Source: Methylotuvimicrobium sp. KM2
GTDB taxonomy: Bacteria > Pseudomonadota > Gammaproteobacteria > Methylococcales > Methylomonadaceae
NCBI RefSeq assembly: GCF_038051925.1
Contig: NZ_CP150634.1
Coordinates: forward strand, 4,224,300-4,288,299
Length of the DNA: 64,000 nucleotides
Direction of reading: 5' to 3'
The first letter of the stretch is position 1. Every line of letters starts with the position of its first letter. A program made the translations under genes and the position numbers. Positions 1 to 64,000 of the stretch are shown here, piece after piece. The notes under the pieces are model-generated. The model worked only from the letters and a program-made list of their open reading frames with translations, had not been told where the DNA came from and made no database searches.

Positions 1-313
1 ACACATTGTTTGGATAGGGTGAGTGCACGTACATAATGCCGTCAACGACCAGAGGCCCGCCTTCATGACCGTTTAGAACGCCGGTTGAAAATGACCAGGC
101 CGGCTTCAGGTTTTGTACATTCGTAATATTAATATCGTACAACTCGCTATAGTGAGTCGAGCTGTAATCCTTGGTCTGCATGACCCAATTGGTATTTTGT
201 TTAGACAACTTATCTAACGCTTGATTGGCCTGCGCCGGCTGTGACGCGGCCAGCAAGACACTCGACACTAATGCCGCCGCGCCCCAGAGTTCGCGTTTTT
301 TATGGTGTTGCAT
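1..313 (-). CDS. xoxF: PQQ-dependent methanol dehydrogenase, XoxF-like, N-terminal part (runs off the window)
   Basis: Read on the minus strand from the ATG at 313, the first 104 codons are open to the window edge. They encode a signal peptide (about residues 1-29, ending in PAQA before NQALDKLSK) and the N-terminus of a periplasmic quinoprotein alcohol dehydrogenase: NWVMQTKDYSSTHYSEL, then PAWSFSTGVLNGHEGGPLVV and MYVHSPYPNN. This enzyme family oxidises methanol to formaldehyde using PQQ plus a lanthanide (XoxF) or calcium (MxaF). WVMQTKDY and VHSPYPN look more like XoxF than MxaF, but the metal-site residues lie outside the window, so the subtype is inference. A strong ribosome site (GGAGG) precedes the ATG. 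Divergent from a response regulator, with about 300 bp of shared upstream DNA. Confidence 0.75.
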   Translation of the reverse strand, partial: MQHHKKRELWGAAALVSSVLLAASQPAQANQALDKLSKQNTNWVMQTKDYSSTHYSELYDINITNVQNLKPAWSFSTGVLNGHEGGPLVVDGIMYVHSPYPNNV

Positions 314-495
314 AATTCCTCCAGATTGATTTATCGCATAATGTCGGCGCGGCCCTCTAATAATCGCGGTGTTTGTTATTACAACCGGCTTAGCTTGATC
401 AAGGCGCATAACGAATCATTCATAGAGGGCAGCGCACGGACGGTAATCATACGGAAGGAGCGTGATGCGACGTTACGGAATACGGCACCTAGAAC

Positions 496-594
496 TCGGG
501 AAAAGCGCTAAGAAAGAACCGGGAAATTGTCCCGCATCTTTATTTCGGGAAAAGCTCCTATGGCTTTACCGTTAAATATCCGACATCATTCCCG
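496..594. promoter_or_regulatory. Repeated CGGGAA boxes between xoxF and the response regulator
   Basis: The divergent intergenic region 314-620 contains four copies of CGGGAA or its complement: at about 497-502, in the palindrome cgggaaattgtcccg at 520-534 (perfect 5-bp arms), at 546-551, and inverted at 589-594. Clustered, partly palindromic boxes between a regulated dehydrogenase and a LuxR-type regulator look like operator sites. Binding by the neighbouring regulator is inference. No convincing -35/-10 pair could be assigned by eye. Confidence 0.4.
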
Positions 595-620
595 ATTTAA
601 TTGTATGGAGAAGTAACAAC

Positions 621-1277
621 GTGTCGGATAAGATCGATGTACTGCTGGTGGACGACCATGCCGTGGTTAGGGCCGGTTACAAAACCTACCTTTCGCTGTC
701 GAGTAGAATCGGCGATATTTACGAAGCCGACAAGGGCGAAACTGCTTGCCAACTCTACACTCAGTATCAACCGAATATTGTCGTGATGGACTTGTCGATG
801 CCCGGCATCGGCGGTTTCGAAAGCATAAGACGTCTAATGGCACGCGATCCGAATTGTAAAATCTTAGTGTTTAGCATCCACAATGAATTGGTCTATGTGA
901 CCCGCGCGATCAAGGCCGGAGCCAAAGGCTACATCACTAAAAACAGCGTTCCCGAGACGCTAGTCGCGGCGGTCTGCCAAATCGCCGGCGGCGGCAGTTA
1001 TGTCGAACCCGAACTGGCCCAACAATTAGCCTTTAACATCGCCTCCGAAAAAGACGAATCGGAACAAATCAGGCAACTGTCGCCACGCGAATTCGACGTG
1101 TTTTGCTTATTGGCCAAAGGCTATACAACCCGCAAAGCAGCTGAGAAACTATGTTTGAGCTACAAGACGGTGTGCAACCATGGCACGGCGATCAAGGATA
1201 AACTCGGCGTCAAGTCAGTCGCCGAGATGACCCTACTTGCCAGTCGGCACGGTATCATCGACAACCTGGCGCACTAA
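621..1277 (+). CDS. NarL/FixJ-type response regulator (receiver plus LuxR HTH)
   Basis: 218 aa. The receiver domain (about residues 5-125) has the acidic pair D11-D12 and the phospho-acceptor D57 in VVMDLSMPG. A LuxR/GerE helix-turn-helix follows (about 152-210: LSPREFDVFCLLAKGYTT, then AAEKLCLSYKTVCNH). It is an orphan: no kinase is adjacent. The start is a GTG at 621, preceded by GGAG at 607-610; an overlapping ORF in another frame is a shadow. It lies divergently next to the XoxF-like gene. In Methylomicrobium buryatense an orphan LuxR-type regulator, MxaB, takes part in the lanthanide switch between mxa and xox genes. This gene is a candidate for that role from type and position, but the symbol is not assigned because orthology cannot be tested here. 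Confidence 0.85.
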   Translation: MSDKIDVLLVDDHAVVRAGYKTYLSLSSRIGDIYEADKGETACQLYTQYQPNIVVMDLSMPGIGGFESIRRLMARDPNCKILVFSIHNELVYVTRAIKAGAKGYITKNSVPETLVAAVCQIAGGGSYVEPELAQQLAFNIASEKDESEQIRQLSPREFDVFCLLAKGYTTRKAAEKLCLSYKTVCNHGTAIKDKLGVKSVAEMTLLASRHGIIDNLAH

Positions 1278-1316
1278 TCCAAAACGCCGGAACAGACTTA
1301 ATTTGACAAAACTCTA

Positions 1317-1441
1317 GGCTATGTTCGCGTTAGCAGTTGAAACGGTTCTCTTTCGGATACACTGAGCGTGGAAGAGGGCACGATTACTCGCTTGACAGGA
1401 CGCCGAGAACCCAGTGCCGAATTTTGATCTACGAGGGTATA
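1317..1441. repeat. Hybrid intergenic repeat (left arm of the 36961 element, right arm of the TATACC/GGTATA family)
   Basis: The left end matches the left end of the element at 36961 (ggctatgttcgcgttagcag, then the gatacactgagcgt segment and the cgcttgacaggacgccg core). The right end is the gccgaattttgatctacga arm ending in ggtata, typical of the repeats at 4177, 49675 and 51444. It appears to be a recombined or internally deleted composite. It fills most of the space between the response regulator and the convergent glycosyltransferase. Confidence 0.75.
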
Positions 1442-1490
1442 TGCCAAATTCGACTTTGCTTTGCCATAAAATGCTAACGCTGGATTAAGA

Positions 1491-3101
1491 TTATCGAAAT
1501 ATCGACCTCAGCAATTCATTTTCCAATAACACTTTATTCGATACGATCGCCATCATCCGGCCTCGGAAAGGATGATGATAGACAAACAGAGAATCGGGCA
1601 ATGCTTGTTTGGTCCTAAAAGTTATCGCTAAATAACCTTCGGGATGCATCCTTGCCCAATGCACCGGATCGATCGTACTGATCAATCCGGCCTCCAATCG
1701 GCCATAAAAATTATATTGCCCGTGGTAAGTGCCCAAATGAGCCACTTCGCTGCCTTGCCTAAAGAGGCCGGCGATTTGTTGCGCGGACTCTCTAACATCG
1801 AAGCGTTCCGAACGAATATCTAGCACACTCAATGACAGTATCACGATCGTCACTAAAGTCCCCACGTTCAAATAGAATGCGGACTCCGCTATGGAATCGA
1901 TCCTACAAAACCATAAACCGATAGCCGCTAGCAACAAGAGCATGCCCCAAACCGTGGAATAATCCGCCCATTGTTTTTTCCAACTGAAATAGTCGTTGAC
2001 TATCGGTAAAGCAATCAAGACCACGGCAACGAGCGTGATCGCCACGACGAATACCTGCTGAGATTCTCGCCATTTATCGAATTCGGCATTGTCCGCAACC
2101 CTGGAGATCAACAAAGCTACAACCGGAACCAGCGGCAGCAAATAATGCAACTGTTTGCCGCTGATTAATGACAAGGCGATGAAAACGGGCAGCAACCAGC
2201 TCAGACAAAAACGGATACCGCGATCCCGAAAAGAGAGCGTGTTCAGATTTCGCCAAAGCGGCGGCCAAAAACACCAAGGAACGAACAAGGCCGGCGAAAA
2301 TGCCAGATACCACCACCATGAGTGCCGATGAGCGAATGATTTGACCAGGCGGCCCGATGTTTGCCCGAACAAAATAGCTTCTCGATAAACCTCGCCTCCG
2401 GCGGAACCTGCAGGAATCGCCCAAGACAACGCAAACAAGGCGCCAACCGAAATGCCCGACAAAACGCCGAGATACCAGTGGAACCAATTGATCGTTCGCG
2501 TATCGCGCCCGATCCACCAAGGAGCCAATAATGCCGGGGGCAGTGTATGCAATAAAATTACCGGCCCCTTGCTCAGTATGCCGCCGCCGATCGCCAGGCC
2601 GAAAAGAAGCCAGCGACCGGCGCTAGGTCTTTTATTCGCATTATGCCAAAGACTCCGAAGGGCGAGCAGGACGAAAAACACCAACAGCACATCGAACATC
2701 GTCAGTGTGCTGTAGGTCATCCAAAAGGCAAAACCCAGCATGATGAACGGCGCGCTTCCGGCAATATTCGGTCGCTCCGGCCACAACGCTCCGGCCAACG
2801 ATCGAAGCAGAAAAACCGACCCCAGCGAAAACAGCGGCGCCACCAAGCGCGCCGACCATTCGTTGACGCCGAACAAAACCCAAGTCAGCTGCATTAGCCA
2901 AAACAGCAAAGGCGGCTTGTGACTGTAAGGCTCGCCGTTCAGATAAGGTACCAGAAAATCGTTGCGCGACCACATTTCCCAAGCAACGCCGACATAGCGG
3001 GTTTCGTCGATGGGAAACAAAGGGCGCCCGACCAGACTGGCGGCAAGCGTTACGAACCACAGCAACACGAGCCATTGGCGCGCGGATAGAAATGAATACA
3101 T
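1491..3101 (-). CDS. ArnT/PMT-like membrane glycosyltransferase (GT-C fold)
   Basis: 536 aa with many membrane helices. The first helix (LVLLWFVTLAASLVG) is followed by a periplasmic loop with FPIDETRYVGVAWEMW, matching the conserved acidic motif of GT83/GT39 enzymes, and by HKPPLLFWL, typical of ArnT-like proteins. The C-terminal 120 residues form a soluble periplasmic part. These enzymes transfer a sugar from a polyprenyl phosphate carrier to lipid A or protein on the outer face of the inner membrane; the sugar and acceptor cannot be told from sequence. It is the last gene of a three-gene operon after a GT2 that could make the lipid-linked donor and a LAB_N-type small membrane protein, 24 bp downstream of the latter. 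Confidence 0.85.
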   Translation of the reverse strand: MYSFLSARQWLVLLWFVTLAASLVGRPLFPIDETRYVGVAWEMWSRNDFLVPYLNGEPYSHKPPLLFWLMQLTWVLFGVNEWSARLVAPLFSLGSVFLLRSLAGALWPERPNIAGSAPFIMLGFAFWMTYSTLTMFDVLLVFFVLLALRSLWHNANKRPSAGRWLLFGLAIGGGILSKGPVILLHTLPPALLAPWWIGRDTRTINWFHWYLGVLSGISVGALFALSWAIPAGSAGGEVYREAILFGQTSGRLVKSFAHRHSWWWYLAFSPALFVPWCFWPPLWRNLNTLSFRDRGIRFCLSWLLPVFIALSLISGKQLHYLLPLVPVVALLISRVADNAEFDKWRESQQVFVVAITLVAVVLIALPIVNDYFSWKKQWADYSTVWGMLLLLAAIGLWFCRIDSIAESAFYLNVGTLVTIVILSLSVLDIRSERFDVRESAQQIAGLFRQGSEVAHLGTYHGQYNFYGRLEAGLISTIDPVHWARMHPEGYLAITFRTKQALPDSLFVYHHPFRGRMMAIVSNKVLLENELLRSIFR

Positions 3102-3125
3102 GATAATTGACTGGATCGTGGCAAA

Positions 3126-3398
3126 CTAAGCCGTCAGTTTTCGTTCGTAAACAACGAAATACAAATTTCGCAGATAAATGAACAAACCGCTGGCTTGACC
3201 GATAATGAAAACAGGGTCTTCTTTATGAATCGCATACGCCAAAAGCGTGACCCCACCGCCGATGCTGAAATACCAGAAGGCAATCGGAAAGACACTTTTT
3301 TTCTCACGTTCGCTGGTCAACCACTGTACGAAAAAACGCGCCGAAAACAACGCTTGGCCAATCAAGCCGATCGATAGCCACAAAACTTCATGATCCAC
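3126..3398 (-). CDS. Lipid-A-disaccharide synthase N-terminal-like (LAB_N) small membrane protein
   Basis: 90 aa with three predicted membrane helices. The pattern GLIGQALFSARFFVQWL, SERE(K)KSVFP, FWYFSIGGG and a C-terminal helix ending YLRNLYFVV is the LAB_N domain, found fused to some LpxB proteins and as a stand-alone PQ-loop-like protein beside polyprenyl-sugar transferases. Its start overlaps the end of the upstream GT2 gene by 11 bp, indicating translational coupling. By context it probably helps flip or handle the lipid-linked sugar; that role is inference. Confidence 0.8.
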   Translation of the reverse strand: MDHEVLWLSIGLIGQALFSARFFVQWLTSEREKKSVFPIAFWYFSIGGGVTLLAYAIHKEDPVFIIGQASGLFIYLRNLYFVVYERKLTA

Positions 3399-4128
3399 GA
3401 CAAACCTCCTTTACCTGAGGTAATTTGGCGCGACGTTGCAGCCAGACCACGCCGAACAAATCAAAAATACCGACCCAAAGCCGGTCTAGCGTACCGTATT
3501 TCGAACGCCCCTTGAGTCTAGGACGGTGATTGACCGGCTCCGAAATCACCTGGCCGCCGGCACGCAAAATCAAAGCCGGCAAGAAACGGTGCATGTGGTC
3601 GAAATAAGGCAACAATAGATACTTATCTCGTAAAAACAATTTTAAACCGCAACCGGTATCGGGCGTACTGTCGCCAAGCAAGCAGGATCTAACGCCGTTG
3701 GCCAGCTTCGACGTAAATTTTCGCCATCCCGAGTCGCGGCGGCGACTACGCCAACCGGCGACCATCCATAAATCGGTCATGGACTCTTGCTGGCGCTTGA
3801 ACACACGATACAAATGCAATATATCTGCCGGATCGTTCTGGCCGTCGCCGTCCAGAGTCGCCACCCACGGATAGACGGCTGCCCGAATGCCGGTATATAG
3901 CGCAGTGCTTTGACCACAGCTCTGCCGATGACGCAACACGCGTAGCCCTCTGAAACGTGACAACGCGTTTTCGAGCACTGTCGGCGTATCGTCAAGACTT
4001 CCGTCATCGACATAAATGATTTCGTATTGCTCCGCTCCGAATCGAATCATCGCGGCTTCGATTTCTTCTATGAGAGGGATAATGTTTTCTGCTTCGTTGT
4101 ATACGGGAACGACCACGGATAATTTCAT
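3388..4128 (-). CDS. Family 2 glycosyltransferase, dolichyl-phosphate-mannose synthase-like
   Basis: 246 aa. The GT-A fold starts with LSVVVPVYNEAENI, continues with EIIYVDDGSLDDT and the metal-binding LDGDGQNDP, and lacks the C-terminal membrane helices of ArnC/GtrB types. This matches DPM1-like synthases that attach a sugar to undecaprenyl phosphate at the cytoplasmic face. It is the first gene of the operon with the LAB_N protein and the ArnT-like transferase, which together form a complete make-flip-transfer set. About 280 bp upstream are mostly occupied by a dispersed repeat. Confidence 0.85.
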   Translation of the reverse strand: MKLSVVVPVYNEAENIIPLIEEIEAAMIRFGAEQYEIIYVDDGSLDDTPTVLENALSRFRGLRVLRHRQSCGQSTALYTGIRAAVYPWVATLDGDGQNDPADILHLYRVFKRQQESMTDLWMVAGWRSRRRDSGWRKFTSKLANGVRSCLLGDSTPDTGCGLKLFLRDKYLLLPYFDHMHRFLPALILRAGGQVISEPVNHRPRLKGRSKYGTLDRLWVGIFDLFGVVWLQRRAKLPQVKEVCRGS

Positions 4129-4176
4129 TCAAGTAGCTTTTATGAAAATAAACTGTGTAAGCGAAACAATACTTAT

Positions 4177-4331
4177 ATAAACCTTTCACACTTCAAATTT
4201 CAGCAATGCCCCGGAGACGTCTGGGTATTCGACAAAGGCTTTACCGGCATGGAGCGAGCAGAGCCTAAACAAGCCTATTCATGGCGTCCTTTGACGAGGC
4301 CCCCGGTGCCGAATTTTGAGCTATGGGTATA
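4177..4331. repeat. TATACC...GGTATA palindromic repeat
   Basis: The left arm acctttcacacttcaaattt and right arm gccgaattttgagct followed by gggtata form imperfect terminal inverted repeats. The centre holds a diverged copy of the shared core (ggcatggagcgagcagagcc, then attcatggcgtcctttgacg). The same family occurs at 28551, 32833, 49675, 49919, 51444, 55432 and 58229. It fills the gap between the GT2 gene and the end of the SulP gene. Confidence 0.8.
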
Positions 4332-4407
4332 ATAATCTTTACTCATTGTTCCGCATAAATTAACTTATAATTTGAAAGGTTTTAAGTCCACCTTGCGTTT
4401 ATCCCGT

Positions 4408-6054
4408 TCAAAAGATCACCTTACGTCGAGCTGCCAGGTGATGGTTCGAATAAGGCCGGTGATATTCCAATCCGACGATTTCGCATTCGCCTCCCGACCG
4501 ACGGTAATCTTCGGCAAACTGATGAATGAACTCCATCACGGTATGATCGATCAATTCGGATTCGGACAAGTCGAAGTAAACGGTTTTTCGCTTCGGCAAG
4601 CCGGCAGTTAAACTTTTCAAGCCGATGATATTCGAGAAAACAGCCGCGCCGCTGACTTGAATATGATAGGTGTCTTCTCCGGTGCGCCGAACATGATAAG
4701 CCAACAACAAAACATTGCGCCATTTCAACCCCCTGGCGAGGTGAATCGACAGCTCCACGACAATGCCGATCGCAACGCCGATCAACAAATCGGTCGCCAA
4801 CACACCCACGATCGTCGCAACGAAAACCGTAAAATGATCCCAACCGATCGCGAGCGTCTTAGCAAACTCTTTAGGCGATGCGAGTCGAAAGCCGGTATAG
4901 ACCAACAGCGCCGCGAGCGAAGCCAGCGGAATTTCGTGGATCAATTTCGGAAGCAACGCAACGAAAACCAATAGAAACAGGCCGTGAAAAAAGTTCGCCC
5001 AAGCCGTTTTCGCGCCGTTGTTGACATTGGCCGAACTTCTGACAATTTCTGCGATCATCGGTAATCCGCCGATCAAACCGCAAATCAAATTTCCGAAACC
5101 GACCGCGGTCAGATCCCGATTCAAATCGGAGTTTCTTTTATAGACATCCAGTTTATCGACCGCCGCCGCGCTCAACAAACTTTCCAGGCTGCCGACCAGC
5201 CATATCGCGACGACAGCGATCCAAAACTCTGTTGTCGCGATTTTCGAAAAGTCGGGAAAATAAAAACCGGCCGCGAAATGTTCCGGTACCGCGACCAAGA
5301 ATGCCGGTCCTACCGTAAACTCATGATGCGGAAGAATTTCGGCATCGGGTAAAAACAAATAGCGATGAACATGATCCAAATCGAAATATTGGCCGAGTAA
5401 CAACCCGCTTAACACAACCAAAATCGGTGCGGGAATCATTTTCAACGCCGGTTTTTTCAACAAAGCCCAGGCAATCAATAGCAAAAGTCCCGAGAAGCCG
5501 ATCAGCGCCACTTCCGGATTCAGCGCCAACAACGAATGCGGTATCTCCGCGATCGTACCGAATAACGATTGCGCCTCGGGTTTAACACCCAGTAGCGTAT
5601 GGATCTGCTTAGCGATAATAATGATACCGATCGCCGCCAGCATGCCGTGCACGACTGAAATCGGAAAAAATCCGCTGAGTTTTCCGGCTCTGAATACGCC
5701 TAGCAACATTTGCAAAATACTGGCGACGACAATCGCGGCGAGTGTATAGCGGTAACCGGCCATCGCATCGCCCTGCCCCAAAGATTGCACCGTATCGACG
5801 ATTACGACGATCAACCCGGCCGCCGGTCCGTTGATCGTCACGAAAGAGCCGTTCAACCGCGACACGACGATGCCGCCGATAATCGCTGTGATGATGCCGG
5901 ACATCGGCGGGAATCCCGAAGCCATCGCGATTCCCAAGCACAATGGCAACGCGATCAAAAAAACCAGGAATCCGGATAACAAATCGCTGCGCCAGTTTTC
6001 GATGAGACCGGCTAAACCTGTTTTCGGTAAAGCTGTCTGTAGTGATGTATTCAT
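4408..6054 (-). CDS. SulP-family anion transporter with STAS domain, probable bicarbonate importer
   Basis: 548 aa from the chosen ATG at 6054, which has AGGAG 5 bases upstream; a longer frame to 6153 would run through the promoter. About ten to twelve membrane helices begin at DLLSGFLVFLIALPLCLGI, with the SulP signature around NGPAAGLIVVI. A C-terminal STAS domain (about 450-530) contains VYFDLSESELIDHT. SulP proteins move sulfate, bicarbonate or organic anions. No sulfate-assimilation gene is near; the divergent neighbours are dabA-dabB, so bicarbonate uptake is the favoured inference. A sigma-54 promoter at 6093-6108 and an NtrC-like activator 7.5 kb away suggest carbon-responsive control. 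Confidence 0.85.
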   Translation of the reverse strand: MNTSLQTALPKTGLAGLIENWRSDLLSGFLVFLIALPLCLGIAMASGFPPMSGIITAIIGGIVVSRLNGSFVTINGPAAGLIVVIVDTVQSLGQGDAMAGYRYTLAAIVVASILQMLLGVFRAGKLSGFFPISVVHGMLAAIGIIIIAKQIHTLLGVKPEAQSLFGTIAEIPHSLLALNPEVALIGFSGLLLLIAWALLKKPALKMIPAPILVVLSGLLLGQYFDLDHVHRYLFLPDAEILPHHEFTVGPAFLVAVPEHFAAGFYFPDFSKIATTEFWIAVVAIWLVGSLESLLSAAAVDKLDVYKRNSDLNRDLTAVGFGNLICGLIGGLPMIAEIVRSSANVNNGAKTAWANFFHGLFLLVFVALLPKLIHEIPLASLAALLVYTGFRLASPKEFAKTLAIGWDHFTVFVATIVGVLATDLLIGVAIGIVVELSIHLARGLKWRNVLLLAYHVRRTGEDTYHIQVSGAAVFSNIIGLKSLTAGLPKRKTVYFDLSESELIDHTVMEFIHQFAEDYRRSGGECEIVGLEYHRPYSNHHLAARRKVIF

Positions 6055-6092
6055 AGTATCTCCTGAGCATGTAGAACACGTATCAGTAGAAA

Positions 6093-6108
6093 AGCAATGA
6101 ACAAGCCA
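6093..6108 (-). promoter_or_regulatory. Sigma-54 promoter for the SulP gene
   Basis: On the minus strand TGGCTTGTTCATTGCT fits the sigma-54 consensus TGGCACG-N4-TTGCW at TGGC, the seventh-position G and all of TTGCW, and has the required GG-N10-GC spacing. The predicted transcript would start near 6082, about 28 bases before the ATG at 6054, leaving room for the AGGAG ribosome site. A sigma-54 activator of the NtrC class is encoded at 13567-14955 in the same carbon-uptake region. Promoter assignment is from motif match only. Confidence 0.65.
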
Positions 6109-6132
6109 AAACACGATCGCTTGATATTTCAA

Positions 6133-6223
6133 CCTAAAAAGAGCAGTTGGCATGTGTTTCAGACCTTTCGTGCTGAGGGCTCAGGGCGAACGGTGGCTTG
6201 AGGCGCTCAACTACTCTTTTTGG
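6133..6223. repeat. CCTAAAAAGAGCAG inverted-repeat element, copy 1
   Basis: Terminal inverted repeats cctaaaaagagcagttg and caactactctttttgg bracket an interior related to those at 6518-6631 and 15586-15690 (gtgtt..agaccttcgtgctgag). It lies just upstream of the sigma-54 promoter of the SulP gene, where activator sites would be expected, so it may have displaced or shifted them. Confidence 0.7.
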
Positions 6224-6517
6224 TTCGACGATCAAACGGGATGCGGCACACAAACCGGATTCGTAATGGTTGAAATTAACCAATTCAAACGGTTGATTTC
6301 AACCACCTTACCGAAAGCTTCCAAACATTCTTCTAACCCCAGCCGAAACACGTCCGAATATCTACAGTACTTAGAGTAACGTCAAAAATAGTTGCTTCAT
6401 TTTGCCCCTAGTCTTCCGCTTGGGGCGGGACAAGAAGATTATTTTACGACCGTGCACTTATTGCTTTTAAAGCGTAAAGCCGGAATTTGGCATGCAAAAT
6501 GTTAAGAGTTTGATAAA

Positions 6518-6631
6518 CCTAAATGAGCAGTTGGCCTGTGTTGTAGCCCCTTCATGCTTCGACTTGGCTCAGCACGAACGGTCCTACAACACTTTCACCC
6601 GTTTGGTGAAGCCTCAAATGCTCTTTTTAGG
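6518..6631. repeat. CCTAAAAAGAGCAG inverted-repeat element, copy 2
   Basis: Begins cctaaatgagcagttg and ends aatgctctttttagg, with the inner palindrome gtgttgtag / ctacaacac. Second copy within the 646-bp SulP-dabA divergent region. The rest of that region (6224-6517 and 6632-6700) shows no gene. A weak AGGTAGG ribosome site at 6691-6697 serves dabA. Confidence 0.7.
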
Positions 6632-6700
6632 ATAAAGCCTTCGCGAAACCTCGCGATCTAAGGCGACTTTCAATTTTCCAATACGATCGAGGTAGGAAAC

Positions 6701-9280
6701 ATGGCTTATCGAGAACTCTCCCCGTTAATTTACTCGTCGATTTCATCAGACGAAAACGACAGCTTCGATCTCGACCGCTCGATCGAGCGCATCGCTCACT
6801 GGCTACCGGCGCAGGGCCCGATCAAGGATTTCATCCATCACAACACACTGCATTCGCTCGAACATATATCGTTCCACCAAGCAATCGCGGCGGCAGCCCG
6901 GATTTTCGGCGCGCGCAGTTATTTGCCGAAATCCGATTATCAAAACCTGTATCAAAACGGGCGCATCAAAGATTTTGCGATCGACTGGGCCATAACGCAG
7001 TCGGGAGCTCCGAATACACTAAAAAAACAGCAGAGGGACACGTTATTCGAAATCGACGATAGCGGTCATTATCCGCCGCTGTCGTTGGCGAATCACGGTA
7101 TACGGACCGCCTGGCTGAATCGGCTCGAAGTCGATCTGAACTCGCTGGTTCATCCACCATTGTTCCGTCTGCTGGCCAACTTTTTGGATCAAGGCATCAG
7201 CCGATGGGTACTGCCGAAAAAGAACGAATCGTTCTGGGATTGCGTGTTACGACTCGCCCAAAACAGTTTTTTACCGCTCTACCCGTTCGGCGAACCGGCC
7301 GTCCAAGAACTGTTGTCCGGCAACCCGTCGCACGACCTAACCATCATGGCTTGCCTTGATGAAATCGTCGGAGACCAAGCACTCTACGAACAGTATCTAC
7401 TCGAAATGCTCTTGGCCCATCCCGGCTGGTCCGGCATCGTACATTTCGTCGAACGCAACCCGAGTGCTCTGCTAATGCGCCGCGACATTTCGTTGAAACA
7501 AACGATCGCGGTGGAATTACTCGCCGAACTGGCTTTTTTATATAGGAAAAAAGGCTCCGGGTTCCCAAAGGTAAAAACAACGGGATCGTCCGAAACACTG
7601 ACGATTACCGACATGAAGGATTCGAATACGAGCGGATTGGCTTCGCTCAGAATTTGGCATGAGGCAATGGAATGGTCGCTGCACATTGAATTGTTGCAAG
7701 CCTTGCGTAATAACGATACGGCTTCGTTGGAAACATCGGCGCCATCGGTTCAGGCATTGTTTTGTCTTGACGATCGCGAATGTTCGTTGAGGCGCCACCT
7801 TGAAGAAATCGATCCTGCAATCGAAACCTTCGGCGCGGCCGGCTTTTTCGGTATCGACTTTCTATACCAAGGCCTCGATGATGCTTATCCCGTCGCGCAA
7901 TGCCCGAACACCGTCAAGCCCAAACACTTGATCAAAGAATCGTCGACGCAACGGAGAACTCAAGCTAAGACGAAAAACCACGAGTTTTCCGAGCGTTCGC
8001 TGCTAAGTACTTGGCTTCACACGCAAACGCTCGGTTTAGGCTATGCCGCCAAATTGGCCTGGCAAGTATTTAGGCCGACGTCGCAATTGCCCGGCATCGA
8101 ACACTTGGGCGAAGTCGAAGCCCATTCGCGTCTGCATCTGCTGCGCGAGTCGGACGAACCGAACGATAACGGCTATGTGCTGGGCTTTTCATTGAGCGAA
8201 ATGGCGGATCGCGTTGGCGGTCTGCTCAATAACATCGGCCTGACGCGCGATTTCGCGGCTCTCGTCGTCGTTGTCGCGCACGGATCGAGTAGTGTCAACA
8301 ATCCGCATTTCGCCGCTTACGATTGCGGCGCCTGCTCCGGCAAACCCGGCGCGCCCAACGCCAGAGCCTTTGCGTGGATGGCTAATCATGGTCCGGTTCG
8401 TACCCTACTACGCGAGCGAGGCATCGATATTCCGAATAATACTCGTTTCATCGCCGCACTGCACAATACCAGCCGTGATGAAATCCATTATTTGGACAAT
8501 CCGCCGTTACCGCCCGAAACGGCAACGCTCTTCCGAACCTTTAAGCAGTCGATACGGCAGGCGCTTGAACGCAATGCGCTGGAACGCAGCCGCTGGTTCG
8601 AACTAGCACCCAAATCGCTTACGAACAAAGCAGCGCACCGTCACGTTGTCGAGCGCGCATCCTCGATCTTCGAGCCGCGCCCGGAATTGAATCATTCGAA
8701 CAACCTATATTGCATCATTGGCCGCCGCAAGCTGACCCGCCATCTGTTTTTGGACCGTCGCGCGTTCCTGCATTCCTACGATCCGACTCAAGACTCGCAA
8801 GGAGACGCGCTCTCTAGAATACTTTCGGCGATCATACCGGTCTGCGGCGGCATCAATCTGGAATATTTGTTTTCGCGCATCGACAATTCCGTTTATGGCG
8901 CCGGCACCAAGCTGCCGCACAACGTCATAGGCTTGCTCGGTGTCGCGAACGGCGTCGAAGGCGACTTACGAACCGGACTGCCGTCGCAGATGATCGAAGT
9001 ACACGAACCGGCCCGTTTGCTGATAGTCGCCGAGCAATCGCGCGCAGTCTTAGACCGGAGCCTGTCGAACATCGGCGAATACCGGCGATGGCTCGATAAC
9101 GAATGGGTTAGATTGGTTGCTTGCGATCCTCAAACTCGCGACCAATCGTTGTATACCGCAAAAGGATGGGAGTCAGTCGATTTACCGAACGATTACGATA
9201 CACCCAGTACGACCGCATCCGAATGCATCACATCAGGAAAAACCGGAACGATTCCGGTGCACCGAATCGTCAGGAAGTAA
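6701..9280 (+). CDS. dabA: DabA, zinc-dependent subunit of the DAB inorganic-carbon complex (DUF2309/UPF0753)
   Basis: 859 aa, typical of the family. DabA has a beta-carbonic-anhydrase-like zinc site that, coupled to the membrane partner DabB, turns CO2 into bicarbonate in the cytoplasm one-way using an ion gradient. The expected ligands are visible: C355 and D357 in ALFCLDDREC, H527 in VVAHGSSSVNNP and C542 in YDCGACSGK, at nearly the same positions as C351, D353, H524 and C539 of the Halothiobacillus protein. The N-terminus carries the conserved PIKDFIHHNTLHSLEH. ATG at 6701 after AGGTAGG. dabB follows after one base, so the two are translationally coupled. Presence beside a SulP transporter and a sigma-54 activator marks a carbon-acquisition locus. 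Confidence 0.93.
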   Translation: MAYRELSPLIYSSISSDENDSFDLDRSIERIAHWLPAQGPIKDFIHHNTLHSLEHISFHQAIAAAARIFGARSYLPKSDYQNLYQNGRIKDFAIDWAITQSGAPNTLKKQQRDTLFEIDDSGHYPPLSLANHGIRTAWLNRLEVDLNSLVHPPLFRLLANFLDQGISRWVLPKKNESFWDCVLRLAQNSFLPLYPFGEPAVQELLSGNPSHDLTIMACLDEIVGDQALYEQYLLEMLLAHPGWSGIVHFVERNPSALLMRRDISLKQTIAVELLAELAFLYRKKGSGFPKVKTTGSSETLTITDMKDSNTSGLASLRIWHEAMEWSLHIELLQALRNNDTASLETSAPSVQALFCLDDRECSLRRHLEEIDPAIETFGAAGFFGIDFLYQGLDDAYPVAQCPNTVKPKHLIKESSTQRRTQAKTKNHEFSERSLLSTWLHTQTLGLGYAAKLAWQVFRPTSQLPGIEHLGEVEAHSRLHLLRESDEPNDNGYVLGFSLSEMADRVGGLLNNIGLTRDFAALVVVVAHGSSSVNNPHFAAYDCGACSGKPGAPNARAFAWMANHGPVRTLLRERGIDIPNNTRFIAALHNTSRDEIHYLDNPPLPPETATLFRTFKQSIRQALERNALERSRWFELAPKSLTNKAAHRHVVERASSIFEPRPELNHSNNLYCIIGRRKLTRHLFLDRRAFLHSYDPTQDSQGDALSRILSAIIPVCGGINLEYLFSRIDNSVYGAGTKLPHNVIGLLGVANGVEGDLRTGLPSQMIEVHEPARLLIVAEQSRAVLDRSLSNIGEYRRWLDNEWVRLVACDPQTRDQSLYTAKGWESVDLPNDYDTPSTTASECITSGKTGTIPVHRIVRK

Positions 9281-9281
9281 C

Positions 9282-11210
9282 ATGAATTTATTGATATTGA
9301 GTAGTCTTTTCTTGCCGCTGGGAAGTTTCATCGTTCTTTTTTTGACCGCAAACAACGAGCACAAAATCTCGTCGATCAGCACCTGGAGCAGCCATGCGAT
9401 GGGTGCGAGCATCATCGCCTTGCTGACAATGTGGAGCGCGGCGGGATTTCCGAATCACGAATTCGACGTCTTCACGCTGTATGCGGCCGGCGACTATCGC
9501 TTTCCGCTGCTTTTTTATCTGGACCGAGTCGGTGCAGTCTATTTATTCTGCACTTGGGCGGTTTTTTCGGTCATCGTCAAATATTGCCGCGTCTATTTGC
9601 ATCGCGAGGCCGGCTACAAACGCTTCTTCATGACGATTTTCGGCTTTGCGTTCGGACTGAACGTGATCATTCTGTCCGGAACGATCGATCTGTTGTTCGC
9701 AGGCTGGGAGATCGTCGGTATTTCATCATTCGTTTTGATCGCATTCTATCGGCATCGCGCGCAACCGATACGCAATGCGCTGCGCGCCTACAGCATCTAC
9801 CGGCTATGCGATATCGGATTGCTGCTCGGCGCCTGGATGAGCCATCTGCTGTTTCATGAAAGCCAGCATTTCAGCCAATTGGCGATGCTGTTCGACAACG
9901 ATTTCATTCCGCCGGCCGGTTACGGATCGTTGTTACTGCTTTCTCTGCTGATCCTGATCGCGGCCAGCGGTAAATCGGCGCAATTTCCGTTCTGTTTTTG
10001 GGTGCCTCGCGCGATGGAGGGGCCGACGCCGTCGAGCGCGATCTTTTACGGCGCATTGTCGGTCCATCTGGGCGTGTTTCTCTTGTTGCGCACGATGCCG
10101 ATCTGGTCTTTTCATGTCTTCACCCGAATTCTAGTCTTGATGGTCGGTCTATCGACGATCGTGATAGCCGCTTTGTCCGAAAAAACCCAGTCGAACATCA
10201 AGGGCCAAATCGCGTACGCATCGATCGCACAGGTCGGGTTCATGTTCGTCGAACTGGCCTTGGGATTGGAAACGCTGGTATTGATTCATTTTCTCGGCAA
10301 CGCCTTTCTTCGCTGTTACCAGTTGCTGGTGTCGCCGTCGGTCGTGGCGCATTTGTTGCGCGTCGAAGGTTCGACCGATGGCGGATTTTATATCGACCGC
10401 ACGCCGAAATTTCGCTTTTTGCCGGCTTCGTTACGCAACACGTTGCCGGAAGTATTGCAAAACACCTTGTATGTCTTTTCGTTGCAGGAAGGCTATTTGG
10501 ACATCGTCGTACGCGGATTGCTTTGGACGCCGCTGAAACGCGCCGGGGCGAAAATCAACGCGATCAATCCCTGGACGAAAGGGCTTACCGTGTCCGTCGT
10601 TTTAATCTTGTCCGCATTCGGCATCGACCATCGCTACCCTGCCGTTTTGTTGTCGGTGCTCTCGGTACTCGCTTCGTTCAGCGCTTTCGGGTACAAGCAC
10701 AACGCTTTCGGCGTTTGGAATGCGATCGGGCTGAGCTCGGCTTTGGCGGGCACTGCCGTCCTGTTCTTGGAGCCGGATAGATGGACCGGTACCGTATTGT
10801 TCGCCACGGGCATCGTACCGGCATGGCTGATGGGGCTGTATGTCTTATCGAAAATGCTCAAACTCGGCCGTTTCGACGGATCGCCTTTCGTATACCGCGC
10901 TCTAGCGGAAACGGAACCGAAACTGTCGTTACTGTTCTTCCTGAGCTTTTTGGGGCTTACCGGCTTTCCGGTATCGCCGGCTTTTCTCGGCGAAGATCTT
11001 TTATTGGCGCATGCCGGCCGTCACGCGCCCTGGTTTGCATTGCCGATCGCACTTACTTTCGTCATCAACGGTATTGCGGCCGCCCGGATCTATCAACGTC
11101 TTTGTATGGGACGGCCGAGCGAATTGAACGATTATTCCGTCGACATCTCATCCGACCAACCCAATCGTTCCGCACCGCTTGAGACGCTCGCTCAACCATC
11201 CTCCGAATAA
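9282..11210 (+). CDS. dabB: DabB, NuoL-like membrane subunit of the DAB inorganic-carbon complex
   Basis: 642 aa from the ATG at 9282, one base after the dabA stop; an in-frame extension back to 9117 overlaps dabA and is rejected. About 14-16 membrane helices of the proton-conducting complex I/Mrp antiporter family (proton_antipo_M). Signature stretches: AGWEIVGISSFVLIAFYRHR and FCFWVPRAMEGPTPSSAIFYGA, where the His before W-x-P-x-AM of NuoL is not conserved. Known DabB proteins supply the ion flux that drives DabA. Longer than many DabB proteins (about 500-550 aa); the extra length is C-terminal, with more helices. The last 40 residues are polar. Confidence 0.88.
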   Translation: MNLLILSSLFLPLGSFIVLFLTANNEHKISSISTWSSHAMGASIIALLTMWSAAGFPNHEFDVFTLYAAGDYRFPLLFYLDRVGAVYLFCTWAVFSVIVKYCRVYLHREAGYKRFFMTIFGFAFGLNVIILSGTIDLLFAGWEIVGISSFVLIAFYRHRAQPIRNALRAYSIYRLCDIGLLLGAWMSHLLFHESQHFSQLAMLFDNDFIPPAGYGSLLLLSLLILIAASGKSAQFPFCFWVPRAMEGPTPSSAIFYGALSVHLGVFLLLRTMPIWSFHVFTRILVLMVGLSTIVIAALSEKTQSNIKGQIAYASIAQVGFMFVELALGLETLVLIHFLGNAFLRCYQLLVSPSVVAHLLRVEGSTDGGFYIDRTPKFRFLPASLRNTLPEVLQNTLYVFSLQEGYLDIVVRGLLWTPLKRAGAKINAINPWTKGLTVSVVLILSAFGIDHRYPAVLLSVLSVLASFSAFGYKHNAFGVWNAIGLSSALAGTAVLFLEPDRWTGTVLFATGIVPAWLMGLYVLSKMLKLGRFDGSPFVYRALAETEPKLSLLFFLSFLGLTGFPVSPAFLGEDLLLAHAGRHAPWFALPIALTFVINGIAAARIYQRLCMGRPSELNDYSVDISSDQPNRSAPLETLAQPSSE

Positions 11211-11268
11211 CCGAAACGAAACGTGTGATGATAAAAAATCAACCCGATAGAAAATAATGGAGAAACTT

Positions 11269-12000
11269 ATGCTCGAAACCGGCAAAACCTATCGAAAGGC
11301 GGCGATGACGTTGCTCGGAATTTTAACGGCAACCTTGGCGATGCCGGCTATCGCGGTCGACCAGTTCGGCGGCGACATGTTTGGTGTATGGGGTGCGTTA
11401 ATCATCCAAGGCAACTTCAAATCACTAAGTCCGATGCTCGATAAATTACAATGGCAGCTTATGAATCAAACTCGTACCCGAGACGATTCGCCTAAGGGCT
11501 CTCGTTTTACCGAAAATTTATTGTTCGGCCAAATTGGTTATCGGCTGAATGACGATGTTTCCCTCTGGCTCGGCTATGTCAACGACTGGATTGATCCGTT
11601 GAATAAACCTTTCTATCAGGAAAGCCGGCCTTACCAGGATTTGACCTGGAACCACGCCATCGGAGATTTCAAGCTGACGAGCCGGACCCGCTCCGAACAG
11701 CGCATCAACAGAATGACCGGAGATACCGGTTACCGCGCGCGGCAATTGGTGCAAATCAGTCATGATTTGCCGATCGGAGGTTTGAGTGTTTATATCGGCG
11801 ACGAAGTATTTTTCTATCTGAACGAAAACGGCTTCGGTAAACGCGGATTATCAGAAAACCGTATCATGAGCGACCTAAGTTACCAAATCACCGATCATTT
11901 CGGACTCGATTTAGGTTATTCAGGCCAATATATCGATACGACTACCCTCAACAATCTATTCACTCATAATATGCAAGTTAATCTACGTTATAAGTTTTAA
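11269..12000 (+). CDS. Secreted DUF2490-like beta-barrel protein
   Basis: 243 aa from ATG 11269, which has GGAG six bases upstream; the ATG at 11257 has no such site. A signal peptide (KAAMTLLGILTATLAMPAIA) is followed by a mature protein with alternating strands and conserved LWLGYVND, RTRSEQR and a C-terminal phenylalanine (NLRYKF), typical of outer-membrane barrels of the DUF2490 type. It starts 58 bp after dabB and is probably cotranscribed. Function unknown; by position it might be an outer-membrane route for anions of the carbon-uptake module, which is inference. Confidence 0.7.
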   Translation: MLETGKTYRKAAMTLLGILTATLAMPAIAVDQFGGDMFGVWGALIIQGNFKSLSPMLDKLQWQLMNQTRTRDDSPKGSRFTENLLFGQIGYRLNDDVSLWLGYVNDWIDPLNKPFYQESRPYQDLTWNHAIGDFKLTSRTRSEQRINRMTGDTGYRARQLVQISHDLPIGGLSVYIGDEVFFYLNENGFGKRGLSENRIMSDLSYQITDHFGLDLGYSGQYIDTTTLNNLFTHNMQVNLRYKF

Positions 12001-12126
12001 AAATCGTTGGAAGCCGTACCGGAATTTTGGAAACTACACGGGCGTTCCGCCGATCAAACGCAGACTATCGATACAATTAGGCAAGCTATTGACTGATCGT
12101 CTTATAATGAAACTTCAAACAATTTT

Positions 12127-13563
12127 GTGTACTCGCATCAAATGAATAACATTTTATACCGTCCGGTTGTGATTATCGGAGCGACGCTGGGTTTGTTCAT
12201 CCTGATCGAATTGCTCGCTCTCGGCGGCATCACATGGCGCAATCTGCATCGAATCAACGTTATCAAACAAGATATAGCCTACGGCCGACAGCTACAAGAG
12301 AGGATTTTCGATCTGTATTTGAATCAATTGGATAATATTTCGTGCGCACCGCTTTCGATCCGTCACGACCCCGATCTATTGAACGGTATTATCGTTAGCC
12401 TCGAAGCGCAATATCCGGATGCACAGGAAACAAGGGAGTTGATCGAAATCAGCAACAGGTTGTCGTTATCCGATCCCGCACAATACCACCAGGACTTGAT
12501 GAAGACATTAAATCTTGCCGGCATTTTTTTCAATCGCCAAATCGACGAAGAAAAGCAGCTACTGAATCAAGTTTATACCGATAGCGAATGGGAGCTTAAT
12601 TTCGCTATTATTTTTCCTGCCGTCGTTTTCGTAACTTTGTTGTTACTGGACCTGCGCTTTTGGCGCAAAAAAATATTGGCACCATTGAACGCATTGAAGG
12701 AATTGTTGTCGCTGTTGGCGGACGGCAAGCCTCAGCCGATTGAATACCGGAATATCGAACCGGCATTGGACCCCCTGTTTAGCAACTACAACCGTTTGAT
12801 CATTCGACTCGCCGAATTGGAGCGCGAACATCAAAACCATACGCAATTATTGGAACAAAAAATCCGTAGCGCAACGCATACTTTGCTCGAACAAAGCCAA
12901 AGTCTTGCTCGGTCGGACCGTTTGGCGGCAATCGGCGAATTGGCCGCGAGTACCGCGCATGAATTGCGTAATCCGTTGGCCGGCATACAAGCCGCATTAC
13001 GCAATATCCAGAATGAATGCACCGAAGCCGAATTGTCTCTGCGTCTGCAATTGGTCGTCAATGAAACCAAACGAATGAATCAAAGACTCGATGAATTATT
13101 GTCTCTCGCCAGGCATAAGCCGGAGGCGCCTAAACCGGTCGACCTCGACATCGTCATTAGCGAGTTGCTGACCCTACTTAAATATCAGGTGAGCGAAAAT
13201 ATTAAATTCCAAAAGCATATCGATCAAGAAATCAAGCCTTTACTGCCTGAAACCGAATTTCGCCAAGCGCTGCTTAATTTATTATTGAACGCTTGTCAGG
13301 AATTATCCGGGGTCGGTGGAACAATCAATGTCCATACCTATGTCGAAAACGGTCGATTGTTCATCGAAGTCCGCGACACGGGCCCCGGTTTTTCCGAGCA
13401 GGTGCTGACCCAGGGCTTCCGCCCTTTCGCCAGCACACATGAACAAGGTACCGGGCTGGGCTTGTCGATGGTACGCCGATTTGCAAAGTCCCTTGGCGGC
13501 GATTTGTCTTTAAGCAACGACGCGCAAGGGCATGCGTGCGCGGCAATGAACCTTCCGTTCTAA
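12127..13563 (+). CDS. Membrane sensor histidine kinase, NtrB-like
   Basis: 478 aa from the GTG at 12127; an ATG at 12142 is an equally possible start and neither has a clear ribosome site. Two membrane helices (about 10-32 and 155-178) flank a periplasmic sensing segment of about 120 residues. A cytoplasmic linker and coiled coil follow, then HisKA with the H-box AASTAHELRNPLAGI, the N-box LLNLLLNACQEL, G1 DTGPGF and G2 GTGLGLSMV. The TAHELRNPL type is usual for kinases paired with NtrC-class regulators. The stop is three bases before the regulator gene, so the two form an operon. The signal is unknown; carbon status is suggested by the neighbours. Confidence 0.88.
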   Translation: MYSHQMNNILYRPVVIIGATLGLFILIELLALGGITWRNLHRINVIKQDIAYGRQLQERIFDLYLNQLDNISCAPLSIRHDPDLLNGIIVSLEAQYPDAQETRELIEISNRLSLSDPAQYHQDLMKTLNLAGIFFNRQIDEEKQLLNQVYTDSEWELNFAIIFPAVVFVTLLLLDLRFWRKKILAPLNALKELLSLLADGKPQPIEYRNIEPALDPLFSNYNRLIIRLAELEREHQNHTQLLEQKIRSATHTLLEQSQSLARSDRLAAIGELAASTAHELRNPLAGIQAALRNIQNECTEAELSLRLQLVVNETKRMNQRLDELLSLARHKPEAPKPVDLDIVISELLTLLKYQVSENIKFQKHIDQEIKPLLPETEFRQALLNLLLNACQELSGVGGTINVHTYVENGRLFIEVRDTGPGFSEQVLTQGFRPFASTHEQGTGLGLSMVRRFAKSLGGDLSLSNDAQGHACAAMNLPF

Positions 13564-13566
13564 ACC

Positions 13567-14955
13567 ATGCACAATAATAATCTGCTCCTAATCGAAGACG
13601 AGACCTTGCTGGGTAGCGAGTTGGCTCGTTTCTTCAGCAAGCAAGGCTGGAACGCGGTCGTTGCCGATACACTTGCTAAAGCCGAACATCAATTGATCGA
13701 TCAATCTTTGGATCCGTCGGTCGTAATCTCGGATATGAATTTACCCGACGGCAATGCCTTGGCGTTTCTGGAAAAAATCCGTCCCAACATCGGCCAAACC
13801 GAATGGTTGTTTTTAACTGGTTACGGTACTGTGGCCGATTCGGTGAAGGCGTTAAGACTGGGGGCCTACGATTTTCTCGAAAAGCCCTGCGATTTAGACC
13901 GCTTGAATATGCTAGTCGAAGGCGCGGCGCGAAGCGCTAGAGCCCAGCGGCGCTTACACCAGGAGACGAACCTTCGTCATAACCGCTATTCGCTCGATGC
14001 GCTGATCGGTAACAGCGCATCCATTCGAAGATTGAAGGACATGATCGACCAATTGGCGAAAGTCCGTTTCACCAGCTTGGTGATTACCGGCGAGACAGGT
14101 TCGGGCAAGGGCCTTGTGACCCGTCTGTTGCATTATTCGGGACAACGCGCACAAGGTCCGTTGATCGAGTTGAACTGCGCGGCCATTCCGAAAGATTTAC
14201 TGGAGTCAGAACTGTTCGGTTATGAAGCCGGCGCATTTACCGGCGCGAAGAAGCGCCGTCACGGCCTGCTCGAACAAGCTAACACCGGCACCTTGTTTCT
14301 GGACGAAATCGGCGAGATGGATCTCGATTTACAGGGCAAGCTGCTCAAAGCGGTCGAGGAATTCAAATTCCGCCGTCTTGGCGGCGAGCAGGAAATCAGC
14401 GTCGATTTACAAATCATCGCGGCAACTAACCGGGATTTGCTGGAAAGCGTCGAGAAAGGCACTTTCAGGCGCGACCTGTATCATCGTTTGAATATCGTCA
14501 ACCTGCATATTCCGCCTTTGCGCGAACGAAAGGAAGACCTTCGCGAGCTGGTTTGGCAATTCATCGCCGAAGGCAATGCCCGAACCGGAAAAAACCTTGC
14601 CATCGTCCATGAAAGCGTCTGGCGAAAGCTTGAAGCCTATGATTGGCCCGGCAATATTCGGGAATTGCATAACGTCATTGAACGTTGCGTACTGCTTTCC
14701 GATAGCGAAGTATTCCCCGAGCATTGGCTGCAATTGCCTAATTTACCGTCAACGAAATCCAACATCCGCGAAGACGGCATATTCATTCCGCTGGACGGCA
14801 GCCTGTCTCTGCAAGACATCGAAAAACGAATCATCGAAGAGGCTCTGAACCGCTCCGACATGAACGTAACGGCGGCGGCAAGGTTATTGAACGCAACCCG
14901 GGAAACCTTGCGTTACCGGGTTCAAAAACATCACCTGAAGTACATCAACGAATAA
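13567..14955 (+). CDS. Sigma-54-dependent response regulator, NtrC class
   Basis: 462 aa in three domains. Receiver (about 1-120) with ISDMNLPDG carrying the phospho-Asp; AAA+ sigma-54 activation domain (about 140-375) with Walker A GETGSGKG, the sigma-54 contact loop GAFTGA and Walker B TLFLDEIGEMD; Fis-type helix-turn-helix at the end (NVTAAARLLNATRETLRYRVQ). It activates RNA polymerase with sigma-54 and is the cognate partner of the kinase just upstream. The only convincing sigma-54 promoter seen in the region is that of the SulP gene at 6093-6108, making it the likely target. Confidence 0.93.
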   Translation: MHNNNLLLIEDETLLGSELARFFSKQGWNAVVADTLAKAEHQLIDQSLDPSVVISDMNLPDGNALAFLEKIRPNIGQTEWLFLTGYGTVADSVKALRLGAYDFLEKPCDLDRLNMLVEGAARSARAQRRLHQETNLRHNRYSLDALIGNSASIRRLKDMIDQLAKVRFTSLVITGETGSGKGLVTRLLHYSGQRAQGPLIELNCAAIPKDLLESELFGYEAGAFTGAKKRRHGLLEQANTGTLFLDEIGEMDLDLQGKLLKAVEEFKFRRLGGEQEISVDLQIIAATNRDLLESVEKGTFRRDLYHRLNIVNLHIPPLRERKEDLRELVWQFIAEGNARTGKNLAIVHESVWRKLEAYDWPGNIRELHNVIERCVLLSDSEVFPEHWLQLPNLPSTKSNIREDGIFIPLDGSLSLQDIEKRIIEEALNRSDMNVTAAARLLNATRETLRYRVQKHHLKYINE

Positions 14956-14982
14956 TACCTCTACTCGAGCGAACATACGCCT

Positions 14983-15274
14983 TAGGATTCGGTCATAAAT
15001 AACTTCCCTATTTTTAATGCAAAGAAGGCAGGTTCGGTAGCTCGATTGACAGGTGTCGGCGGCAGGGCAGATTTTTGCTCCTGCAAAATCTGCATTCATG
15101 CCATCCATGGCAATCAGATTCCGCCGTCAAGACTACATGAAAGTATTCACCCAGCACCTAAATTCCATAAGCCATTGGCTATGGTTCGCTCCCTTAGATA
15201 ATTTAAGTGCTGGGTTCACGGCGTTCTTTGACGGAGACCGGCCCCGGCACCGAATTTTGATCTACGAGACGGTA
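14983..15274. repeat. Composite intergenic repeat with nested hairpin
   Basis: Left end taggattcggtcataaataac matches the element at 18663-18926. The middle carries the shared core (ggttcggtagctcgattgac, aggtgtcggcggcagg ... gccgtcaagactacatg ... gtattcac), interrupted by the 64-bp hairpin at 15151-15214. The right end is the accgaattttgatctacga arm of the TATACC/GGTATA family. It is a mosaic of three repeat types. Confidence 0.75.
15151..15214. repeat. 64-bp CCAGCACCTAAATT hairpin, copy 1 (nested)
   Basis: Inverted arms ccagcacctaaattcc... and ...atttaagtgctggg enclose an inner palindrome (ccattggctatgg). It is flanked on both sides by ttcac (15146-15150 and 15215-15219), consistent with a 5-bp target duplication inside the shared core of the host repeat. 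Confidence 0.8.
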
Positions 15275-15572
15275 ATTATTCACACCCCCTATCATTCCTA
15301 CGCTCCAGCGTGGGAATGCAGCCCGAGACGCTCTAGCGTCTCGTACCCGCTAGAGCGATACTCAGGCATTCCCACGCAGAGCACTCATCGTTATAGATAA
15401 GTCATAAATTATCCTTTTGCAATCTTAGCCAATGTGGCCTCGATACCATTTATTGTCATTTTACACTCTCGGCCTCGAAATCGCGATCTGGGGATCGCTC
15501 CCACAGAGCATCTGACCCTTTGTGGGAGCGACGCCTTCGTCGTCCCTCACCTAATGCTAGGTGAGGGAAAGC
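15275..15572. repeat. Large composite repeat (gtgggaatgc / cgatctggggatcgctccc / ctcacct palindrome)
   Basis: Shares modules in order with 22482-22908 and, inverted or rearranged, with 45706-46030: a gctccagcgtgggaatgc hairpin segment, acgctctagcgtctcgtacc, a cgttatagataagtcataaa segment, a ccaatgtggcctcgatacc segment, gatctggggatcgctcccac, tgtgggagcgacgccttcg and the palindrome ccctcacctaatgctagg. No coding potential. Confidence 0.7.
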
Positions 15573-15585
15573 CATTGACTTTCAA

Positions 15586-15690
15586 CCTAAAAATAGCAGT
15601 TGATAAGTGTTGTAGACCGTTCGTACTGAGCCAAGTCGAAGCATGAAGGGTCTACAACACTTACACCGGATTGGTGAAACCTCAAACTAC
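15586..15690. repeat. CCTAAAAAGAGCAG inverted-repeat element, copy 3
   Basis: cctaaaaatagcagttg start, the inner inverted pair gtgttgtagacc / ggtctacaacac around gttcgtactgagccaagtcg, and ggtgaaacctcaaactacc. Related to the two copies upstream of dabA. The following stretch 15691-15886 shows no gene. Confidence 0.65.
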
Positions 15691-15886
15691 CGTTCCCAGA
15701 TATTCGATAACCTCTGTTCAGCACCTTTACCAGTACTTGTGTATAAAGATGAGCGCAGAGCATAGGAACGAGAATGGCCGTGGGACTGAATGCTTACACG
15801 AGATGAACATACAAACGCTGATACCCTGAAATAAAAATCCGATAGTATTCCTGCTCCGTAATGCCGTGTGAGCGGCCTTCTAAATC

Positions 15887-16417
15887 TCAGTTCTCTACGT
15901 GTTTTTTCAGGCCGGCCAGGCCGTTTTTGAAATAATGCGTCATCGCCTTAACCGCCGCTTCGTCGCTTAGATGTTCCGGCGGCGTGTTGCCGGTGTCACC
16001 TCGATAAAAACGGCTTTTCAAAATCACGATGCTACTGCTATCGGTCTCTCCTGGCGTCACCTGCAATTCAATCGAATAAGAACTGACCGGCAACGCTTTG
16101 ACGTTTTCCTTGTTCAAGCGGTAACTGTATTCTCGGTTTTCGTCGCTGTAATAATCGAGCTCATCGACGAGTTTTTCGCCATCGGTAAAAGTCAGCGTTC
16201 GCTTGCCGCCTGATTCGTGCTTACCGTCGCCCTCGCTTTTTTGTACATCTTCATGCCAATCCGCGATTGAACCGAATTGCTTGACCGCATCCCAAACCTT
16301 GTCCGCCGGCGCCTCGATGGTAATACTCTCTTTGGCTTTTTGCGGTGTCGGTCCGTGCGCCAAGGCGGCCACTGGAAAAATCAGGAAATTGAATAGAATG
16401 ATCAGTAACTGTTTCAT
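15887..16417 (-). CDS. Secreted SRPBCC (MxaD-like) protein
   Basis: 176 aa from the ATG at 16417. A signal peptide (MKQLLIILFNFLIFPVAALA) precedes a START/Bet v1-like (SRPBCC) domain: ESITIEAPADKVWDAVKQFG, IADWHEDV, RTLTFTDGEKLVDELDYY and YRGDTGNTPPEHLSDEAAVKAM. The YRGDT..P segment and overall pattern match MxaD-family proteins, periplasmic helpers that promote electron transfer between methanol dehydrogenase and cytochrome cL. A longer frame to 16753 is translated heptanucleotide repeat and is rejected. It stands alone, away from the mxa genes at the right edge, so it is more likely a paralogue than mxaD itself. Confidence 0.75.
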   Translation of the reverse strand: MKQLLIILFNFLIFPVAALAHGPTPQKAKESITIEAPADKVWDAVKQFGSIADWHEDVQKSEGDGKHESGGKRTLTFTDGEKLVDELDYYSDENREYSYRLNKENVKALPVSSYSIELQVTPGETDSSSIVILKSRFYRGDTGNTPPEHLSDEAAVKAMTHYFKNGLAGLKKHVEN

Positions 16418-16630
16418 AGTCGATAATAAGCAAAAATTAAATAATCTATTATCTGCCAACACCCAGTATCGGCATTGAGTAAACTTCCTAATATTCATTA
16501 GGATTTTTTCCGAGCTCACCCCATACCCATCCCGCAGTAAACACATATAACCCGAATGCAGCATAGCGAAGTACGGAAATGGCGTGGCTTCGAACCTCCC
16601 CGGATTGCGCGACTCTCCATCCGGGCTACG

Positions 16631-16743
16631 CCTCTTTCCTCTTTCCTCTTTCCTCTTTCCTCTTTCCTCTTTCCTCTTTCCTCTTTCCTCTTTCCTCTTT
16701 CCTCTTTCCTCTTTCCTCTTTCCTCTTTCCTCTTTCCTCTTTT
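16631..16743. repeat. (CCTCTTT)n heptanucleotide array, about 16 copies
   Basis: Perfect 7-bp tandem repeat of cctcttt over about 113 bp. Because 7 is not a multiple of 3, all frames stay open and give artificial proteins (FPLSSFL or KRKEERG repeats). It lies between the divergent MxaD-like and 88-aa genes. The copy number probably varies by slippage and changes the spacing of both promoters. Confidence 0.95.
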
Positions 16744-16901
16744 CCCTTTTCAAAATTCCTTCCCAAGCTGTCGACGAATTGGATTATACTCAGATTGCTC
16801 ACAAAAACCCGAGCCACATATACGTACCGAATGCTCGGTTTATTTCCGAGCTCACTTCTCCAGCGCAAAAAACGACTACAACACAATGAGGAGAGAATAC
16901 T

Positions 16902-17168
16902 ATGGACCTTTTAAAAGACCTGGAAAGCCTGTCCGACAAAATCAAACAACAACGCGATGAAATCGCTGTTCAATTAAACCTTGCCGGTAAGGAAGCGAAA
17001 GACGAATGGGAGCATGCCGAAAAAAAATGGACCGAATTAAAACACAAAGCAGAGGAAATCAAAGACGATACCAAGGAAACTACCGAGGAATTAATATCGG
17101 CGACCAAAGTCATTGCCGATGAACTGACCGAAGCCTATCAACGTATCATTGATCGTATTAAGAAATAA
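16902..17168 (+). CDS. Small helical coiled-coil protein of unknown function
   Basis: 88 aa, almost entirely charged amphipathic helix (KDLESLSDKIKQQRDEI, KEAKDEWEHAEKKWTEL, KAEEIKDDTKETTEELI). No signal peptide or Cys. It has a good ribosome site (GAGGAGAG) upstream of ATG 16902. The composition resembles small apolipoprotein-like or stress-associated helical proteins, but no family is recognised. The next gene begins 88 bp downstream on the same strand. Confidence 0.7.
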   Translation: MDLLKDLESLSDKIKQQRDEIAVQLNLAGKEAKDEWEHAEKKWTELKHKAEEIKDDTKETTEELISATKVIADELTEAYQRIIDRIKK

Positions 17169-17256
17169 TCGAAAACACCAGCCGGTGGACTGCTCAAACT
17201 GTCCACCGATTCAGCCTAGACCATCACAATTAAAACCGTCCCAATCAGAGCTGGCT

Positions 17257-18660
17257 ATGAATAAACTCACTTTTCTCGGCGCCACCGGCCAGGTGACTGG
17301 CTCCTGTTATCTCTTGGAATCGAACAATAAGCGCATTTTGATCGATTGCGGTATATTTCAAGGCGGCAAAGCAGCCGACAAACAAAACCGATCCCGATTC
17401 CCGTTCAAACCGTCGGACATCGACGCGGTCGTGTTGTCGCATGCCCACCTGGATCACTCGGGACGTCTGCCGCAACTTTATAAAGACGGTTTCAGAGGCG
17501 ATCTTTTCCTGACCGAAGGCAGCTTTCATCTGCTAGACCTATTACTCAAAGACGCGGCCTTACTGCAGCTGCGCGATACTGAGTGGGAAAACAAACGGCG
17601 TCAACGTTCCGGAAAAAAATTGCTCGAACCGCTCTATACGCTCGAAGATGTCGAAGCTCTGTTGCAACTTCGCCAGCCTACCGCCTATCGCGAACCCACT
17701 GAAATAGTACCTGGCTTGTCGGTCACCTTTCATGATGCCGGACACATTCTCGGATCCGCGATTGTAGAATTGAAGTCAAGCAAAGGGCCACAGCAAAAAA
17801 CCTTGGTATTTTCCGGCGATCTCGGCAATCGGCATTCGCCTTTATTGTACGACTCGGACCAACTCACCAAGGCGGATATCCTGTTATTGGAATCGACTTA
17901 CGGCGATCGCGATCACAAACCATTAGATACGACGCTCGACGAATTACGCGAAATACTCATCGCAGCTCAAGAAAACGGCGGCAATGTGATCATTCCATCA
18001 TTCGCGGTCGGACGTACCCAAGACTTGATTTATTGGCTCGGTAAACTTTATCGGGAAGGCGCGTTGCCGCAACAACAAGTCTTTCTGGACAGCCCGATGG
18101 CGATCGAAGCCAGCAAAATTTACGACGATCATAGCCATTTGTTCAACGACGACGACCCCGAATTCAAACACATCGCCAAGCGCAAAGACGGCTGGCAAAC
18201 TTGGCTGCCGAATCTGGTCTATTCCGAATCGACTGAAGACTCGATGGCGATCAACCGCATCGCAGGCGGCAGCATCGTCATAGCCGGCAGCGGCATGTGT
18301 GCCGGCGGACGCATCCGCCATCATCTGAAATACAACCTCTGGCGTCGCGATGCGCATGTCGTGTTCGTCGGATTTCAGGCTCAAGGTACCCTCGGGAGAA
18401 CCTTAGTCGAAGGTCAGAAAGACTTGAAGATCCTAGGCAGTAAAATCCATGTGCAAGCCACGATTCATACGCTCGGCGGCTTAAGCGCGCATGCCGACCA
18501 AAGCCAACTGCTCCGTTGGGCCTCGGCATTCAAAGACCCGAAACCCCGGCTGTATTTGATCCACGGCGAACTCAACGCCTCGCATTCGTTACGCACATGT
18601 TTTCACCGTACCGGCTGGGACGCTATGCTTCCCGAAGTCGGACAAACCATTGAGTTTTAA
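17257..18660 (+). CDS. Metallo-beta-lactamase/beta-CASP ribonuclease-like protein
   Basis: 467 aa from ATG 17257; the frame continues to 17149 but overlaps the upstream gene. Metallo-beta-lactamase signature HAHLDHSGRLP, then HDAGHILGSA and FSGDLGN as further metal ligands. The beta-CASP insertion holds LLLESTYGDRDH, VIIPSFAVGRTQDL and IAGSGMCAGGRI, and RNA-metabolising MBL motifs come near the end (GLSAHADQ, LIHGE). This family (YSH1/CPSF-73-like, also called RNA specificity factor in bacteria) includes RNA endo- and exonucleases. The substrate in this organism is unknown. Confidence 0.88.
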   Translation: MNKLTFLGATGQVTGSCYLLESNNKRILIDCGIFQGGKAADKQNRSRFPFKPSDIDAVVLSHAHLDHSGRLPQLYKDGFRGDLFLTEGSFHLLDLLLKDAALLQLRDTEWENKRRQRSGKKLLEPLYTLEDVEALLQLRQPTAYREPTEIVPGLSVTFHDAGHILGSAIVELKSSKGPQQKTLVFSGDLGNRHSPLLYDSDQLTKADILLLESTYGDRDHKPLDTTLDELREILIAAQENGGNVIIPSFAVGRTQDLIYWLGKLYREGALPQQQVFLDSPMAIEASKIYDDHSHLFNDDDPEFKHIAKRKDGWQTWLPNLVYSESTEDSMAINRIAGGSIVIAGSGMCAGGRIRHHLKYNLWRRDAHVVFVGFQAQGTLGRTLVEGQKDLKILGSKIHVQATIHTLGGLSAHADQSQLLRWASAFKDPKPRLYLIHGELNASHSLRTCFHRTGWDAMLPEVGQTIEF

Positions 18661-18662
18661 TT

Positions 18663-18926
18663 TAGGATTTGGTTATAAATAACTTCCCTATTTTTTGATT
18701 TAGGGTAGGCTGGTTCGGTAACTCGATTGACAGGTGTCGGCGGCAAGGAAAGCCGCCGCCAAGCCTACAAGGATGTATTTACCCAGCACCTAAATTATCT
18801 ATGTAATCAATCATGGCCAATAGGCTATGGAATTTAGGTGCTGGATTTACGGCGTCCTGTCAAGCGAGTTACCGAACCCGCTAGAAAGCTCATGATTCCA
18901 GGAAGCTATTTATCACGAAATCCTTA
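18663..18926. repeat. TAGGATTTGGT...AATCCTTA inverted-repeat element with nested hairpin
   Basis: Ends taggatttggttataaataac and atttatcacgaaatccttag form inverted termini of about 24 bp. The inside has ggttcggtaactcgattgac, the core ggtgtcggcggcaagg...agcctacaaggatg, and cgtcctgtcaagcgagttac. It carries the 63-bp hairpin at 18783-18845. It fills the gap between the nuclease gene and corA. Confidence 0.8.
18783..18845. repeat. 63-bp CCAGCACCTAAATT hairpin, copy 2 (nested)
   Basis: Arms ccagcacctaaatt and aatttaggtgctgga, inner ggccaataggctatgg. Flanked by tttac on both sides (18778-18782 and 18846-18850), at the same position of the host core as the copies at 15151, 28607 and 51080. Confidence 0.85.
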
Positions 18927-18957
18927 GACAACGCATGATGAATCCTCTCGATAGCCG

Positions 18958-20028
18958 ATGACCCAGCCCCTCTCGTTAAGCAGTTCTTCCGAAAAATTCG
19001 GTCTCGCGCCCGGCAGCGTCATCCATGTTGGCGAAAGACTGGAAACGACCGGCAAAATCAAACTAATCGAATTCAGTAAAGACATCTTGATCGAACAAGA
19101 GATCAAGACCGTTTCGAAATTGATTCCGCCGAAAGACAAACCCACCGTATCGTGGTTCAGCATCACCGGTCTGCACGACGTCGAGTTGATCGAACGACTG
19201 GGGAAAGAGTTCACGATTCATCAACTGGTACTGGAAGACATTGCCAATACCCATCAACGGCCTAAAGTAGAGGAGTTCGACGATATTATTTTCATCGTGC
19301 TCCGGGTCATACGATTCGACGCGGAATCTCTGACTTTCGATAACGAACAGTTCAGCTTAATACTCGGCAGTAATTTTATCTTGACCTTTGAAGAATCGGA
19401 GTCGGATCTGTTACACCCGATAATCCGCAGAATACAAAACAGCCGGGGAAGGTTTCGTAGTCAGGGGGCGGATTATTTGAGTTACAGCATCATCGACTTG
19501 GTCGTGGATCACTATTTTTTGATCGAAGACAGCCTGGATGAAATTGTCGAAGACCTCGAAGATCAATTGCTTCTTTCGCCTTCGCCCGACATGCTGAATA
19601 CGATTCAAAAGTTGAAACGAGGCATGATTTTCGTTCGACGAGCGGTATCACCGCTTAGAGAGGTTTTGAACGGTCTGCTTCGTTCGGAATCCGACCTAAT
19701 CCGCGATACGACCAAAGTATATCTGCGCGACGTTTACGACCATACGATTCGCGTCGCCGAGGGACTGGACACTTACAGGGATTTGATCGCCGGATTGCTG
19801 GAAATCTATTTGTCCAGTCTCAGCAATAAAATGAATGAAGTCATGAAGGTGTTGACCGTTTTTGCGACGATTTTTATACCGCTAACCTTTCTGGCCGGCG
19901 TTTACGGCATGAATTTCGACTACATGCCGGAACTAAAGTGGGCATGGTCTTATCCGGTATTCTGGTCGATTAGCATCGCTACAGCAGTTGGCTTGTTGGT
20001 TTTCTTCCGGCGAAAGAAATGGTTGTAA
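18958..20028 (+). CDS. corA: CorA-type magnesium/cobalt channel
   Basis: 356 aa. A large acidic cytoplasmic N-terminal domain is followed by two C-terminal membrane helices (about 297-317 and 330-350) with the selectivity motif YGMNF at their junction and a basic C-terminus (RRKKWL), all as in CorA. It takes up magnesium as a pentamer. It begins directly after the 18663-18926 repeat, so its promoter must lie in or near the repeat. Stands alone between two repeats. Confidence 0.93.
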   Translation: MTQPLSLSSSSEKFGLAPGSVIHVGERLETTGKIKLIEFSKDILIEQEIKTVSKLIPPKDKPTVSWFSITGLHDVELIERLGKEFTIHQLVLEDIANTHQRPKVEEFDDIIFIVLRVIRFDAESLTFDNEQFSLILGSNFILTFEESESDLLHPIIRRIQNSRGRFRSQGADYLSYSIIDLVVDHYFLIEDSLDEIVEDLEDQLLLSPSPDMLNTIQKLKRGMIFVRRAVSPLREVLNGLLRSESDLIRDTTKVYLRDVYDHTIRVAEGLDTYRDLIAGLLEIYLSSLSNKMNEVMKVLTVFATIFIPLTFLAGVYGMNFDYMPELKWAWSYPVFWSISIATAVGLLVFFRRKKWL

Positions 20029-20035
20029 TACAATA

Positions 20036-20280
20036 ACGTTCATGAAGGCCTAGTCATCGCCCCGGCAAATGAAAGTTCTCTGGTGATGGAGGGTGCGGTC
20101 ACTCCGCCCGACAGGACGCCGTGAATACGTCCATGTAGGCTCGACGGCGGCTCCCTGCCGCCGACGCCTGCCGGTCGAGCAACCGCACCCTCTCCGGAAC
20201 CGGAATTGCCAGAGCGGAGATTTGTATATCGAAAAATTAGATAATGAGTCTAAATCCACAAACTTTCACAGTAATATATT
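20036..20280. repeat. ATGAAGG...CTTTCACAGTAA repeat with full shared core
   Basis: Starts catgaaggcctagtcatcg and ends acaaactttcacagtaata. In between: gggtgcggtcactccgcccg, acaggacgccgtgaatacgt, ccatgtaggctcgacggcgg, ctgccgccgacgcctgccgg, tcgagcaaccgcaccctc and cgaaaaattagataatgag. This is the uninterrupted version (inverted) of the repeat split by the insertion element at 59675. Confidence 0.85.
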
Positions 20281-20373
20281 GGTATCACTGGAAATACCCC
20301 CCCTTCTTGATCAACTTAGCTTGTTTCATCAAAGCGCTAAAATCGACCTTCTTAATTATGACATTTTCCAAAT

Positions 20374-21426
20374 TCAAACAATCGGAGCTTCAGACCACTC
20401 ATAAGCTTCATTCATCGGGTCGAATTCATGCTGATATTGCTCAACGACGTCGGCGGCATTGTCGGCTTTACCGAATCTGGCTATATGAAACAACGCCTCG
20501 CCTTCGGTAACGATCGGCAGATTAGTCTTGCCGATGATAATGCCGGAATTCTGCGCGGTAATATTATCGTCCTCAAGATAAAAAGGATCGCTGACCGCAC
20601 CGAGCGTTTCGCCTTTATCAACTTTGGCGCCCAACGAGACCATCGCCCTTAACAAACCGCTTTTAGAAGATCTGGCCCAATAACTCGAACGCGCAATGAC
20701 AGGCTCCGGAAGCCTGCTTTTTCGCTTGGCTGTTTCCTGACGAATCATGCCTAATTGCCTCATTACACGGATGATGCCGCGCAACCCGATTCTGATCGAC
20801 AGTTCGTCATAGCGTAAGGCTTCGCCGGCTTCGTATACCAATAATGGAATTTTATGTTCCGCGGCGATAGCCCGTAACGAACCATCCCGCACATCCGAAT
20901 TTAAAATAACCGGGGCAGCAAAAGATTTCGCCAAATTTTCCGTTTCTTCGCCTTCATTCAAATCGGCACGAATTTGCGGCAGATTATCGCGATGAATCGC
21001 GCCGGTATGCAAATCGATACCATGCGTGCATTGCTCGACAATTTCATGAAAAAAAATCGACGCCAACCTACCGGCCAAGGAGCCTTTATCGGATCCGGGG
21101 AAAACTCGGTTCAAGTCGCGGCGGTCGGGTAAATAGCGCGAGTGCCGAACAAAGCCATAGATATTGACGATCGGTACCGCAATCAAAGTGCCCTTAATGC
21201 TCCGCAACGCCGGCGATTGCAGCAAACGACGAATGATTTCGATGCCATTGATCTCGTCGCCGTGTATCGCCGCACAGACGAAAAGTTTTGGGCCGCTTTG
21301 CCGGCCGTTAATCACATGTACCGTCATCGGAACAACGGTATGGGTATAAAGATTCGGCAGTGGAATATCCAGCGTTCTGCGTTCGCCGGCTTTAATTTTC
21401 TGACCGCCGATGAACAATTCCGCCAT
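20374..21426 (-). CDS. Succinylglutamate desuccinylase/aspartoacylase-family peptidase (M14-like)
   Basis: 350 aa from ATG 21426, which lies one base after the rimK stop; an extension to 21477 overlaps rimK. Zinc-dependent carboxypeptidase fold: AAIHGDEINGIEIIRR supplies the His and Glu ligands, DRRDLNRVFPG the substrate-binding Arg, and GIDLHTG the second His. The C-terminal part is a beta-barrel/lipoyl-like region (GLLRAMVSLGAKVDKGETLG). Members remove acyl or amino-acid groups from amino acids. It forms a two-gene operon with rimK; such pairing of an ATP-grasp ligase with a hydrolase suggests addition and removal of the same modification, which is inference. Confidence 0.88.
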   Translation of the reverse strand: MAELFIGGQKIKAGERRTLDIPLPNLYTHTVVPMTVHVINGRQSGPKLFVCAAIHGDEINGIEIIRRLLQSPALRSIKGTLIAVPIVNIYGFVRHSRYLPDRRDLNRVFPGSDKGSLAGRLASIFFHEIVEQCTHGIDLHTGAIHRDNLPQIRADLNEGEETENLAKSFAAPVILNSDVRDGSLRAIAAEHKIPLLVYEAGEALRYDELSIRIGLRGIIRVMRQLGMIRQETAKRKSRLPEPVIARSSYWARSSKSGLLRAMVSLGAKVDKGETLGAVSDPFYLEDDNITAQNSGIIIGKTNLPIVTEGEALFHIARFGKADNAADVVEQYQHEFDPMNEAYEWSEAPIV

Positions 21427-21427
21427 G

Positions 21428-22333
21428 TCAGCCCTTACCTTTGGTCCGAGTAGATTTGCCGAGGCTATCCTTTTCAATAAAACTAATAATCATGCCTGCA
21501 ATGTCTTTGCCTGTTGCCGTTTCAATGCCTTCCAACCCCGGCGAGGAGTTAACTTCCATCACGACAGGTCCATGATTCGAACGCAGCATATCGACGCCCG
21601 CGACATTCAAACCCATCGTCTTGGCCGCGCGAACCGCGATCGAGCGCTCTTCCGGCGTAATCCGAACTAACGATGAAGTCCCGCCCCGATGTAAATTAGA
21701 ACGAAACTCGCCTTCGCCGCCTTGACGCTTCATCGTCGCTACGACTTTATCGCCGATTACGAAACAACGGATATCGGCGCCGGCAGCTTCCTTGATGAAC
21801 TCCTGAACCAATATATCGGCTTTCAAGCCCATAAAAGCTTCGATAACGCTTTCCGCCGCTTTTTTCGTTTCGGCCAATACGACGCCAATGCCCTGTGTGC
21901 CCTCGAGAAGCTTAATGACGACCGGAGCCCCGCCGACCATTTTGATCAAATCTTCGATATCGTCCGGTTTATGTGCAAAACCGGTCACCGGCAAACCGAT
22001 GCCTTTGCGGGATAATAACTGCAATGAACGCAGCTTGTCCCGGGACCTTGAAATCGCAACCGATTCATTGAGCGGATAAGTACCCATCATTTCAAACTGA
22101 CGAAGCACCGCTGTACCATAAAATGTTACCGACGCGCCGATTCTGGGAATGACCGCATCGAATCCTTCCAATGCCGTACCTTTATAATGAATACCCGGCT
22201 TTGTCGACGTGATCTCCATATAACAACGCAACACGTCGATGACTTCAATTTGGTGGCCCCTTGCTTCCGCCGCTTCTATCAGTCTCCGCGTGGAATACAA
22301 CTTAGGATTTCTGGAAAGCAATGCAATTTTCAT
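21428..22333 (-). CDS. rimK: RimK-family ATP-grasp ligase (ribosomal S6 glutamate ligase type)
   Basis: 301 aa from ATG 22333, giving the standard start [18 protein letters not shown]-terminal RimK domain, then ATP-grasp with [29 protein letters not shown] and the metal-binding [13 protein letters not shown]. It adds glutamate residues to the C-terminus of ribosomal protein S6 in E. coli. First gene of the operon with the M14-like hydrolase, separated from it by one base. Confidence 0.9.
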
Positions 22334-22481
22334 GAAACGGTAATTTTCCTCATGTTCATCGTCAATTTTATTAATTATATTCAAGCCGGCATATTACACA
22401 GTTTTTCGTCGCATAGGATAGTCTGTGAACAACAAATAAGAAAACTATTCTGCGTTTTTGAACTGCGCCTGTATATATTCA

Positions 22482-22908
22482 GTCCCAAGGCATTCTCGTT
22501 CCCATGCTCTGCGCTCGCCGTTATACACAAGTATCGGTAAATTTGCTAAACAGAGGTCGCCGTATACTTGGAAGCGGTGCTGTTTGATAAATCTGCGGAT
22601 ATTGAACATCAGTGGCTTCGAAATCGCGACGAAGGCGTCGCTCCCACAAGGGGCCGGATGCTCTGTGGGAGCGATCCCCAGATCGTCCCTCACCTAACGC
22701 TAGGTGAGGGAAAGTCGGGAACGTTGGGCGACAAAAAATGGTATCGAGTCCTCATTGGCTAAGATTGCAAAACGGTAATTCTTGACTTATGTATAACGAT
22801 GAGAGCTCTGCGTGGGGGAATGCCTGAGTACCGCTCCAGCGGTACGAGACGCTAGAGCATCTCGGGCTGCATTCCCAAGCTCTGTGCTCATTGTTATACA
22901 TAAATTGT
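22482..22908. repeat. Large composite repeat, copy 2
   Basis: Modules shared with 15275-15572 and 45706-46030: tctgcgctcgccgttataca, aagtatcggtaaatttgct, gctgtttgataaatctgcgg, cttcgaaatcgcgacgaagg, gtgggagcgatccccagatc, the perfect palindrome ccctcacctaacgctagg(tgaggg), a cttatgtataacgatgag segment and the hairpin around agcggtacgagacgctagag. The flanks 22334-22481 and 22909-23040 hold only a short palindrome (gggtacgctatgcgtacc). Confidence 0.7.
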
Positions 22909-23100
22909 AGGGTACGCTATGCGTACCTAAGGTCCAAAACCCTACCCAGATTAACCATAAAGGCTTGAGTTAATATTGGCGGGACCCATACCCTATCAAA
23001 TGATGGACGCCTACGGCAAAAATCCGTCTGATCTCGGCTGGTGAAGCAACTCGCCGGAAACGTCAACAATATGAGAACAAATCCAGATAAGGAGATGACG

Positions 23101-23309
23101 ATGTCAACACAGATACACGATAAGGAAATCGACTTTTCCGGCGACACACTCGAAAGCTTATACCGTAAAAACGCGCAACTGCAACAGCCGATTCACCTGA
23201 AGAGCAGCGCCCCCTCGCAGCGTTAGCCAATGCCAAGGGCGTCGATCTCTCGACATTTACGAATGAATTGCTGAAAAAGGATATTGAGCTGATTCAGATG
23301 AGCCGCTAA
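23101..23309 (+). pseudogene. Frameshifted antitoxin-like gene
   Basis: ATG at 23101 follows GGAGATGACG and reads 41 codons (STQIHDKEIDFSGDTLESLY, then LQQPIHLKSS) before a stop at 23224-23226. Shifting frame near 23205 continues with ALANAKGVDLSTFTNELLKK and ELIQMSR to the stop at 23307-23309. Joined, it reads like a small antitoxin/CopG-like DNA-binding protein of the type with a C-terminal NELLKKDIEL helix. No toxin follows. Probably a broken antitoxin remnant beside the intact pair at 23.5-24.1 kb; a sequencing error is an alternative. Confidence 0.55.
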
Positions 23310-23530
23310 GCCAATAGCGAACGATACGATTCACCCATTAGCCAGTCAAAACCACGACTAAACCGATAATCGGTTGAAGACATTGGCTCACAAAGACAGT
23401 GAATTCAACAAGCCAAAATATGCTTGAAGGATTACTTTGGCTTATTGACTACGACAGGCTAATGGGTAACTCCTTTGAGGTTAACGGCCTACAGGCCACA
23501 ACGGACGACCAAAACCGCTCGCTTTCGATT

Positions 23531-23887
23531 TTAGGCCAGATCATCCAAATCCAGCCGTAGCGCCTCGGCGATTTTTTTCAATACCGCTATCGACCCCGTC
23601 CGCTTTCCGCCTTCGATTTGGGCGATAGTGGCTTGCGCCAAACCAGATTGCTTTGCCAATTCCGATTGGGTCAGGCCGCGATACTCCCGCCATACCCTGA
23701 CCTTATTTTCATCCAGCAGCCGGTAAACCACATCGGCAGGAATACACTCTTCATCGCGCTTAATAGCTTCATCATAAGCTTTAATATCGTCCAGCATTTC
23801 GGCCTTTTCCAACAATGTTTCATATAAATCAACCGGCACTACGGCATATTGTTTATGGCCGTTTTTCTCAATAAACTGCACGCTCAT
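23531..23887 (-). CDS. XRE-family antitoxin
   Basis: 118 aa. The N-terminal part resembles antitoxin dimerisation segments (YAVVPVDLYETLLEKAEML); the C-terminal part is a helix-turn-helix of the XRE type (YRGLTQSELAKQSGLAQATIAQIEGGKRTGS). Its ATG overlaps the end of the toxin gene by 4 bp. The toxin-first order with an HTH antitoxin resembles HigBA/RelE-Xre loci. It likely represses its own operon. Confidence 0.85.
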   Translation of the reverse strand: MSVQFIEKNGHKQYAVVPVDLYETLLEKAEMLDDIKAYDEAIKRDEECIPADVVYRLLDENKVRVWREYRGLTQSELAKQSGLAQATIAQIEGGKRTGSIAVLKKIAEALRLDLDDLA

Positions 23888-24138
23888 TTGTATACATCTC
23901 CTCGGCTGCCAATTTTAATCACATCGATCACCAACACATCGTCTAATTGTCGATAAAGCGCCCGATACCCGCCCACACGCAAGCGCAAACCATCGCGCCC
24001 TTCCAGCTTTTTAATATCAAGCCCAGCCTCTTGTCCAACAGCAATCCGACCGAATGACACGACAAATTTATCCCTTATTTTGACGGGTAGCTTAGACAAC
24101 CCCTTAGCGGCATCTTTACGATAGATAATCCGATACAT
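23884..24138 (-). CDS. RelE/ParE-superfamily toxin
   Basis: 84 aa from ATG 24138; a TTG two codons upstream is less likely. The RelE fold is visible: YRIIYRKDAAKGLSKLPVKI at the start, KKLEGRDGLRLRVGGYRALY with the basic active-site strand, and VLVIDVIKIGSRGDVYK at the end. Such toxins usually cut mRNA on the ribosome. Operon with the antitoxin. Lies in the accessory zone next to transposase and repeat remnants, in keeping with horizontal movement. Confidence 0.88.
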   Translation of the reverse strand: MYRIIYRKDAAKGLSKLPVKIRDKFVVSFGRIAVGQEAGLDIKKLEGRDGLRLRVGGYRALYRQLDDVLVIDVIKIGSRGDVYK

Positions 24139-24234
24139 GATCAAATTATAGCAAAACGCTATAAATCTACAATCGCATAAAACGATTAACAGTCCGCTTC
24201 GGCGGGTTTTTATCGAGAGATAGGAGAGATAGGT

Positions 24235-24540
24235 TCAAGTCTTGTAATTTGCATCAGGTCTTTTATGCAGTCCTGTATTTGCAAAATTCAAGACCTGCCC
24301 CTGATGTATGCGCATCACCTGTCGGCAATGTCCACACCGTATGCAAATGATCCGGAAGAATAACAATTGCATCAATAATGAATGGTCGTTCTGCCCGTAC
24401 AGAGCGAAACGCCGTCCGCAGCAGATCCACATGCCGCACCAACACATCCGAAGTACGATCCCGCAAGGTTACCGTAAAAAAATACGAGAAATATGGGGTC
24501 AGGTCTTTCAATGGTGCATGATTGAAAGACCTGACCCCGT
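24235..24540. repeat. Palindromes flanking the transposase remnant
   Basis: Right side (24495-24540): the arms ggggtcaggtctttcaa and ttgaaagacctgacccc form a long perfect hairpin with a 10-base loop. Left side (24235-24300): ttcaagtcttgtaatttgca and tgcaaaattcaagacctg are imperfect inverted arms. They look like REP/BIME ends belonging to the RAYT remnant between them. Confidence 0.65.
24263..24511 (-). pseudogene. REP-associated tyrosine transposase (RAYT, Y1/HUH) fragment
   Basis: 82 codons resembling the N-terminal third of RAYT proteins: YFFTVTLRDRTSDVLVRHVD, LLRTAFRSVRAERPFIIDA and the metal-binding HUH motif in ILPDHLHTVWTLP. After GDA the similarity stops and the frame ends; the catalytic tyrosine region is absent. 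The remnant is bracketed by palindromes and so is a decayed REP-mobilising transposase. Confidence 0.75.
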
Positions 24541-24555
24541 AACCCCCTTGCTATT

Positions 24556-25245
24556 TTAATTGCGCGCAAAGTTCAGTTTATTTCTAATTCTTGTTTTCGC
24601 TAGACCCACTAAGCCAGTGCCTAAAAGAAGCATAGTCGAGGGCTCTGGAATATTAGATGACTCTGAAACAGATGCTACTTCAAAAATAGCCAAGTCGCCA
24701 CCACCGTTAAATGGGGCTGAAACACCTGATAGTCGTGAGATTGATCCCGAAGTCGATCGTTTCCATAACCCTGTTGTGGTTAATGCAAAAAGATTGCCTA
24801 AGGAATCGTATTCAATATCGGCTATCGGATCATTGAAAACACCATCACCCAAAGATACACCAGTATCTAAATTAAAATTGCTAAAAACATTTGAATTATC
24901 CGTTGAGCTTACGGTGATCACTCCCGACGAAGAAATAGCCAAGTCGCCACCACCGTTAAATGGGGCTGAAACACCTGATAGTCGTGAGATTGATCCCGAA
25001 GTCGATCGTTTCCATAACCCTGTTGTGGTTAATGCAAAAAGATTGCCTAAGGAATCGTATTCAATATCGGCTATCGGATCATTGAAAATACCACCACCCA
25101 AAGATACACCGGTATCTAAATTAAAATTGCTAAAAACATTTGAATTATCCGTTTGGCTTACGGTTATCATTGAAGCATAGGTTGTTACGGATATTGTTGA
25201 TGTGATGATTACAGTTGCTAAACTAGTTAAAAAATTTTTTCTCAT
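24556..25245 (-). CDS. PEP-CTERM sorted exported protein with internal duplication
   Basis: 229 aa. A signal peptide (SLATVIITSTISVTTYA) leads into two nearly identical 83-residue units, each with ITVS.TDNSNVFSNFNLDT, GVSL, IADIEYDSLGNLFALTT and SGSISRLSGVSAPF. The C-terminus is a PEP-CTERM sorting signal: IPEPSTMLLLGTGLVGLA followed by a basic tail. Such proteins are handled by an exosortase and go to the cell surface or extracellular matrix. The repeat looks beta-propeller-like, but two units cannot close a propeller. Open reading frames on the opposite strand are shadows. Confidence 0.88.
   Translation of the reverse strand: MRKNFLTSLATVIITSTISVTTYASMITVSQTDNSNVFSNFNLDTGVSLGGGIFNDPIADIEYDSLGNLFALTTTGLWKRSTSGSISRLSGVSAPFNGGGDLAISSSGVITVSSTDNSNVFSNFNLDTGVSLGDGVFNDPIADIEYDSLGNLFALTTTGLWKRSTSGSISRLSGVSAPFNGGGDLAIFEVASVSESSNIPEPSTMLLLGTGLVGLAKTRIRNKLNFARN
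24686..25170. repeat. 249-bp near-identical tandem duplication inside the PEP-CTERM gene
   Basis: The segment starting atagccaagtcgccaccacc recurs 249 bp later (24686 and 24935) with only a few differences over the stretch. The period is 83 codons, so the frame is kept. The very high identity at DNA level points to a recent duplication. Confidence 0.9.
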
Positions 25246-25603
25246 TTTTCTTTCTCCGTAGATTCAAGTCATATCGTTAAACGCTGTGTTAAAACCCTAA
25301 CGAGCATGTCTAGTACTTAGTCATTTTTATATTGGTGGGCCAGGATGCGAAAAACAATTTAGTAATTCAGTGACTTGTAACAACCAAGAACCGACAAAAG
25401 AAAATAAGGGTTGTGCTAGTGTTCGTTGACACTTAAGCTGTGAGAGTCATGAATTTTACATATCCAATATCCCTCCAAACAGGAGCAAGTTGAGTCTAAT
25501 CACAAAAGCAAGCTGACTCATCACCCAAAAGAGCCATCCACTCCAAAAAAATGGGCCATTAGACCCGATTTAGTGCTGTTGACAGCGAAGAAGGTGTGCC
25601 GAG

Positions 25604-28276
25604 TTAATCAGTGCGACCGATATGCTGGCGCCACCAGGCGGCAGCCTGCCCGCGGGTTGAAAGGTCTAGTTTGTTGAGGATATTGGAAACGTGGCGTTTC
25701 ACGGTGTGGGGGCTTAAATTGAAAATTTTGGCAATTTGCTTGTTGCAGTCGCCGGCGGCTATGCGTTCGAGTACTTCCAATTCCCGCTCAGATAAGTTGT
25801 GCGGTGTTTTTTCGTTCAGATTGGTGCAGGATAACGGCGATGTCTGCTGCCAGCCTTCGAGTCTGTGCTGTATATCAAGGTAACGTGTCTGTTTGTCCGG
25901 CGGGATTAGTGCGAACAATTCGGTGAGCAACTGGCGTGGCTCCATCAACAACGGGCCAATGCTGTCTTCACGGACGGCCTCCTGAAGCACTGGCTTAAAT
26001 TCGGCCCAGGCTGCTTCGGCTTGGCCTTGCACTGCCCGCAAGTGGGCGAGGCTGATAGAAGGATTGCCGGTAAAGCCAGGACAACGCCAATGCCGGTAAA
26101 GCTTTTTTGCGCGCACCAGTTCTATTTCGGCTTCAGGTAAATTCCCTGACAATAAGGCATGTCGGCCTTTGACCAAGGCCAGGCCGGTGGCGACAAAAGG
26201 CCATTCTTCCGGTTGTCGTTTAAGCCACATATGCGGCATCAGTTCGGCCAAACCTTCTGTATCCTGTGCCATCCAGTAGACGCAGGCCAAATTGAATAAA
26301 ATCGGTCTGCGCCATGCCAGTGCCAAAGCGCCGAATTCGTCGGAGGAGGCGATTTGCAGGTTGCGGTGTTCTATCGCTATAGCCTGCTCGAAATCGTCCT
26401 GCGCGGCTAATACCCGGCTGTTGAGTTGATGGAAGTCTAACCAAAGGGCGGGTACGGCCGCCATTCGTTGTTGAAAGCGAGATTGCCTTTCCAGCGCATT
26501 CAGAGTTGTAGCGTAGTCACCGTGCCAGAATTCCGGCCATGCGGTATTGGCCATGGCTTCTACCATCCAATGCACGTTTTCCCGTTCGCTCCAGGCGGAG
26601 CATAACATCCGCAGATGGCATAAGGGCTGAAGCGTGTTGGGCATGCCGTAAAGAAAAACGTTAAATACATCGCTGATCGCCGGAAACAAGTTGTGAAGAT
26701 CTTGTTCGGCGGCGGCTATCATGGCTTGAAGGTTGGGTGCTATGTGTGATGATCGACCGATCGCCAAAGCCTGCGAGGCACGTACCGAATGGAAAGCTGC
26801 GGACATCTGTGGGTTGAATTCGGTTTTGAGCTTATTGGCCTCTTGCAACACCTGACTACAACTTTTTAGAGCGCCGACGGAATGTAGGCTGCGCCCCAAC
26901 ATGAATAAGGTGTGCGCTAAATTTACCGTATCGCCTTGTCGGCGATACCCGACACAAGCTAATTCTAAGTGCTCGCGCATGCCGAAAGAGTCATAGTGCG
27001 CCCATTTACACATACCTTTTAATTGCGCCACTTCTGGCCGGTCATTTTGTATATGTTCGGGTAGCTGATTGAGCCAGCGTTCCAGTAACGCATACCCGCC
27101 TTCGGCCATCACCGATGCCGAGCAGCTCTGAATCAAGGTGACGGCTTCATCCCATCGCTTTGCCTTAAGCCAGTGCATAATGGCGAGGGACAAAACCGGC
27201 TCGGCTACCGCGGCTTTGGCATGCAGCTCTTCCTTCAGCCCTGGGTAACGTAACTCCAGTTCGCATTTGAGGTAATCACGAAAAAGATCGTGAAGCTTCA
27301 GGACGGGCGCCATGTCATCCAAGGCAGTCAAAAACAAATTACGCCGATACAATTCGTCCAGTATAAGGTGAGTTTCGTTGAGGCCGGTGACAGCCTTACA
27401 TCGGTGCGGGTCGAGTTCGGGCAGAATAGAGCAATGTAGTAAAAATTCTCGCAGTTCTGTCGGCAAATCCGCCAGTACTTCCGCTGCAAAGTAGTCGAAC
27501 AGATGTCGATCTGCCCTGTTCACCGAAAAATCCGCTTTGGTTTGGTTATTGGCTGTAGAGAACACTAAATTAAGGCCGGCGGCCCAGCCTTTAGTGTGCT
27601 TTAATGCTTGCCGAGCCAACACTTCAGGTATAGGTTTTCCAAATAGTGAAGCTCCGAAAGCCATCGCATCGTGTTCATTAAATTGCAGGTCGGCTGTCAG
27701 TATTTCGCCCAGTTCTCCATTTGCTCGCCAGCGAGGCAAAGATAAATTCGGCTGGATTCTTGAGCCAATAATGAATGCGCAATGAATCGGTAATTGATTG
27801 ATTAGGTTGTCCAGTAGATTCAAAGCCCCCCTGTCATTAACACGGTGTAAGTCGTCCATGATCAATACCAAGCGTTGTCCCTGGTAGGTAGATACCGCAT
27901 TCACTAGCCCATTGACAGCGATTCTAATTCCGTGGGCATTATCCATGCGGGAAGCCAGTATCTGAGGTTCTTCCGACCAAGTTAGCGGAATATTGCGTAT
28001 CGCCAAAACTAGGGAAACAAACAGCCTGTTAGGGTCATTGTCATCTTCGTCTAATGATAACCAAGTCGTTTCCGTGGGAGGGGTGCTTATTTGAGCGGAG
28101 TATTGGGCTAATAATGTGCTTTTTCCAAAGCCTGCAGGTGCTTGTACAAGGGTGATACGGCGATTTTGGATAAGTGAATTTAACCTACCTACCAAGGTAG
28201 TACGAGGAGCTATGTTCGACCGTAATTTTGGGGCGCAAAATTTTGTCACGGCAGCGGAACTCAAAGATGTTAGCAT
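25604..28276 (-). CDS. MalT-like LuxR-family (LAL/STAND ATPase) transcriptional regulator
   Basis: 890 aa. N-terminal STAND NTPase with Walker A APAGFGKSTL and Walker B VLIMDDLHR; a long helical TPR-like middle (about 400-800) as signal-sensing region; C-terminal LuxR helix-turn-helix (LSERELEVLERIAAG, then LSPHTVKRHVSNILNKL). Such regulators are activated by inducer and ATP binding. ATG 28276 has GGGGA upstream. It lies just upstream (358 bp) and on the same strand as the PEP-CTERM gene, which is a plausible but untested target. The 25246-25603 gap contains no gene or repeat that I recognise. Confidence 0.9.
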   Translation of the reverse strand: MLTSLSSAAVTKFCAPKLRSNIAPRTTLVGRLNSLIQNRRITLVQAPAGFGKSTLLAQYSAQISTPPTETTWLSLDEDDNDPNRLFVSLVLAIRNIPLTWSEEPQILASRMDNAHGIRIAVNGLVNAVSTYQGQRLVLIMDDLHRVNDRGALNLLDNLINQLPIHCAFIIGSRIQPNLSLPRWRANGELGEILTADLQFNEHDAMAFGASLFGKPIPEVLARQALKHTKGWAAGLNLVFSTANNQTKADFSVNRADRHLFDYFAAEVLADLPTELREFLLHCSILPELDPHRCKAVTGLNETHLILDELYRRNLFLTALDDMAPVLKLHDLFRDYLKCELELRYPGLKEELHAKAAVAEPVLSLAIMHWLKAKRWDEAVTLIQSCSASVMAEGGYALLERWLNQLPEHIQNDRPEVAQLKGMCKWAHYDSFGMREHLELACVGYRRQGDTVNLAHTLFMLGRSLHSVGALKSCSQVLQEANKLKTEFNPQMSAAFHSVRASQALAIGRSSHIAPNLQAMIAAAEQDLHNLFPAISDVFNVFLYGMPNTLQPLCHLRMLCSAWSERENVHWMVEAMANTAWPEFWHGDYATTLNALERQSRFQQRMAAVPALWLDFHQLNSRVLAAQDDFEQAIAIEHRNLQIASSDEFGALALAWRRPILFNLACVYWMAQDTEGLAELMPHMWLKRQPEEWPFVATGLALVKGRHALLSGNLPEAEIELVRAKKLYRHWRCPGFTGNPSISLAHLRAVQGQAEAAWAEFKPVLQEAVREDSIGPLLMEPRQLLTELFALIPPDKQTRYLDIQHRLEGWQQTSPLSCTNLNEKTPHNLSERELEVLERIAAGDCNKQIAKIFNLSPHTVKRHVSNILNKLDLSTRGQAAAWWRQHIGRTD

Positions 28277-28606
28277 ACCTATCCCCTGTCTGTAGCATTG
28301 GGTTTCGAAATAAGGGGCAGGTCAACATTCATAGCTTTTTTTTGACCCTACTGCCCTGATAATTTTACCGACGGTTATAAAACATAGCTCAAAAAAACCG
28401 CTGTCTGTTTACAAAAATTGGCGCCAGGCGTTTTTATAACCGACTAGATAATGGTTAGTCATCAAAAAATAACCATGACAAACCCACTTAAAATTCTCTA
28501 CAACACGCTTCAAAACATCAAGATATGAACCCTGCCTTCATCATCTTAATATATCCATAGCAGATCAAAATTCGGCACCGGGGTTCTCGTCAAAGGACGC
28601 CGTGAA

Positions 28607-28670
28607 CCCAGCACCTAAATTATCCAAGGTAGTAAACCATAGCCGATGGGCTATGGAATTTAGGTGCTGG
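28607..28670. repeat. 64-bp CCAGCACCTAAATT hairpin, copy 3 (nested)
   Basis: Arms cccagcacctaaattatcc and ggaatttaggtgctgg, inner palindrome catagccgatgggctatg. Flanked by gtgaa on both sides (28602-28606 and 28671-28675). Confidence 0.85.
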
Positions 28671-28728
28671 GTGAATACATCCCGGTAGGCTCTGTGCCAG
28701 CATCCATGCTGGTCCCTCACCTAGCGTT

Positions 28729-28851
28729 CACTGCCATTAAGTTAAGCCTTCTTCCCCCTTTGAAAAAGGGGGATTTATTAGAAAAATCTCCCCCAGCCCC
28801 TCTTTTTCAAAGAGGGGAGTAAAACTCCAGGACCTTAACTTAATGGCAGTG
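28729..28851. mobile_element. 123-bp MITE with 18-bp perfect terminal inverted repeats
   Basis: Ends cactgccattaagttaag and cttaacttaatggcagtg are perfect inverted repeats. The direct flanks tcacctagcgtt (28717-28728 and 28852-28863) are identical, suggesting a 12-bp target duplication. Removing the element and one flank restores the ctcacct palindrome found elsewhere in the window. The inside consists of two C-run/G-run hairpins (ccccctttgaaaaaggggg and cccctctttttcaaagagg). No coding capacity, so it must be moved by a transposase elsewhere. Confidence 0.85.
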
Positions 28852-29051
28852 TCACCTAGCGTTAGGTGAGGGATCGAGCCCCCGGTGCATCCTTAGGCGC
28901 AGCCGAAATTTGAAGTACGAAAGGTATAAATGTTTTGACGTCGGACACCACGGGAAGTCACATAATAGAACGCTCCTGAAAATTCGATTCTAATAGGGTC
29001 TGGTCATGAACAAATTATATAGCACCTAAATCTTGAAAGCCCAAAAAATGA

Positions 29052-29213
29052 GCAATTCCCAATTTGGGGATCAAAAAGGGTGTGGGGTGTGCTTGGCGAG
29101 GATGTCGGCAGCAGGGAGCTGCCGCCAAGCCCCCATGGATGGGTTTACGGCGTTCCTCGACAGGCATACCCCACACCCTAAGATCGGCGCAAATGCTCAA
29201 ACTGGGAATTGCT
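29052..29213. repeat. GCAATTCCCAATTT inverted-repeat element with shared core
   Basis: Outer arms gcaattcccaatttgggg and caaactgggaattgc; inner arms ggtgtggggtgtgc and gcataccccacacc; centre aggatgtcggcagcaggg, gctgccgccaagccc, gggtttacggcgttcctcg. The core is that of the other families, but the outer arms are different. The rest of 28277-29462 (28277-28550, 28927-29051, 29214-29462) shows no gene. Confidence 0.75.
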
Positions 29214-29462
29214 GCCAAAAAATGAGGGCGAAACAGACGTTAAGTCAGTACAGGATAGTTGCTTGGCATGCGATTCCACGCCTATATTTTCCGATCAATA
29301 CCGGCTGACACCGGCGCGTTGCATTTTACGCCAGATGCGTGCGCGTAACCAGCGTGTTTCAAAGAGATGTGTATAACGGCAATCGCTAGAGCGTGAAACG
29401 ATAGGAGGGTCTAAATAATAAAGATATAAGGAGCAATGTCTATAATTGCTTTAGTAGAAAGT

Positions 29463-29486
29463 GCAGGCGTTCAACAGAACGCCTGC
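29463..29486 (-). terminator. Hairpin terminator after the 67-aa gene
   Basis: A perfect 10-bp stem gcaggcgttc / gaacgcctgc with a 4-base loop begins 12 bp beyond the stop of the gene at 29498. On the minus strand it is followed by a short mixed T run (actttct), so it is a reasonable but not ideal intrinsic terminator. Confidence 0.6.
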
Positions 29487-29497
29487 GAAGGGGGAAA

Positions 29498-29701
29498 TCA
29501 ATTTTTCGATTTTGCGGCAATAAAGCCAATCAATGCCAAAATCACGCTAAATCCATACCATCCAGCCAACGACCACTGCCCGCTAGCTTGAGTAATAATT
29601 ACCGACTCACTCGCCGACGCAACTCCCAATCCTGCAAAAGAAAGCAGCATTACACCCATTGCAGCTAACAATACTTTACATCTACTGGTTTTATATTGCA
29701 T
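29498..29701 (-). CDS. Small exported membrane protein of unknown function
   Basis: 67 aa from ATG 29701, preceded by GGAGG. A signal peptide (VLLAAMGVMLLSFAGLGVASA) is followed by a short loop with QASGQWSLAGWYG and a C-terminal membrane helix (FSVILALIGFIAA) ending in KSKN. No family recognised. Has its own terminator and sits alone between repeats and rimO. Confidence 0.7.
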   Translation of the reverse strand: MQYKTSRCKVLLAAMGVMLLSFAGLGVASASESVIITQASGQWSLAGWYGFSVILALIGFIAAKSKN

Positions 29702-29880
29702 AACACCTCCGCCCATTATTGTTATTTCAGCCGCGTTCTATTGTATGCATTTTGAGAACAAAAACCATTGTACGTCAGTACTAAAAAGCCAATAATTTGA
29801 TACTGTTAAAAAAAACGATGTGACACTAATCAACTTTTCGATAAAAACACCGTATGAATAGTCGAAGCCGGCTCACCCGA

Positions 29881-31191
29881 TCAAATTAAGCGCGCCCAAA
29901 AATCATGCTCGTCCGATTCCTCCATTTCCACCGTTGCAAAATCACCGACTTTTAGATGTACCGCGCCGTCGATAAAAACTTGTCCATCGATTTCCGGCGC
30001 ATCCGCTTTGCTTCGCGCAACCGCACCTTCTTCGACGACTTCATCGATAATAACGGTCTCGACGCGCCCGATCCGCCTACGCAATTTCGCAGCGCTGATT
30101 TGCGCCTGATGCTCCATGAACCGGGCTAATCTTTCTTGTTTGACTGCTTCAGGAAGCTGACCCGATAAGTCGTTGGCCACCGCACCTTTAACCGGCGAAT
30201 ATGCGAAACAACCCACCCGATCTAACTGTGCTTCAGTTAAAAACTGTAATAATTGCTCGAATTCTTGCTCGGTTTCGCCGGGGAAACCGACTATGAAGGT
30301 ACTGCGAATCGTAATCTCCGGGCAAATTTTCCGCCAGGCATTAATGCGTTCTAAATTGTTTTCGGCCGCCGCCGGTCGCTTCATCAATTTCAATATGCGA
30401 CTATCGGCGTGCTGAAACGGAATATCCAGATAAGGCAGAATTTTACCGTCAGCCATCAACGGGATAACTTCGTCGACATGCGGATAGGGATACACATAAT
30501 GCATTCTGACCCAGACACCTAAGTCTCCCAAGGCCTCCGCTAATTCATAAAAACGAGTCCGAATCTCCCTGCCTCGCCATTGTCCTGTCCGGTATTTCAG
30601 ATCGAGCCCGTAAGCACTGGTATCCTGTGAGACGATGAGTAATTCCTTAACCCCGGCATTTGCCAGCCGTTCAGCCTCGAACATGACTTCGTTGATAGGA
30701 CGGCTGACCAAATCGCCCCGCATCGACGGAATGATGCAAAAGGTGCAGCGGTGATTGCAGCCTTCGGAAATTTTCAAATAGGCGTAGTGCTTGGGCGTCA
30801 ATTTAATCCCTTGCGGCGGCACAAGACTGGTAAACGGATCATGTATCGGCGGCAAATGCTCATGGACTGCCGCAACGACTTCTTCCAGCGCATGCGCGCC
30901 GGTAATTTTCAATACCTGCGGGTGCCTGGCTCTGATCTCCTCCTCTCTGGCTCCAAGACAGCCGGTTACAATGACTCGTCCATTTTCGGCCAATGCTTCG
31001 CCAATGCTATCCAACGATTCTTCAACAGCTGCATCGATAAAGCCGCAGGTATTAACGACTACCAAATCGGCTTCCTTGTAACTCGGGGACACTTCATAGC
31101 CTTCGGATCGAAGCTTGGTTAATATCCGTTCGCTGTCGACCAAGGCTTTAGGGCAACCCAAACTAATAAATCCAATATGCGGAGCACTCAT
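29881..31191 (-). CDS. rimO: Ribosomal protein S12 methylthiotransferase RimO
   Basis: 436 aa from ATG 31191 ([20 protein letters not shown]). The UPF0004 domain holds the first iron-sulfur cluster ligands (C in GCPKA, NTCGFID, GCLGA). The radical SAM domain has CNHRCTFC, and a C-terminal TRAM domain ends near FWARLI. It methylthiolates Asp89 of ribosomal protein S12 using two 4Fe-4S clusters. Full length. The flanking genes are unrelated in function. Confidence 0.95.
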
Positions 31192-31427
31192 TAACAATCT
31201 CAATAAATTTTTATTCGAAAAACGCGTTACAACAACCTCATTCCCTTACTAAACAAGCCGGGAAAATAGTCGATATAAATGAAATCACCATAAAAAGCAA
31301 AGGGTGCTGATTCCAAAAAATGTCATTTATTTTTTACCAAGAAGAGCATGAAGGACTTGAAGATACAGCGTTATCAATTCAAATGCGTCACTAACCATTA
31401 ACAGCATATGTCATCATCATTATTGCC

Positions 31428-31518
31428 GCTGGAGTGCTGACTTTGCCTGCCTGCGCAGACGAAGCCAGCACTCCAGCCCCGCCATTTAGCTGTTTCCCAA
31501 GCTCCAGCTTGGGTAACA
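31428..31518. repeat. Two hairpins in the rimO-accA intergenic region
   Basis: First, a perfect 12-bp stem gctggagtgctg / cagcactccagc (31428-31439 and 31466-31477). Second, ctgtttcccaagct / agcttgggtaacag (31489-31502 and 31505-31518). They could act as terminators for accA on the minus strand or be repeat-derived. The rest of 31192-31695 shows nothing recognisable. Confidence 0.55.
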
Positions 31519-31695
31519 GCATACCTTCATTATCTTCATGGTAATAAAAACAAGCTATAAACATTGTGCTGCATCAGCACCCAGAGCAAAAAAGACTCAA
31601 GTGATTGATTGTTTTATTATTTCCTTAATAACCTTCATGGTGAAATGACTTTATTATTTGCCAACGACGCCTCAAATACCGCAATATAAAAGCAG

Positions 31696-32664
31696 TTATT
31701 TACCCGACTCTTCAATATAAGCACCGAAATTCATAATGCGTTGGTAGCGTTGTGCAAGTAACTGCTCGAGAGGCTCAGTCCGTAACTGCTCCAAATGGCG
31801 TAACAACGCCTCACGCAAATGCATTGCCGTCGTTTGAAAGTCTCGATGCGCACCACCCACGGGCTCGCGCACCATTTCATCAAGAAAGCCTTGTTCGCGG
31901 ATACGATCGGAAGTGATGCCCATCGCTTCTGCCGCCAATTGCGACTTGTCGGCACTTTTCCATAGAATCGATGCACAACCTTCCGGCGAGATCACAGAAT
32001 AAGTGCTGTATTCCAACATCAACAAACGGTCTCCGACACCGATCGCCAACGCGCCGCCGGACCCGCCTTCGCCGATAACAGTGCAAATAATCGGGGTCTT
32101 TAATCGCGCCATTTCAAACAAATTTCGAGCAATCGCCTCGCTTTGCCCGCGTTCCTCAGCCCCGATTCCCGGATAAGCGCCCGGCGTATCGATCAAACAA
32201 ATAATCGGCAAACCAAAACGCTCGGCCATCTTCATGACTCTTAACGCCTTGCGGTAACCTTCCGGCCTTGGCATACCGAAATTCCGATAAATCTTTTCTT
32301 TCGTGTCGCGGCCTTTTTGATGACCGATTATCATGACCGGCTGCCCTTCCAGCCGAGCCAAACCGCACACGATTGCAGGATCGTCGGCGTAAGCCCGATC
32401 ACCGTGCAATTCATGAAAATCGGTAAACATCAAATCGATATAATCGAACGTATAAGGCCTCCCAGGATGCCTCGAAAGTTGCGAAATCTGCCAATCGCTC
32501 AACTCGGCAAAAATAGATTCGGTCAATAGTTTACTTTTGTTTTCGAGCTGCTCGAGCGCGTCGGAAATATTAATATCGTTATCAAACTCGACACGACGAA
32601 GTTCTCTAATCTTCGCTTCTAATTCGGCGATGGGTTGTTCGAAGTCAAGAAATTTTAGATCCAT
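31696..32664 (-). CDS. accA: Acetyl-CoA carboxylase carboxyltransferase subunit alpha
   Basis: 322 aa, standard length. Starts [19 protein letters not shown]. The carboxyltransferase domain shows [49 protein letters not shown] and [15 protein letters not shown], all conserved in AccA. With AccD it transfers CO2 from biotin to acetyl-CoA, giving malonyl-CoA for fatty acids. Single gene, with about 170 bp to the next upstream repeat. Confidence 0.97.
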
Positions 32665-32832
32665 GATGGTATATATGAATTAATGTTACTGCTCAACAAA
32701 AGCAAGCTTAATGAATGGAATACGGATGACGCCGATTAGACGGATTAACGCGGGGCTCTATTGTTTGCATTTGCATATCGCAACTCCATAACGACTAAAA
32801 TATTTCGTACGCGTCAGCAAAAGCTTCTTTGC

Positions 32833-32995
32833 TATACCCATCATCGTAGATCAAAATTCGGCGCCGAGGTGTTCGTCAAAGGACGCCGCGAATACGTCCA
32901 TGTAGGCTCTATGCCAGCTCCATGCTGGCAAAGCCTTTGCTGAACACCCCGGCGCCTCCTTAGGCAATGCCGAAATTTGAAGTGCGAAAGGTATA
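32833..32995. repeat. TATACC/GGTATA palindromic repeat
   Basis: Termini tatacccatcatcgtagat and gaagtgcgaaaggtata with arms caaaattcggcgcc / ggcaatgccgaaatttg. Core: gtcaaaggacgccgcgaata, cgtccatgtaggctctatgc, cagctccatgctggc. The cleanest complete copy of the family, nearly the reverse complement of the one at 49675-49836. Contains a ccatgtaggctc target-like site for the IS110 element. Confidence 0.85.
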
Positions 32996-33058
32996 AAAAC
33001 GAACTGTTTTTCCGTGTTTATCAGTCGTATCTGTTTTATTTTTCAAATTATAATAACG

Positions 33059-34393
33059 TCATCCGCGACTAGCCGATTGATTCTTTCCTGAAACGGCCAT
33101 TTTATCTAAATTCCGTAAATGTTTTAATTTTTCTGCGATTTTAATTTCAAGTCCTCGATTAACCGGCTGGTAATAACGGGTTCCGATCATTTCGTCCGGA
33201 AAATAATTTTCGCCGGCGGCATAAGCATCGGGCTCATCATGCGCATAGCGGTACTCTTTTCCGTAATCTAACGACTTCATCAATGCCGTCGGCGCATTGC
33301 GTAAATGCACCGGCACGCCGAGACTTCCGCTATTTCGAGCATCGCGCATCGCTGCATTGTATGCCATATAAACGGCATTGCTTTTCGGCGCGCAGGCCAA
33401 ATAGACCACGGCATGCGCCAACGCCAATTCGCCTTCGGGGCTGCCGAGCCTTTCTTGCGCCTCCCAAGCACTAATCGCAACCGGCAAGGCTCTCGGGTCG
33501 GCATTGCCGATATCTTCGGATGCAATTCTCACGATGCGCCGAGCCAAATAAGCCAGGTCGCAACCGCCGTCGATCATGCGGCACAACCAATACAACGAAG
33601 CATCGGGGGAACTGCCTCGCACCGATTTATGCAAGGCCGAAATCTGATTGTAAAATTCTTCACCTTGCTTATCGAAACGACGCACACTGCCGCTCAGCAC
33701 TTCGCCGGCAACAATCTCGTCGATTTTTCCGCTTTCGTGCGCCAACGCCAGCTCGGCCGCGATTTCTAATAAATTCAATAATCTACGAGCATCTCCGTCG
33801 GCAGCATCGACAAACTGTCGCTTGATATCGTCGGTCATTTCGATGGCTTGCTCTCCTAAACCGCGCTCGCGGTCGGTCAACGCCTTTTCCAAAACCGTCG
33901 CCAAGTCAACTGCTTGCAAGGCATTCAAAACATAAACGCGAGCGCGCGACAATAATGCATTATTCAATGCGAAAGACGGGTTTTCGGTGGTCGCGCCAAT
34001 AAAATATACCGTGCCGTCTTCGACATGCGGCAAGAAAGCATCTTGCTGAGATTTGTTGAAACGATGTACTTCGTCGACAAACAAGATCGTGCGGCGATTT
34101 TCACTTTCACGAATTTTTTTTGCTTCGGCAACGGCATCACGGATATCCTTGACGCCGGCCAACACCGCCGATATCGAGATGAAATGCGCATCGGAATGTA
34201 CCGATATTATTCGTGCCAGCGTGGTCTTTCCGGTACCGGGCGGCCCCCAGAAAATCATCGAATGCAAGCGGCCCGATGCAACCGCTTCATAGAGCGGTTT
34301 CCCGGGCTTGATAATATGCGACTGACCGATATAGTCGTCCAGCCGCATCGGACGCATTCTTTCAGCTAAGGGCCTTAGGGCTTGTTGCAACAC
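33059..34393 (-). CDS. rarA: Replication-associated recombination protein A (RarA/MgsA)
   Basis: 444 aa. AAA+ ATPase of the clamp-loader type: [14 protein letters not shown], Walker [12 protein letters not shown], Walker [13 protein letters not shown], sensor 1 GATTENPSF. The C-terminal tetramerisation domain includes the typical [31 protein letters not shown] and GTRYYQP near the end. It works at stalled replication forks. Five bases separate it from the upstream lolA, the usual gammaproteobacterial order (ftsK-lolA-rarA). Confidence 0.95.
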
Positions 34394-34398
34394 GCTTC

Positions 34399-35028
34399 TT
34401 ATTCCTCAAAGACATCGGCTCCGGCGGGCGGAATAAAATCGAATACGCCGTCGTCGATCGGCGTGTTGATTTTAAGATTAGAAAAATAAATGCGCGTTAA
34501 TTGCCCGAAATTGTCACTGAGCTCCATACCGCCAAGCTTGCCCTTATCCAGTCCAATCAGAATATATTTGAAACCGCTGTCCTCGTTTTTAGGCAACAAT
34601 TTAATCCAGGTCATATCCTCGTCGGCGCCTTGTCCTTCTAAAATAAAGTTATCCTCTAGATCGATATCACCGCTCAACAATAAAGCCGGCGTAGAACCCA
34701 GCGACTGATCCATCTTTTTGATCGTCACTTGCTCCAGGTCTTCATCGTAAAACCAAACCTTACCGGCATTGGAAATGATCTCTTGCGTGAAAGGTTTCAG
34801 ATAATTCCAACGAAACTTACCGGGCCTGCGCAAATAAAACACGCCTTCACTGGCTTTCCGCGCGCGTCCGCTTTCATCAATCGCGACCTGTCTGAAATCC
34901 GCGGTCAAAGAATGCGCTGTTTTTAAAAAAGCTCGTAACTGTTCAATTGGCTTATCGTCGGCATGAGCACCTTGCATCACAGCAATAGCCATCAGCAACG
35001 ACATGAGTCCATACTTGATTCTTTCCAT
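34399..35028 (-). CDS. lolA: Outer-membrane lipoprotein carrier protein LolA
   Basis: 209 aa. A signal peptide ([16 protein letters not shown]) precedes the mature LolA fold: [55 protein letters not shown] and, near the end, [19 protein letters not shown]. It carries lipoproteins through the periplasm from LolCDE to LolB. First gene of the lolA-rarA operon; an intergenic region of about 500 bp precedes it. Confidence 0.95.
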
Positions 35029-35374
35029 TTCGTTTATCTCATTAGATTTGTTGAAAAATTCGGTTTCTCATTTTAAACGGGGGCAGATTGACTTTTCGTT
35101 AAGCAGATTAATCGAGCTGCTGGCTGAGCGGAGTCGAAGCCAATCGCCTTGTTAGCTTCAACTCCGCTCAGCGAACAAGGCTCAAACTGTCCCGGCTTAA
35201 GTGGGTAGCCAAAAATTCGTTATCGGGACCGGAGCTGGAGCTACCGAAATAATCGATTTTCCCGAAGGCTGGTAAACATTGTGAGGAGGGAAGATAAACT
35301 TGAGCTGAATTAATGCATTGAGGTCATTTCAAACGAAGGCTTAACTATTAAACTTTCATCTTTCACCTACAGCA

Positions 35375-35537
35375 TGCATTCCCACACTAAAGCGATGAGA
35401 ACGAGGAATCTTGACCAGTGTGACTCCGATACCGTTTATTGTCACCTAAGCTTTTCGGCTTCGAAATCGCGATCTGGGGATCGCTCCCACAAAGCCCCCT
35501 TTCACCTTTCACCTTTCACCTTTCACCTTTCATCTTT
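35375..35537. repeat. Partial composite repeat plus (CTTTCAC)n heptad array
   Basis: 35375-35497 has fragments of the large composite repeat (catgcattcccac, taccgtttattgtcacc, cttcgaaatcgcgatctggg, gatcgctcccaca). It runs directly into a heptanucleotide array ctttcac of about five and a half units (35499-35537), the last unit changed to ctttcat, which overlaps the end of aroE. The remaining 35029-35374 shows an inverted pair (gagcggagtcgaagccaa / ttcaactccgctcagcga) and nothing else. Confidence 0.75.
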
Positions 35538-36357
35538 CCGCATTCAATAACTTAATAACCGGCGCAGTATCCGGCCTGATGCCTCGCCAAATAAAAAACG
35601 CTTCGGCCGCCTGTTCGACCAACATGCCCAGTCCGTCTAAACTGCTAGCGGCGCCGTGACTGATGCCCCACCGAACAAAAGCAGTCGGCTCATTACCGTA
35701 AGCGAGATCGTAACAAACGCCATTCGGCACCAAAAGACCTTCCGGCAATGGCGGAAGATCGTTGGACAGACTGGCAGAGGTCGCATTCAGGATCGCATCG
35801 AATGATAAACCGGCCAGCTCGGCAAAACCGCAACCGTTAATATCGCCCCGACTAGCGAATTCACCGGCCAAATTAATGGCCTTAGAAGCCGTTCGATTGG
35901 CAATCACGATGCATGCCGGCTGCTGCTCGAATAGCGGCGAAAGAATCCCGCGCGATGCACCGCCGGCACCAAGAATCAATAACTTTTTTCCGTTTAGAGC
36001 AACCTGATGATTGACGATCAAATCGGTCACCAAACCTATACCGTCCGTGTTATCGCCTAATATCGAACCATCCGTCTGAAGCGCCAACGTATTGACCGCT
36101 TTTGCCGACTCCGCACGTTCGGTTTTTCGATCGGCGAATCGCCATGCCAGTTCCTTTAGCGGCACGGTACAATTAAGTCCCTGACCGCCCAAGCGGAAGA
36201 ACTCCGTAGCGGCCGATTCGAAACGATCGGCCGTTACTTCTTGGGCGGTATAAACCAATTCTTGACCGGTTTGCTCGGCGAAAATCCGATGAATAGTTGG
36301 TGATTTACTGTGCTTTATGGGACTACCGAATACGGCGTATTGATCGATTTGTGTCAT
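35530..36357 (-). CDS. aroE: Shikimate dehydrogenase
   Basis: 275 aa. Substrate-binding N-terminal domain with FGSPIKHSKSPTIH and GLNCTVPLKE; the NADP-binding domain has LGAGGASRGI and IANRTASKA; DNTDGIG links the two. It reduces 3-dehydroshikimate to shikimate in aromatic amino acid synthesis. Its ATG shares one base with the stop of the upstream membrane-protein gene, so the two are coupled. The 3' end overlaps the heptanucleotide array at 35499-35537, so array changes could alter the last residues (NAER). Confidence 0.95.
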   Translation of the reverse strand: MTQIDQYAVFGSPIKHSKSPTIHRIFAEQTGQELVYTAQEVTADRFESAATEFFRLGGQGLNCTVPLKELAWRFADRKTERAESAKAVNTLALQTDGSILGDNTDGIGLVTDLIVNHQVALNGKKLLILGAGGASRGILSPLFEQQPACIVIANRTASKAINLAGEFASRGDINGCGFAELAGLSFDAILNATSASLSNDLPPLPEGLLVPNGVCYDLAYGNEPTAFVRWGISHGAASSLDGLGMLVEQAAEAFFIWRGIRPDTAPVIKLLNAER

Positions 36358-36887
36358 TATAATTGTCTTTTATATTGCCAAACTTCCCAGAGTATAGTCA
36401 TAGCCACAATGCCGATTGCCGTCAAAAGCTCTATCCAAATTGCCTGCTGCATAAATGATGTCATGACAGCGCACACGCCGAGAAAAATCCCGACCAAACT
36501 GAAACGCCAACCGATTCTGATACCGTCCAATATTGTCGATAACGATAAAATCAATAGAATGACGATACCGGCGCTTTTTTCATCGAACACATCGGTTTGC
36601 TGAATGGAAAACGCTGCCGCGACAATCAGCATCGACACGCCCCAATGCAGCGTTTGCTCTCTTAAGATATGTTTGATGTCGCTGGCTTTATGCTTCGATT
36701 GCAGCCAAGCGATAATCATTGCCGAGATCGCAAAAATGATGATCATGATCAACCAATAGACATAGCCGTCGGCTGGCGAGTAATCGGTAATACCGATACC
36801 GGTCATCGAAAGCGCCAGCAACAAAACCAGAATGCCTTCTTCGATCTGAAATTTTCGTTTTTCTGTAAAGAGCGTATCTTCGGACAT
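36357..36887 (-). CDS. Conserved hypothetical polytopic membrane protein
   Basis: 176 aa with about six predicted membrane helices (ILVLLLALSMTGIGI, VYWLIMIIIFAISAMIIAW, WGVSMLIVAAAFSI, AGIVILLILSLSTILDGI, SLVGIFLGVCAVMTSFM, IELLTAIGIVAMTIL) and short charged ends. No family is recognised. Translationally coupled to aroE, but a role in aromatic synthesis is not implied. Confidence 0.7.
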   Translation of the reverse strand: MSEDTLFTEKRKFQIEEGILVLLLALSMTGIGITDYSPADGYVYWLIMIIIFAISAMIIAWLQSKHKASDIKHILREQTLHWGVSMLIVAAAFSIQQTDVFDEKSAGIVILLILSLSTILDGIRIGWRFSLVGIFLGVCAVMTSFMQQAIWIELLTAIGIVAMTILWEVWQYKRQL

Positions 36888-36960
36888 GAGATCTCTCCGT
36901 CTGGCTTAGTGTAAGAATACAGACCCGCCTGTTAGGAAACACCCAGGCATTTGGATTTTA

Positions 36961-37285
36961 AAAAAGGCTATGTTCGCGTTAGCAGTTGAAACGGTCCTCT
37001 TTCCTACTCTAAATAAACCCATTAGGAAATAGCCAATGATTGCTTTCCGATACACTGAGCGTAGCAGAAGGTACGATTACTCGCTTGACAGGACGCCGTG
37101 AATACGTCCATGTAGGCTTGACGGCAGCTCCCTGCTGCCGACACCTGTCAATCGAGCAACCGTACCCTCCTTTCAACCATTGGCGTGATATTGAAAAAGG
37201 AAAGTTACTAAGAGTTGTATCCTTGGGTTTCATGTTGGCTTTCAGTTCATAAAGTATCAACTATTAACGCGAACATAGCCTTAAA
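36961..37285. repeat. Element with GGCTATGTTCGCGTTAA termini and shared core
   Basis: Terminal inverted repeats aaggctatgttcgcgtta and taacgcgaacatagcctt bound 325 bp. The inside has the full core in order: gattactcgcttgacaggac, gccgtgaatacgtccatgta, ggcttgacggcagctccctg, ctgccgacacctgtcaatcg, agcaaccgtacc. Left-end and right-end remnants of the same element occur at 1317 and at about 58445-58490. Confidence 0.85.
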
Positions 37286-37378
37286 AAAGCGATTACCATG
37301 GGAAACTGAAGATAACGAAAATACTGCTTTTGCGTTCTTCATTACGAACAGTCAAGGCAAAAAACTTTTCGTCCCGAT

Positions 37379-38401
<1,023 letters not shown>

Positions 38402-38573
38402 TTAATCTCGTTTGCCGTGCGCCAAGGGGGGCCGTATCTTGCAAAATAGTTCCTGCAAGATATACATCGATCCGACAATATTAGCACGCTTCCGACACCC
38501 TAAACCATGTCTTCCTTAACCGATAAAGACTCGGACATGTGTTTGCACATAAGTCTAAGAACTTGAGGTCATT

Positions 38574-39227
38574 ATGAAAACAACACAATACCAACGCATT
38601 TTTCTGTTGGCAATATTGAGCTTTTTTGTAAGCATTAGTACATTGAACAAAGCCATTGCCGCCGAATTATTATTGCCCCAACAAGCGATTGCCGAAGCTT
38701 CCGACAAACTAAAGGAAAAAATGCAAAATCCCGAATTTATAAAGGATTTTGCACAAATAACGGATTTTGTTGAATCGGCGATTTATCCCCATGTCGACTT
38801 TAATCGAATTTCGGCATTGGTACTCGGAAAATACTGGCGGGACGCCACGCCGGAAGAAAGAGCTCAATTCAATAATGAATTCCGAAACCTGTTAGTCAGA
38901 ACTTATTCTCGCGCGTTTGTCGAATTCAAGGACTGGTCGGTGCGCTTCTTACCTTTAAAAATGGAATCGGATGCGAGTAAAGTCATCGTTAAAACAGAAA
39001 TATTGCAACCGGGTATTCAGCCAATCGCTGTAGACTACAGAATGGTATTGATCAAAGGAAAATGGAAAGCTTACGACATCCTGATCGAAGGCGTCAGCTT
39101 GGTCACGAACTATCGCACGACATTCAATAATGAAATCAGAAATAGCGGTTCGTTGTCAGCGGTTATCGAAACATTGAAAACAAGAAATGCCGAAGCTTTG
39201 TCCAAAAACTCGTCGCATAATTCATAA
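38574..39227 (+). CDS. MlaC-like periplasmic phospholipid-binding protein
   Basis: 217 aa, with GAGG seven bases or so upstream of ATG 38574. A signal peptide (IFLLAILSFFVSISTLNKAIAA) precedes a Tol_Tol_Ttg2/MlaC domain with FVESAIYPHVDFNRISALVL, GKYWRDATPEERAQFNNEFR, LLVRTYSRAF and YDILIEGVSLVTNYR. MlaC shuttles phospholipids between the outer and inner membranes. The other mla genes are not adjacent, unlike in E. coli, so it may be a stand-alone paralogue. A hairpin follows the stop. Confidence 0.88.
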   Translation: MKTTQYQRIFLLAILSFFVSISTLNKAIAAELLLPQQAIAEASDKLKEKMQNPEFIKDFAQITDFVESAIYPHVDFNRISALVLGKYWRDATPEERAQFNNEFRNLLVRTYSRAFVEFKDWSVRFLPLKMESDASKVIVKTEILQPGIQPIAVDYRMVLIKGKWKAYDILIEGVSLVTNYRTTFNNEIRNSGSLSAVIETLKTRNAEALSKNSSHNS

Positions 39228-39246
39228 TTTATCGCACCGTCGCTAT

Positions 39247-39272
39247 GCGCGCTCTAGCTCGACAGAGCGCGC
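39247..39272 (+). terminator. GC-rich hairpin after the MlaC-like gene
   Basis: Stem gcgcgctct / agagcgcgc (9 bp) with an 8-base loop, 20 bp after the stop codon. No T run follows, so it may be a weak terminator or a stability hairpin. Confidence 0.4.
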
Positions 39273-39322
39273 CTCATCCCAGCAACAACTCATAATTTTG
39301 CCTGCACTAACCCAATCCCTAG

Positions 39323-40054
39323 ATGAATTTTAAAAAAGATTCACTATACGCTCACCCTGTCGAATCCCTAGAGGGCTTCCAATTCGACGCTGCGGTAACA
39401 GCCGTATTTCCCGACATGATTCAACGCTCCGTTCCCGGCTACCGTTCCATTATATCGGCTATCGGTTTGTTGGCAGGGCGCTTCGCACAAGCCAATAGTC
39501 TTTGCTATGACCTAGGCTGCTCGCTTGGTGCGGCAACGTTGGCAATGCGACATCAAATCGAAGCGCATGACTGCCGCATTGTTGCTGTAGATAATTCGGA
39601 AGCGATGATCGAGCGCTTTAAAATAATATTGGCGAATGATAGCTCTCCAATCGAAGTCGAAACCCGTTGCGAAGATATCCGCGAAACGCGTCTGGAAAAC
39701 GCATCGGTTGTGGTCTTGAACTTCACTTTACAATTCATTCCTATTGAAGACCGAAACGAATTTCTCAGCAACATCTATAAGGCCTTATTACCGGGCGGCA
39801 TTTTAATTTTGTCCGAGAAACTAAAATTCGACGATCCTCGCCAACAGCAATTGCAAACCGAAATGCATCACGCGTTTAAAAAAGCGCAAGGATACAGCGA
39901 CTTGGAAATCAGCCAAAAGCGGACCGCATTGGAAAACGTATTGATTCCCGAAACTTTTGCTTGCCACCGCCAACGCTTACTGAAAGCAGGCTTCAATAGC
40001 GCCGAAGTCTGGTTTCAATATTTCAATTTCGCTTCGATAATCGCTCTCAAATGA
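39323..40054 (+). CDS. cmoA: Carboxy-S-adenosyl-L-methionine synthase CmoA
   Basis: 243 aa. Class I methyltransferase fold with CYDLGCSLGAATLAM as the SAM loop, then VAVDNSEAMIERFK, VVLNFTLQFIPIEDR and LILSEKLKFDD, characteristic of CmoA. It makes carboxy-SAM from SAM and prephenate for wobble uridine modification of tRNA. Its stop overlaps the cmoB start (ATGA), so the two are coupled. Confidence 0.95.
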   Translation: MNFKKDSLYAHPVESLEGFQFDAAVTAVFPDMIQRSVPGYRSIISAIGLLAGRFAQANSLCYDLGCSLGAATLAMRHQIEAHDCRIVAVDNSEAMIERFKIILANDSSPIEVETRCEDIRETRLENASVVVLNFTLQFIPIEDRNEFLSNIYKALLPGGILILSEKLKFDDPRQQQLQTEMHHAFKKAQGYSDLEISQKRTALENVLIPETFACHRQRLLKAGFNSAEVWFQYFNFASIIALK

Positions 40055-41025
40055 TTGATTATCAAATCCTTTACCAAACGCTAAGTGACCATGGCGCGGA
40101 CGTCTGGGCAGACATCCTGCCGGAACAGTTACAAGCGGCATTCAACCCGGCTCGTCACGGCCAACTAACTCGCTGGCTCCAAACCATAGATGACTTGCCC
40201 GAACTCTCGCCTTCGCAACGCGTTTTTAATGAAGACACCGTCAAAATCGGCACTGCTAGCGATTTAGCCGATATTTCCCCCGAGGAATTAACAGCCTTAT
40301 TAAAAACATTCAGCCCTTGGCGAAAAGGACCTTACGACTTATTCGGCATTGATATCAATACGGAATGGCGCTCCGACTGGAAATGGAATCGATTGAAAGC
40401 CCATATCAGTCCACTAAAAAAGCGTTTGGTGCTCGATGTAGGCTGCGGAAACGGCTATCATGGCTGGAGAATGCTCGGCGCCGGCGCGGACCTTGTGGTC
40501 GGTATCGATCCGTTGATGTTAAATGTGATGCAGTTTCACCTCATCAAAAAACTGGCCGGTGACGCGCGGCACTTCGTGTTGCCGATGGGCATCGAACAAA
40601 TACCGAATGGTTTAAAAGCTTTCGACACGGTGTTTTCCATGGGCGTACTCTATCATCGCCGCTCGCCGATCGATCACTTGTTGGAATTAAAAGATTGCCT
40701 TAGGTCCGGAGGCGAATTGATTCTCGAATCGCTGGTCGTCGACGGCGGCGGACCGAATGAGGTATTGCTGCCGGAGCACCGCTATGCTCATATGCGCAAT
40801 GTTTGGTTTATACCTAGCTGTGAAGCATTGCAAGGATGGCTGAAACGCTGCGGTTTCAGCAACATTAGACTGGTTGATGTCACGGTAACAACCACGGAAG
40901 AACAACGCAGCACCGACTGGATGGATTTTAAATCTCTCAAGGATTTTCTCGACCCAAACGACCCGAACTTGACGCTAGAAGGCTACCCAGCACCCAAACG
41001 GGCTATTTTCATAGCGGAAAAATAA
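40051..41025 (+). CDS. cmoB: tRNA U34 carboxymethyltransferase CmoB
   Basis: 324 aa, typical length. FSPWRKGPYDLFGIDINTEW and WRSDWKWNRL are family signatures; the SAM loop is LDVGCGNGYHGWRM, then GIDPLMLNVMQF, SMGVLYHRRSP and a C-terminal FSNIRLVDVTVTTTEEQRS. It uses carboxy-SAM to make 5-carboxymethoxyuridine at position 34 of tRNAs. Operon with cmoA. Confidence 0.96.
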   Translation: MIDYQILYQTLSDHGADVWADILPEQLQAAFNPARHGQLTRWLQTIDDLPELSPSQRVFNEDTVKIGTASDLADISPEELTALLKTFSPWRKGPYDLFGIDINTEWRSDWKWNRLKAHISPLKKRLVLDVGCGNGYHGWRMLGAGADLVVGIDPLMLNVMQFHLIKKLAGDARHFVLPMGIEQIPNGLKAFDTVFSMGVLYHRRSPIDHLLELKDCLRSGGELILESLVVDGGGPNEVLLPEHRYAHMRNVWFIPSCEALQGWLKRCGFSNIRLVDVTVTTTEEQRSTDWMDFKSLKDFLDPNDPNLTLEGYPAPKRAIFIAEK

Positions 41026-41070
41026 CCGGTTAACTAATTGCCCTTATTCGTGAAGAATCATTCAACCTAA

Positions 41071-41335
41071 CGACCATCAAGGCCCAACCATCGCCCCGGC
41101 AAATGAAAGTGCGTGGCGGTGGCCGGGTTCGCTCCTTCCCAAGCTCGGCTTGGGAAGGCAGTCTCGGAAGCTCTGCTTCCCGTGACGGCAAGCGGAGCTT
41201 GCGGAATCGTTTCCCAAGCAGAGCTTAGGAAACAGCGAGAGCCGGCGGTATTCTGCTGCGGGCCATTGTGTTGGCCGCCCAAGAACTTTCACAGTAACAC
41301 TCATGAAAGCCTGGCAACCGCCCCAGTAAATGAAA
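41071..41335. repeat. Variant of the ATGAAGG...CTTTCACAGTAA repeat
   Basis: Left end cgaccatcaaggcccaacc then atcgccccggcaaatgaaag; right end caagaactttcacagtaac then actcatgaaagcctggc. The interior differs from the other copies: cttcccaagctcggcttgg, ggaagctctgcttcccgtg and gtttcccaagcagagctta hairpins replace the usual core. This shows that the arms can carry different centres. Confidence 0.7.
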
Positions 41336-41390
41336 GCGCTAGGCGTTTAAGGAGAATAGAGAAAGAGCGAAGCCAGTCGACGATCGAATC

Positions 41391-41474
41391 TTTCATCTTT
41401 CATCTTTCATCTTTCATCTTTCATCTTTCATCTTTCATCTTTCCAAGCTTACCGCTTACCGCTTACCGCTTACC
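41391..41474. repeat. (TTTCATC)n and (TTACCGC)n heptanucleotide arrays
   Basis: About seven and a half units of tttcatc (41391-41443) are followed, after a six-base gap, by nearly four units of ttaccgc (41449-41474). Two different 7-bp units stand side by side between cmoB and the end of the TetR gene. Confidence 0.9.
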
Positions 41475-41519
41475 AAGCCATTATCGACCGGCAACGTTAC
41501 CATGCCGAATGTTTGGATG

Positions 41520-42119
41520 CTATTTCTTACAAATAACACTCCAAGCAGCCAGCCAAACTTGCGACTGATAAGCATCGACATCTTTCGGAAGGGATCCGCT
41601 CAGCGCCATACGAAGTGTTTGGTTGATAATGCCGAAAAAATAGGTATACGCCAAAATCGGCTCGATATTTTTGATTTCCTCAGCCTTAATACCGGCCTGA
41701 AGGATTTTTATGATCTTGATGAAGGGCGGCGTTTCCATGAAGGGCTTTTGCTCGGGCAAGAATTCGCGAACTTTAATGACTAACAGGAACTGCATCACAT
41801 CAGGCGCTTCCTGAGTTAACCTAAACAAAAGACCGACAACTTCGCGCAATTGCTCGGAAGGCTTGGCATTTCGGCGTCGAATGTCATCGATCGAGATACT
41901 CAAGCTATCGATGATATTCGCATATAAGGCTTCGGCTACCGCTTGCTTGTTTTTGAAACATTGATACAGACCACTGGTGGTCTTGATGCCGGCCGCTTCG
42001 GCAATATCTCCGAGAGACGTATTGAAATACCCCTTCTCGGCGAAAAGCTTTAATGCCGCCAAGAGAATTTCATCCTGAGTGTCCAATTTATTTTTGTTAT
42101 TTTCTATTTCCTTTTCCAT
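41520..42119 (-). CDS. TetR-family transcriptional regulator
   Basis: 199 aa from ATG 42119; a GTG two codons upstream is possible. N-terminal helix-turn-helix: ILLAALKLFAEKGYFNTSL, GDIAEAAGIKTTSGLYQCF, KNKQAVAEALY, followed by a helical ligand domain. The ligand and targets are unknown. It is preceded by a 430-bp intergenic region (42120-42549) with no recognisable gene; the only feature there is a decayed tatacccatcgcaaatcaaa repeat arm near 42396. Confidence 0.88.
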   Translation of the reverse strand: MEKEIENNKNKLDTQDEILLAALKLFAEKGYFNTSLGDIAEAAGIKTTSGLYQCFKNKQAVAEALYANIIDSLSISIDDIRRRNAKPSEQLREVVGLLFRLTQEAPDVMQFLLVIKVREFLPEQKPFMETPPFIKIIKILQAGIKAEEIKNIEPILAYTYFFGIINQTLRMALSGSLPKDVDAYQSQVWLAAWSVICKK

Positions 42120-42549
42120 TTTCACTTTTTACAGCAATATCATTATGCTGCCTTTATAAAGTTAATGATTCGTATCGTTTCGGCAATTCGTTCGAGAACC
42201 TGCGGGGCATGGCAAGGCTGATTAATCCCGATATTACTTACCGAAAAGTTACATAAAATTCTGAGCACTTCAAACGACCCTGTTTGCGATTATTATGACT
42301 ATGTACTTCATCGACGCTTAAAGAAAAATCATCGATAAACTGCATCGGAAACCGTCACTCGAGAGCAGACGAAAAAGCAGTCGTTAAGTTTATATACCCA
42401 TCGCAAATCAAAATACGCCAAAAAACTTCGAAGACGGCTGTTCGAATTATCATATCCCATACGAAGATAAGGTTTTGAATTAAACATCAAACAATTGTTT
42501 ATTACAACATTCTAGTTTCGATCCGCTACATTAATAGCTAACAGATTTT

Positions 42550-43113
42550 TTAACCTTCTCCAAACACACTCCATGCGGCTTTCAAATAATTAATCATCGA
42601 CCATAACGTCAATATCGCCGCCAGATACAGCAACACATATCCGGATGTCTTAACGGGTATACCGATGACATCCTGGCCGTACAATAAAAACCCGATCGCG
42701 GTCATTTGCGCGGTGGTTTTCCATTTCCCCAATTGCGAAACTTTGACTTTAGCGCGCTGCCCCAATTCCGCCATCCATTCGCGTAACGATGCAATAGTAA
42801 TTTCGCGTCCGATAATAATCGCCGCGGGCAAGGCTAAATAAGGCGAACCGTCTTGTTGCACAATCAAAACCAGTACGATCGCCACCATCAATTTATCCGC
42901 AACCGGATCCAAAAAAGCACCGAACGGAGTTTCCAAGCTCATCTTACGAGCCAAATAACCATCCAACCAATCAGTGATACCGGCCAAAATAAAAATGATT
43001 GTCGAAGCTAAGTTTGCATATTCCCAAGGCAGATAAAACACCACTGCAAGCAACGGAATTAAAAAAATTCTCAGCAAAGTCAGATAGGTCGGAAGATTAA
43101 ATTTAATGGCCAT
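42550..43113 (-). CDS. pgsA: CDP-diacylglycerol-glycerol-3-phosphate 3-phosphatidyltransferase
   Basis: 187 aa from ATG 43113 (MAIKFNLPTYLTLLRIFLI), overlapping the end of uvrC by 11 bp; the longer frame lies inside uvrC. CDP-alcohol phosphotransferase motif D-G-x2-A-R-x8-G-x3-D-x3-D is seen as WLDGYLARKMSLETPFGAFLDPVADK. It makes phosphatidylglycerol phosphate at the inner membrane. The uvrC-pgsA order is standard in gammaproteobacteria. Confidence 0.95.
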   Translation of the reverse strand: MAIKFNLPTYLTLLRIFLIPLLAVVFYLPWEYANLASTIIFILAGITDWLDGYLARKMSLETPFGAFLDPVADKLMVAIVLVLIVQQDGSPYLALPAAIIIGREITIASLREWMAELGQRAKVKVSQLGKWKTTAQMTAIGFLLYGQDVIGIPVKTSGYVLLYLAAILTLWSMINYLKAAWSVFGEG

Positions 43114-44944
43114 TTGGGTTATGAAATTGTTCGTAAATTCGTTGCGCCAAGTCCTTACTAATGCCTGCCACACTCGCCAAAGCATCCGCGCTAGCACCGG
43201 CAACGCCTTGCAAACCGCCGAATTGTTTTAATAATAATTGTCGGCGTTTCGGCCCCAACCCTGGAATATCCTCCAAAACGGATTGTTTTTTGGTCTTACC
43301 TCGCCGCTGCCGGTGCCCGGTAATCGCAAATCGGTGTGCTTCGTCGCGAATATGTTGAATCAACAACAACCCCGAAGCACCGGGAGTGACATCCAAAGGC
43401 TGTGACTGATCGGTCAACAGTAGTTTTTCCATACCGGCTTTCCTATCCGGACCTTTGGAAACGCCGACTATCATAACATTGTTTATCTCTAAATCCGCCA
43501 ATGCCTTTTTCGCTTCGGCAACTTGCCCTTTTCCACCATCGATAAACAAAATATCGGGAGCCTCGTGTTCGCCTTGCTTGAGCCGTTTATAACGCCGGCT
43601 AACCGCCTGATGAATTGCCGCATAATCGTCACCGGGCGTCACACCCTCGATGTTGAAACGCCGATAAGCCGATTTTACCGGCCCTTCCCTGTCGAACACA
43701 ACACATGAGGCTACAGTTTGATCGCCTTGGGTATGACTAATATCGAAGCATTCGAGACGCTTCGGCAATTCCCGGCAACCCAACTCTTCCTGAAGACTCA
43801 AAAAACGCGCATAAATACCTTGCCGGTCGGCCAATTTACTTTGCAGCGAATGCTCGGCATTGGCCAATGTCATTTGCAGCCACTTTTGGCGTTCACCGCG
43901 TACCTTGGACGTAATTGTAACGGCATGTTTGGCATAAGCTGCCAAAACTTCAGCCAGCAAGCCGACTTCTTCCGGCTCGTGACTGACGATCAATTCATAG
44001 GGCACCGTCTTGTCGAGATAATATTGTGCGATAAACGCCTGCAAAATTTTGCCGGGCTCATCTTGATCGGACAATTTCGGAAAAAACAATTTATTGCCGA
44101 GATTCTGCCCCTTGCGAATAAAAAACACCTGAACGCATGCGACACCGGCTCGCGTAGCACAGGCAACGATATCGACATCGCCCCGCTCGCCATGCACAAA
44201 ATGTTTTTCCAGAATCAATCGCAAACGCGCAATTTGATCCCGAAAACCCGCCGCTTTTTCGAAATCCAAGGCCGCCGAAGCATTTTCCATTTTTTCGATC
44301 AAACGACCAATCAATAAATCGCCGTTGCCTTCCAAAAACAAAATACTATTTTCGACATCGACCGCATAATTGCTTGTATCGATCAAATCGACACACGGCG
44401 CGGTGCAGCGTTTGATTTGATGCTGTAAACAGGGGCGCGTTCGATTGCGATAATAAGAATCTTCGCATTGCCGAACCGGAAATATTTTTTGCAATAATTT
44501 CAGTGTTTCCTTGACCGCGCCTGCGCTCGGATAAGGACCGAAATATTGCCCCTTCTTCTTTTTCGCGCCTCGATGAAAAGTAATACGCGGAAAATCCTGC
44601 TCGGTGGAAATAAAGATATAAGGATAGGATTTATCGTCCCGCAAACAAATGTTGTAGCGGGGCATGAAACGCTTGACCAGTTGGCTTTCGAGCAACAAGG
44701 CTTCGCCTTCGGAATTCGTCACCATCACTTCGATCGACGCCAACTGCGCGATCATCGCCTGCTGTTTCGGCGATGCGGTTTGCGTCCGAAAGTAACTCGA
44801 TACGCGGTTCTTGAGGTTTTTAGCCTTTCCGATATAAATGATTTCGCCTTTTTCATTCAGCATTTTATAAATCCCCGGCCGACCGGTCAGGGTTTTCAAA
44901 AAGGCGGCTACATCAAATTCGGCAACAGGCACAACAACACTCAA
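43103..44944 (-). CDS. uvrC: Excinuclease ABC subunit C
   Basis: 613 aa. GIY-YIG nuclease domain at the start (RPGIYKML, EIIYIGKAKNLKNRVSSYF), a UVR motif near residues 205-240 (LIGRLIEKMENASAALDFEKAAGFRDQI region), the RNase H-like nuclease (CFDISHTQGDQTVASCVVF) and a C-terminal double helix-hairpin-helix (LEDIPGLGPKRRQLLLKQFG). It makes both incisions in nucleotide excision repair. The start is uncertain: a TTG at 44944 overlaps the upstream stop, and GTGs at 44938-44929 are alternatives. Confidence 0.95.
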   Translation of the reverse strand: MSVVVPVAEFDVAAFLKTLTGRPGIYKMLNEKGEIIYIGKAKNLKNRVSSYFRTQTASPKQQAMIAQLASIEVMVTNSEGEALLLESQLVKRFMPRYNICLRDDKSYPYIFISTEQDFPRITFHRGAKKKKGQYFGPYPSAGAVKETLKLLQKIFPVRQCEDSYYRNRTRPCLQHQIKRCTAPCVDLIDTSNYAVDVENSILFLEGNGDLLIGRLIEKMENASAALDFEKAAGFRDQIARLRLILEKHFVHGERGDVDIVACATRAGVACVQVFFIRKGQNLGNKLFFPKLSDQDEPGKILQAFIAQYYLDKTVPYELIVSHEPEEVGLLAEVLAAYAKHAVTITSKVRGERQKWLQMTLANAEHSLQSKLADRQGIYARFLSLQEELGCRELPKRLECFDISHTQGDQTVASCVVFDREGPVKSAYRRFNIEGVTPGDDYAAIHQAVSRRYKRLKQGEHEAPDILFIDGGKGQVAEAKKALADLEINNVMIVGVSKGPDRKAGMEKLLLTDQSQPLDVTPGASGLLLIQHIRDEAHRFAITGHRQRRGKTKKQSVLEDIPGLGPKRRQLLLKQFGGLQGVAGASADALASVAGISKDLAQRIYEQFHNPNGH

Positions 44945-45582
44945 TGATCGAACAGCCCGGCAATTCGGCGAAAAACATCGTGAAACATTTCCTCGGTCAA
45001 ACGCTTGGTTTGCACGTTATAACGGCTGGAATGATAAGAATCAACCAGATATCGCGAATTAGGCAAACGATGCAAGCGATTATGGCCGAACGGTGCATCT
45101 TTTAATTTTAAACCACAGGCTTTCAAGACGGCCTGATGCGCGATACTGCCCAGCGCCAGAATGACCGTTCCTTCAGGCATTTGCGCTATTTCGGCGTTTA
45201 AATATCGATTGCAGGTATTGATTTCCAAACCGGTCGGTTTATTTTGCGGCGGCAGGCATTTAACGGCATTGGTGATGCGGCAAGCGGTTAAAACCAAGCC
45301 ATCCTTTTGGCCTTCAGAAATGGGACGATTACTGTAACCGAATTGATATAACGCTTGGTACAACAAGATTCCGGCATAATCGCCGGTAAACGGGCGCCCC
45401 GTAGCATTCGCGCCATGCATGCCCGGCGCCAACCCGACCACCAACAATTTCGGTTGTTCGTCGCCGAAAGGGGCGACCGGTCGGGCATGATAATCGGGAT
45501 ACTTGCGTTTCACCTCGCACAAAAAATCGTCCAAGCGTCCGCAGTCCCTGCACTCTTGATTAAAAATTTCGTTAGCAGACAT
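44941..45582 (-). CDS. Uracil-DNA glycosylase, family 5 (UdgB-like)
   Basis: 213 aa. Motif LLVVGLAPGMHGANATGRPF followed by TGDYAG is that of UDG family 5, in which Ala replaces the catalytic Asp/Asn of other families; the second motif is VDSYHSSRYN near the end. The N-terminal Cys pair (CRDCGRL) and C-x-ITNAVKC are likely iron-sulfur ligands. It removes uracil and hypoxanthine from DNA. Overlaps the start of uvrC, giving a DNA-repair operon with pgsA. Confidence 0.88.
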   Translation of the reverse strand: MSANEIFNQECRDCGRLDDFLCEVKRKYPDYHARPVAPFGDEQPKLLVVGLAPGMHGANATGRPFTGDYAGILLYQALYQFGYSNRPISEGQKDGLVLTACRITNAVKCLPPQNKPTGLEINTCNRYLNAEIAQMPEGTVILALGSIAHQAVLKACGLKLKDAPFGHNRLHRLPNSRYLVDSYHSSRYNVQTKRLTEEMFHDVFRRIAGLFDH

Positions 45583-45629
45583 CGGTTTGATTTAATAAAA
45601 AGCGGGCATTTCACCGAACGCTCATGAGG

Positions 45630-46030
45630 GTTTGACAATCGCCTCGGCAAATGAAAGTTCTCTGGTGGCGGAGGGCGCGATGTAACTATTCAGTCCCCCG
45701 GAAATTAGCGTTCCCACGCTCTGCGCTCATCGTTATACATAAGTCAAAAATTACTGTTTTGTAATCTTAGCTAATGAGGCTTCGATACCATTTTTTGTCG
45801 CCCAACGTTCCCGACTTCGAAATCGCGATCTGGGGATCGCTCCCACAGAGCATCCGCCCCCTTGTGGGAGCGACGCCTTCGCCGCGATTTCGAAGCCACT
45901 GATGTTCAATATCCGCAGATTTATCAAACAGCACCGTTTCCAGGTATACGACGAACTCTGTTTAGCAAGTTTACCGATACTTGTGTATAACGGCGAGCTC
46001 TCTGCGTGGGAATGATAGGGGGGTGTGAAA
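45630..46030. repeat. Partial CTTTCACAGTAA-type arm followed by the large composite repeat, copy 3
   Basis: 45630-45690 has ctcatgagggtttgacaatcg and ctcggcaaatgaaagttc but is cut short after gagggcgcg. 45706-46030 then shows modules of the composite: gcgttcccacgctctgcgc, tcatcgttatacataagtc, gaggcttcgataccatttt, gcgatctggggatcgctccc, gtgggagcgacgccttcg, gatttatcaaacagcaccg, cttgtgtataacggcgag, ctgcgtgggaatgatag. Mostly the inverse order of 22482-22908. 46031-46134 is unassigned. Confidence 0.7.
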
Positions 46031-46134
46031 ATTACCCGGCGATAGGTCGAGCCGGAACCCAGACATTCTATTTTTCGATTGAAAAATTCATGGTACTACA
46101 GAGCGACGCACTATTTTAAACATCGCCGATTGTC

Positions 46135-47466
46135 TTATTCCCCGGCAACCGACATGCGCTCGATCAAGACCGAACCGGTGCGGACGTTGCCTCGATAATC
46201 GACATCATTACCGACCGCGACGAGATTTTTAAACATATCTTTCAAATTTCCGGCAATCGTAATTTCCTCGACCGGGTATTGAATTTCGCCGTTCTCTACC
46301 CAGAATCCGGCCGCGCCGCGTGAATAATCGCCAGTCACCATTTTAACGCCCTGCCCCATCAACTCGGTTACAAGCAATCCGGTCCCGAGTTTTTTCAGCA
46401 TGCCGGCAAAATCATCGTTTCCGCTATCGACGATCAGATTATGAACGCCCCCTGCATTTCCCGTACTTGCAAGACCGAGTTTCTTCGCCGAATAAGTACT
46501 CAACACATAGTCCTTTAAAATTCCTTCCGCAACGACGTCCCGAGCCCTAGTTTTGACGCCTTCGGCATCGAAAGCAGTGCTGCCGAGAGCGCCAACCATA
46601 TAAGGTTGCTCGTGAATATGCACGAATTCCGGAAATATCCGTGTATCCAATGCATTGAGTAAAAACGACGATTTACGGTATAAGTTACCGCCGCTAATTG
46701 CGCCGATTAGCGATCCGAACAAACTGGAAGCCACTTCAGCCGAATACAAAACCGGACATTGCCGCGTGCTCAAACTACGCCCTTGCAAACGTCTAACCGT
46801 TCTTTCGGCTGCTTTTCTGCCGATGGAGTCGACCGCCTCGAGCAAATCAGGGTTCCTGGCAACGCTATACCAATAATCGCGCTGCATACTGTTGCCTCGC
46901 TGTCCTAACACTGCGCAACTAATCGAGTGACGGCTCGATTCGGCCCCCTTCAAGAAACCTAAACTATTGCCCAGCACCCGAATGCCTTGATGACTAGTGA
47001 CCGTTGCGCCTTCCGAATTCGTAATTTCGGTTGAATAAGAACGCGCTGCATCTTCGCAGGCTATCGCCAACTCGATCGCTCGATCGGCAGCGAGAGCCCA
47101 AGGATGAAATAGATCCAAATCGGGAAATTCGGTTGCAAGCCACTCTTGTTCGGGCAATCCTGCATAAGGATCTTCGCTGCCATAGCGCGCAAAACTACAT
47201 GCGGCGGCAACCGTTTCCTTGATCGAAGCATCGGATAAATCGGTAGTGCTAGCCGAACCTTTGCGCTGCCCGAAATAAACGGTCACGCCCAAACCTTGAT
47301 CGCGATGATGCTCAATTGTCTCGACATCACCCAAACGCGCCGTCACCGACAAGCCGCTATCGACACTCAAACCCGCTTCCGCGGCGGTTGCGCCCTGCAG
47401 CTTCGCTTCATCTAAAATGCTTTGGACCAAATTTTCCAATCGACTGATTTCTTCCCGGTTTTGCAA
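46135..47466 (-). CDS. pmbA: TldD/PmbA family metalloprotease subunit PmbA (TldE)
   Basis: 443 aa. Family features: the N-terminal half with EAGLSVDSGLSVTARLGDVE and GSASTTDLS; the C-terminal half with STYSAKKLGLASTGNAGG, LGTGLLVTELMGQGV and YSRGAAGFWVENGEI. With TldD it forms the zinc-dependent protease that acts on CcdA and on peptide precursors such as microcin B17. tldD lies 140 bp upstream on the same strand, separated by a degenerate heptad array. Confidence 0.95.
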   Translation of the reverse strand: MQNREEISRLENLVQSILDEAKLQGATAAEAGLSVDSGLSVTARLGDVETIEHHRDQGLGVTVYFGQRKGSASTTDLSDASIKETVAAACSFARYGSEDPYAGLPEQEWLATEFPDLDLFHPWALAADRAIELAIACEDAARSYSTEITNSEGATVTSHQGIRVLGNSLGFLKGAESSRHSISCAVLGQRGNSMQRDYWYSVARNPDLLEAVDSIGRKAAERTVRRLQGRSLSTRQCPVLYSAEVASSLFGSLIGAISGGNLYRKSSFLLNALDTRIFPEFVHIHEQPYMVGALGSTAFDAEGVKTRARDVVAEGILKDYVLSTYSAKKLGLASTGNAGGVHNLIVDSGNDDFAGMLKKLGTGLLVTELMGQGVKMVTGDYSRGAAGFWVENGEIQYPVEEITIAGNLKDMFKNLVAVGNDVDYRGNVRTGSVLIERMSVAGE

Positions 47467-47537
47467 AATAATTCTCTACTTAAAATTAAATCGATATAGT
47501 CAACGGTAAGCGGGGAACCGAACAACGACCTACTATC

Positions 47538-47600
47538 TGCTCACAGCTCATTGTTTACTGTTTACCGTTCACTGCTTACCGCTCACTGTTCACCAATCAC
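47538..47600. repeat. Degenerate heptanucleotide array between pmbA and tldD
   Basis: Units gctcaca, gctcatt, gtttact, gtttacc, gttcact, gcttacc, gctcact, gttcacc follow the pattern G-Y-T-Y-A-C-Y with period 7. Degenerate relative of the arrays at 41449 and 62275. Confidence 0.65.
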
Positions 47601-47606
47601 TAACCA

Positions 47607-49046
47607 TCAGATACTCGTACCGCCGACCGTCAACGCGTCGACTTTCAAGGTCGGTTGGCCGACGCCGACCGGCACGCTTTGCCCGTCCTTGCCGCAGGTT
47701 CCGACGCCGCTGTCGAGTTCCAAATCGGTGCCGACCATCGACACTCGAGTCAGAACATCCGGCCCGTTGCCGATTAACGTGGCGCCTTTTACAGGTCGCG
47801 TCAACTGGCCGTCCTCGATAAGATAAGCCTCGCTGGCTGAAAACACGAATTTTCCCGAAGTAATATCGACCTGTCCGCCGCCGAAATTTTTCGCATACAA
47901 ACCTTTTTTGACCGAGCGGATAATTTCTTCAGGGTCGTGCGGCCCCGGCAACATATAGGTATTGGTCATGCGAGGCATCGGCAAATGCGCGTAAGATTCG
48001 CGTCGACCGTTACCGGTCGGGGATACGCCCATCAGCCGGGCATTTAACTTATCCTGCATGTAGCCTTTCAATATGCCGTTTTCAATCAAAACGGTTTTTT
48101 CGGTAGGCGTGCCTTCATCGTCGATACTCAATGAGCCGCGACGTCCCTCGAGCGTACCGTCATCGACCACGGTACACAAATCAGATGCAACCCTTTCTCC
48201 GACCCGCCCGCTAAAGGCCGATGTGCCTTTACGGTTAAAATCCCCTTCCAGGCCATGCCCAATCGCTTCATGCAATAGGATTCCGGGCCAACCCGCCCCC
48301 AAGACTACAGTCATGCTGCCTGCCGGCGCATCGACGGCATCCAGATTAACCAGCGCCTGTCGAACCGCTTCTCGACCATATTCCAATGCTTTATCTTGGT
48401 CAACGAACATGCCGTAATCGCAACGCCCGCCGCCGCCCATGCTGCCCTGTTCGCGGCGTCCGTTCTCCTCGACGATGACACTCACGTTCATACGGACCAA
48501 CGGACGGATGTCGGCAGCCAATGTACCGTCTTGATTAGCGACTAAAACATTTTCATGAAGACCGACCAAGCTGATAACCACTTCTTCAATACGGCTATCG
48601 AGCTTGCGCGTCTCTCGGTCGACTTTATGCAACAGTTCGACTTTTTGCTGATCCGCTAGAGATTTGAGCGGGTTGACAGAATGGTAATATCGAGGCCACG
48701 CGGCTTGCTTGGAAATGGCTGTACGCGCATTTTGTCCTTGTCGGACAATGGCTTTGACATTACCGGCCGCTTCGAGCAAGACCGGCAATTCAATTTTATC
48801 GCTATAGGCGAATCCGGTTTTCTCGCCGACGACGGCACGCACGCCGGCGCCTTGTTCGATATTATGACTGCCTTCTTTGATGATGCCGCTTTCCATAACC
48901 CAGGATTCGTAATGACTGGATTGAAAATAGATATCGGCGGCGTCGACCGGAACACTGAGCAAACTGCTCATGACTCGCTCGATATCCTGTTCCTGCAAAC
49001 CTGCCGGCGCAAGAATCGTTTGTTTCGCTATATTTAAAATTTCCAT
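47607..49046 (-). CDS. tldD: Metalloprotease TldD
   Basis: 479 aa. The zinc-binding [11 protein letters not shown] (HExxxH) motif is present, with [20 protein letters not shown], and the C-terminal [20 protein letters not shown] signature of TldD. It is the catalytic partner of PmbA. Separated by 8 bp from the upstream BamC-like gene. The order nit-(bamC-like)-tldD-pmbA continues the yhdP cluster. Confidence 0.96.
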
Positions 49047-49054
49047 ACTGTCTA

Positions 49055-49693
49055 TTATTGCCGTTGATGTTTCGGTATGCCGTCTCGCAATTTCTCATGG
49101 AGCATCTGCAGCAACCGGTCTGGCCCGTCTTTTTTAATGTCCTCGAGCGGTTCTGGCGCACCTGGTATGGACGGATTTTTTTCATCTTGTTCAGTCACAA
49201 TATCCGCAGTAATTTCCGTCGTGGACTGTCCTTCGGATAACTGCAACGAATAAATTCGCTCGATATAATCGTCGTCTCTAAATAACCACCCCAAAAAGTC
49301 TTTCGCCTCGTTGTCGTCGGGATCGAAGCGGACATAGTAATAACCCGCATCCCGATCCCTATCGGTAATTTCGATGCGTTGCTGATTTAGGACTAACTCC
49401 ATTATGAACCAAGCTTTTTCAAAAGGTTTTTTGATGATCAGCTTTTTTCGTAGCGCCGATTGTTCAAGTTCAACTTTATCGCCTAAGCCTTGTTGAATCG
49501 ATAACGTTGTCAACACAGGATCGACCGATATTTGTAAACTCTGCTCACCCGATGCGCCCTCGAATTCCGGCGGCCGCTCCAAATGACCGGTATCCCGATA
49601 ACGGACTTCAGTTTCGGAACAGTTCGCCAGAACCGCCGGCCACAACAACACGCCGCAAAATTTAAGGATGGTTCTATACCTTTCGCACTTCAA
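49055..49693 (-). CDS. BamC/NlpB-like lipoprotein whose start lies in a repeat
   Basis: About 212 aa if started at TTG 49693. A lipoprotein signal ([18 protein letters not shown], lipobox LANC with Cys near residue 25) leads into a BamC-type helix-grip domain: [49 protein letters not shown]. BamC is part of the outer-membrane barrel assembly machine. There is no ATG after the repeat: native coding sequence begins around ACC-ATC at 49669, and the only upstream in-frame starts (TTG 49693, or an ATG farther inside the repeat) lie within the TATACC/GGTATA element at 49675-49836. No good ribosome site is seen. The start is therefore uncertain and may be repeat-derived. Confidence 0.65.
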
Positions 49694-49836
49694 ATTTCGG
49701 CAGCGCCAGAGGAGGCGCCTGAGTGTCCGATAAAGGCTTTGCCAGCATGGAGCTGGCATAGAGCCTACATGGACGTATTCACGGCGTCCTTTAGCGGACA
49801 CCCAGGCGCCGAATTTTGATCTACGACGGGTATATT
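49675..49836. repeat. TATACC/GGTATA repeat fused to the 5' end of the BamC-like gene
   Basis: Termini tatacctttcgcacttcaaa and gaattttgatctacgacggg then tata; core with gccagcatggagctggcat, agagcctacatggacgtatt, cacggcgtcctttagcgg. Almost the reverse complement of 32833-32995. It is open in the minus-strand frame of the BamC-like gene, so it can be read as extra N-terminal residues. Confidence 0.85.
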
Positions 49837-49918
49837 CGATAGTTTCATGACTTTTTAAGCAATGTAACCTTAAAATTTGATTTTTCAAGAATATTCTCGC
49901 AAAGGATTTAGCCGTACA

Positions 49919-50022
49919 TATACCTTTCGCACTTCAAATTTCGGTTTTTAAACCCCTCACCCCGCCCGCTCCCAATGTGGACGAGGAAGTATAATGCCGC
50001 AATTTCATGTGCGATGGGTATA
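49919..50022. repeat. Short TATACC/GGTATA repeat without core, plus adjacent hairpin
   Basis: Has the tatacctttcgcacttcaaa arm and a diverged right arm ending atgtgcgatgggtata, with only about 60 bp of C-rich spacer (cccctcaccccgcccgctcc). Next to it (50036-50120) is an inverted pair gagggtgcgcatcgcac / gtgcgcgatgcgcaccc. Similar coreless copies occur at 58229-58330 and about 59384-59447. Confidence 0.7.
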
Positions 50023-50140
50023 TATCTTTTGAACTTCGACAGAGGGTGCGCATCGCACACTATTGGACCGGTACTAATGATTCGCGGTCCGTGGAAAGGT
50101 GCGCGATGCGCACCCTATGGCTTGAACCTTGAACCTAAAT

Positions 50141-50950
50141 TTAAATTTTTCGATGCTGTAAAGCGGGGAAAGACACTCGAACTTTTTCCAAGCGTTCGTG
50201 TTCGATATCGGCGCAAACGAAGCCACCGCCATTCTTATGACACCCTAAAACCGCTCCCCACGGATCGACTATCATCGAATGCCCGAAGGTTTTACGACCG
50301 TTAATATGAAAGCCGCCCTGATTCGGCGCAATGACATAACATAAGTTTTCGATTGCTCGAGCTCTCAATAAGACTTCCCAATGCGCGGCACCGGTTTGCG
50401 CGGTAAATGCCGAAGGCACCAATAAAATTTCGGCGCCTTTCGCCACCAAATTACGGTAAAGTTCGGGAAAACGCAGATCATAGCAAACCGACAGCCCCAA
50501 TTTTCCGAAAGGTGTATCGACAACAACGGGATCATGTCCGGGTTCAATCGAATTCGATTCGCGATATTCTTCCTCGGTATCGGGTACGCTGACATCAAAT
50601 AGATGCATTTTGTCGTAACGCGCAATGCGCTCGCCACGGTCGTTATAAACCAAACAAGCAGCTCTAACTTTGTTATCGTTATCGCCGGCCAAGGGGATCG
50701 TTCCACCGACAACCCAAACTTTGTATTTGAGTGCGGTCGACGTTAAAAAGTCTTGTATCGGACCATTCCCGTCGACTTCCTTGATCGTTAACTTATCGGT
50801 CTCGCTTTCCCCCATCAAGGCAAAGTTTTCCGGCAATACAACCAATTCCGCTCCGGCATTTACCGCTTCACCTATCAATTTTTCGGCTTCTAAAAGATTC
50901 GCCCCCACATTGGGACTCGATGCCATTTGTATGGCGGCACATTTACTCAT
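50141..50950 (-). CDS. Carbon-nitrogen hydrolase, Nit1-like (deaminated glutathione amidase type)
   Basis: 269 aa. The nitrilase triad is visible: Glu in LVVLPENFALMG, Lys in RYDKMHLFDV, Cys in LGLSVCYDLRFPELYR. YDKMHLFDVSVPD and AHWEVLLRARAIEN are typical of Nit1/YbeM-type amidases that hydrolyse deaminated glutathione, a repair reaction. Position between yhdP and tldD is usual in gammaproteobacteria. Confidence 0.9.
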   Translation of the reverse strand: MSKCAAIQMASSPNVGANLLEAEKLIGEAVNAGAELVVLPENFALMGESETDKLTIKEVDGNGPIQDFLTSTALKYKVWVVGGTIPLAGDNDNKVRAACLVYNDRGERIARYDKMHLFDVSVPDTEEEYRESNSIEPGHDPVVVDTPFGKLGLSVCYDLRFPELYRNLVAKGAEILLVPSAFTAQTGAAHWEVLLRARAIENLCYVIAPNQGGFHINGRKTFGHSMIVDPWGAVLGCHKNGGGFVCADIEHERLEKVRVSFPALQHRKI

Positions 50951-51042
50951 TTACAGACTCTTGTTTTAATTTTTATTCAGTTTAAGTTTAATTAGAATCG
51001 CTCATGCATAACAGCAATACCCAGTTTAAGAAATCTCGCCAT

Positions 51043-51215
51043 GTTTAGGGTGCGGGTGCCTGTCGAGGAACGCCGTAAACCCAGCACCTAAATTATCCTA
51101 GGTAGTTAGACATAGCCAATGAACTATAAAATTTAGGTGCTGGGTAAACCCATTCATGGTGGCTTGACGGCGGCTCCCTGCCGCCGATATCCCCGCCTAG
51201 CACTCCCCGCACCCT
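51043..51215. repeat. Shared-core repeat with nested hairpin copy 4
   Basis: Outer parts tttagggtgcgggtgcctg and cactccccgcaccctttc; core tcgaggaacgccgtaaa, then the 64-bp hairpin at 51080-51143 (arms cccagcacctaaatt and aatttaggtgctgg) flanked by gtaaa on both sides (51075-51079, 51144-51148), then ttgacggcggctccctgcc. The outer arms match the inner arms of 29052-29213. Confidence 0.8.
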
Positions 51216-51269
51216 TTCTTTATCCTCAAATTGAGATGCTGGCAATGCCTTGATGTTTTCGTCACTACT

Positions 51270-51547
51270 GAACCTTATGAACATTAACCTAACGGTCATG
51301 AAGGCCAGTCGATCGAGCAACCGCACCCTCTTCGGCACCAGCATTTTTACAGCAGCGTTTTGCATATCGAAAAATTAGATAAGGAATGCAAATCTACGAA
51401 CTTTCTCAGTAAATTCGGAAATTTAAAGGATTTGGTCATAAACATACCTTTTGCACTTAAAGCCTGGGTGACGCTTAAAAAGGTAGTGGATTCACGACGT
51501 CCTTTGACGAACAACCCGGTGCCGAATTTTGATCTACGATGGGTATA
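51270..51547. repeat. Two abutting truncated repeats upstream of the nit gene
   Basis: 51270-51420 is a truncated ATGAAGG...CTTTCACAGTAA element (gtcatgaaggccagtcgatc, gagcaaccgcaccctcttcg, cgaaaaattagataaggaat, gaactttctcagtaaat). 51444-51547 is a truncated TATACC/GGTATA element (accttttgcacttaaag, acgacgtcctttgacgaac, gccgaattttgatctacga, gggtata). No gene in 50951-51586. Confidence 0.7.
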
Positions 51548-51586
51548 ACTACCCTGTTTTTATACTCCTCGTATATCGCGAAATCC

Positions 51587-54500
51587 TTAATCGTTAGTTT
51601 CCGTCCAAGGAAAATCGGTAAGTCCTTGCCAGGTTTTGTTAAACAAACCGTCACCTTCATGCAAAGGAATCACCTGCGGCTCTTCCCAAGAACCTATGAT
51701 TCGATATTGAGACCCGAAAAAAAAGCCTTCCTGGTAATCTTTCGTCACCGCCTTGGCAATCAAGCCTGCTATACGGCCGACAATTGTACCAGCAATGGGA
51801 ACCGCATCGGAACTTTTAGGCACGACTCGAACTTGTTGATCCAGCGTTTTATCCTTCAAATTGGCGTTCCCGGAAAGCGTTATTTTTGCCGGCACGGCGT
51901 CGACTTCTAAGTTTGTAGTGCTGGCAATGCCATCGGCCAAATGAATACGCCCTTTGATACTATTGAAGGTTAACCCTTCCTCGTAAATATCGCGAAAATC
52001 CAATTGCAATCGCTTAACCCACTGAGAAAACGCTATGATACCCAATACTCGCCCCAATCCGGGTTCTATGCTGAGCAATCTCCCGTCGTTTAACTCGATA
52101 TCCACTATACCTCGTAAGCGCTCCAATGAAAATTGATAAGGAGCCGCGTTCCAATTTAGATCGAGTTTTGCGGCAATACGGGTTTCTTTCATACTTTCAT
52201 AAAGCCCTAACTCATTAAGCAACCGACCGAACTGCCGACCGTCGAAAGTACCTTCCAACTTGGTTGTGGAGCCAAATCCTTGATTGATCCAACGCCCGGT
52301 CAGATTCATTGTTTCATTTCTATCGGAAATGGTAAGTCGCTGAAAATGTAAGCCTTGAGGTATGCGTACGGTTCGCAACACCAATCGCCCCATATCGCTT
52401 GAGCGCCAAATCACTTTTTCGCTGTCTATATCGAATAACGGTACTTTTTCCATGATATTATCAGTACCACCTTCCAATTTAATGCGGCTCATCGCTGTTA
52501 AATCGATAAACTCCATGGTCATCCGTATGCTATCCTCGCCCGATCGATCAACCGGTATACGCACATTCCCCTTGGCCGCCGAACTATCGATTTTACCCAC
52601 CCAGAAATTGCCGCGGCGCGCTAACATTAAATCCAGCCTACCCAAATCCATAAATTGATTAATTAGCTGACTGGTTTTTATTTTGATTTCGTATAAAGGC
52701 ATCGACTCGTCTTTTGCAACACCGTCCCTATCGATAAAACTTAGCCATTCTTCGAGATTCATTTTATCGCGATTCGCTTCGAGCTTAATAACCGGAGCAT
52801 CGGGATAATCCGCTACACCGACCCCGAACAGAAAATGTCCCGAATGCAATGCCTGCCCAGCTATCTCAATCTTAAATGCGGCATTCAGCTGATTATCGTA
52901 ATTTAATCTAACCGGCAACAAACGCTCGTCGCTCAAGTCAAAAACCAGCGATAAGGGTCGCGACTCGTCTTTATCTTTTCCAAGTCCGTCGGGTAAAATT
53001 AGCGACAAGCCTCTCAAACCCGAATTGATCGTCATTTGAGTTGTGCGATTGTCATCGACCGGTAATGCCAACTCTAGTCGGTAATCGGTACTGCCTTCAA
53101 CAAGCCTCCACCATGGCAACTTAAATTGATTTTGCAGATCCTCAACGGCGCTTTCTCCTGCGACTTTAATCGTGGTTTGTTTCGGTTCGCTTTCGATATC
53201 CACTCGAATAGGACTTCCCAACGCTTCTGCTTGTATATTGTCGGCGAAAAAACCCTGTTCATTAAATCTTAAAACCCCTTTGATGTTGCCGACCGGCAAA
53301 TCGAATGAGTGGACAACGAGCGAGGCGTCATCGAACGTAGCTTCGCCATCGACCTGAACCGGTTTCGATCCCACTAATGGGATATCGAGATCGAGTTTAA
53401 CCGACGTATTCCCGGAAGGCGTTATTGCGGTTCGCAACGCCCCGACCGGCGAACCGATCGGAGTTCGCTGCAGAAAATCCAACGCGCCGATAATGCTGCC
53501 CTCGGCCATGCCTCGAACCAGAAGATTAGGCTCATCATTCAGCATAGGAATGCTTAACTCGGTTTGCCTAATCGAGCAACCTGCCGTTTCGGCTTTTTGG
53601 ATGTCGACCTTGAGCGATGACCCGTAAAACAGCGCCCGCGCATCGACTTTGGTTAAATTCGGCCATTCCGGATCATAACTCAACGTCATATCGGAAACAT
53701 CGAACAAGACTTCGAAAACACCTTGACTTTCGGCAAAGGGGTAACTCTCTAACTCGCCGGAAAACAACAATCCACCGCGCGGAATGCTGCCCGATATAAA
53801 AGCGCGATCCAACCAAAAGAACGTATCGGGATCGATATTCCCCACCGGAAGGTAATTTTTAACTTGCCCGAGATCGGCAACCGAAAAAGTACTTTGTAAA
53901 TCCAGTACGGGCGAGGCTTCGCTTTTGGGCAGTGTTAAAAACAAGCGGCTAATCGTTGACGCGACCGGCACATCCAGCCGTATTTGTTTACTGGAAACGA
54001 CCCACATTTCGGGCGTTTGCCGCCAGTCGATTCGCCCTTGCAGACGCGCGATCGATAGCGCTTGACGAAACACCCCATCCAGCGTTACTTGCGATTGGCC
54101 GGTCGTCAATTGCACCATGCCTCGCTCGTCATTGCCGCGGATGCGTCCGGTTAAACCGAAAAATCCCGGCAAGGAATCGAAACCGGAAAATCCTAAACCG
54201 GTAAATAGGCCATCGGCGGCAAAGCGTTGACTGTCAAAATCGACAAAAAGCGTAAAATCTTCCACATTTCCGACCAACTTGAGCGCCGTCAAGCGTTCCG
54301 CGTGCTCATTCGGCAATAGACCGGGCCAGGCCGCCAGCTCGGAAATATTCGTCATATCCAGACGATGCGCCGACAACGCCAAATTCTTGAATGCATTCTC
54401 TGCATTTCGCTCAACAGCCAAACTGAACTGCGTGTCTGTCCAAGGCCGGCGATTATCTTCTACAACTAATCGTGCAACATCCAGAGCCAAACGTCGGCCC

Positions 54501-55405
54501 TCATCGCGCCACCTAAAGAGCGTTTCGAGTCTGTCCAGCGTTAAAGCACTCCTTGCCTTGAACTGCAATGCCACACGCGACAGATTGATCTCGGCGATCG
54601 CTTCGGATAGTTGGCTTTTTTGCCAATGCGTCCAAAGCTTCAGATCGCCAATACCGGATTCAATACTAATATCCGATAATGATTCGCCCGCCATAATCTC
54701 GGCCAAGTCAACCCCGGTTCCTTCAAAATACAATTTGCCGTCGATATTACCGGGTTCGAAAAAATTGCCATTCAATTCCATCGACACGCGCAATGCATGA
54801 CCTAAGTTTTCGGGTAAGCCCGTTAGCAGATGAATTTGATGTCGGTCACCATCGTTTTTGATCACCAAATCGACTCGTTCAAATTGAATCGGTTTGCCGC
54901 CACGCATTTCATCTTGCCAAGCGATGCGGCTATGCAACAGCTCAAACTTCCCTCCTTGCAGCAACCACAAAGGATAATCGGTCTCTCCACCGGCTTGCAA
55001 ACCGCCCAGTGTAAAACTACCATCCGGTTTTCGCTGTATCGACACATCGGCACCGATAATCGATATCCATGATGCCCGCCAAAGTTCTCGCGTCCAAAGA
55101 ACACGCCATATACTGATATTTAAGCGAATCTCTTCAAAATTAACCGGGGACGAAGAGTGCGGGACATCCTCAGTCAACACTTTAATATCTTTTAGCATTA
55201 ACGTCGGCGTGATGCCTCTCATACCGGTCTTTATTCGACCGATTTGAACCGGGGTATCGATCAGCACCCCAATTTCTCGCTCTAATTCGACCTTATAACT
55301 TTCCAACCCGCTCAGTAATAAACGAAGTGCCGTCAAGCCTAATGCCGTAGCAATCAGAGACCAAAAAAGCAGGATTCGCGTGGCCCGCGTAATGTGATGA
55401 ATCAC
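51587..55405 (-). CDS. yhdP: YhdP-family AsmA-like envelope protein
   Basis: 1272 aa from a GTG at 55405. One N-terminal membrane anchor (RILLFWSLIATALGLTALRLLLS) is followed by a very long periplasmic beta-rich region and the C-terminal DUF3971/AsmA-like part ending in GRIAGLIAKAV and FFFGSQYRIIGSWEEPQV, characteristic of the TIGR02099 family. YhdP is an inner-membrane-anchored bridge that moves phospholipids to the outer membrane. Length agrees with the family (about 1270). Lies between rng and the Nit gene, the conserved order. Confidence 0.93.
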   Translation of the reverse strand: MIHHITRATRILLFWSLIATALGLTALRLLLSGLESYKVELEREIGVLIDTPVQIGRIKTGMRGITPTLMLKDIKVLTEDVPHSSSPVNFEEIRLNISIWRVLWTRELWRASWISIIGADVSIQRKPDGSFTLGGLQAGGETDYPLWLLQGGKFELLHSRIAWQDEMRGGKPIQFERVDLVIKNDGDRHQIHLLTGLPENLGHALRVSMELNGNFFEPGNIDGKLYFEGTGVDLAEIMAGESLSDISIESGIGDLKLWTHWQKSQLSEAIAEINLSRVALQFKARSALTLDRLETLFRWRDEGRRLALDVARLVVEDNRRPWTDTQFSLAVERNAENAFKNLALSAHRLDMTNISELAAWPGLLPNEHAERLTALKLVGNVEDFTLFVDFDSQRFAADGLFTGLGFSGFDSLPGFFGLTGRIRGNDERGMVQLTTGQSQVTLDGVFRQALSIARLQGRIDWRQTPEMWVVSSKQIRLDVPVASTISRLFLTLPKSEASPVLDLQSTFSVADLGQVKNYLPVGNIDPDTFFWLDRAFISGSIPRGGLLFSGELESYPFAESQGVFEVLFDVSDMTLSYDPEWPNLTKVDARALFYGSSLKVDIQKAETAGCSIRQTELSIPMLNDEPNLLVRGMAEGSIIGALDFLQRTPIGSPVGALRTAITPSGNTSVKLDLDIPLVGSKPVQVDGEATFDDASLVVHSFDLPVGNIKGVLRFNEQGFFADNIQAEALGSPIRVDIESEPKQTTIKVAGESAVEDLQNQFKLPWWRLVEGSTDYRLELALPVDDNRTTQMTINSGLRGLSLILPDGLGKDKDESRPLSLVFDLSDERLLPVRLNYDNQLNAAFKIEIAGQALHSGHFLFGVGVADYPDAPVIKLEANRDKMNLEEWLSFIDRDGVAKDESMPLYEIKIKTSQLINQFMDLGRLDLMLARRGNFWVGKIDSSAAKGNVRIPVDRSGEDSIRMTMEFIDLTAMSRIKLEGGTDNIMEKVPLFDIDSEKVIWRSSDMGRLVLRTVRIPQGLHFQRLTISDRNETMNLTGRWINQGFGSTTKLEGTFDGRQFGRLLNELGLYESMKETRIAAKLDLNWNAAPYQFSLERLRGIVDIELNDGRLLSIEPGLGRVLGIIAFSQWVKRLQLDFRDIYEEGLTFNSIKGRIHLADGIASTTNLEVDAVPAKITLSGNANLKDKTLDQQVRVVPKSSDAVPIAGTIVGRIAGLIAKAVTKDYQEGFFFGSQYRIIGSWEEPQVIPLHEGDGLFNKTWQGLTDFPWTETND

Positions 55406-55431
55406 TTAGCTAAAAACTCGTTAATGCGATT

Positions 55432-55566
55432 TTATATCATTCGCACTTCAAATTTCGGCAACGCCTTAGAAGACGCCAGGGTGATCGGCCCTCACCTAAC
55501 GCTAGGTGAGGGGCTGGGCTTTTGACGGGCACCCCGGTGCCGAATTTTGATCTACGATAGGTATAA
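55432..55566. repeat. TATACC/GGTATA repeat with ctcacct palindrome inside
   Basis: Arms cattcgcacttcaaatttcg and gccgaattttgatctacga then taggtata; the centre is ggcaacgccttagaagacgc, the perfect palindrome ccctcacctaacgctagg(tgaggg), and ctgggcttttgacgggcacc. Here the palindrome replaces the usual core. A short (tattccc) heptad run of under three units follows at 55618-55637. Confidence 0.8.
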
Positions 55567-55658
55567 AAACGGCTCAATTTAAAAAGATCGATGATTCGAT
55601 TCATCAGGACAATCCTCCTATTCCCTATTCCCTATTCACTGCTAACTGCTCCAGCCTA

Positions 55659-57113
55659 TCATAACAACACCACATCATACTGCTCCTGATTATATTCGCC
55701 CTCGGCCCTAAACTTAATCTGAATATTCAAAAACGCCTCGAGTTCCGCAAGCATATCGGCTTCCTCATCGAGCAACATTTCGACAACTTCATTCGATGCC
55801 AATACCATCAGTTTCCGAACTTTGTATTGCCTGACCTCGCGAATGATCTCGCGGAAAATTTCCAGACATACCGTTTCCGCGGTTTTCAACACACCACGCC
55901 CGCCGCAAGCCGAACAGGGTTCGCACAAAATATGCTCAAGACTTTCCCGTGTCCTTTTACGGGTCATTTCGACCAAGCCCAGCGTGGAAACCTCGGTAAT
56001 CTTGGTCTTCGCATTATCCTTTTCCAAATGCCGCTCCAAGGCTTGCAAGACTTGTTTGCGATGCTCATGGCTCTGCATATCGATGAAGTCGATAATGATG
56101 ATGCCGCCTAAGTTTCGCAATCGTAGTTGGCGAGATATCGTCTGAGCAGCCTCCAAATTAGTCTTAAAAATCGTCTCCTCAAGATTACGCCCTCCGACAT
56201 AACTGCCGGTATTGACGTCGACCGTCGTCATAGCCTCGGTTTGATCGAACACCAAATGCCCCCCAGATTTCAGCATGACTTTACGATCCAACGCACGCTG
56301 AATTTCCTCTTCGACGCTATAAATATCGAAGACCGGGCACTCGCCGGTGTAATGTTCGATTACATGGACGATATCGGGCACGAATATTTTCGCGAATTCG
56401 ACCAGCTTGAAATAAGTTTCCTTAGAATCGACGCGCACCCGCTCGATACCTTCTTTGTATAGATCCCTCAACGTTCTGACACTCAGCGGCAAGTCCTTAT
56501 GAATGAACTGTTTGGGCTGGGCGCTATTAATGCTTTCCGAAATTGTCGTCCAAAGCTTGAGCAGGAAAGTCATATCGGAATACAAAACCGCTTCCTCGAC
56601 GCATTCGGCTGCCGTACGGGCAATAAATCCGCCACATTGGTTTTTTTCGCGAAACGATTCTAGACAAGCACGGAGCCTAGCACGTTCGGCATCGCATTCG
56701 ATCCGTTGTGACACACCGCAATTATTGGCATAGGGCATATAAACCTGAAAACGCGACGGAATCGAGATTTCGGTGGTTAATCGCGCGCCTTTAGTTCCGA
56801 TTGGGTCCTTGGTCACTTGCACGACGATATGTTGCCCCTCGTGCAGATAGCTTTCGATATTCGCCGAACCTTTTTTTTCCAAGTCCTTGCTGCATAAATC
56901 GGATAGGTGCAAAAAGGCAGCCCTGGACAAGCCGATATCGACGAAGGCCGCTTGCATGCCGGGCAATACTCGGCATACTTCACCCTTATAGATATTACCG
57001 ACCAAACCTCGCTGTCGGCTACGCTCGATGATCAGTTCCTGCAAGACTCCGTTTTCGATGACGGCAACGCGTGTTTCCGGCGGCGTGACATTAATTAAAA
57101 TTTCTTCACTCAT
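55659..57113 (-). CDS. rng: Ribonuclease G
   Basis: 484 aa. Starts [21 protein letters not shown]1 domain with GNIYKGEVCRVLPGMQAAFV; catalytic DNase I-like region with FDQTEAMTTVDVNTG and IIIIDFIDM; the zinc link CEPCSACGGRG; C-terminal KVRKLMVLAS. It processes 16S rRNA 5' ends and decays mRNA. The length matches RNase G rather than RNase E. Overlaps maf by 4 bp. Confidence 0.96.
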   Translation of the reverse strand: MSEEILINVTPPETRVAVIENGVLQELIIERSRQRGLVGNIYKGEVCRVLPGMQAAFVDIGLSRAAFLHLSDLCSKDLEKKGSANIESYLHEGQHIVVQVTKDPIGTKGARLTTEISIPSRFQVYMPYANNCGVSQRIECDAERARLRACLESFREKNQCGGFIARTAAECVEEAVLYSDMTFLLKLWTTISESINSAQPKQFIHKDLPLSVRTLRDLYKEGIERVRVDSKETYFKLVEFAKIFVPDIVHVIEHYTGECPVFDIYSVEEEIQRALDRKVMLKSGGHLVFDQTEAMTTVDVNTGSYVGGRNLEETIFKTNLEAAQTISRQLRLRNLGGIIIIDFIDMQSHEHRKQVLQALERHLEKDNAKTKITEVSTLGLVEMTRKRTRESLEHILCEPCSACGGRGVLKTAETVCLEIFREIIREVRQYKVRKLMVLASNEVVEMLLDEEADMLAELEAFLNIQIKFRAEGEYNQEQYDVVLL

Positions 57114-57685
57114 TTGAAAATCGTTATCCCTTGTTTCGCTAAAAGTTCAGCCGTCTCGAACAGCGGCAAGCCAACCACGCCGCTAAAACTGCCGGTAATC
57201 GATTTGACGAACACGCCGCCCAACCCCTGAATCGCATAAGCGCCTGCCTTGTCGGCCGGCTCGCCGCTATCCCAATAGCGGATGATTTCATCTTCTCTGA
57301 TATCACGAAAATTGACCTCGGTAACATTGACGGCTTGCCAGTGCTCGAAACCTCTAAGCGATACGGAGCTAAAGACCTGATGCGTTCGTCCCGACAAAAA
57401 GCTGAGCATTGCCAGGCAATCGGCCTTATCCTTCGGCTTACCCATGATCCGTCCATCCAAGATCACCGCCGTATCAGCGGCCAGAATTGGCAGCTTCGCG
57501 TCGGCTCTTTCCAGCGCTACGGCCGATTTTTCGGCGGCAATACGTCGAACATAAGACAATGGCGCCTCACCTGAATAAGGCGCCTCGTCGATTTCGACCG
57601 GAAACACCTTAAAACTGACTCCGATTTGCGTTAACAGTTCCTGACGGCGAGGAGACGCCGAAGCCAATAGGATTTGCACACTCAT
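57110..57685 (-). CDS. Maf-family nucleotide pyrophosphatase
   Basis: 191 aa. [51 protein letters not shown] and the C-terminal [19 protein letters not shown] are the Maf signatures. It hydrolyses non-canonical or excess nucleoside triphosphates; the subtype (dTTP/UTP, YhdE-like, by position next to rng) is inference. Overlaps both neighbours by 4 bp in the operon rlmH-maf-rng. Confidence 0.93.
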
Positions 57686-58152
57686 TCGCGATGATAGGGA
57701 TGGTTATTTAAAATACTCCAGGCGCGATAAATCTGTTCGGCAACAATCACACGCACCAATGGATGAGGAAAAGTCAGCTTGGACAAACTCCAGGATTCGC
57801 GCGCCAATTGTTTCGCATCATAGGACAATCCTTCAGGTCCGCCGACCAATAAGGCGACATTCCGCCCGCTTTCGAGCCATCTTTTCAAGGCAACCGACAA
57901 TTCCGGCGTCGACCAAGGCTTCCCGGGGACGTCCAAGGTAACGACATGCGCGTCTTTAGCGATTGCCGCGACCATTTTATCGCCTTCGTCCTTGACGATA
58001 CGGGCCGAATCGCTATTTTTACCCCGCTTGCCCGGCGGAATCTCCTTGAGTATCAATTCGCACTCTCTTGGCAGTCGCTTAGCGTATTCATCATAACCCG
58101 CTTGCACCCAAGCCGGCATTTTATTGCCTATAGTAATCAGTTGTATTTGCAT
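57682..58152 (-). CDS. rlmH: 23S rRNA pseudouridine-1915 N3-methyltransferase RlmH
   Basis: 156 aa from ATG 58152 ([20 protein letters not shown]). SPOUT methyltransferase with [16 protein letters not shown], the SAM knot [18 protein letters not shown] and the C-terminal [20 protein letters not shown]. The reading frame goes further up to 58236 into a repeat and is rejected as coding there. First gene of the rlmH-maf-rng-yhdP series. Confidence 0.96.
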
Positions 58153-58228
58153 GCGCGGAGCATACACAGAAGCCCTGTCCCGCGCAATAAACAAACGCCA
58201 TCGTTTAATCGAAGAAAGCCTTTCTAGT

Positions 58229-58490
58229 GTTCGCACATCAAATTTCGGTTTTTTTATCCCCTCATCCTAGCCTTCTCCCGGAGGGAGAAGGTATTGAAGC
58301 GCCGAAATTTGATGTGCGATAGATATACAAGGCAATGTATGCGGTAATAGTTGCCCCCGCTACCGAAAGCACATTAAGCTATGGGTGACTCTCCACCGGT
58401 ACGCACAGCGTACCCTACTGTCTTTTCGGCATTTGCATAGTATCAATTTCAACGATTAACGCGAACATAGACTTTTACAATAGGAACCGT
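58229..58490. repeat. Short palindromic repeat plus remnant of the 36961-type element
   Basis: 58229-58330: gttcgcacatcaaatttcgg and gccgaaatttgatgtgcga arms around a C-rich hairpin (ccttctcccggagggagaag), ending gatata. 58403-58430 has a ggtacgcacagcgtacc palindrome. 58445-58490 is the right terminus (gattaacgcgaacatag) of the element at 36961. No gene in 58237-58571. Confidence 0.7.
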
Positions 58491-58571
58491 TGCAGTAAAT
58501 AATAGCCCTTCTAGATATCAGACATTTTAACGGTTGAACTATAATTTCAATTTTTACGACTGATCTGTACC

Positions 58572-59339
58572 ATGGCTACCAGTTCCTTTTTCGAGCAGCT
58601 ATTCAAATGGGTTTTCATTGTCAGCGCATTACTGACAGTCCTGCTTTATTTCAAAAAAGACCATTTACCGGAGCCGAATTTTTACAATCTCGGTTATCTC
58701 GACGAACCGGTTCAAGCCAAGTTAAAGGCCGAGCCGTTCAAGACCCAAGTCAACGATCAAGAATATACGATTACGCCTCTGTATGACTATGAGTTACACG
58801 GCGTCGTCGTCAGTTACAGTGACGCCGATGCCTTCACCAACATCTGGCACCACAAACGCTGGCATGATTTTATAAATCTTCGCGACTTATGCGTGATCTG
58901 GGGTAAAAATGTCGGTTCCGGCGTTTACCGGCAAATGAAGTTTCATAACGATAGCTGGACATGCTGGGCTTCCTGGCAAGACTACGAGACAGGGGCTTTA
59001 TTCAAGATGAACGCACTGTCGAACAATCATTTACTGACCGACGACGACCGCATCAAAAAAGCGCTGATGTCCGCAGAACCGGGCGATCATATCCGTTTCA
59101 AGGGCGTATTGGCCGAATATGCCAACAAAAGCAATAATTTCTTTCGCGGCACCAGCATTACCCGAGACGACAACGGCAACGGCGCCTGCGAAACGGTTTA
59201 CTTGGAGGAATTCGAAATCGTCAAAAAAGCCAATCGGGGCATTCGCAAACTTTACGGCATCACCAAATGGCTGGCCATCGTTTCTTTTTTCGGTTTTCTT
59301 ATCTTCTTTGCGATTGCACCGGTTAGAATTCGGCATTGA
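58572..59339 (+). CDS. Conserved hypothetical protein with membrane helices at both ends
   Basis: 255 aa. An N-terminal helix (FKWVFIVSALLTVLLYF), a soluble central domain of about 190 residues (QEYTITPLYDYELHGVVVSY, WGKNVGSGVYRQMKFHNDSW, CWASWQDYETGALFKMNALSNN) and a C-terminal helix (WLAIVSFFGFLIFFAIAPV). No catalytic motif recognised. Two Cys in the centre and one near the end could form disulfides if the domain is periplasmic. Alone between repeats, upstream of the insertion element and the mxa genes; no functional link is implied. Confidence 0.7.
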   Translation: MATSSFFEQLFKWVFIVSALLTVLLYFKKDHLPEPNFYNLGYLDEPVQAKLKAEPFKTQVNDQEYTITPLYDYELHGVVVSYSDADAFTNIWHHKRWHDFINLRDLCVIWGKNVGSGVYRQMKFHNDSWTCWASWQDYETGALFKMNALSNNHLLTDDDRIKKALMSAEPGDHIRFKGVLAEYANKSNNFFRGTSITRDDNGNGACETVYLEEFEIVKKANRGIRKLYGITKWLAIVSFFGFLIFFAIAPVRIRH

Positions 59340-59448
59340 CAGGAGCAATTCATTGACAAACAGGCTTTGATGGCTTTATATCTTTCGCACTTCACATTTT
59401 GGCAATGCTCGAAGAGCCGCCGAATTTTGATCTCCAATGGGTATATTC

Positions 59449-59674
59449 ACGGCGTCTTGCCGGGCGAGTGACCGCGCCCTCCGCCACCCAAGGATGGTCA
59501 TTTGCCGGGGCGATGGCTAGACCTTCATGAACGTTACTGTGAAAGTTCGTGGATTTGAAATCTTAATCTAGTTTTTCGATATTAAGAAGCTCGACAGAGA
59601 AAATGTAGGCTCCGGAGAGGGAGCGGTTGCTCGACCGACAGGCGTCGGCGGCAAGGACAGCCGCCGTCGAGCCT
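59449..59674. repeat. Left part of the shared-core repeat split by the IS110 element
   Basis: Contains gttactgtgaaagttcgtgg, cttaatctagtttttcgat, ggagcggttgctcgaccgac, aggcgtcggcggcaagg and agccgccgtcgagcct, stopping exactly at the element. The missing right part continues at 61001-61098 (acatggatatattcacggcg, tcctgtcgggcgagtgac, ccggggcgatggccggg, tttcatgaacg). Together they give the reverse complement of 20036-20280. A second truncated copy (59449-59530) precedes it. Confidence 0.85.
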
Positions 59675-59735
59675 TGTATGATTAATTTAAATGAATTTTA
59701 GCCAGGAAATACTTTAAGCTGTACCGAGTTCATTG

Positions 59736-59871
59736 GGAGGCCGCTTGAGCCTGAGGACTGGATTAAACCAGAGCCTGTCATGTAGATTGGCCCCCGCCCT
59801 ATTCACCTATACCGCGGAGTATCTGAGGCTTAGAGCCTGCATTCACAAGGATGGTAGGTGCATACGCAGGG
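59736..59871 (+). ncRNA. Candidate bridge RNA in the left end of the IS110 element
   Basis: Two stem-internal-loop units can be drawn. Unit 1: outer stem ggaggcc/ggccccc (59736-59742, 59789-59795, one mismatch), apical hairpin ctgg/ccag (59758-59771). Its left side carries gagcct (59747-59752), identical to the left target flank; its right side carries tcatgtag (59778-59785), whose first seven pairable bases complement ctacatg at the right target flank. Unit 2: outer stem ccct/aggg (59797-59800, 59868-59871), apical hairpin aggct/agcct (59826-59838). Its left side carries gagtatct (59817-59824), identical to the element's right end plus core; its right side carries catac (59861-59865), complementary to gtatg at the left end. 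This matches target- and donor-binding loops of IS110 bridge RNAs. Confidence 0.7.
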
Positions 59872-59922
59872 TCGGGAACCAATGACTAGTTTACTTTCCT
59901 TATCACAGAATAACAATTAAAC

Positions 59923-60957
59923 ATGGCAGATCAACAAATTAACAGCGCTTCACTTGACACACAAACCCGTATCTTCGCTGGCGTCGATGTAGGATCTAAA
60001 GAACTGGTTTTGGTGGTGCGCAAAAATGGCAAACCTTTCAATCCGCAGAAGTTCTCCAATACCCCAGCTGATCATGCCCGGATGGCCAAGAAATTGAACA
60101 AATTGTCCGGCATTATCGTGTGTATGGAAGCCACCGGCAGTTATCATTTCGATTTAGCCGTTGCGCTCCATGATGCCGGGGTCAAGGTAATGGTCATCAA
60201 TCCCAAGGTCTCTCATAACTTTGCTAAAGTATTGATGAACAATAGTAAAACAGACGATGTGGACGCGAATACTCTGGCGGTGTATGCCGAACGGATGGAT
60301 TTTGTGCCTTGGTCCCGTCCTTCGAATGAAAAGATCGCTTTACGTTGTTTCTCACGCCGTATTAATGCGCTAACCGATCAAAAAACAGCAGCAAAGAATC
60401 AGTTGCATGCCTTAAGCGCAACAGTTGAAACACCCAAAGCCGTGCTAAAAGATGCACAAGCAGCCATCGATCAATTAGATAAGCGTATCGATCAGTTAAC
60501 GGCTGGCGCCTTGGCATTGATCGAAAAACATCCGGAACTCAGTCGAGCATTAGTTTTGTTCACGAGCATTAAGGGTATTGCCAATACCAGTGCGATTGCT
60601 CTCATGGGAGAACTACTGATTTTGCCTGCGGATATGTCGCACCGTGAGTGGGTCAAGTTTGCGGGGCTCGATCCAAGAGCTTTTGATTCCGGCACGAGTG
60701 TCCACAAAAAAACGCGTATATCCAAGGCCGGTAACAGCCAGATTCGCGCCGCCCTGTATATGCCTGTCTGGAGCGCTGTGCAGCATGATCGCCATATTAA
60801 GGCGTATTACCAACATCTCCTTGAGATGGGTAAATTACCGTTGCAAGCCTGTTGTGCGGTCATGCGTAAATTGTTACATGCGATTCACGGCATGCTCAAG
60901 CATGATAAACCATTCGATAACACGCGTTTTTATGCAATTCCGTCAATCGCTGAATAG
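59923..60957 (+). CDS. IS110-family DEDD recombinase (transposase)
   Basis: 344 aa, full length. The N-terminal RuvC-like domain has D22 in GVDVGSKE, E69 in CMEATGSYH and D101/D104 in SKTDDVDANTLA. A coiled-coil middle is followed by the C-terminal Tnp domain with FTSIKGIANTSAIALMGE, WVKFAGLDPRAFDSG and RISKAGNSQIRAALYM, where S257 is the likely catalytic serine. The enzyme pairs with an RNA encoded in the element to recombine donor and target DNA. It is preceded by 248 bp of non-coding left end. Confidence 0.95.
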   Translation: MADQQINSASLDTQTRIFAGVDVGSKELVLVVRKNGKPFNPQKFSNTPADHARMAKKLNKLSGIIVCMEATGSYHFDLAVALHDAGVKVMVINPKVSHNFAKVLMNNSKTDDVDANTLAVYAERMDFVPWSRPSNEKIALRCFSRRINALTDQKTAAKNQLHALSATVETPKAVLKDAQAAIDQLDKRIDQLTAGALALIEKHPELSRALVLFTSIKGIANTSAIALMGELLILPADMSHREWVKFAGLDPRAFDSGTSVHKKTRISKAGNSQIRAALYMPVWSAVQHDRHIKAYYQHLLEMGKLPLQACCAVMRKLLHAIHGMLKHDKPFDNTRFYAIPSIAE

Positions 60958-61183
60958 CAGAAAAATGCCTATTTTTAACTTGATTTTAAACAGAGTATCT
61001 ACATGGATATATTCACGGCGTCCTGTCGGGCGAGTGACCGCGCCCTCCGCCACCCAAGAACTATTTTTCCGGGGCGATGGCCGGGCTTTCATGAACGAGA
61101 GGTTAAAGATCTACCCAAATAACCCCAACCGGCAACCCTTTGCCGAATTAATGCTACCGATAACACTTAAACTAAACACCATA

Positions 61184-62200
61184 ATGACCGACCGAAACCT
61201 AGCCGATTGGCATAACCGCGCCGCACTGTTCGAACAGGAAATCAACAAAGCCGTGATCGGACTCGAACGTCCGGTACGACTCGTCACGACCGCGATATTC
61301 GCGCGCGGCCATGCGATGCTCGAAGGCGATGTCGGGGTTGGTAAAACCACCTTGTTGAGAGCCGTTGCACGCGGCATCGGCGGCGCTTATGAGCGCATCG
61401 AAGGCACCATCGATCTGATGCCGAACGACCTGGTCTACCACACCTACATCAACGAAGCCGGCAAACCGCAGGTCGACCCCGGCCCGATATTGAAACATGG
61501 CGAGGAGCTGTCGACCTTCTTCTTCAACGAAGTCAACCGCGCCAGACCCCAGGTCCATTCATTACTGTTGCGCGTGATGGCCGAAAAATCGGTCACGGCT
61601 TTCAACCGCGAGCATTATTTCCCGCATTTGCAAGTCTTCGCCGACCGCAACAGAGTCGAAAAGGACGAAACCTTCGAAATACCCTCCGCGGCCCGCGACC
61701 GTTTCATGATGGAGCTAAAAATCGAAACGCCCGAAGAACCGGCCCTGCAGCGCGAATTGATGTTCAATCCGAGATTTTACGATGTCGACGCATTGATCGA
61801 GACGATTCAGCCGGGCATCCTACCCTACCGAGAATTGAACGAAATCAGCCGGCAGATTCAGCATCACATTCAAGCCAGCGAAACGTTGCAAAATTATGCC
61901 TTACAACTTTGGCAGGCGACCCGTTTCCCGAAAAACTTTTCGATTGCATTGGACAATGTCGACATGGACCGGCTAATCCTGGCGGGGGCCAGCGCCCGCG
62001 GTGCCGGAATGCTGATGCGCGCGGCGCGAGTGACGGCATGGCTAAACGGTCGTACGCACGTCTTGCCGGAAGATATCCGCGAAATTTTCCATGAAACGAT
62101 CGCGCACCGTGTGTTTTTCAACCCGACTTACGAATTGAGACGTACACTGCTCGCCGAACAGCTCAGCCAAAAAATACTGCAGCAGGTAGCGGCGCCCTAA
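61184..62200 (+). CDS. mxaR: MxaR, MoxR-type AAA+ ATPase for methanol dehydrogenase maturation
   Basis: 338 aa from ATG 61184; the frame is open back to 60644, but that part reads through the transposase gene and repeat. Walker A is GDVGVGKTT; the Walker B position reads FFFNEVNRARPQ with Asn where most MoxR proteins have Asp; then sensor 1 near FADRNRVEKDE and PSAARDRFMMEL. C-terminal lid with ILAGASARGAGMLMRAAR. MoxR ATPases act with vWA-type proteins as chaperones, here for metal or cofactor insertion in methanol dehydrogenase. mxaS follows. mxaFJGI, often upstream, is not present here: the upstream DNA is a repeat with an insertion element. No clear ribosome site. Confidence 0.85.
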   Translation: MTDRNLADWHNRAALFEQEINKAVIGLERPVRLVTTAIFARGHAMLEGDVGVGKTTLLRAVARGIGGAYERIEGTIDLMPNDLVYHTYINEAGKPQVDPGPILKHGEELSTFFFNEVNRARPQVHSLLLRVMAEKSVTAFNREHYFPHLQVFADRNRVEKDETFEIPSAARDRFMMELKIETPEEPALQRELMFNPRFYDVDALIETIQPGILPYRELNEISRQIQHHIQASETLQNYALQLWQATRFPKNFSIALDNVDMDRLILAGASARGAGMLMRAARVTAWLNGRTHVLPEDIREIFHETIAHRVFFNPTYELRRTLLAEQLSQKILQQVAAP

Positions 62201-62274
62201 GAAAATTTGCTCCAGTCCATTTGTACGTGAAACTTAATCGGATGATGCTCTAAGAATTTTATTATTTATCTTTC

Positions 62275-62308
62275 CGCTCACTGCTCACTACTAACCGCTT
62301 ACTACCAC
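62275..62308. repeat. Degenerate heptanucleotide run before mxaS
   Basis: ccgctca, ctgctca, ctactaa, ccgctta, ctaccac with period 7, ending ten bases before the mxaS ATG at 62318. The usual purine-rich ribosome site is missing in this stretch. 62201-62274 holds nothing recognised. Confidence 0.5.
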
Positions 62309-62317
62309 AAGCCAACG

Positions 62318-63151
62318 ATGCTCGAAGAATTTCATTATCAACTGCCTTGGCGCACCGCGAGCGCGCACCCTGGTCGACATGCCGGCAAACACAGCGGCGG
62401 CGAACACGAGTTCCACGGGCATGCGCCCTTGATTGCCCGTCCCGAAGCGCACAATATCGATATTCACGCCAGCCTGCTCGACCCGTTCGGCCAATTCATG
62501 GTCAGGACTTTTCGCCAACGCGGCTTGATTTCGGTCAACATCATTGCGGACTTATCGGCCTCGATGGGCTTTCACGGAAAAATGAAAACCCTGGCACGGT
62601 TTACCGAATTGACGGCTTATTCGGCCTATCGTAGCGGCGATCATTTTGGCTTTTTCGGCTGCGGACTGGATTTATTGCCGGACTTTCATCTACCGCCGCG
62701 CTGGTACAAAGGCGGTGCCGCCGAACTCGTAGACCGGCTCGGGCAATTCGCCCCCGGCGACAGCCATTGCCGAAGCCTGCTCTCGATCGCCGAGCATTGC
62801 CCCCGGCACCGCTCGTTGATTTTTCTAGTCTCCGACTTTCATTTTCCGTTTCATGAAACCGCCGAAATTTTCGATTCGCTGTTGAAACACGACGTGATCC
62901 CGGTCGTATTATGGCATCCCCAAGAGTATCGCAATCTGCCGGAATGGGGCCTGGTGCGCCTGGAAGATCCGGAAACCGGTAAAGGCCGACAATTACTGAT
63001 GCGTCCGGCCCTGAAACGCAAAATCATCGCGGCATTCGAGACCCGGCAAGAACAGCTCAAGCATTTGTTTACGCGCTACGGCCGCCAAGCGTTTTTTCTC
63101 GACGACACCTTTCAGGCCGATCAGCTCACCCATTATTTCTATGAACAATAA
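62318..63151 (+). CDS. mxaS: MxaS, DUF58 protein of the methanol dehydrogenase cluster
   Basis: 277 aa. DUF58/vWA-like fold: IDIHASLLDPFGQFMVRTFR, then the metal-site-like IIADLSASMGFHGKMKTLAR, FLVSDFHFPFHETAEIFDSL and VVLWHPQEYRNLPEWG. Together with MxaR it belongs to the MoxR-DUF58 partner type needed to assemble active methanol dehydrogenase. Located 117 bp after mxaR. A repeat of about 150 bp separates it from mxaA. Confidence 0.85.
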   Translation: MLEEFHYQLPWRTASAHPGRHAGKHSGGEHEFHGHAPLIARPEAHNIDIHASLLDPFGQFMVRTFRQRGLISVNIIADLSASMGFHGKMKTLARFTELTAYSAYRSGDHFGFFGCGLDLLPDFHLPPRWYKGGAAELVDRLGQFAPGDSHCRSLLSIAEHCPRHRSLIFLVSDFHFPFHETAEIFDSLLKHDVIPVVLWHPQEYRNLPEWGLVRLEDPETGKGRQLLMRPALKRKIIAAFETRQEQLKHLFTRYGRQAFFLDDTFQADQLTHYFYEQ

Positions 63152-63158
63152 ACACTTA

Positions 63159-63310
63159 GGAATATGCACAAAATAACTTCTACAATTAGCAGGCTTTGCG
63201 GAGGTTCGGTGACTCGCTTGACAGGACGCAGTGAATACGTCCGTGTAGGCTTGACGGCGGCTATCCCTGCCGCCGACACCTGCCAATCGAGCCACCGAAC
63301 CCCCTTCCAA
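63159..63310. repeat. Shared-core repeat between mxaS and mxaA
   Basis: Left part ttaggaatatgcacaaaat then aggttcggtgactcgcttg; full core acaggacgcagtgaatacgt, ccgtgtaggcttgacggcgg, ctgccgccgacacctgcc; right part aatcgagccaccgaaccc. Same type as 18663-18926 but without the nested hairpin. It ends about 3-12 bases before the probable mxaA start. Confidence 0.8.
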
Positions 63311-63313
63311 CAG

Positions 63314-64000
63314 TTGTCTAAATTGTTTCATGCTCGTTCCTTAGCTCATTTTTACTTATGGCTATTGCTGTATTTATCGGGCGCCATGACCGCAAACGCG
63401 GCCAACATTGAAATCGAACTCGATTCGCCGCGCAATTACGGCTACAGCCTTGGCGACAAAATCACCCTGACGGCCCATATCGGGGTACCGTTATTCTATA
63501 CACTGGAATCTGGCTTTCTGCCGGCCCCTGGCCCGGTCAACGAATGGCTTAGGCTTGATAGTATCGAATCAATACCAAACAAATCAGGAAAAGACTACTC
63601 GCTTGCGATCACCTATCAGGTTTTCAAGAGCGTACGCGCCACCGAGGAACTGACGATCCCGCCATTGCCGATTCGCTTCATGCACCGAGGCAATCCTGAA
63701 ATTGAAACGCTTCCGCCTTGGACTTTCAGTTATCATCCGCTGATTCCAATAAACAAAGCGGACCGCGACATCGAGCCTAAACCGGAAGTGCCGCCGCGCC
63801 TGATCGATGCGACTTCGCACCACCGCGCCTTGACTTATTTGCTCGGGGTATCTTCGATTATATTGCTCTATATCGTGTGGTTTTACGGCAAAATCCCGTT
63901 TCTCGAACGTTACAGCGGCTCATTCGGCAAAGCCTGCCGGGAACTCAAAAAACTCAAAAAGTTGCCGCAATCGAAGGCCGTGACCTTACAGGCCCTGCAA
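63314..64000 (+). CDS. mxaA: MxaA-like protein, N-terminal part (runs off the window)
   Basis: The frame is open from before 63314 to the window end (229 codons shown). From TTG 63314 or 63323 it gives a signal peptide (FHARSLAHFYLWLLLYLSGA, then MTANA) and a mature part starting ANIEIELDSPRNYGYSLGDK. The C-terminal part seen has a membrane helix (ALTYLLGVSSIILLYIVWF) and a basic cytoplasmic stretch (RELKKLKKL). The layout (periplasmic immunoglobulin-like domain, then anchor) and position after mxaRS fit MxaA, needed for calcium insertion in methanol dehydrogenase. The only ATG (63386) would cut off the signal peptide, so a TTG start just behind the repeat is favoured. Confidence 0.7.
   Translation, partial: MSKLFHARSLAHFYLWLLLYLSGAMTANAANIEIELDSPRNYGYSLGDKITLTAHIGVPLFYTLESGFLPAPGPVNEWLRLDSIESIPNKSGKDYSLAITYQVFKSVRATEELTIPPLPIRFMHRGNPEIETLPPWTFSYHPLIPINKADRDIEPKPEVPPRLIDATSHHRALTYLLGVSSIILLYIVWFYGKIPFLERYSGSFGKACRELKKLKKLPQSKAVTLQALQ

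What the first reader, a model, noticed from the sequence alone, without database searches (positions are those of the whole stretch)
59675..60998. IS110-family element with a readable candidate bridge RNA matching its own target and donor ends
The insertion boundaries are fixed by the interrupted repeat (core CT at 59673-59674 and 60999-61000). In the 248-bp left end, one stem-loop holds gagcct (same as the left target) and tcatgtag (complement of ctacatg at the right target). The next holds gagtatct (same as the right element end plus core) and catac (complement of gtatg at the left element end). Each pair sits on opposite sides of an internal loop with an apical hairpin, the arrangement described for IS621 bridge RNA. 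A purely visual reading predicts both specificities of an RNA-guided recombinase in a methanotroph.
Basis: partly seen in the sequence, partly recalled or inferred. Interest (0 to 1): 0.85.

Follow-up and report, generated by a model that had tools for sequence, protein, structure and literature searches.

The report
RNA-guided jumping gene in a methanotroph
A small jumping gene in a methane-eating bacterium appears to carry its own RNA guide that picks a very common repeated DNA sequence as its landing site; the mechanism is already known from a relative in E. coli, and this is a clean new example of it.

Summary
The element is real and the core reading is right. 59675-60998 is a 1324-bp IS110-group insertion sequence: DEDD plus serine recombinase, 248-bp left end, 41-bp right end, CT core. 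Five full copies lie in the 5.0-Mb genome, all at GAGCCT|ACATGGA. The orthologous site in a sister genome (apparently Methylotuvimicrobium buryatense 5G) is empty.

The left target guide is 59744-59752. Across 20 distinct guides in relatives it follows the left flank: 4.29 of 5 variable positions match, against 2.30 for shuffled pairings, reached by 0 of 20000 shuffles; slid registers give at most 1.67. The right target guide is weakly supported outside the genus.

One guide was misread. By base-for-base homology to IS621 it is ATTCACAAG, 59841-59849; 26 of 26 aligned sequences keep the pattern.

The target is an abundant, genus-specific mosaic repeat: 143 exact unoccupied 11-mers, 0 in the reversed control. 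Relatives often target REP-like hairpins ending in CCTAC. It works like IS621 and belongs to the same family: a new member of a known kind.

The parts
59675..60998 (+). IS110-group element, 1324 bp, flanked by the CT core
   Evidence: Five copies 99-100% identical with common ends; empty orthologous site
59673..59674 (+). CT core, left copy
   Evidence: Direct reading; a single CT in the empty site
60999..61000 (+). CT core, right copy
   Evidence: Direct reading
59666..59674 (+). Left target GTCGAGCCT
   Evidence: 5 of 5 own-genome copies share GAGCCT
60999..61007 (+). Right target CTACATGGA
   Evidence: 5 of 5 own-genome copies
59690..59860 (+). Bridge RNA, inferred extent about 171 nt (start inferred from the -10 box, end by homology to the 177-nt IS621 RNA)
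   Evidence: Conservation in 26 aligned left ends; extent inferred, not measured
59735..59795 (+). Target-binding loop: lower stem 59735-59742/59789-59795, upper stem 59754-59761/59768-59776
   Evidence: Two compensatory pairs, columns 30/90 and 46/72 (GC 14, AU 12 each, after a gap was moved within a C run)
59744..59752 (+). Left target guide CTTGAGCCT
   Evidence: Homologous position covaries with target across 20 distinct guides
59779..59785 (+). Right target guide CATGTAG
   Evidence: Complement of CTACATG; 12 of 12 readable in the genus; weak in other families
59786..59787 (+). Target-loop handshake guide AT, complementary to donor positions 7-6 (T, A)
   Evidence: Position by homology to IS621 nt 81-82; inferred
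59804..59860 (+). Donor-binding loop: lower stem 59804-59807 and 59811-59813 with 59853-59855 and 59857-59860; upper stem 59826-59829/59835-59838
   Evidence: Compensatory pairs at columns 105/173 and 127/151; RNAalifold finds both stems
59817..59824 (+). Left donor guide GAGTATCT
   Evidence: Identical to the right end plus core; AGTATC in 26 of 26 aligned sequences, final T in 18 of 26
59841..59849 (+). Right donor guide ATTCACAAG (AT, two bases TC left out, ACAAG), pairs with CTTGTAT
   Evidence: Matches IS621 A157-U158/(159-160 flipped)/161-165 position by position; AT-NN-[AG]CAAG in 26 of 26
59850..59851 (+). Donor-loop handshake guide GA; G is complementary to target C7, A is mismatched to target position 6 (G) here
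   Evidence: GA in 26 of 26; position by homology to IS621 nt 166-167; inferred
   Evidence: Outside the donor-loop stem; 1 of 14 subfamily A sequences in the alignment has CATAC although the subfamily A donor ends printed all start TGTATGAT
59677..59682 (+). -10 box TATGAT of the promoter formed only in the excised circle
   Evidence: Junction TTGATT-17-TATGAT across the core
60980..60985 (+). -35 box TTGATT at the right end, same circle promoter
59923..60957 (+). IS110 recombinase, 344 aa; catalytic residues D22, E69, D111, D114, S256 by alignment to IS621
   Evidence: Pfam PF01548 8.8e-25 and PF02371 8.5e-20; IS621 1e-39, ISCro4 5.2e-43; residue numbers

Best explanation
This is an intact, probably recently active IS110-group insertion sequence that works like IS621. 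Excision joins the right end, CT core and left end into a circle (inferred). The join creates a sigma-70-like promoter that transcribes a bridge RNA of about 170 nt from the left end (promoter seen in sequence; transcription inferred). The first loop pairs its left guide with the bottom strand of GAGCCT and its right guide with the top strand CTACATG; the second loop pairs with the element's own ends, GAGTAT-CT-TGTAT. The recombinase (DEDD plus serine) then exchanges strands at CT (inferred from IS621). The target is the constant core of an abundant mosaic repeat of this genus. In relatives the left guide has changed together with the target, which is often a REP-like hairpin ending in CCTAC.
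For: Five own-genome copies, and 13 of 13 copies fetched from four genomes of the genus (these five included), sit at GAGCCT|ACATGGA. Two of the five are identical over 1324 bp at different sites. Empty orthologous site. Left guide covaries with the left flank: 20 distinct guides, 4.29 of 5 against 2.30, 0 of 20000 shuffles; 4.31 against 2.41 without the own family, 0 of 20000; slid registers at most 1.67. Of 40 loci outside the own family, 27 match at all 5 variable positions and 7 at 4. Compensatory changes in both loops. Donor guides conserved in 26 of 26. Circle promoter in 11 of 11 distinct subfamily A junctions, 8-10 of 12 bases. Catalytic residues aligned to IS621. The left end is longer than the right, as in the IS110 group.
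Against: The right target guide is weakly supported outside the genus (positions 5-7: 636 of 20000 shuffles reach the value with the own family, 1644 of 20000 without). The own left guide mismatches at position 3 in 13 of 13 copies, and position 1 matches in 1 of 13. Of 40 other loci, 6 match at 3 or fewer of the 5 variable positions (L115, L120, L137, L144, L146, L151); in G121 five copies share one guide and match at 2, 5, 3, 4 and 5. The shuffle test treats related guides as independent. Thermodynamic folding is not special (z -0.70). RNAalifold preferred another pairing for the target loop, and the lower target stem needed a gap moved by hand in a run of C before counting. The compensatory changes amount to few evolutionary events, mainly one split between two subfamilies. 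No shuffled control was run for the promoter, and in 3 of 7 subfamily B junctions the best-scoring pair of hexamers is not the homologous one. No transcript or circle was observed.
Confidence: 0.95

Rival explanations
1. Same IS110 bridge-RNA system, but with the right donor guide at catac 59861-59865.
For: catac is the exact complement of gtatg at the left element end, and AG follows two bases later, which mimics a discontiguous 9-nt guide.
Against: It lies 3' of the donor-loop closing stem. 1 of 14 subfamily A sequences has CATAC although the donor ends printed are the same. ATTCACAAG matches the solved IS621 guide position by position, and its pattern is kept in 26 of 26.
Confidence: 0.03
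2. Targeting is done by the protein alone and the RNA-target matches are coincidence or common descent.
For: Short matches are easy to find by eye: GAGCCT occurs three times in the left end. Related guides are not independent.
Against: 20 distinct guides follow their own targets; 0 of 20000 shuffles reach the observed match and slid registers collapse. Two IS110s in the same genome have different guides and correspondingly different targets (L001 and L143).
Confidence: 0.01
3. IS1111-group element with the guide RNA in the right end.
For: Same recombinase superfamily.
Against: Left end 248 bp, right end 41 bp; conserved guides lie in the left end.
Confidence: 0.005

Closest known systems
IS621 (IS110 group, E. 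coli); PDB 8wt6
   Same: DEDD plus Ser recombinase (E 1e-39), CT core, left-end bridge RNA with target and donor loops, donor right side CTTGTAT as read from the base pairs listed, right donor guide with two flipped bases, promoter across the circle junction, REP-type targets
   Different: Host, guide sequences, and target: here a genus-specific mosaic repeat core GAGCCT|ACATG
ISCro4 (PDB 9t56)
   Same: IS110-type transposase, the best match among solved structures (E 5.2e-43)
   Different: Only its sequence and name were seen; its guide RNA was not compared
ISPpu9, ISPpu10, ISPa11 (IS110 family in Pseudomonas REPs)
   Same: Listed as inserted in REP repeats in 7/7, 7/7 and 6/6 cases; 2-bp direct repeats stated for the first two (passages of PMC1525189)
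   Different: Different hosts and REP families; their guides were not examined here
seekRNA of IS1111/IS110 (PMC11187229)
   Same: By its title and abstract start, the same kind of guide RNA under another name (search listing only)
   Different: Paper not read

Membership tests
[quoted passage not shown]
   87.7 and 71.4 bits against cut-offs 29 and 21.3
IS110 family, IS110 group | Catalytic D, E, D, D and serine | tested here: met
   D22, E69, D111, D114, S256 align with the IS621 motifs that hold D11, E60, D102, D105, S241
IS110 family, IS110 group | Scarless insertion at a 2-bp core | tested here: met
   Empty site with a single CT in G010; same junctions in 5 of 5 copies
IS110 family, IS110 group | Left non-coding end longer than right, bridge RNA in the left end | tested here: met
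   248 against 41 bp; conserved guides in the left end
IS110 family, IS110 group | Left target guide identical to left target and covarying with it | tested here: met
   in the own family 6 to 8 of 9 positions match
IS110 family, IS110 group | Right target guide complementary to right target | tested here: inconclusive
   Met in this genus (12 of 12 readable); 1644 of 20000 shuffles reach the observed value in the other families
IS110 family, IS110 group | Donor guides complementary to the element ends | tested here: met
   AGTATC and AT-NN-[AG]CAAG in 26 of 26; the ends hardly vary, so no covariation test was possible
IS110 family, IS110 group | Circle junction forms a promoter | tested here: met
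   TTGATT-17-TATGAT, 9 of 12 bases; no shuffled control, activity not tested
IS110 family, IS110 group | Bridge RNA is transcribed and needed for recombination | not testable with these tools
   Needs RNA-seq and an in vitro assay
IS1111 group | Right end longer than left, guide RNA in the right end | tested here: not met
   Right end 41 bp
RAYT-linked REP as the target | REP-type repeat near a TnpA-REP (Y1_Tnp) gene | tested here: not met
   Five Y1_Tnp hits in the genome; no target-like site with up to 2 mismatches in the loci fetched around them, about 1.5 kb on either side. This concerns the repeat, not the element

The most novel reading that the evidence does not exclude
In this family of methanotrophs the IS110 lineage keeps its right guide (GTAG) and donor-loop handshake G fixed on the REP head GTAGG, and retunes only the left guide to whichever REP-like repeat is abundant in the host. 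Bridge-RNA evolution would then be a running record of host repeat turnover. Support: exact target word in the guide's own genome, with reversed control: own 143 (0), G117 207 (0), G134 30 (0), G094 25 (4); own word 0-6 in ten genomes of other genera. Against: G121 6 (0), G059 1 (1), G167 1 (1), the second own-genome element 3 (3); the G134 word is commoner in G121 (46) and G024 (71), and the G117 word occurs 50 times in the window's genome.
Probability: 0.35. Interest if true: 0.55.

Novelty: new member of a known kind. Interest (0 to 1): 0.35.

Why it matters
It supports, from sequence alone, that an IS110 bridge RNA can be read and its landing sites predicted in a bacterium far from E. coli. 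It also gives a natural retargeting series: 20 left guides with their targets, 19 of them from one bacterial family. The target occurs 74 to 239 times as an exact 11-mer in five genomes of the genus, so the element, or its recombinase with a changed guide, could be tested as a multi-site insertion tool in methanotrophs. It does not change the known mechanism.

Tried and rejected

Single-sequence folding as evidence: rejected, z -0.70. RNAalifold's own target-loop pairing (columns 29-33 with 68-73): not preferred, because columns 30, 46, 72 and 90 all switch together and only the two-stem model uses all four; not excluded.

Rfam: no match at E up to 1 in 58000-63000. Viral contigs: 31 pattern matches, none encoding a relative.

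Right target guide as strong evidence: rejected outside the genus. The first right-guide count had one guide misread by the pattern (L129); corrected it became weaker (positions 5-7: 293 of 20000, 636 of 20000; five positions: 303 of 20000).

RAYT gene next to the target repeat: not found. Promoter scan of the integrated copy: 2 sites found, 2.1 expected, no evidence. The repeat finder on the two flanks: nothing.

Rows used and dropped: of 66 family matches, 57 were examined (5 own copies and 52 fetched); 9 partial matches (G032, four in G070, G071, two in G106, one in G121) were not fetched. Ten genome-contig loci (L039-L048) were added and six of them (L039-L044) left out as repeats of the same places, giving 61. 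Of 61, 7 had no readable left guide (L149, L150, L154, L155, L045, L047, L048) and 1 of the remaining 54 had no left flank. One search had missed two more guides (L123, L141), which reads. The other genome-contig loci (L049-L073, mostly partial matches) were not used. The 26-row alignment takes 26 of the 32 left ends printed; six near-identical ones (L004, L105, L107, L108, L111, L147) were left out.

An attempt to find whether the mosaic of the target repeat is made at the CT core stopped at a table of 30 sites; it shows mosaicism, not cause.

Full report
What is there. The window lies at 4224300-4288299 of a single-contig genome of 5002976 bases. Its genus is Methylotuvimicrobium by inference: the same-genus genome G010 has a contig of 4984547 bases, the length of the M. 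buryatense 5G record, with the element at the same place. The element spans 59675-60998. Its single long frame (59923-60957, 344 aa) matches Pfam DEDD_Tnp_IS110 (8.8e-25) and Transposase_20 (8.5e-20). Among solved structures, two sequences match at E up to 0.001: ISCro4 (5.2e-43) and IS621 (1e-39). The alignment keeps the catalytic residues D22, E69, D111, D114 and S256, equivalent to IS621 D11, E60, D102, D105 and S241.

Boundaries. Five full copies exist in the genome, at 99-100% identity. All five read GAGCCT|TGTATG...AGAGTAT|CTACATGGA. The joined flanks of the window copy align in one piece, 97% over 1174 bp, with a sister genome that has CCGTCGAGCCTACATGG uninterrupted. Insertion therefore adds 1324 bp and one extra CT.

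Target. GAGCCTACATGGA occurs 127+148 times with up to one mismatch in the genome, against 1+1 for the reversed pattern. GAGCCTACATG exactly occurs 143 times here and 239, 202, 74 and 103 times in four other genomes of the genus (controls 0-1); a fifth, G093, was not counted. In ten genomes of other genera it occurs 0-6 times (controls 0-5). The genome with 103 sites, G078, showed no copy of the element, though it is a draft in about 170 contigs. The repeat is a mosaic: among 30 perfect sites read, two classes of left module combine with several right modules around the shared core. The window itself holds three empty perfect sites.

Test of the guide. 61 loci with a relative's recombinase were examined (57 of the 66 family matches, and four further genome-contig loci). 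The left guide could be read in 54, and 53 of these had a left flank. At guide positions 2-9, 27 loci match 8, 19 match 7, 3 match 6, 3 match 5 and 1 matches 4. These eight include the constant CCT, so the test used only the five variable positions. Over 20 distinct guides the mean is 4.29 of 5, against 2.30 (sd 0.23) when targets are dealt out among guides; 0 of 20000 shuffles reach it. Without the own family it is 4.31 against 2.41, again 0 of 20000. Sliding the target by -4 to +3 bases gives 0.88-1.67. Nineteen of the guides come from the window's family and one from a Sulfurimicrobium MAG (L046). The same genome holds a second IS110 (54% identical) whose guide TTCGCACCT matches its own left flank at 9 of 9 positions (L143).

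Limits. The right target guide fits well in this genus: CTACATG in 12 of 12 copies with a readable guide; the thirteenth, L105, has a changed base there. Elsewhere it is near chance: 1644 of 20000 shuffles reach the observed value. The own left guide CTTGAGCCT mismatches its targets at position 3 in 13 of 13 copies. Six of 40 loci outside the own family match at 3 or fewer of the 5 variable positions: L115, L120, L137, L144, L146 and L151. In G121 five copies with one guide match at 2 to 5 positions, so the guide does not fix every landing. Related guides share ancestry, which the shuffles ignore.

Structure. In 26 aligned left ends, the stems of both loops are largely kept. Compensatory changes occur at columns 30/90 and 46/72 in the target loop and at 105/173 and 127/151 in the donor loop. 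These reflect few independent events, mostly one split between two subfamilies, and for the target loop a gap was moved by hand within a run of C. Folding energy alone says nothing, and RNAalifold finds the donor loop but another target pairing.

Donor guides. In the IS621 structure the guide is A157-U158, two flipped bases, then position 161 and C162-G165, pairing with donor positions 14 to 8 (passages of PMC11208158). The window has ATTCACAAG at 59841-59849 in that place, which pairs with CTTGTAT with the same two bases left out. All 26 sequences fit AT-NN-[AG]CAAG. The handshake positions partly fit: AT after the right target guide is complementary to the donor; GA after the right donor guide is invariant (26 of 26), its G facing the C at target position 7, while its A does not pair with the G at position 6 here.

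Expression. The circle junction reads TTGATT-17 nt-TATGAT with the core in the spacer, as reported for IS621 (section 5 of PMC11208160). The 11 distinct subfamily A junctions score 8-10 of 12. The 7 subfamily B junctions score 8, and in 3 of them the best-scoring hexamers lie elsewhere. No shuffled control was run. In the integrated state only the -10 box belongs to the element.

REP heads. Across 45 loci with 40 bases of left flank, 26 have a perfect hairpin stem of at least 6 bp left of the core, against 2.1 expected from base-shuffled flanks (largest 7 in 200 shuffles); on the right, 0 of 45 against 2.2. Copies within one genome are not independent, so this overstates the number of separate cases. 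The targets printed read CCTAC except two, L133 and L046, with CCTAT. CCTAC is the complement of GTAGG, the head of many REPs in the table of PMC2817692 (passages). IS110 insertion into REPs is long known (PMC1525189 passages; PMC11208160 passages).

Is it new? Among the listings of three searches no paper on an IS110 bridge RNA in methanotrophs appeared. One search listed 12 of 25 papers, and two papers that hold both Methylomicrobium and IS110 (PMC6956133, PMC8527097) were seen only as listings. The library is open-licence only. The principle, the family and the REP preference are all published. The element is a new member of a known kind.

Guide against host repeats. The exact 11-base target word of four guides is clearly enriched in its own genome (control in brackets): own 143 (0), G117 207 (0), G134 30 (0), G094 25 (4). 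It is weak for G121 (6, 0) and not enriched for the second own-genome element (3, 3), G059 (1, 1) and G167 (1, 1). Two more genomes share the guide core CCCGACCT: G024 43 (14) and G137 7 (6). Most of these words fix one base left of the effective guide, so those counts are lower bounds. Nor are the words exclusive: the G134 word is commoner in G121 (46) and G024 (71), the G094 word occurs 18 times in G135, and the G117 word 50 times in the window's genome. This is compatible with retuning to abundant repeats but does not show it.

Noticed in passing
L143 (G000:C1:47274-49657): A second IS110 of a sister subfamily in the same genome, 54% identical; left guide TTCGCACCT equals its left flank at 9 of 9 positions.
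   Followed up: partly
window 59439-59674 and 61001-61100; loci L009-L038: The target repeat is a genus-specific mosaic: two classes of left module and at least three right modules combine around GAGCCTACATGGACGTATTCAC in 30 sites read. Cause unknown; exchange at the IS target core is one possibility.
   Followed up: partly
window 20130-20142 (-), 32897-32909 (-), 49761-49773 (+): Three empty perfect target sites inside the window.
   Followed up: no
L118, start of the left end: The donor-side end TGTATGATTAAAACT is repeated about five times in tandem in this relative.
   Followed up: no
L105 and L129, target loop: Within-genome variants of the right target guide (GTAG to GGAG in L105; TCTAGTAG in L129 against TCCGTGTAG in sister copy L124): natural guide mutants.
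   Followed up: no
window 59796-59799 and 59869-59873: A conserved outer pairing GCCC/GGG-C beyond the IS621-like 3' end (column 95/188: GC 16, AU 10); its extension uses the C run of the target-loop stem, so the two could be alternative folds of a longer transcript.
   Followed up: no
G117: ACCCGACCTAC occurs 207 times in this 3.0-Mb genome (control 0) and 50 times in the window's genome (control 3); several of the listed places are close inverted pairs, as in a REP family.
   Followed up: no
L161, L163, L164, L165: The repeat tract around the insertion is missing or shortened at the orthologous place in four sister genomes, so the target repeats themselves come and go.
   Followed up: partly
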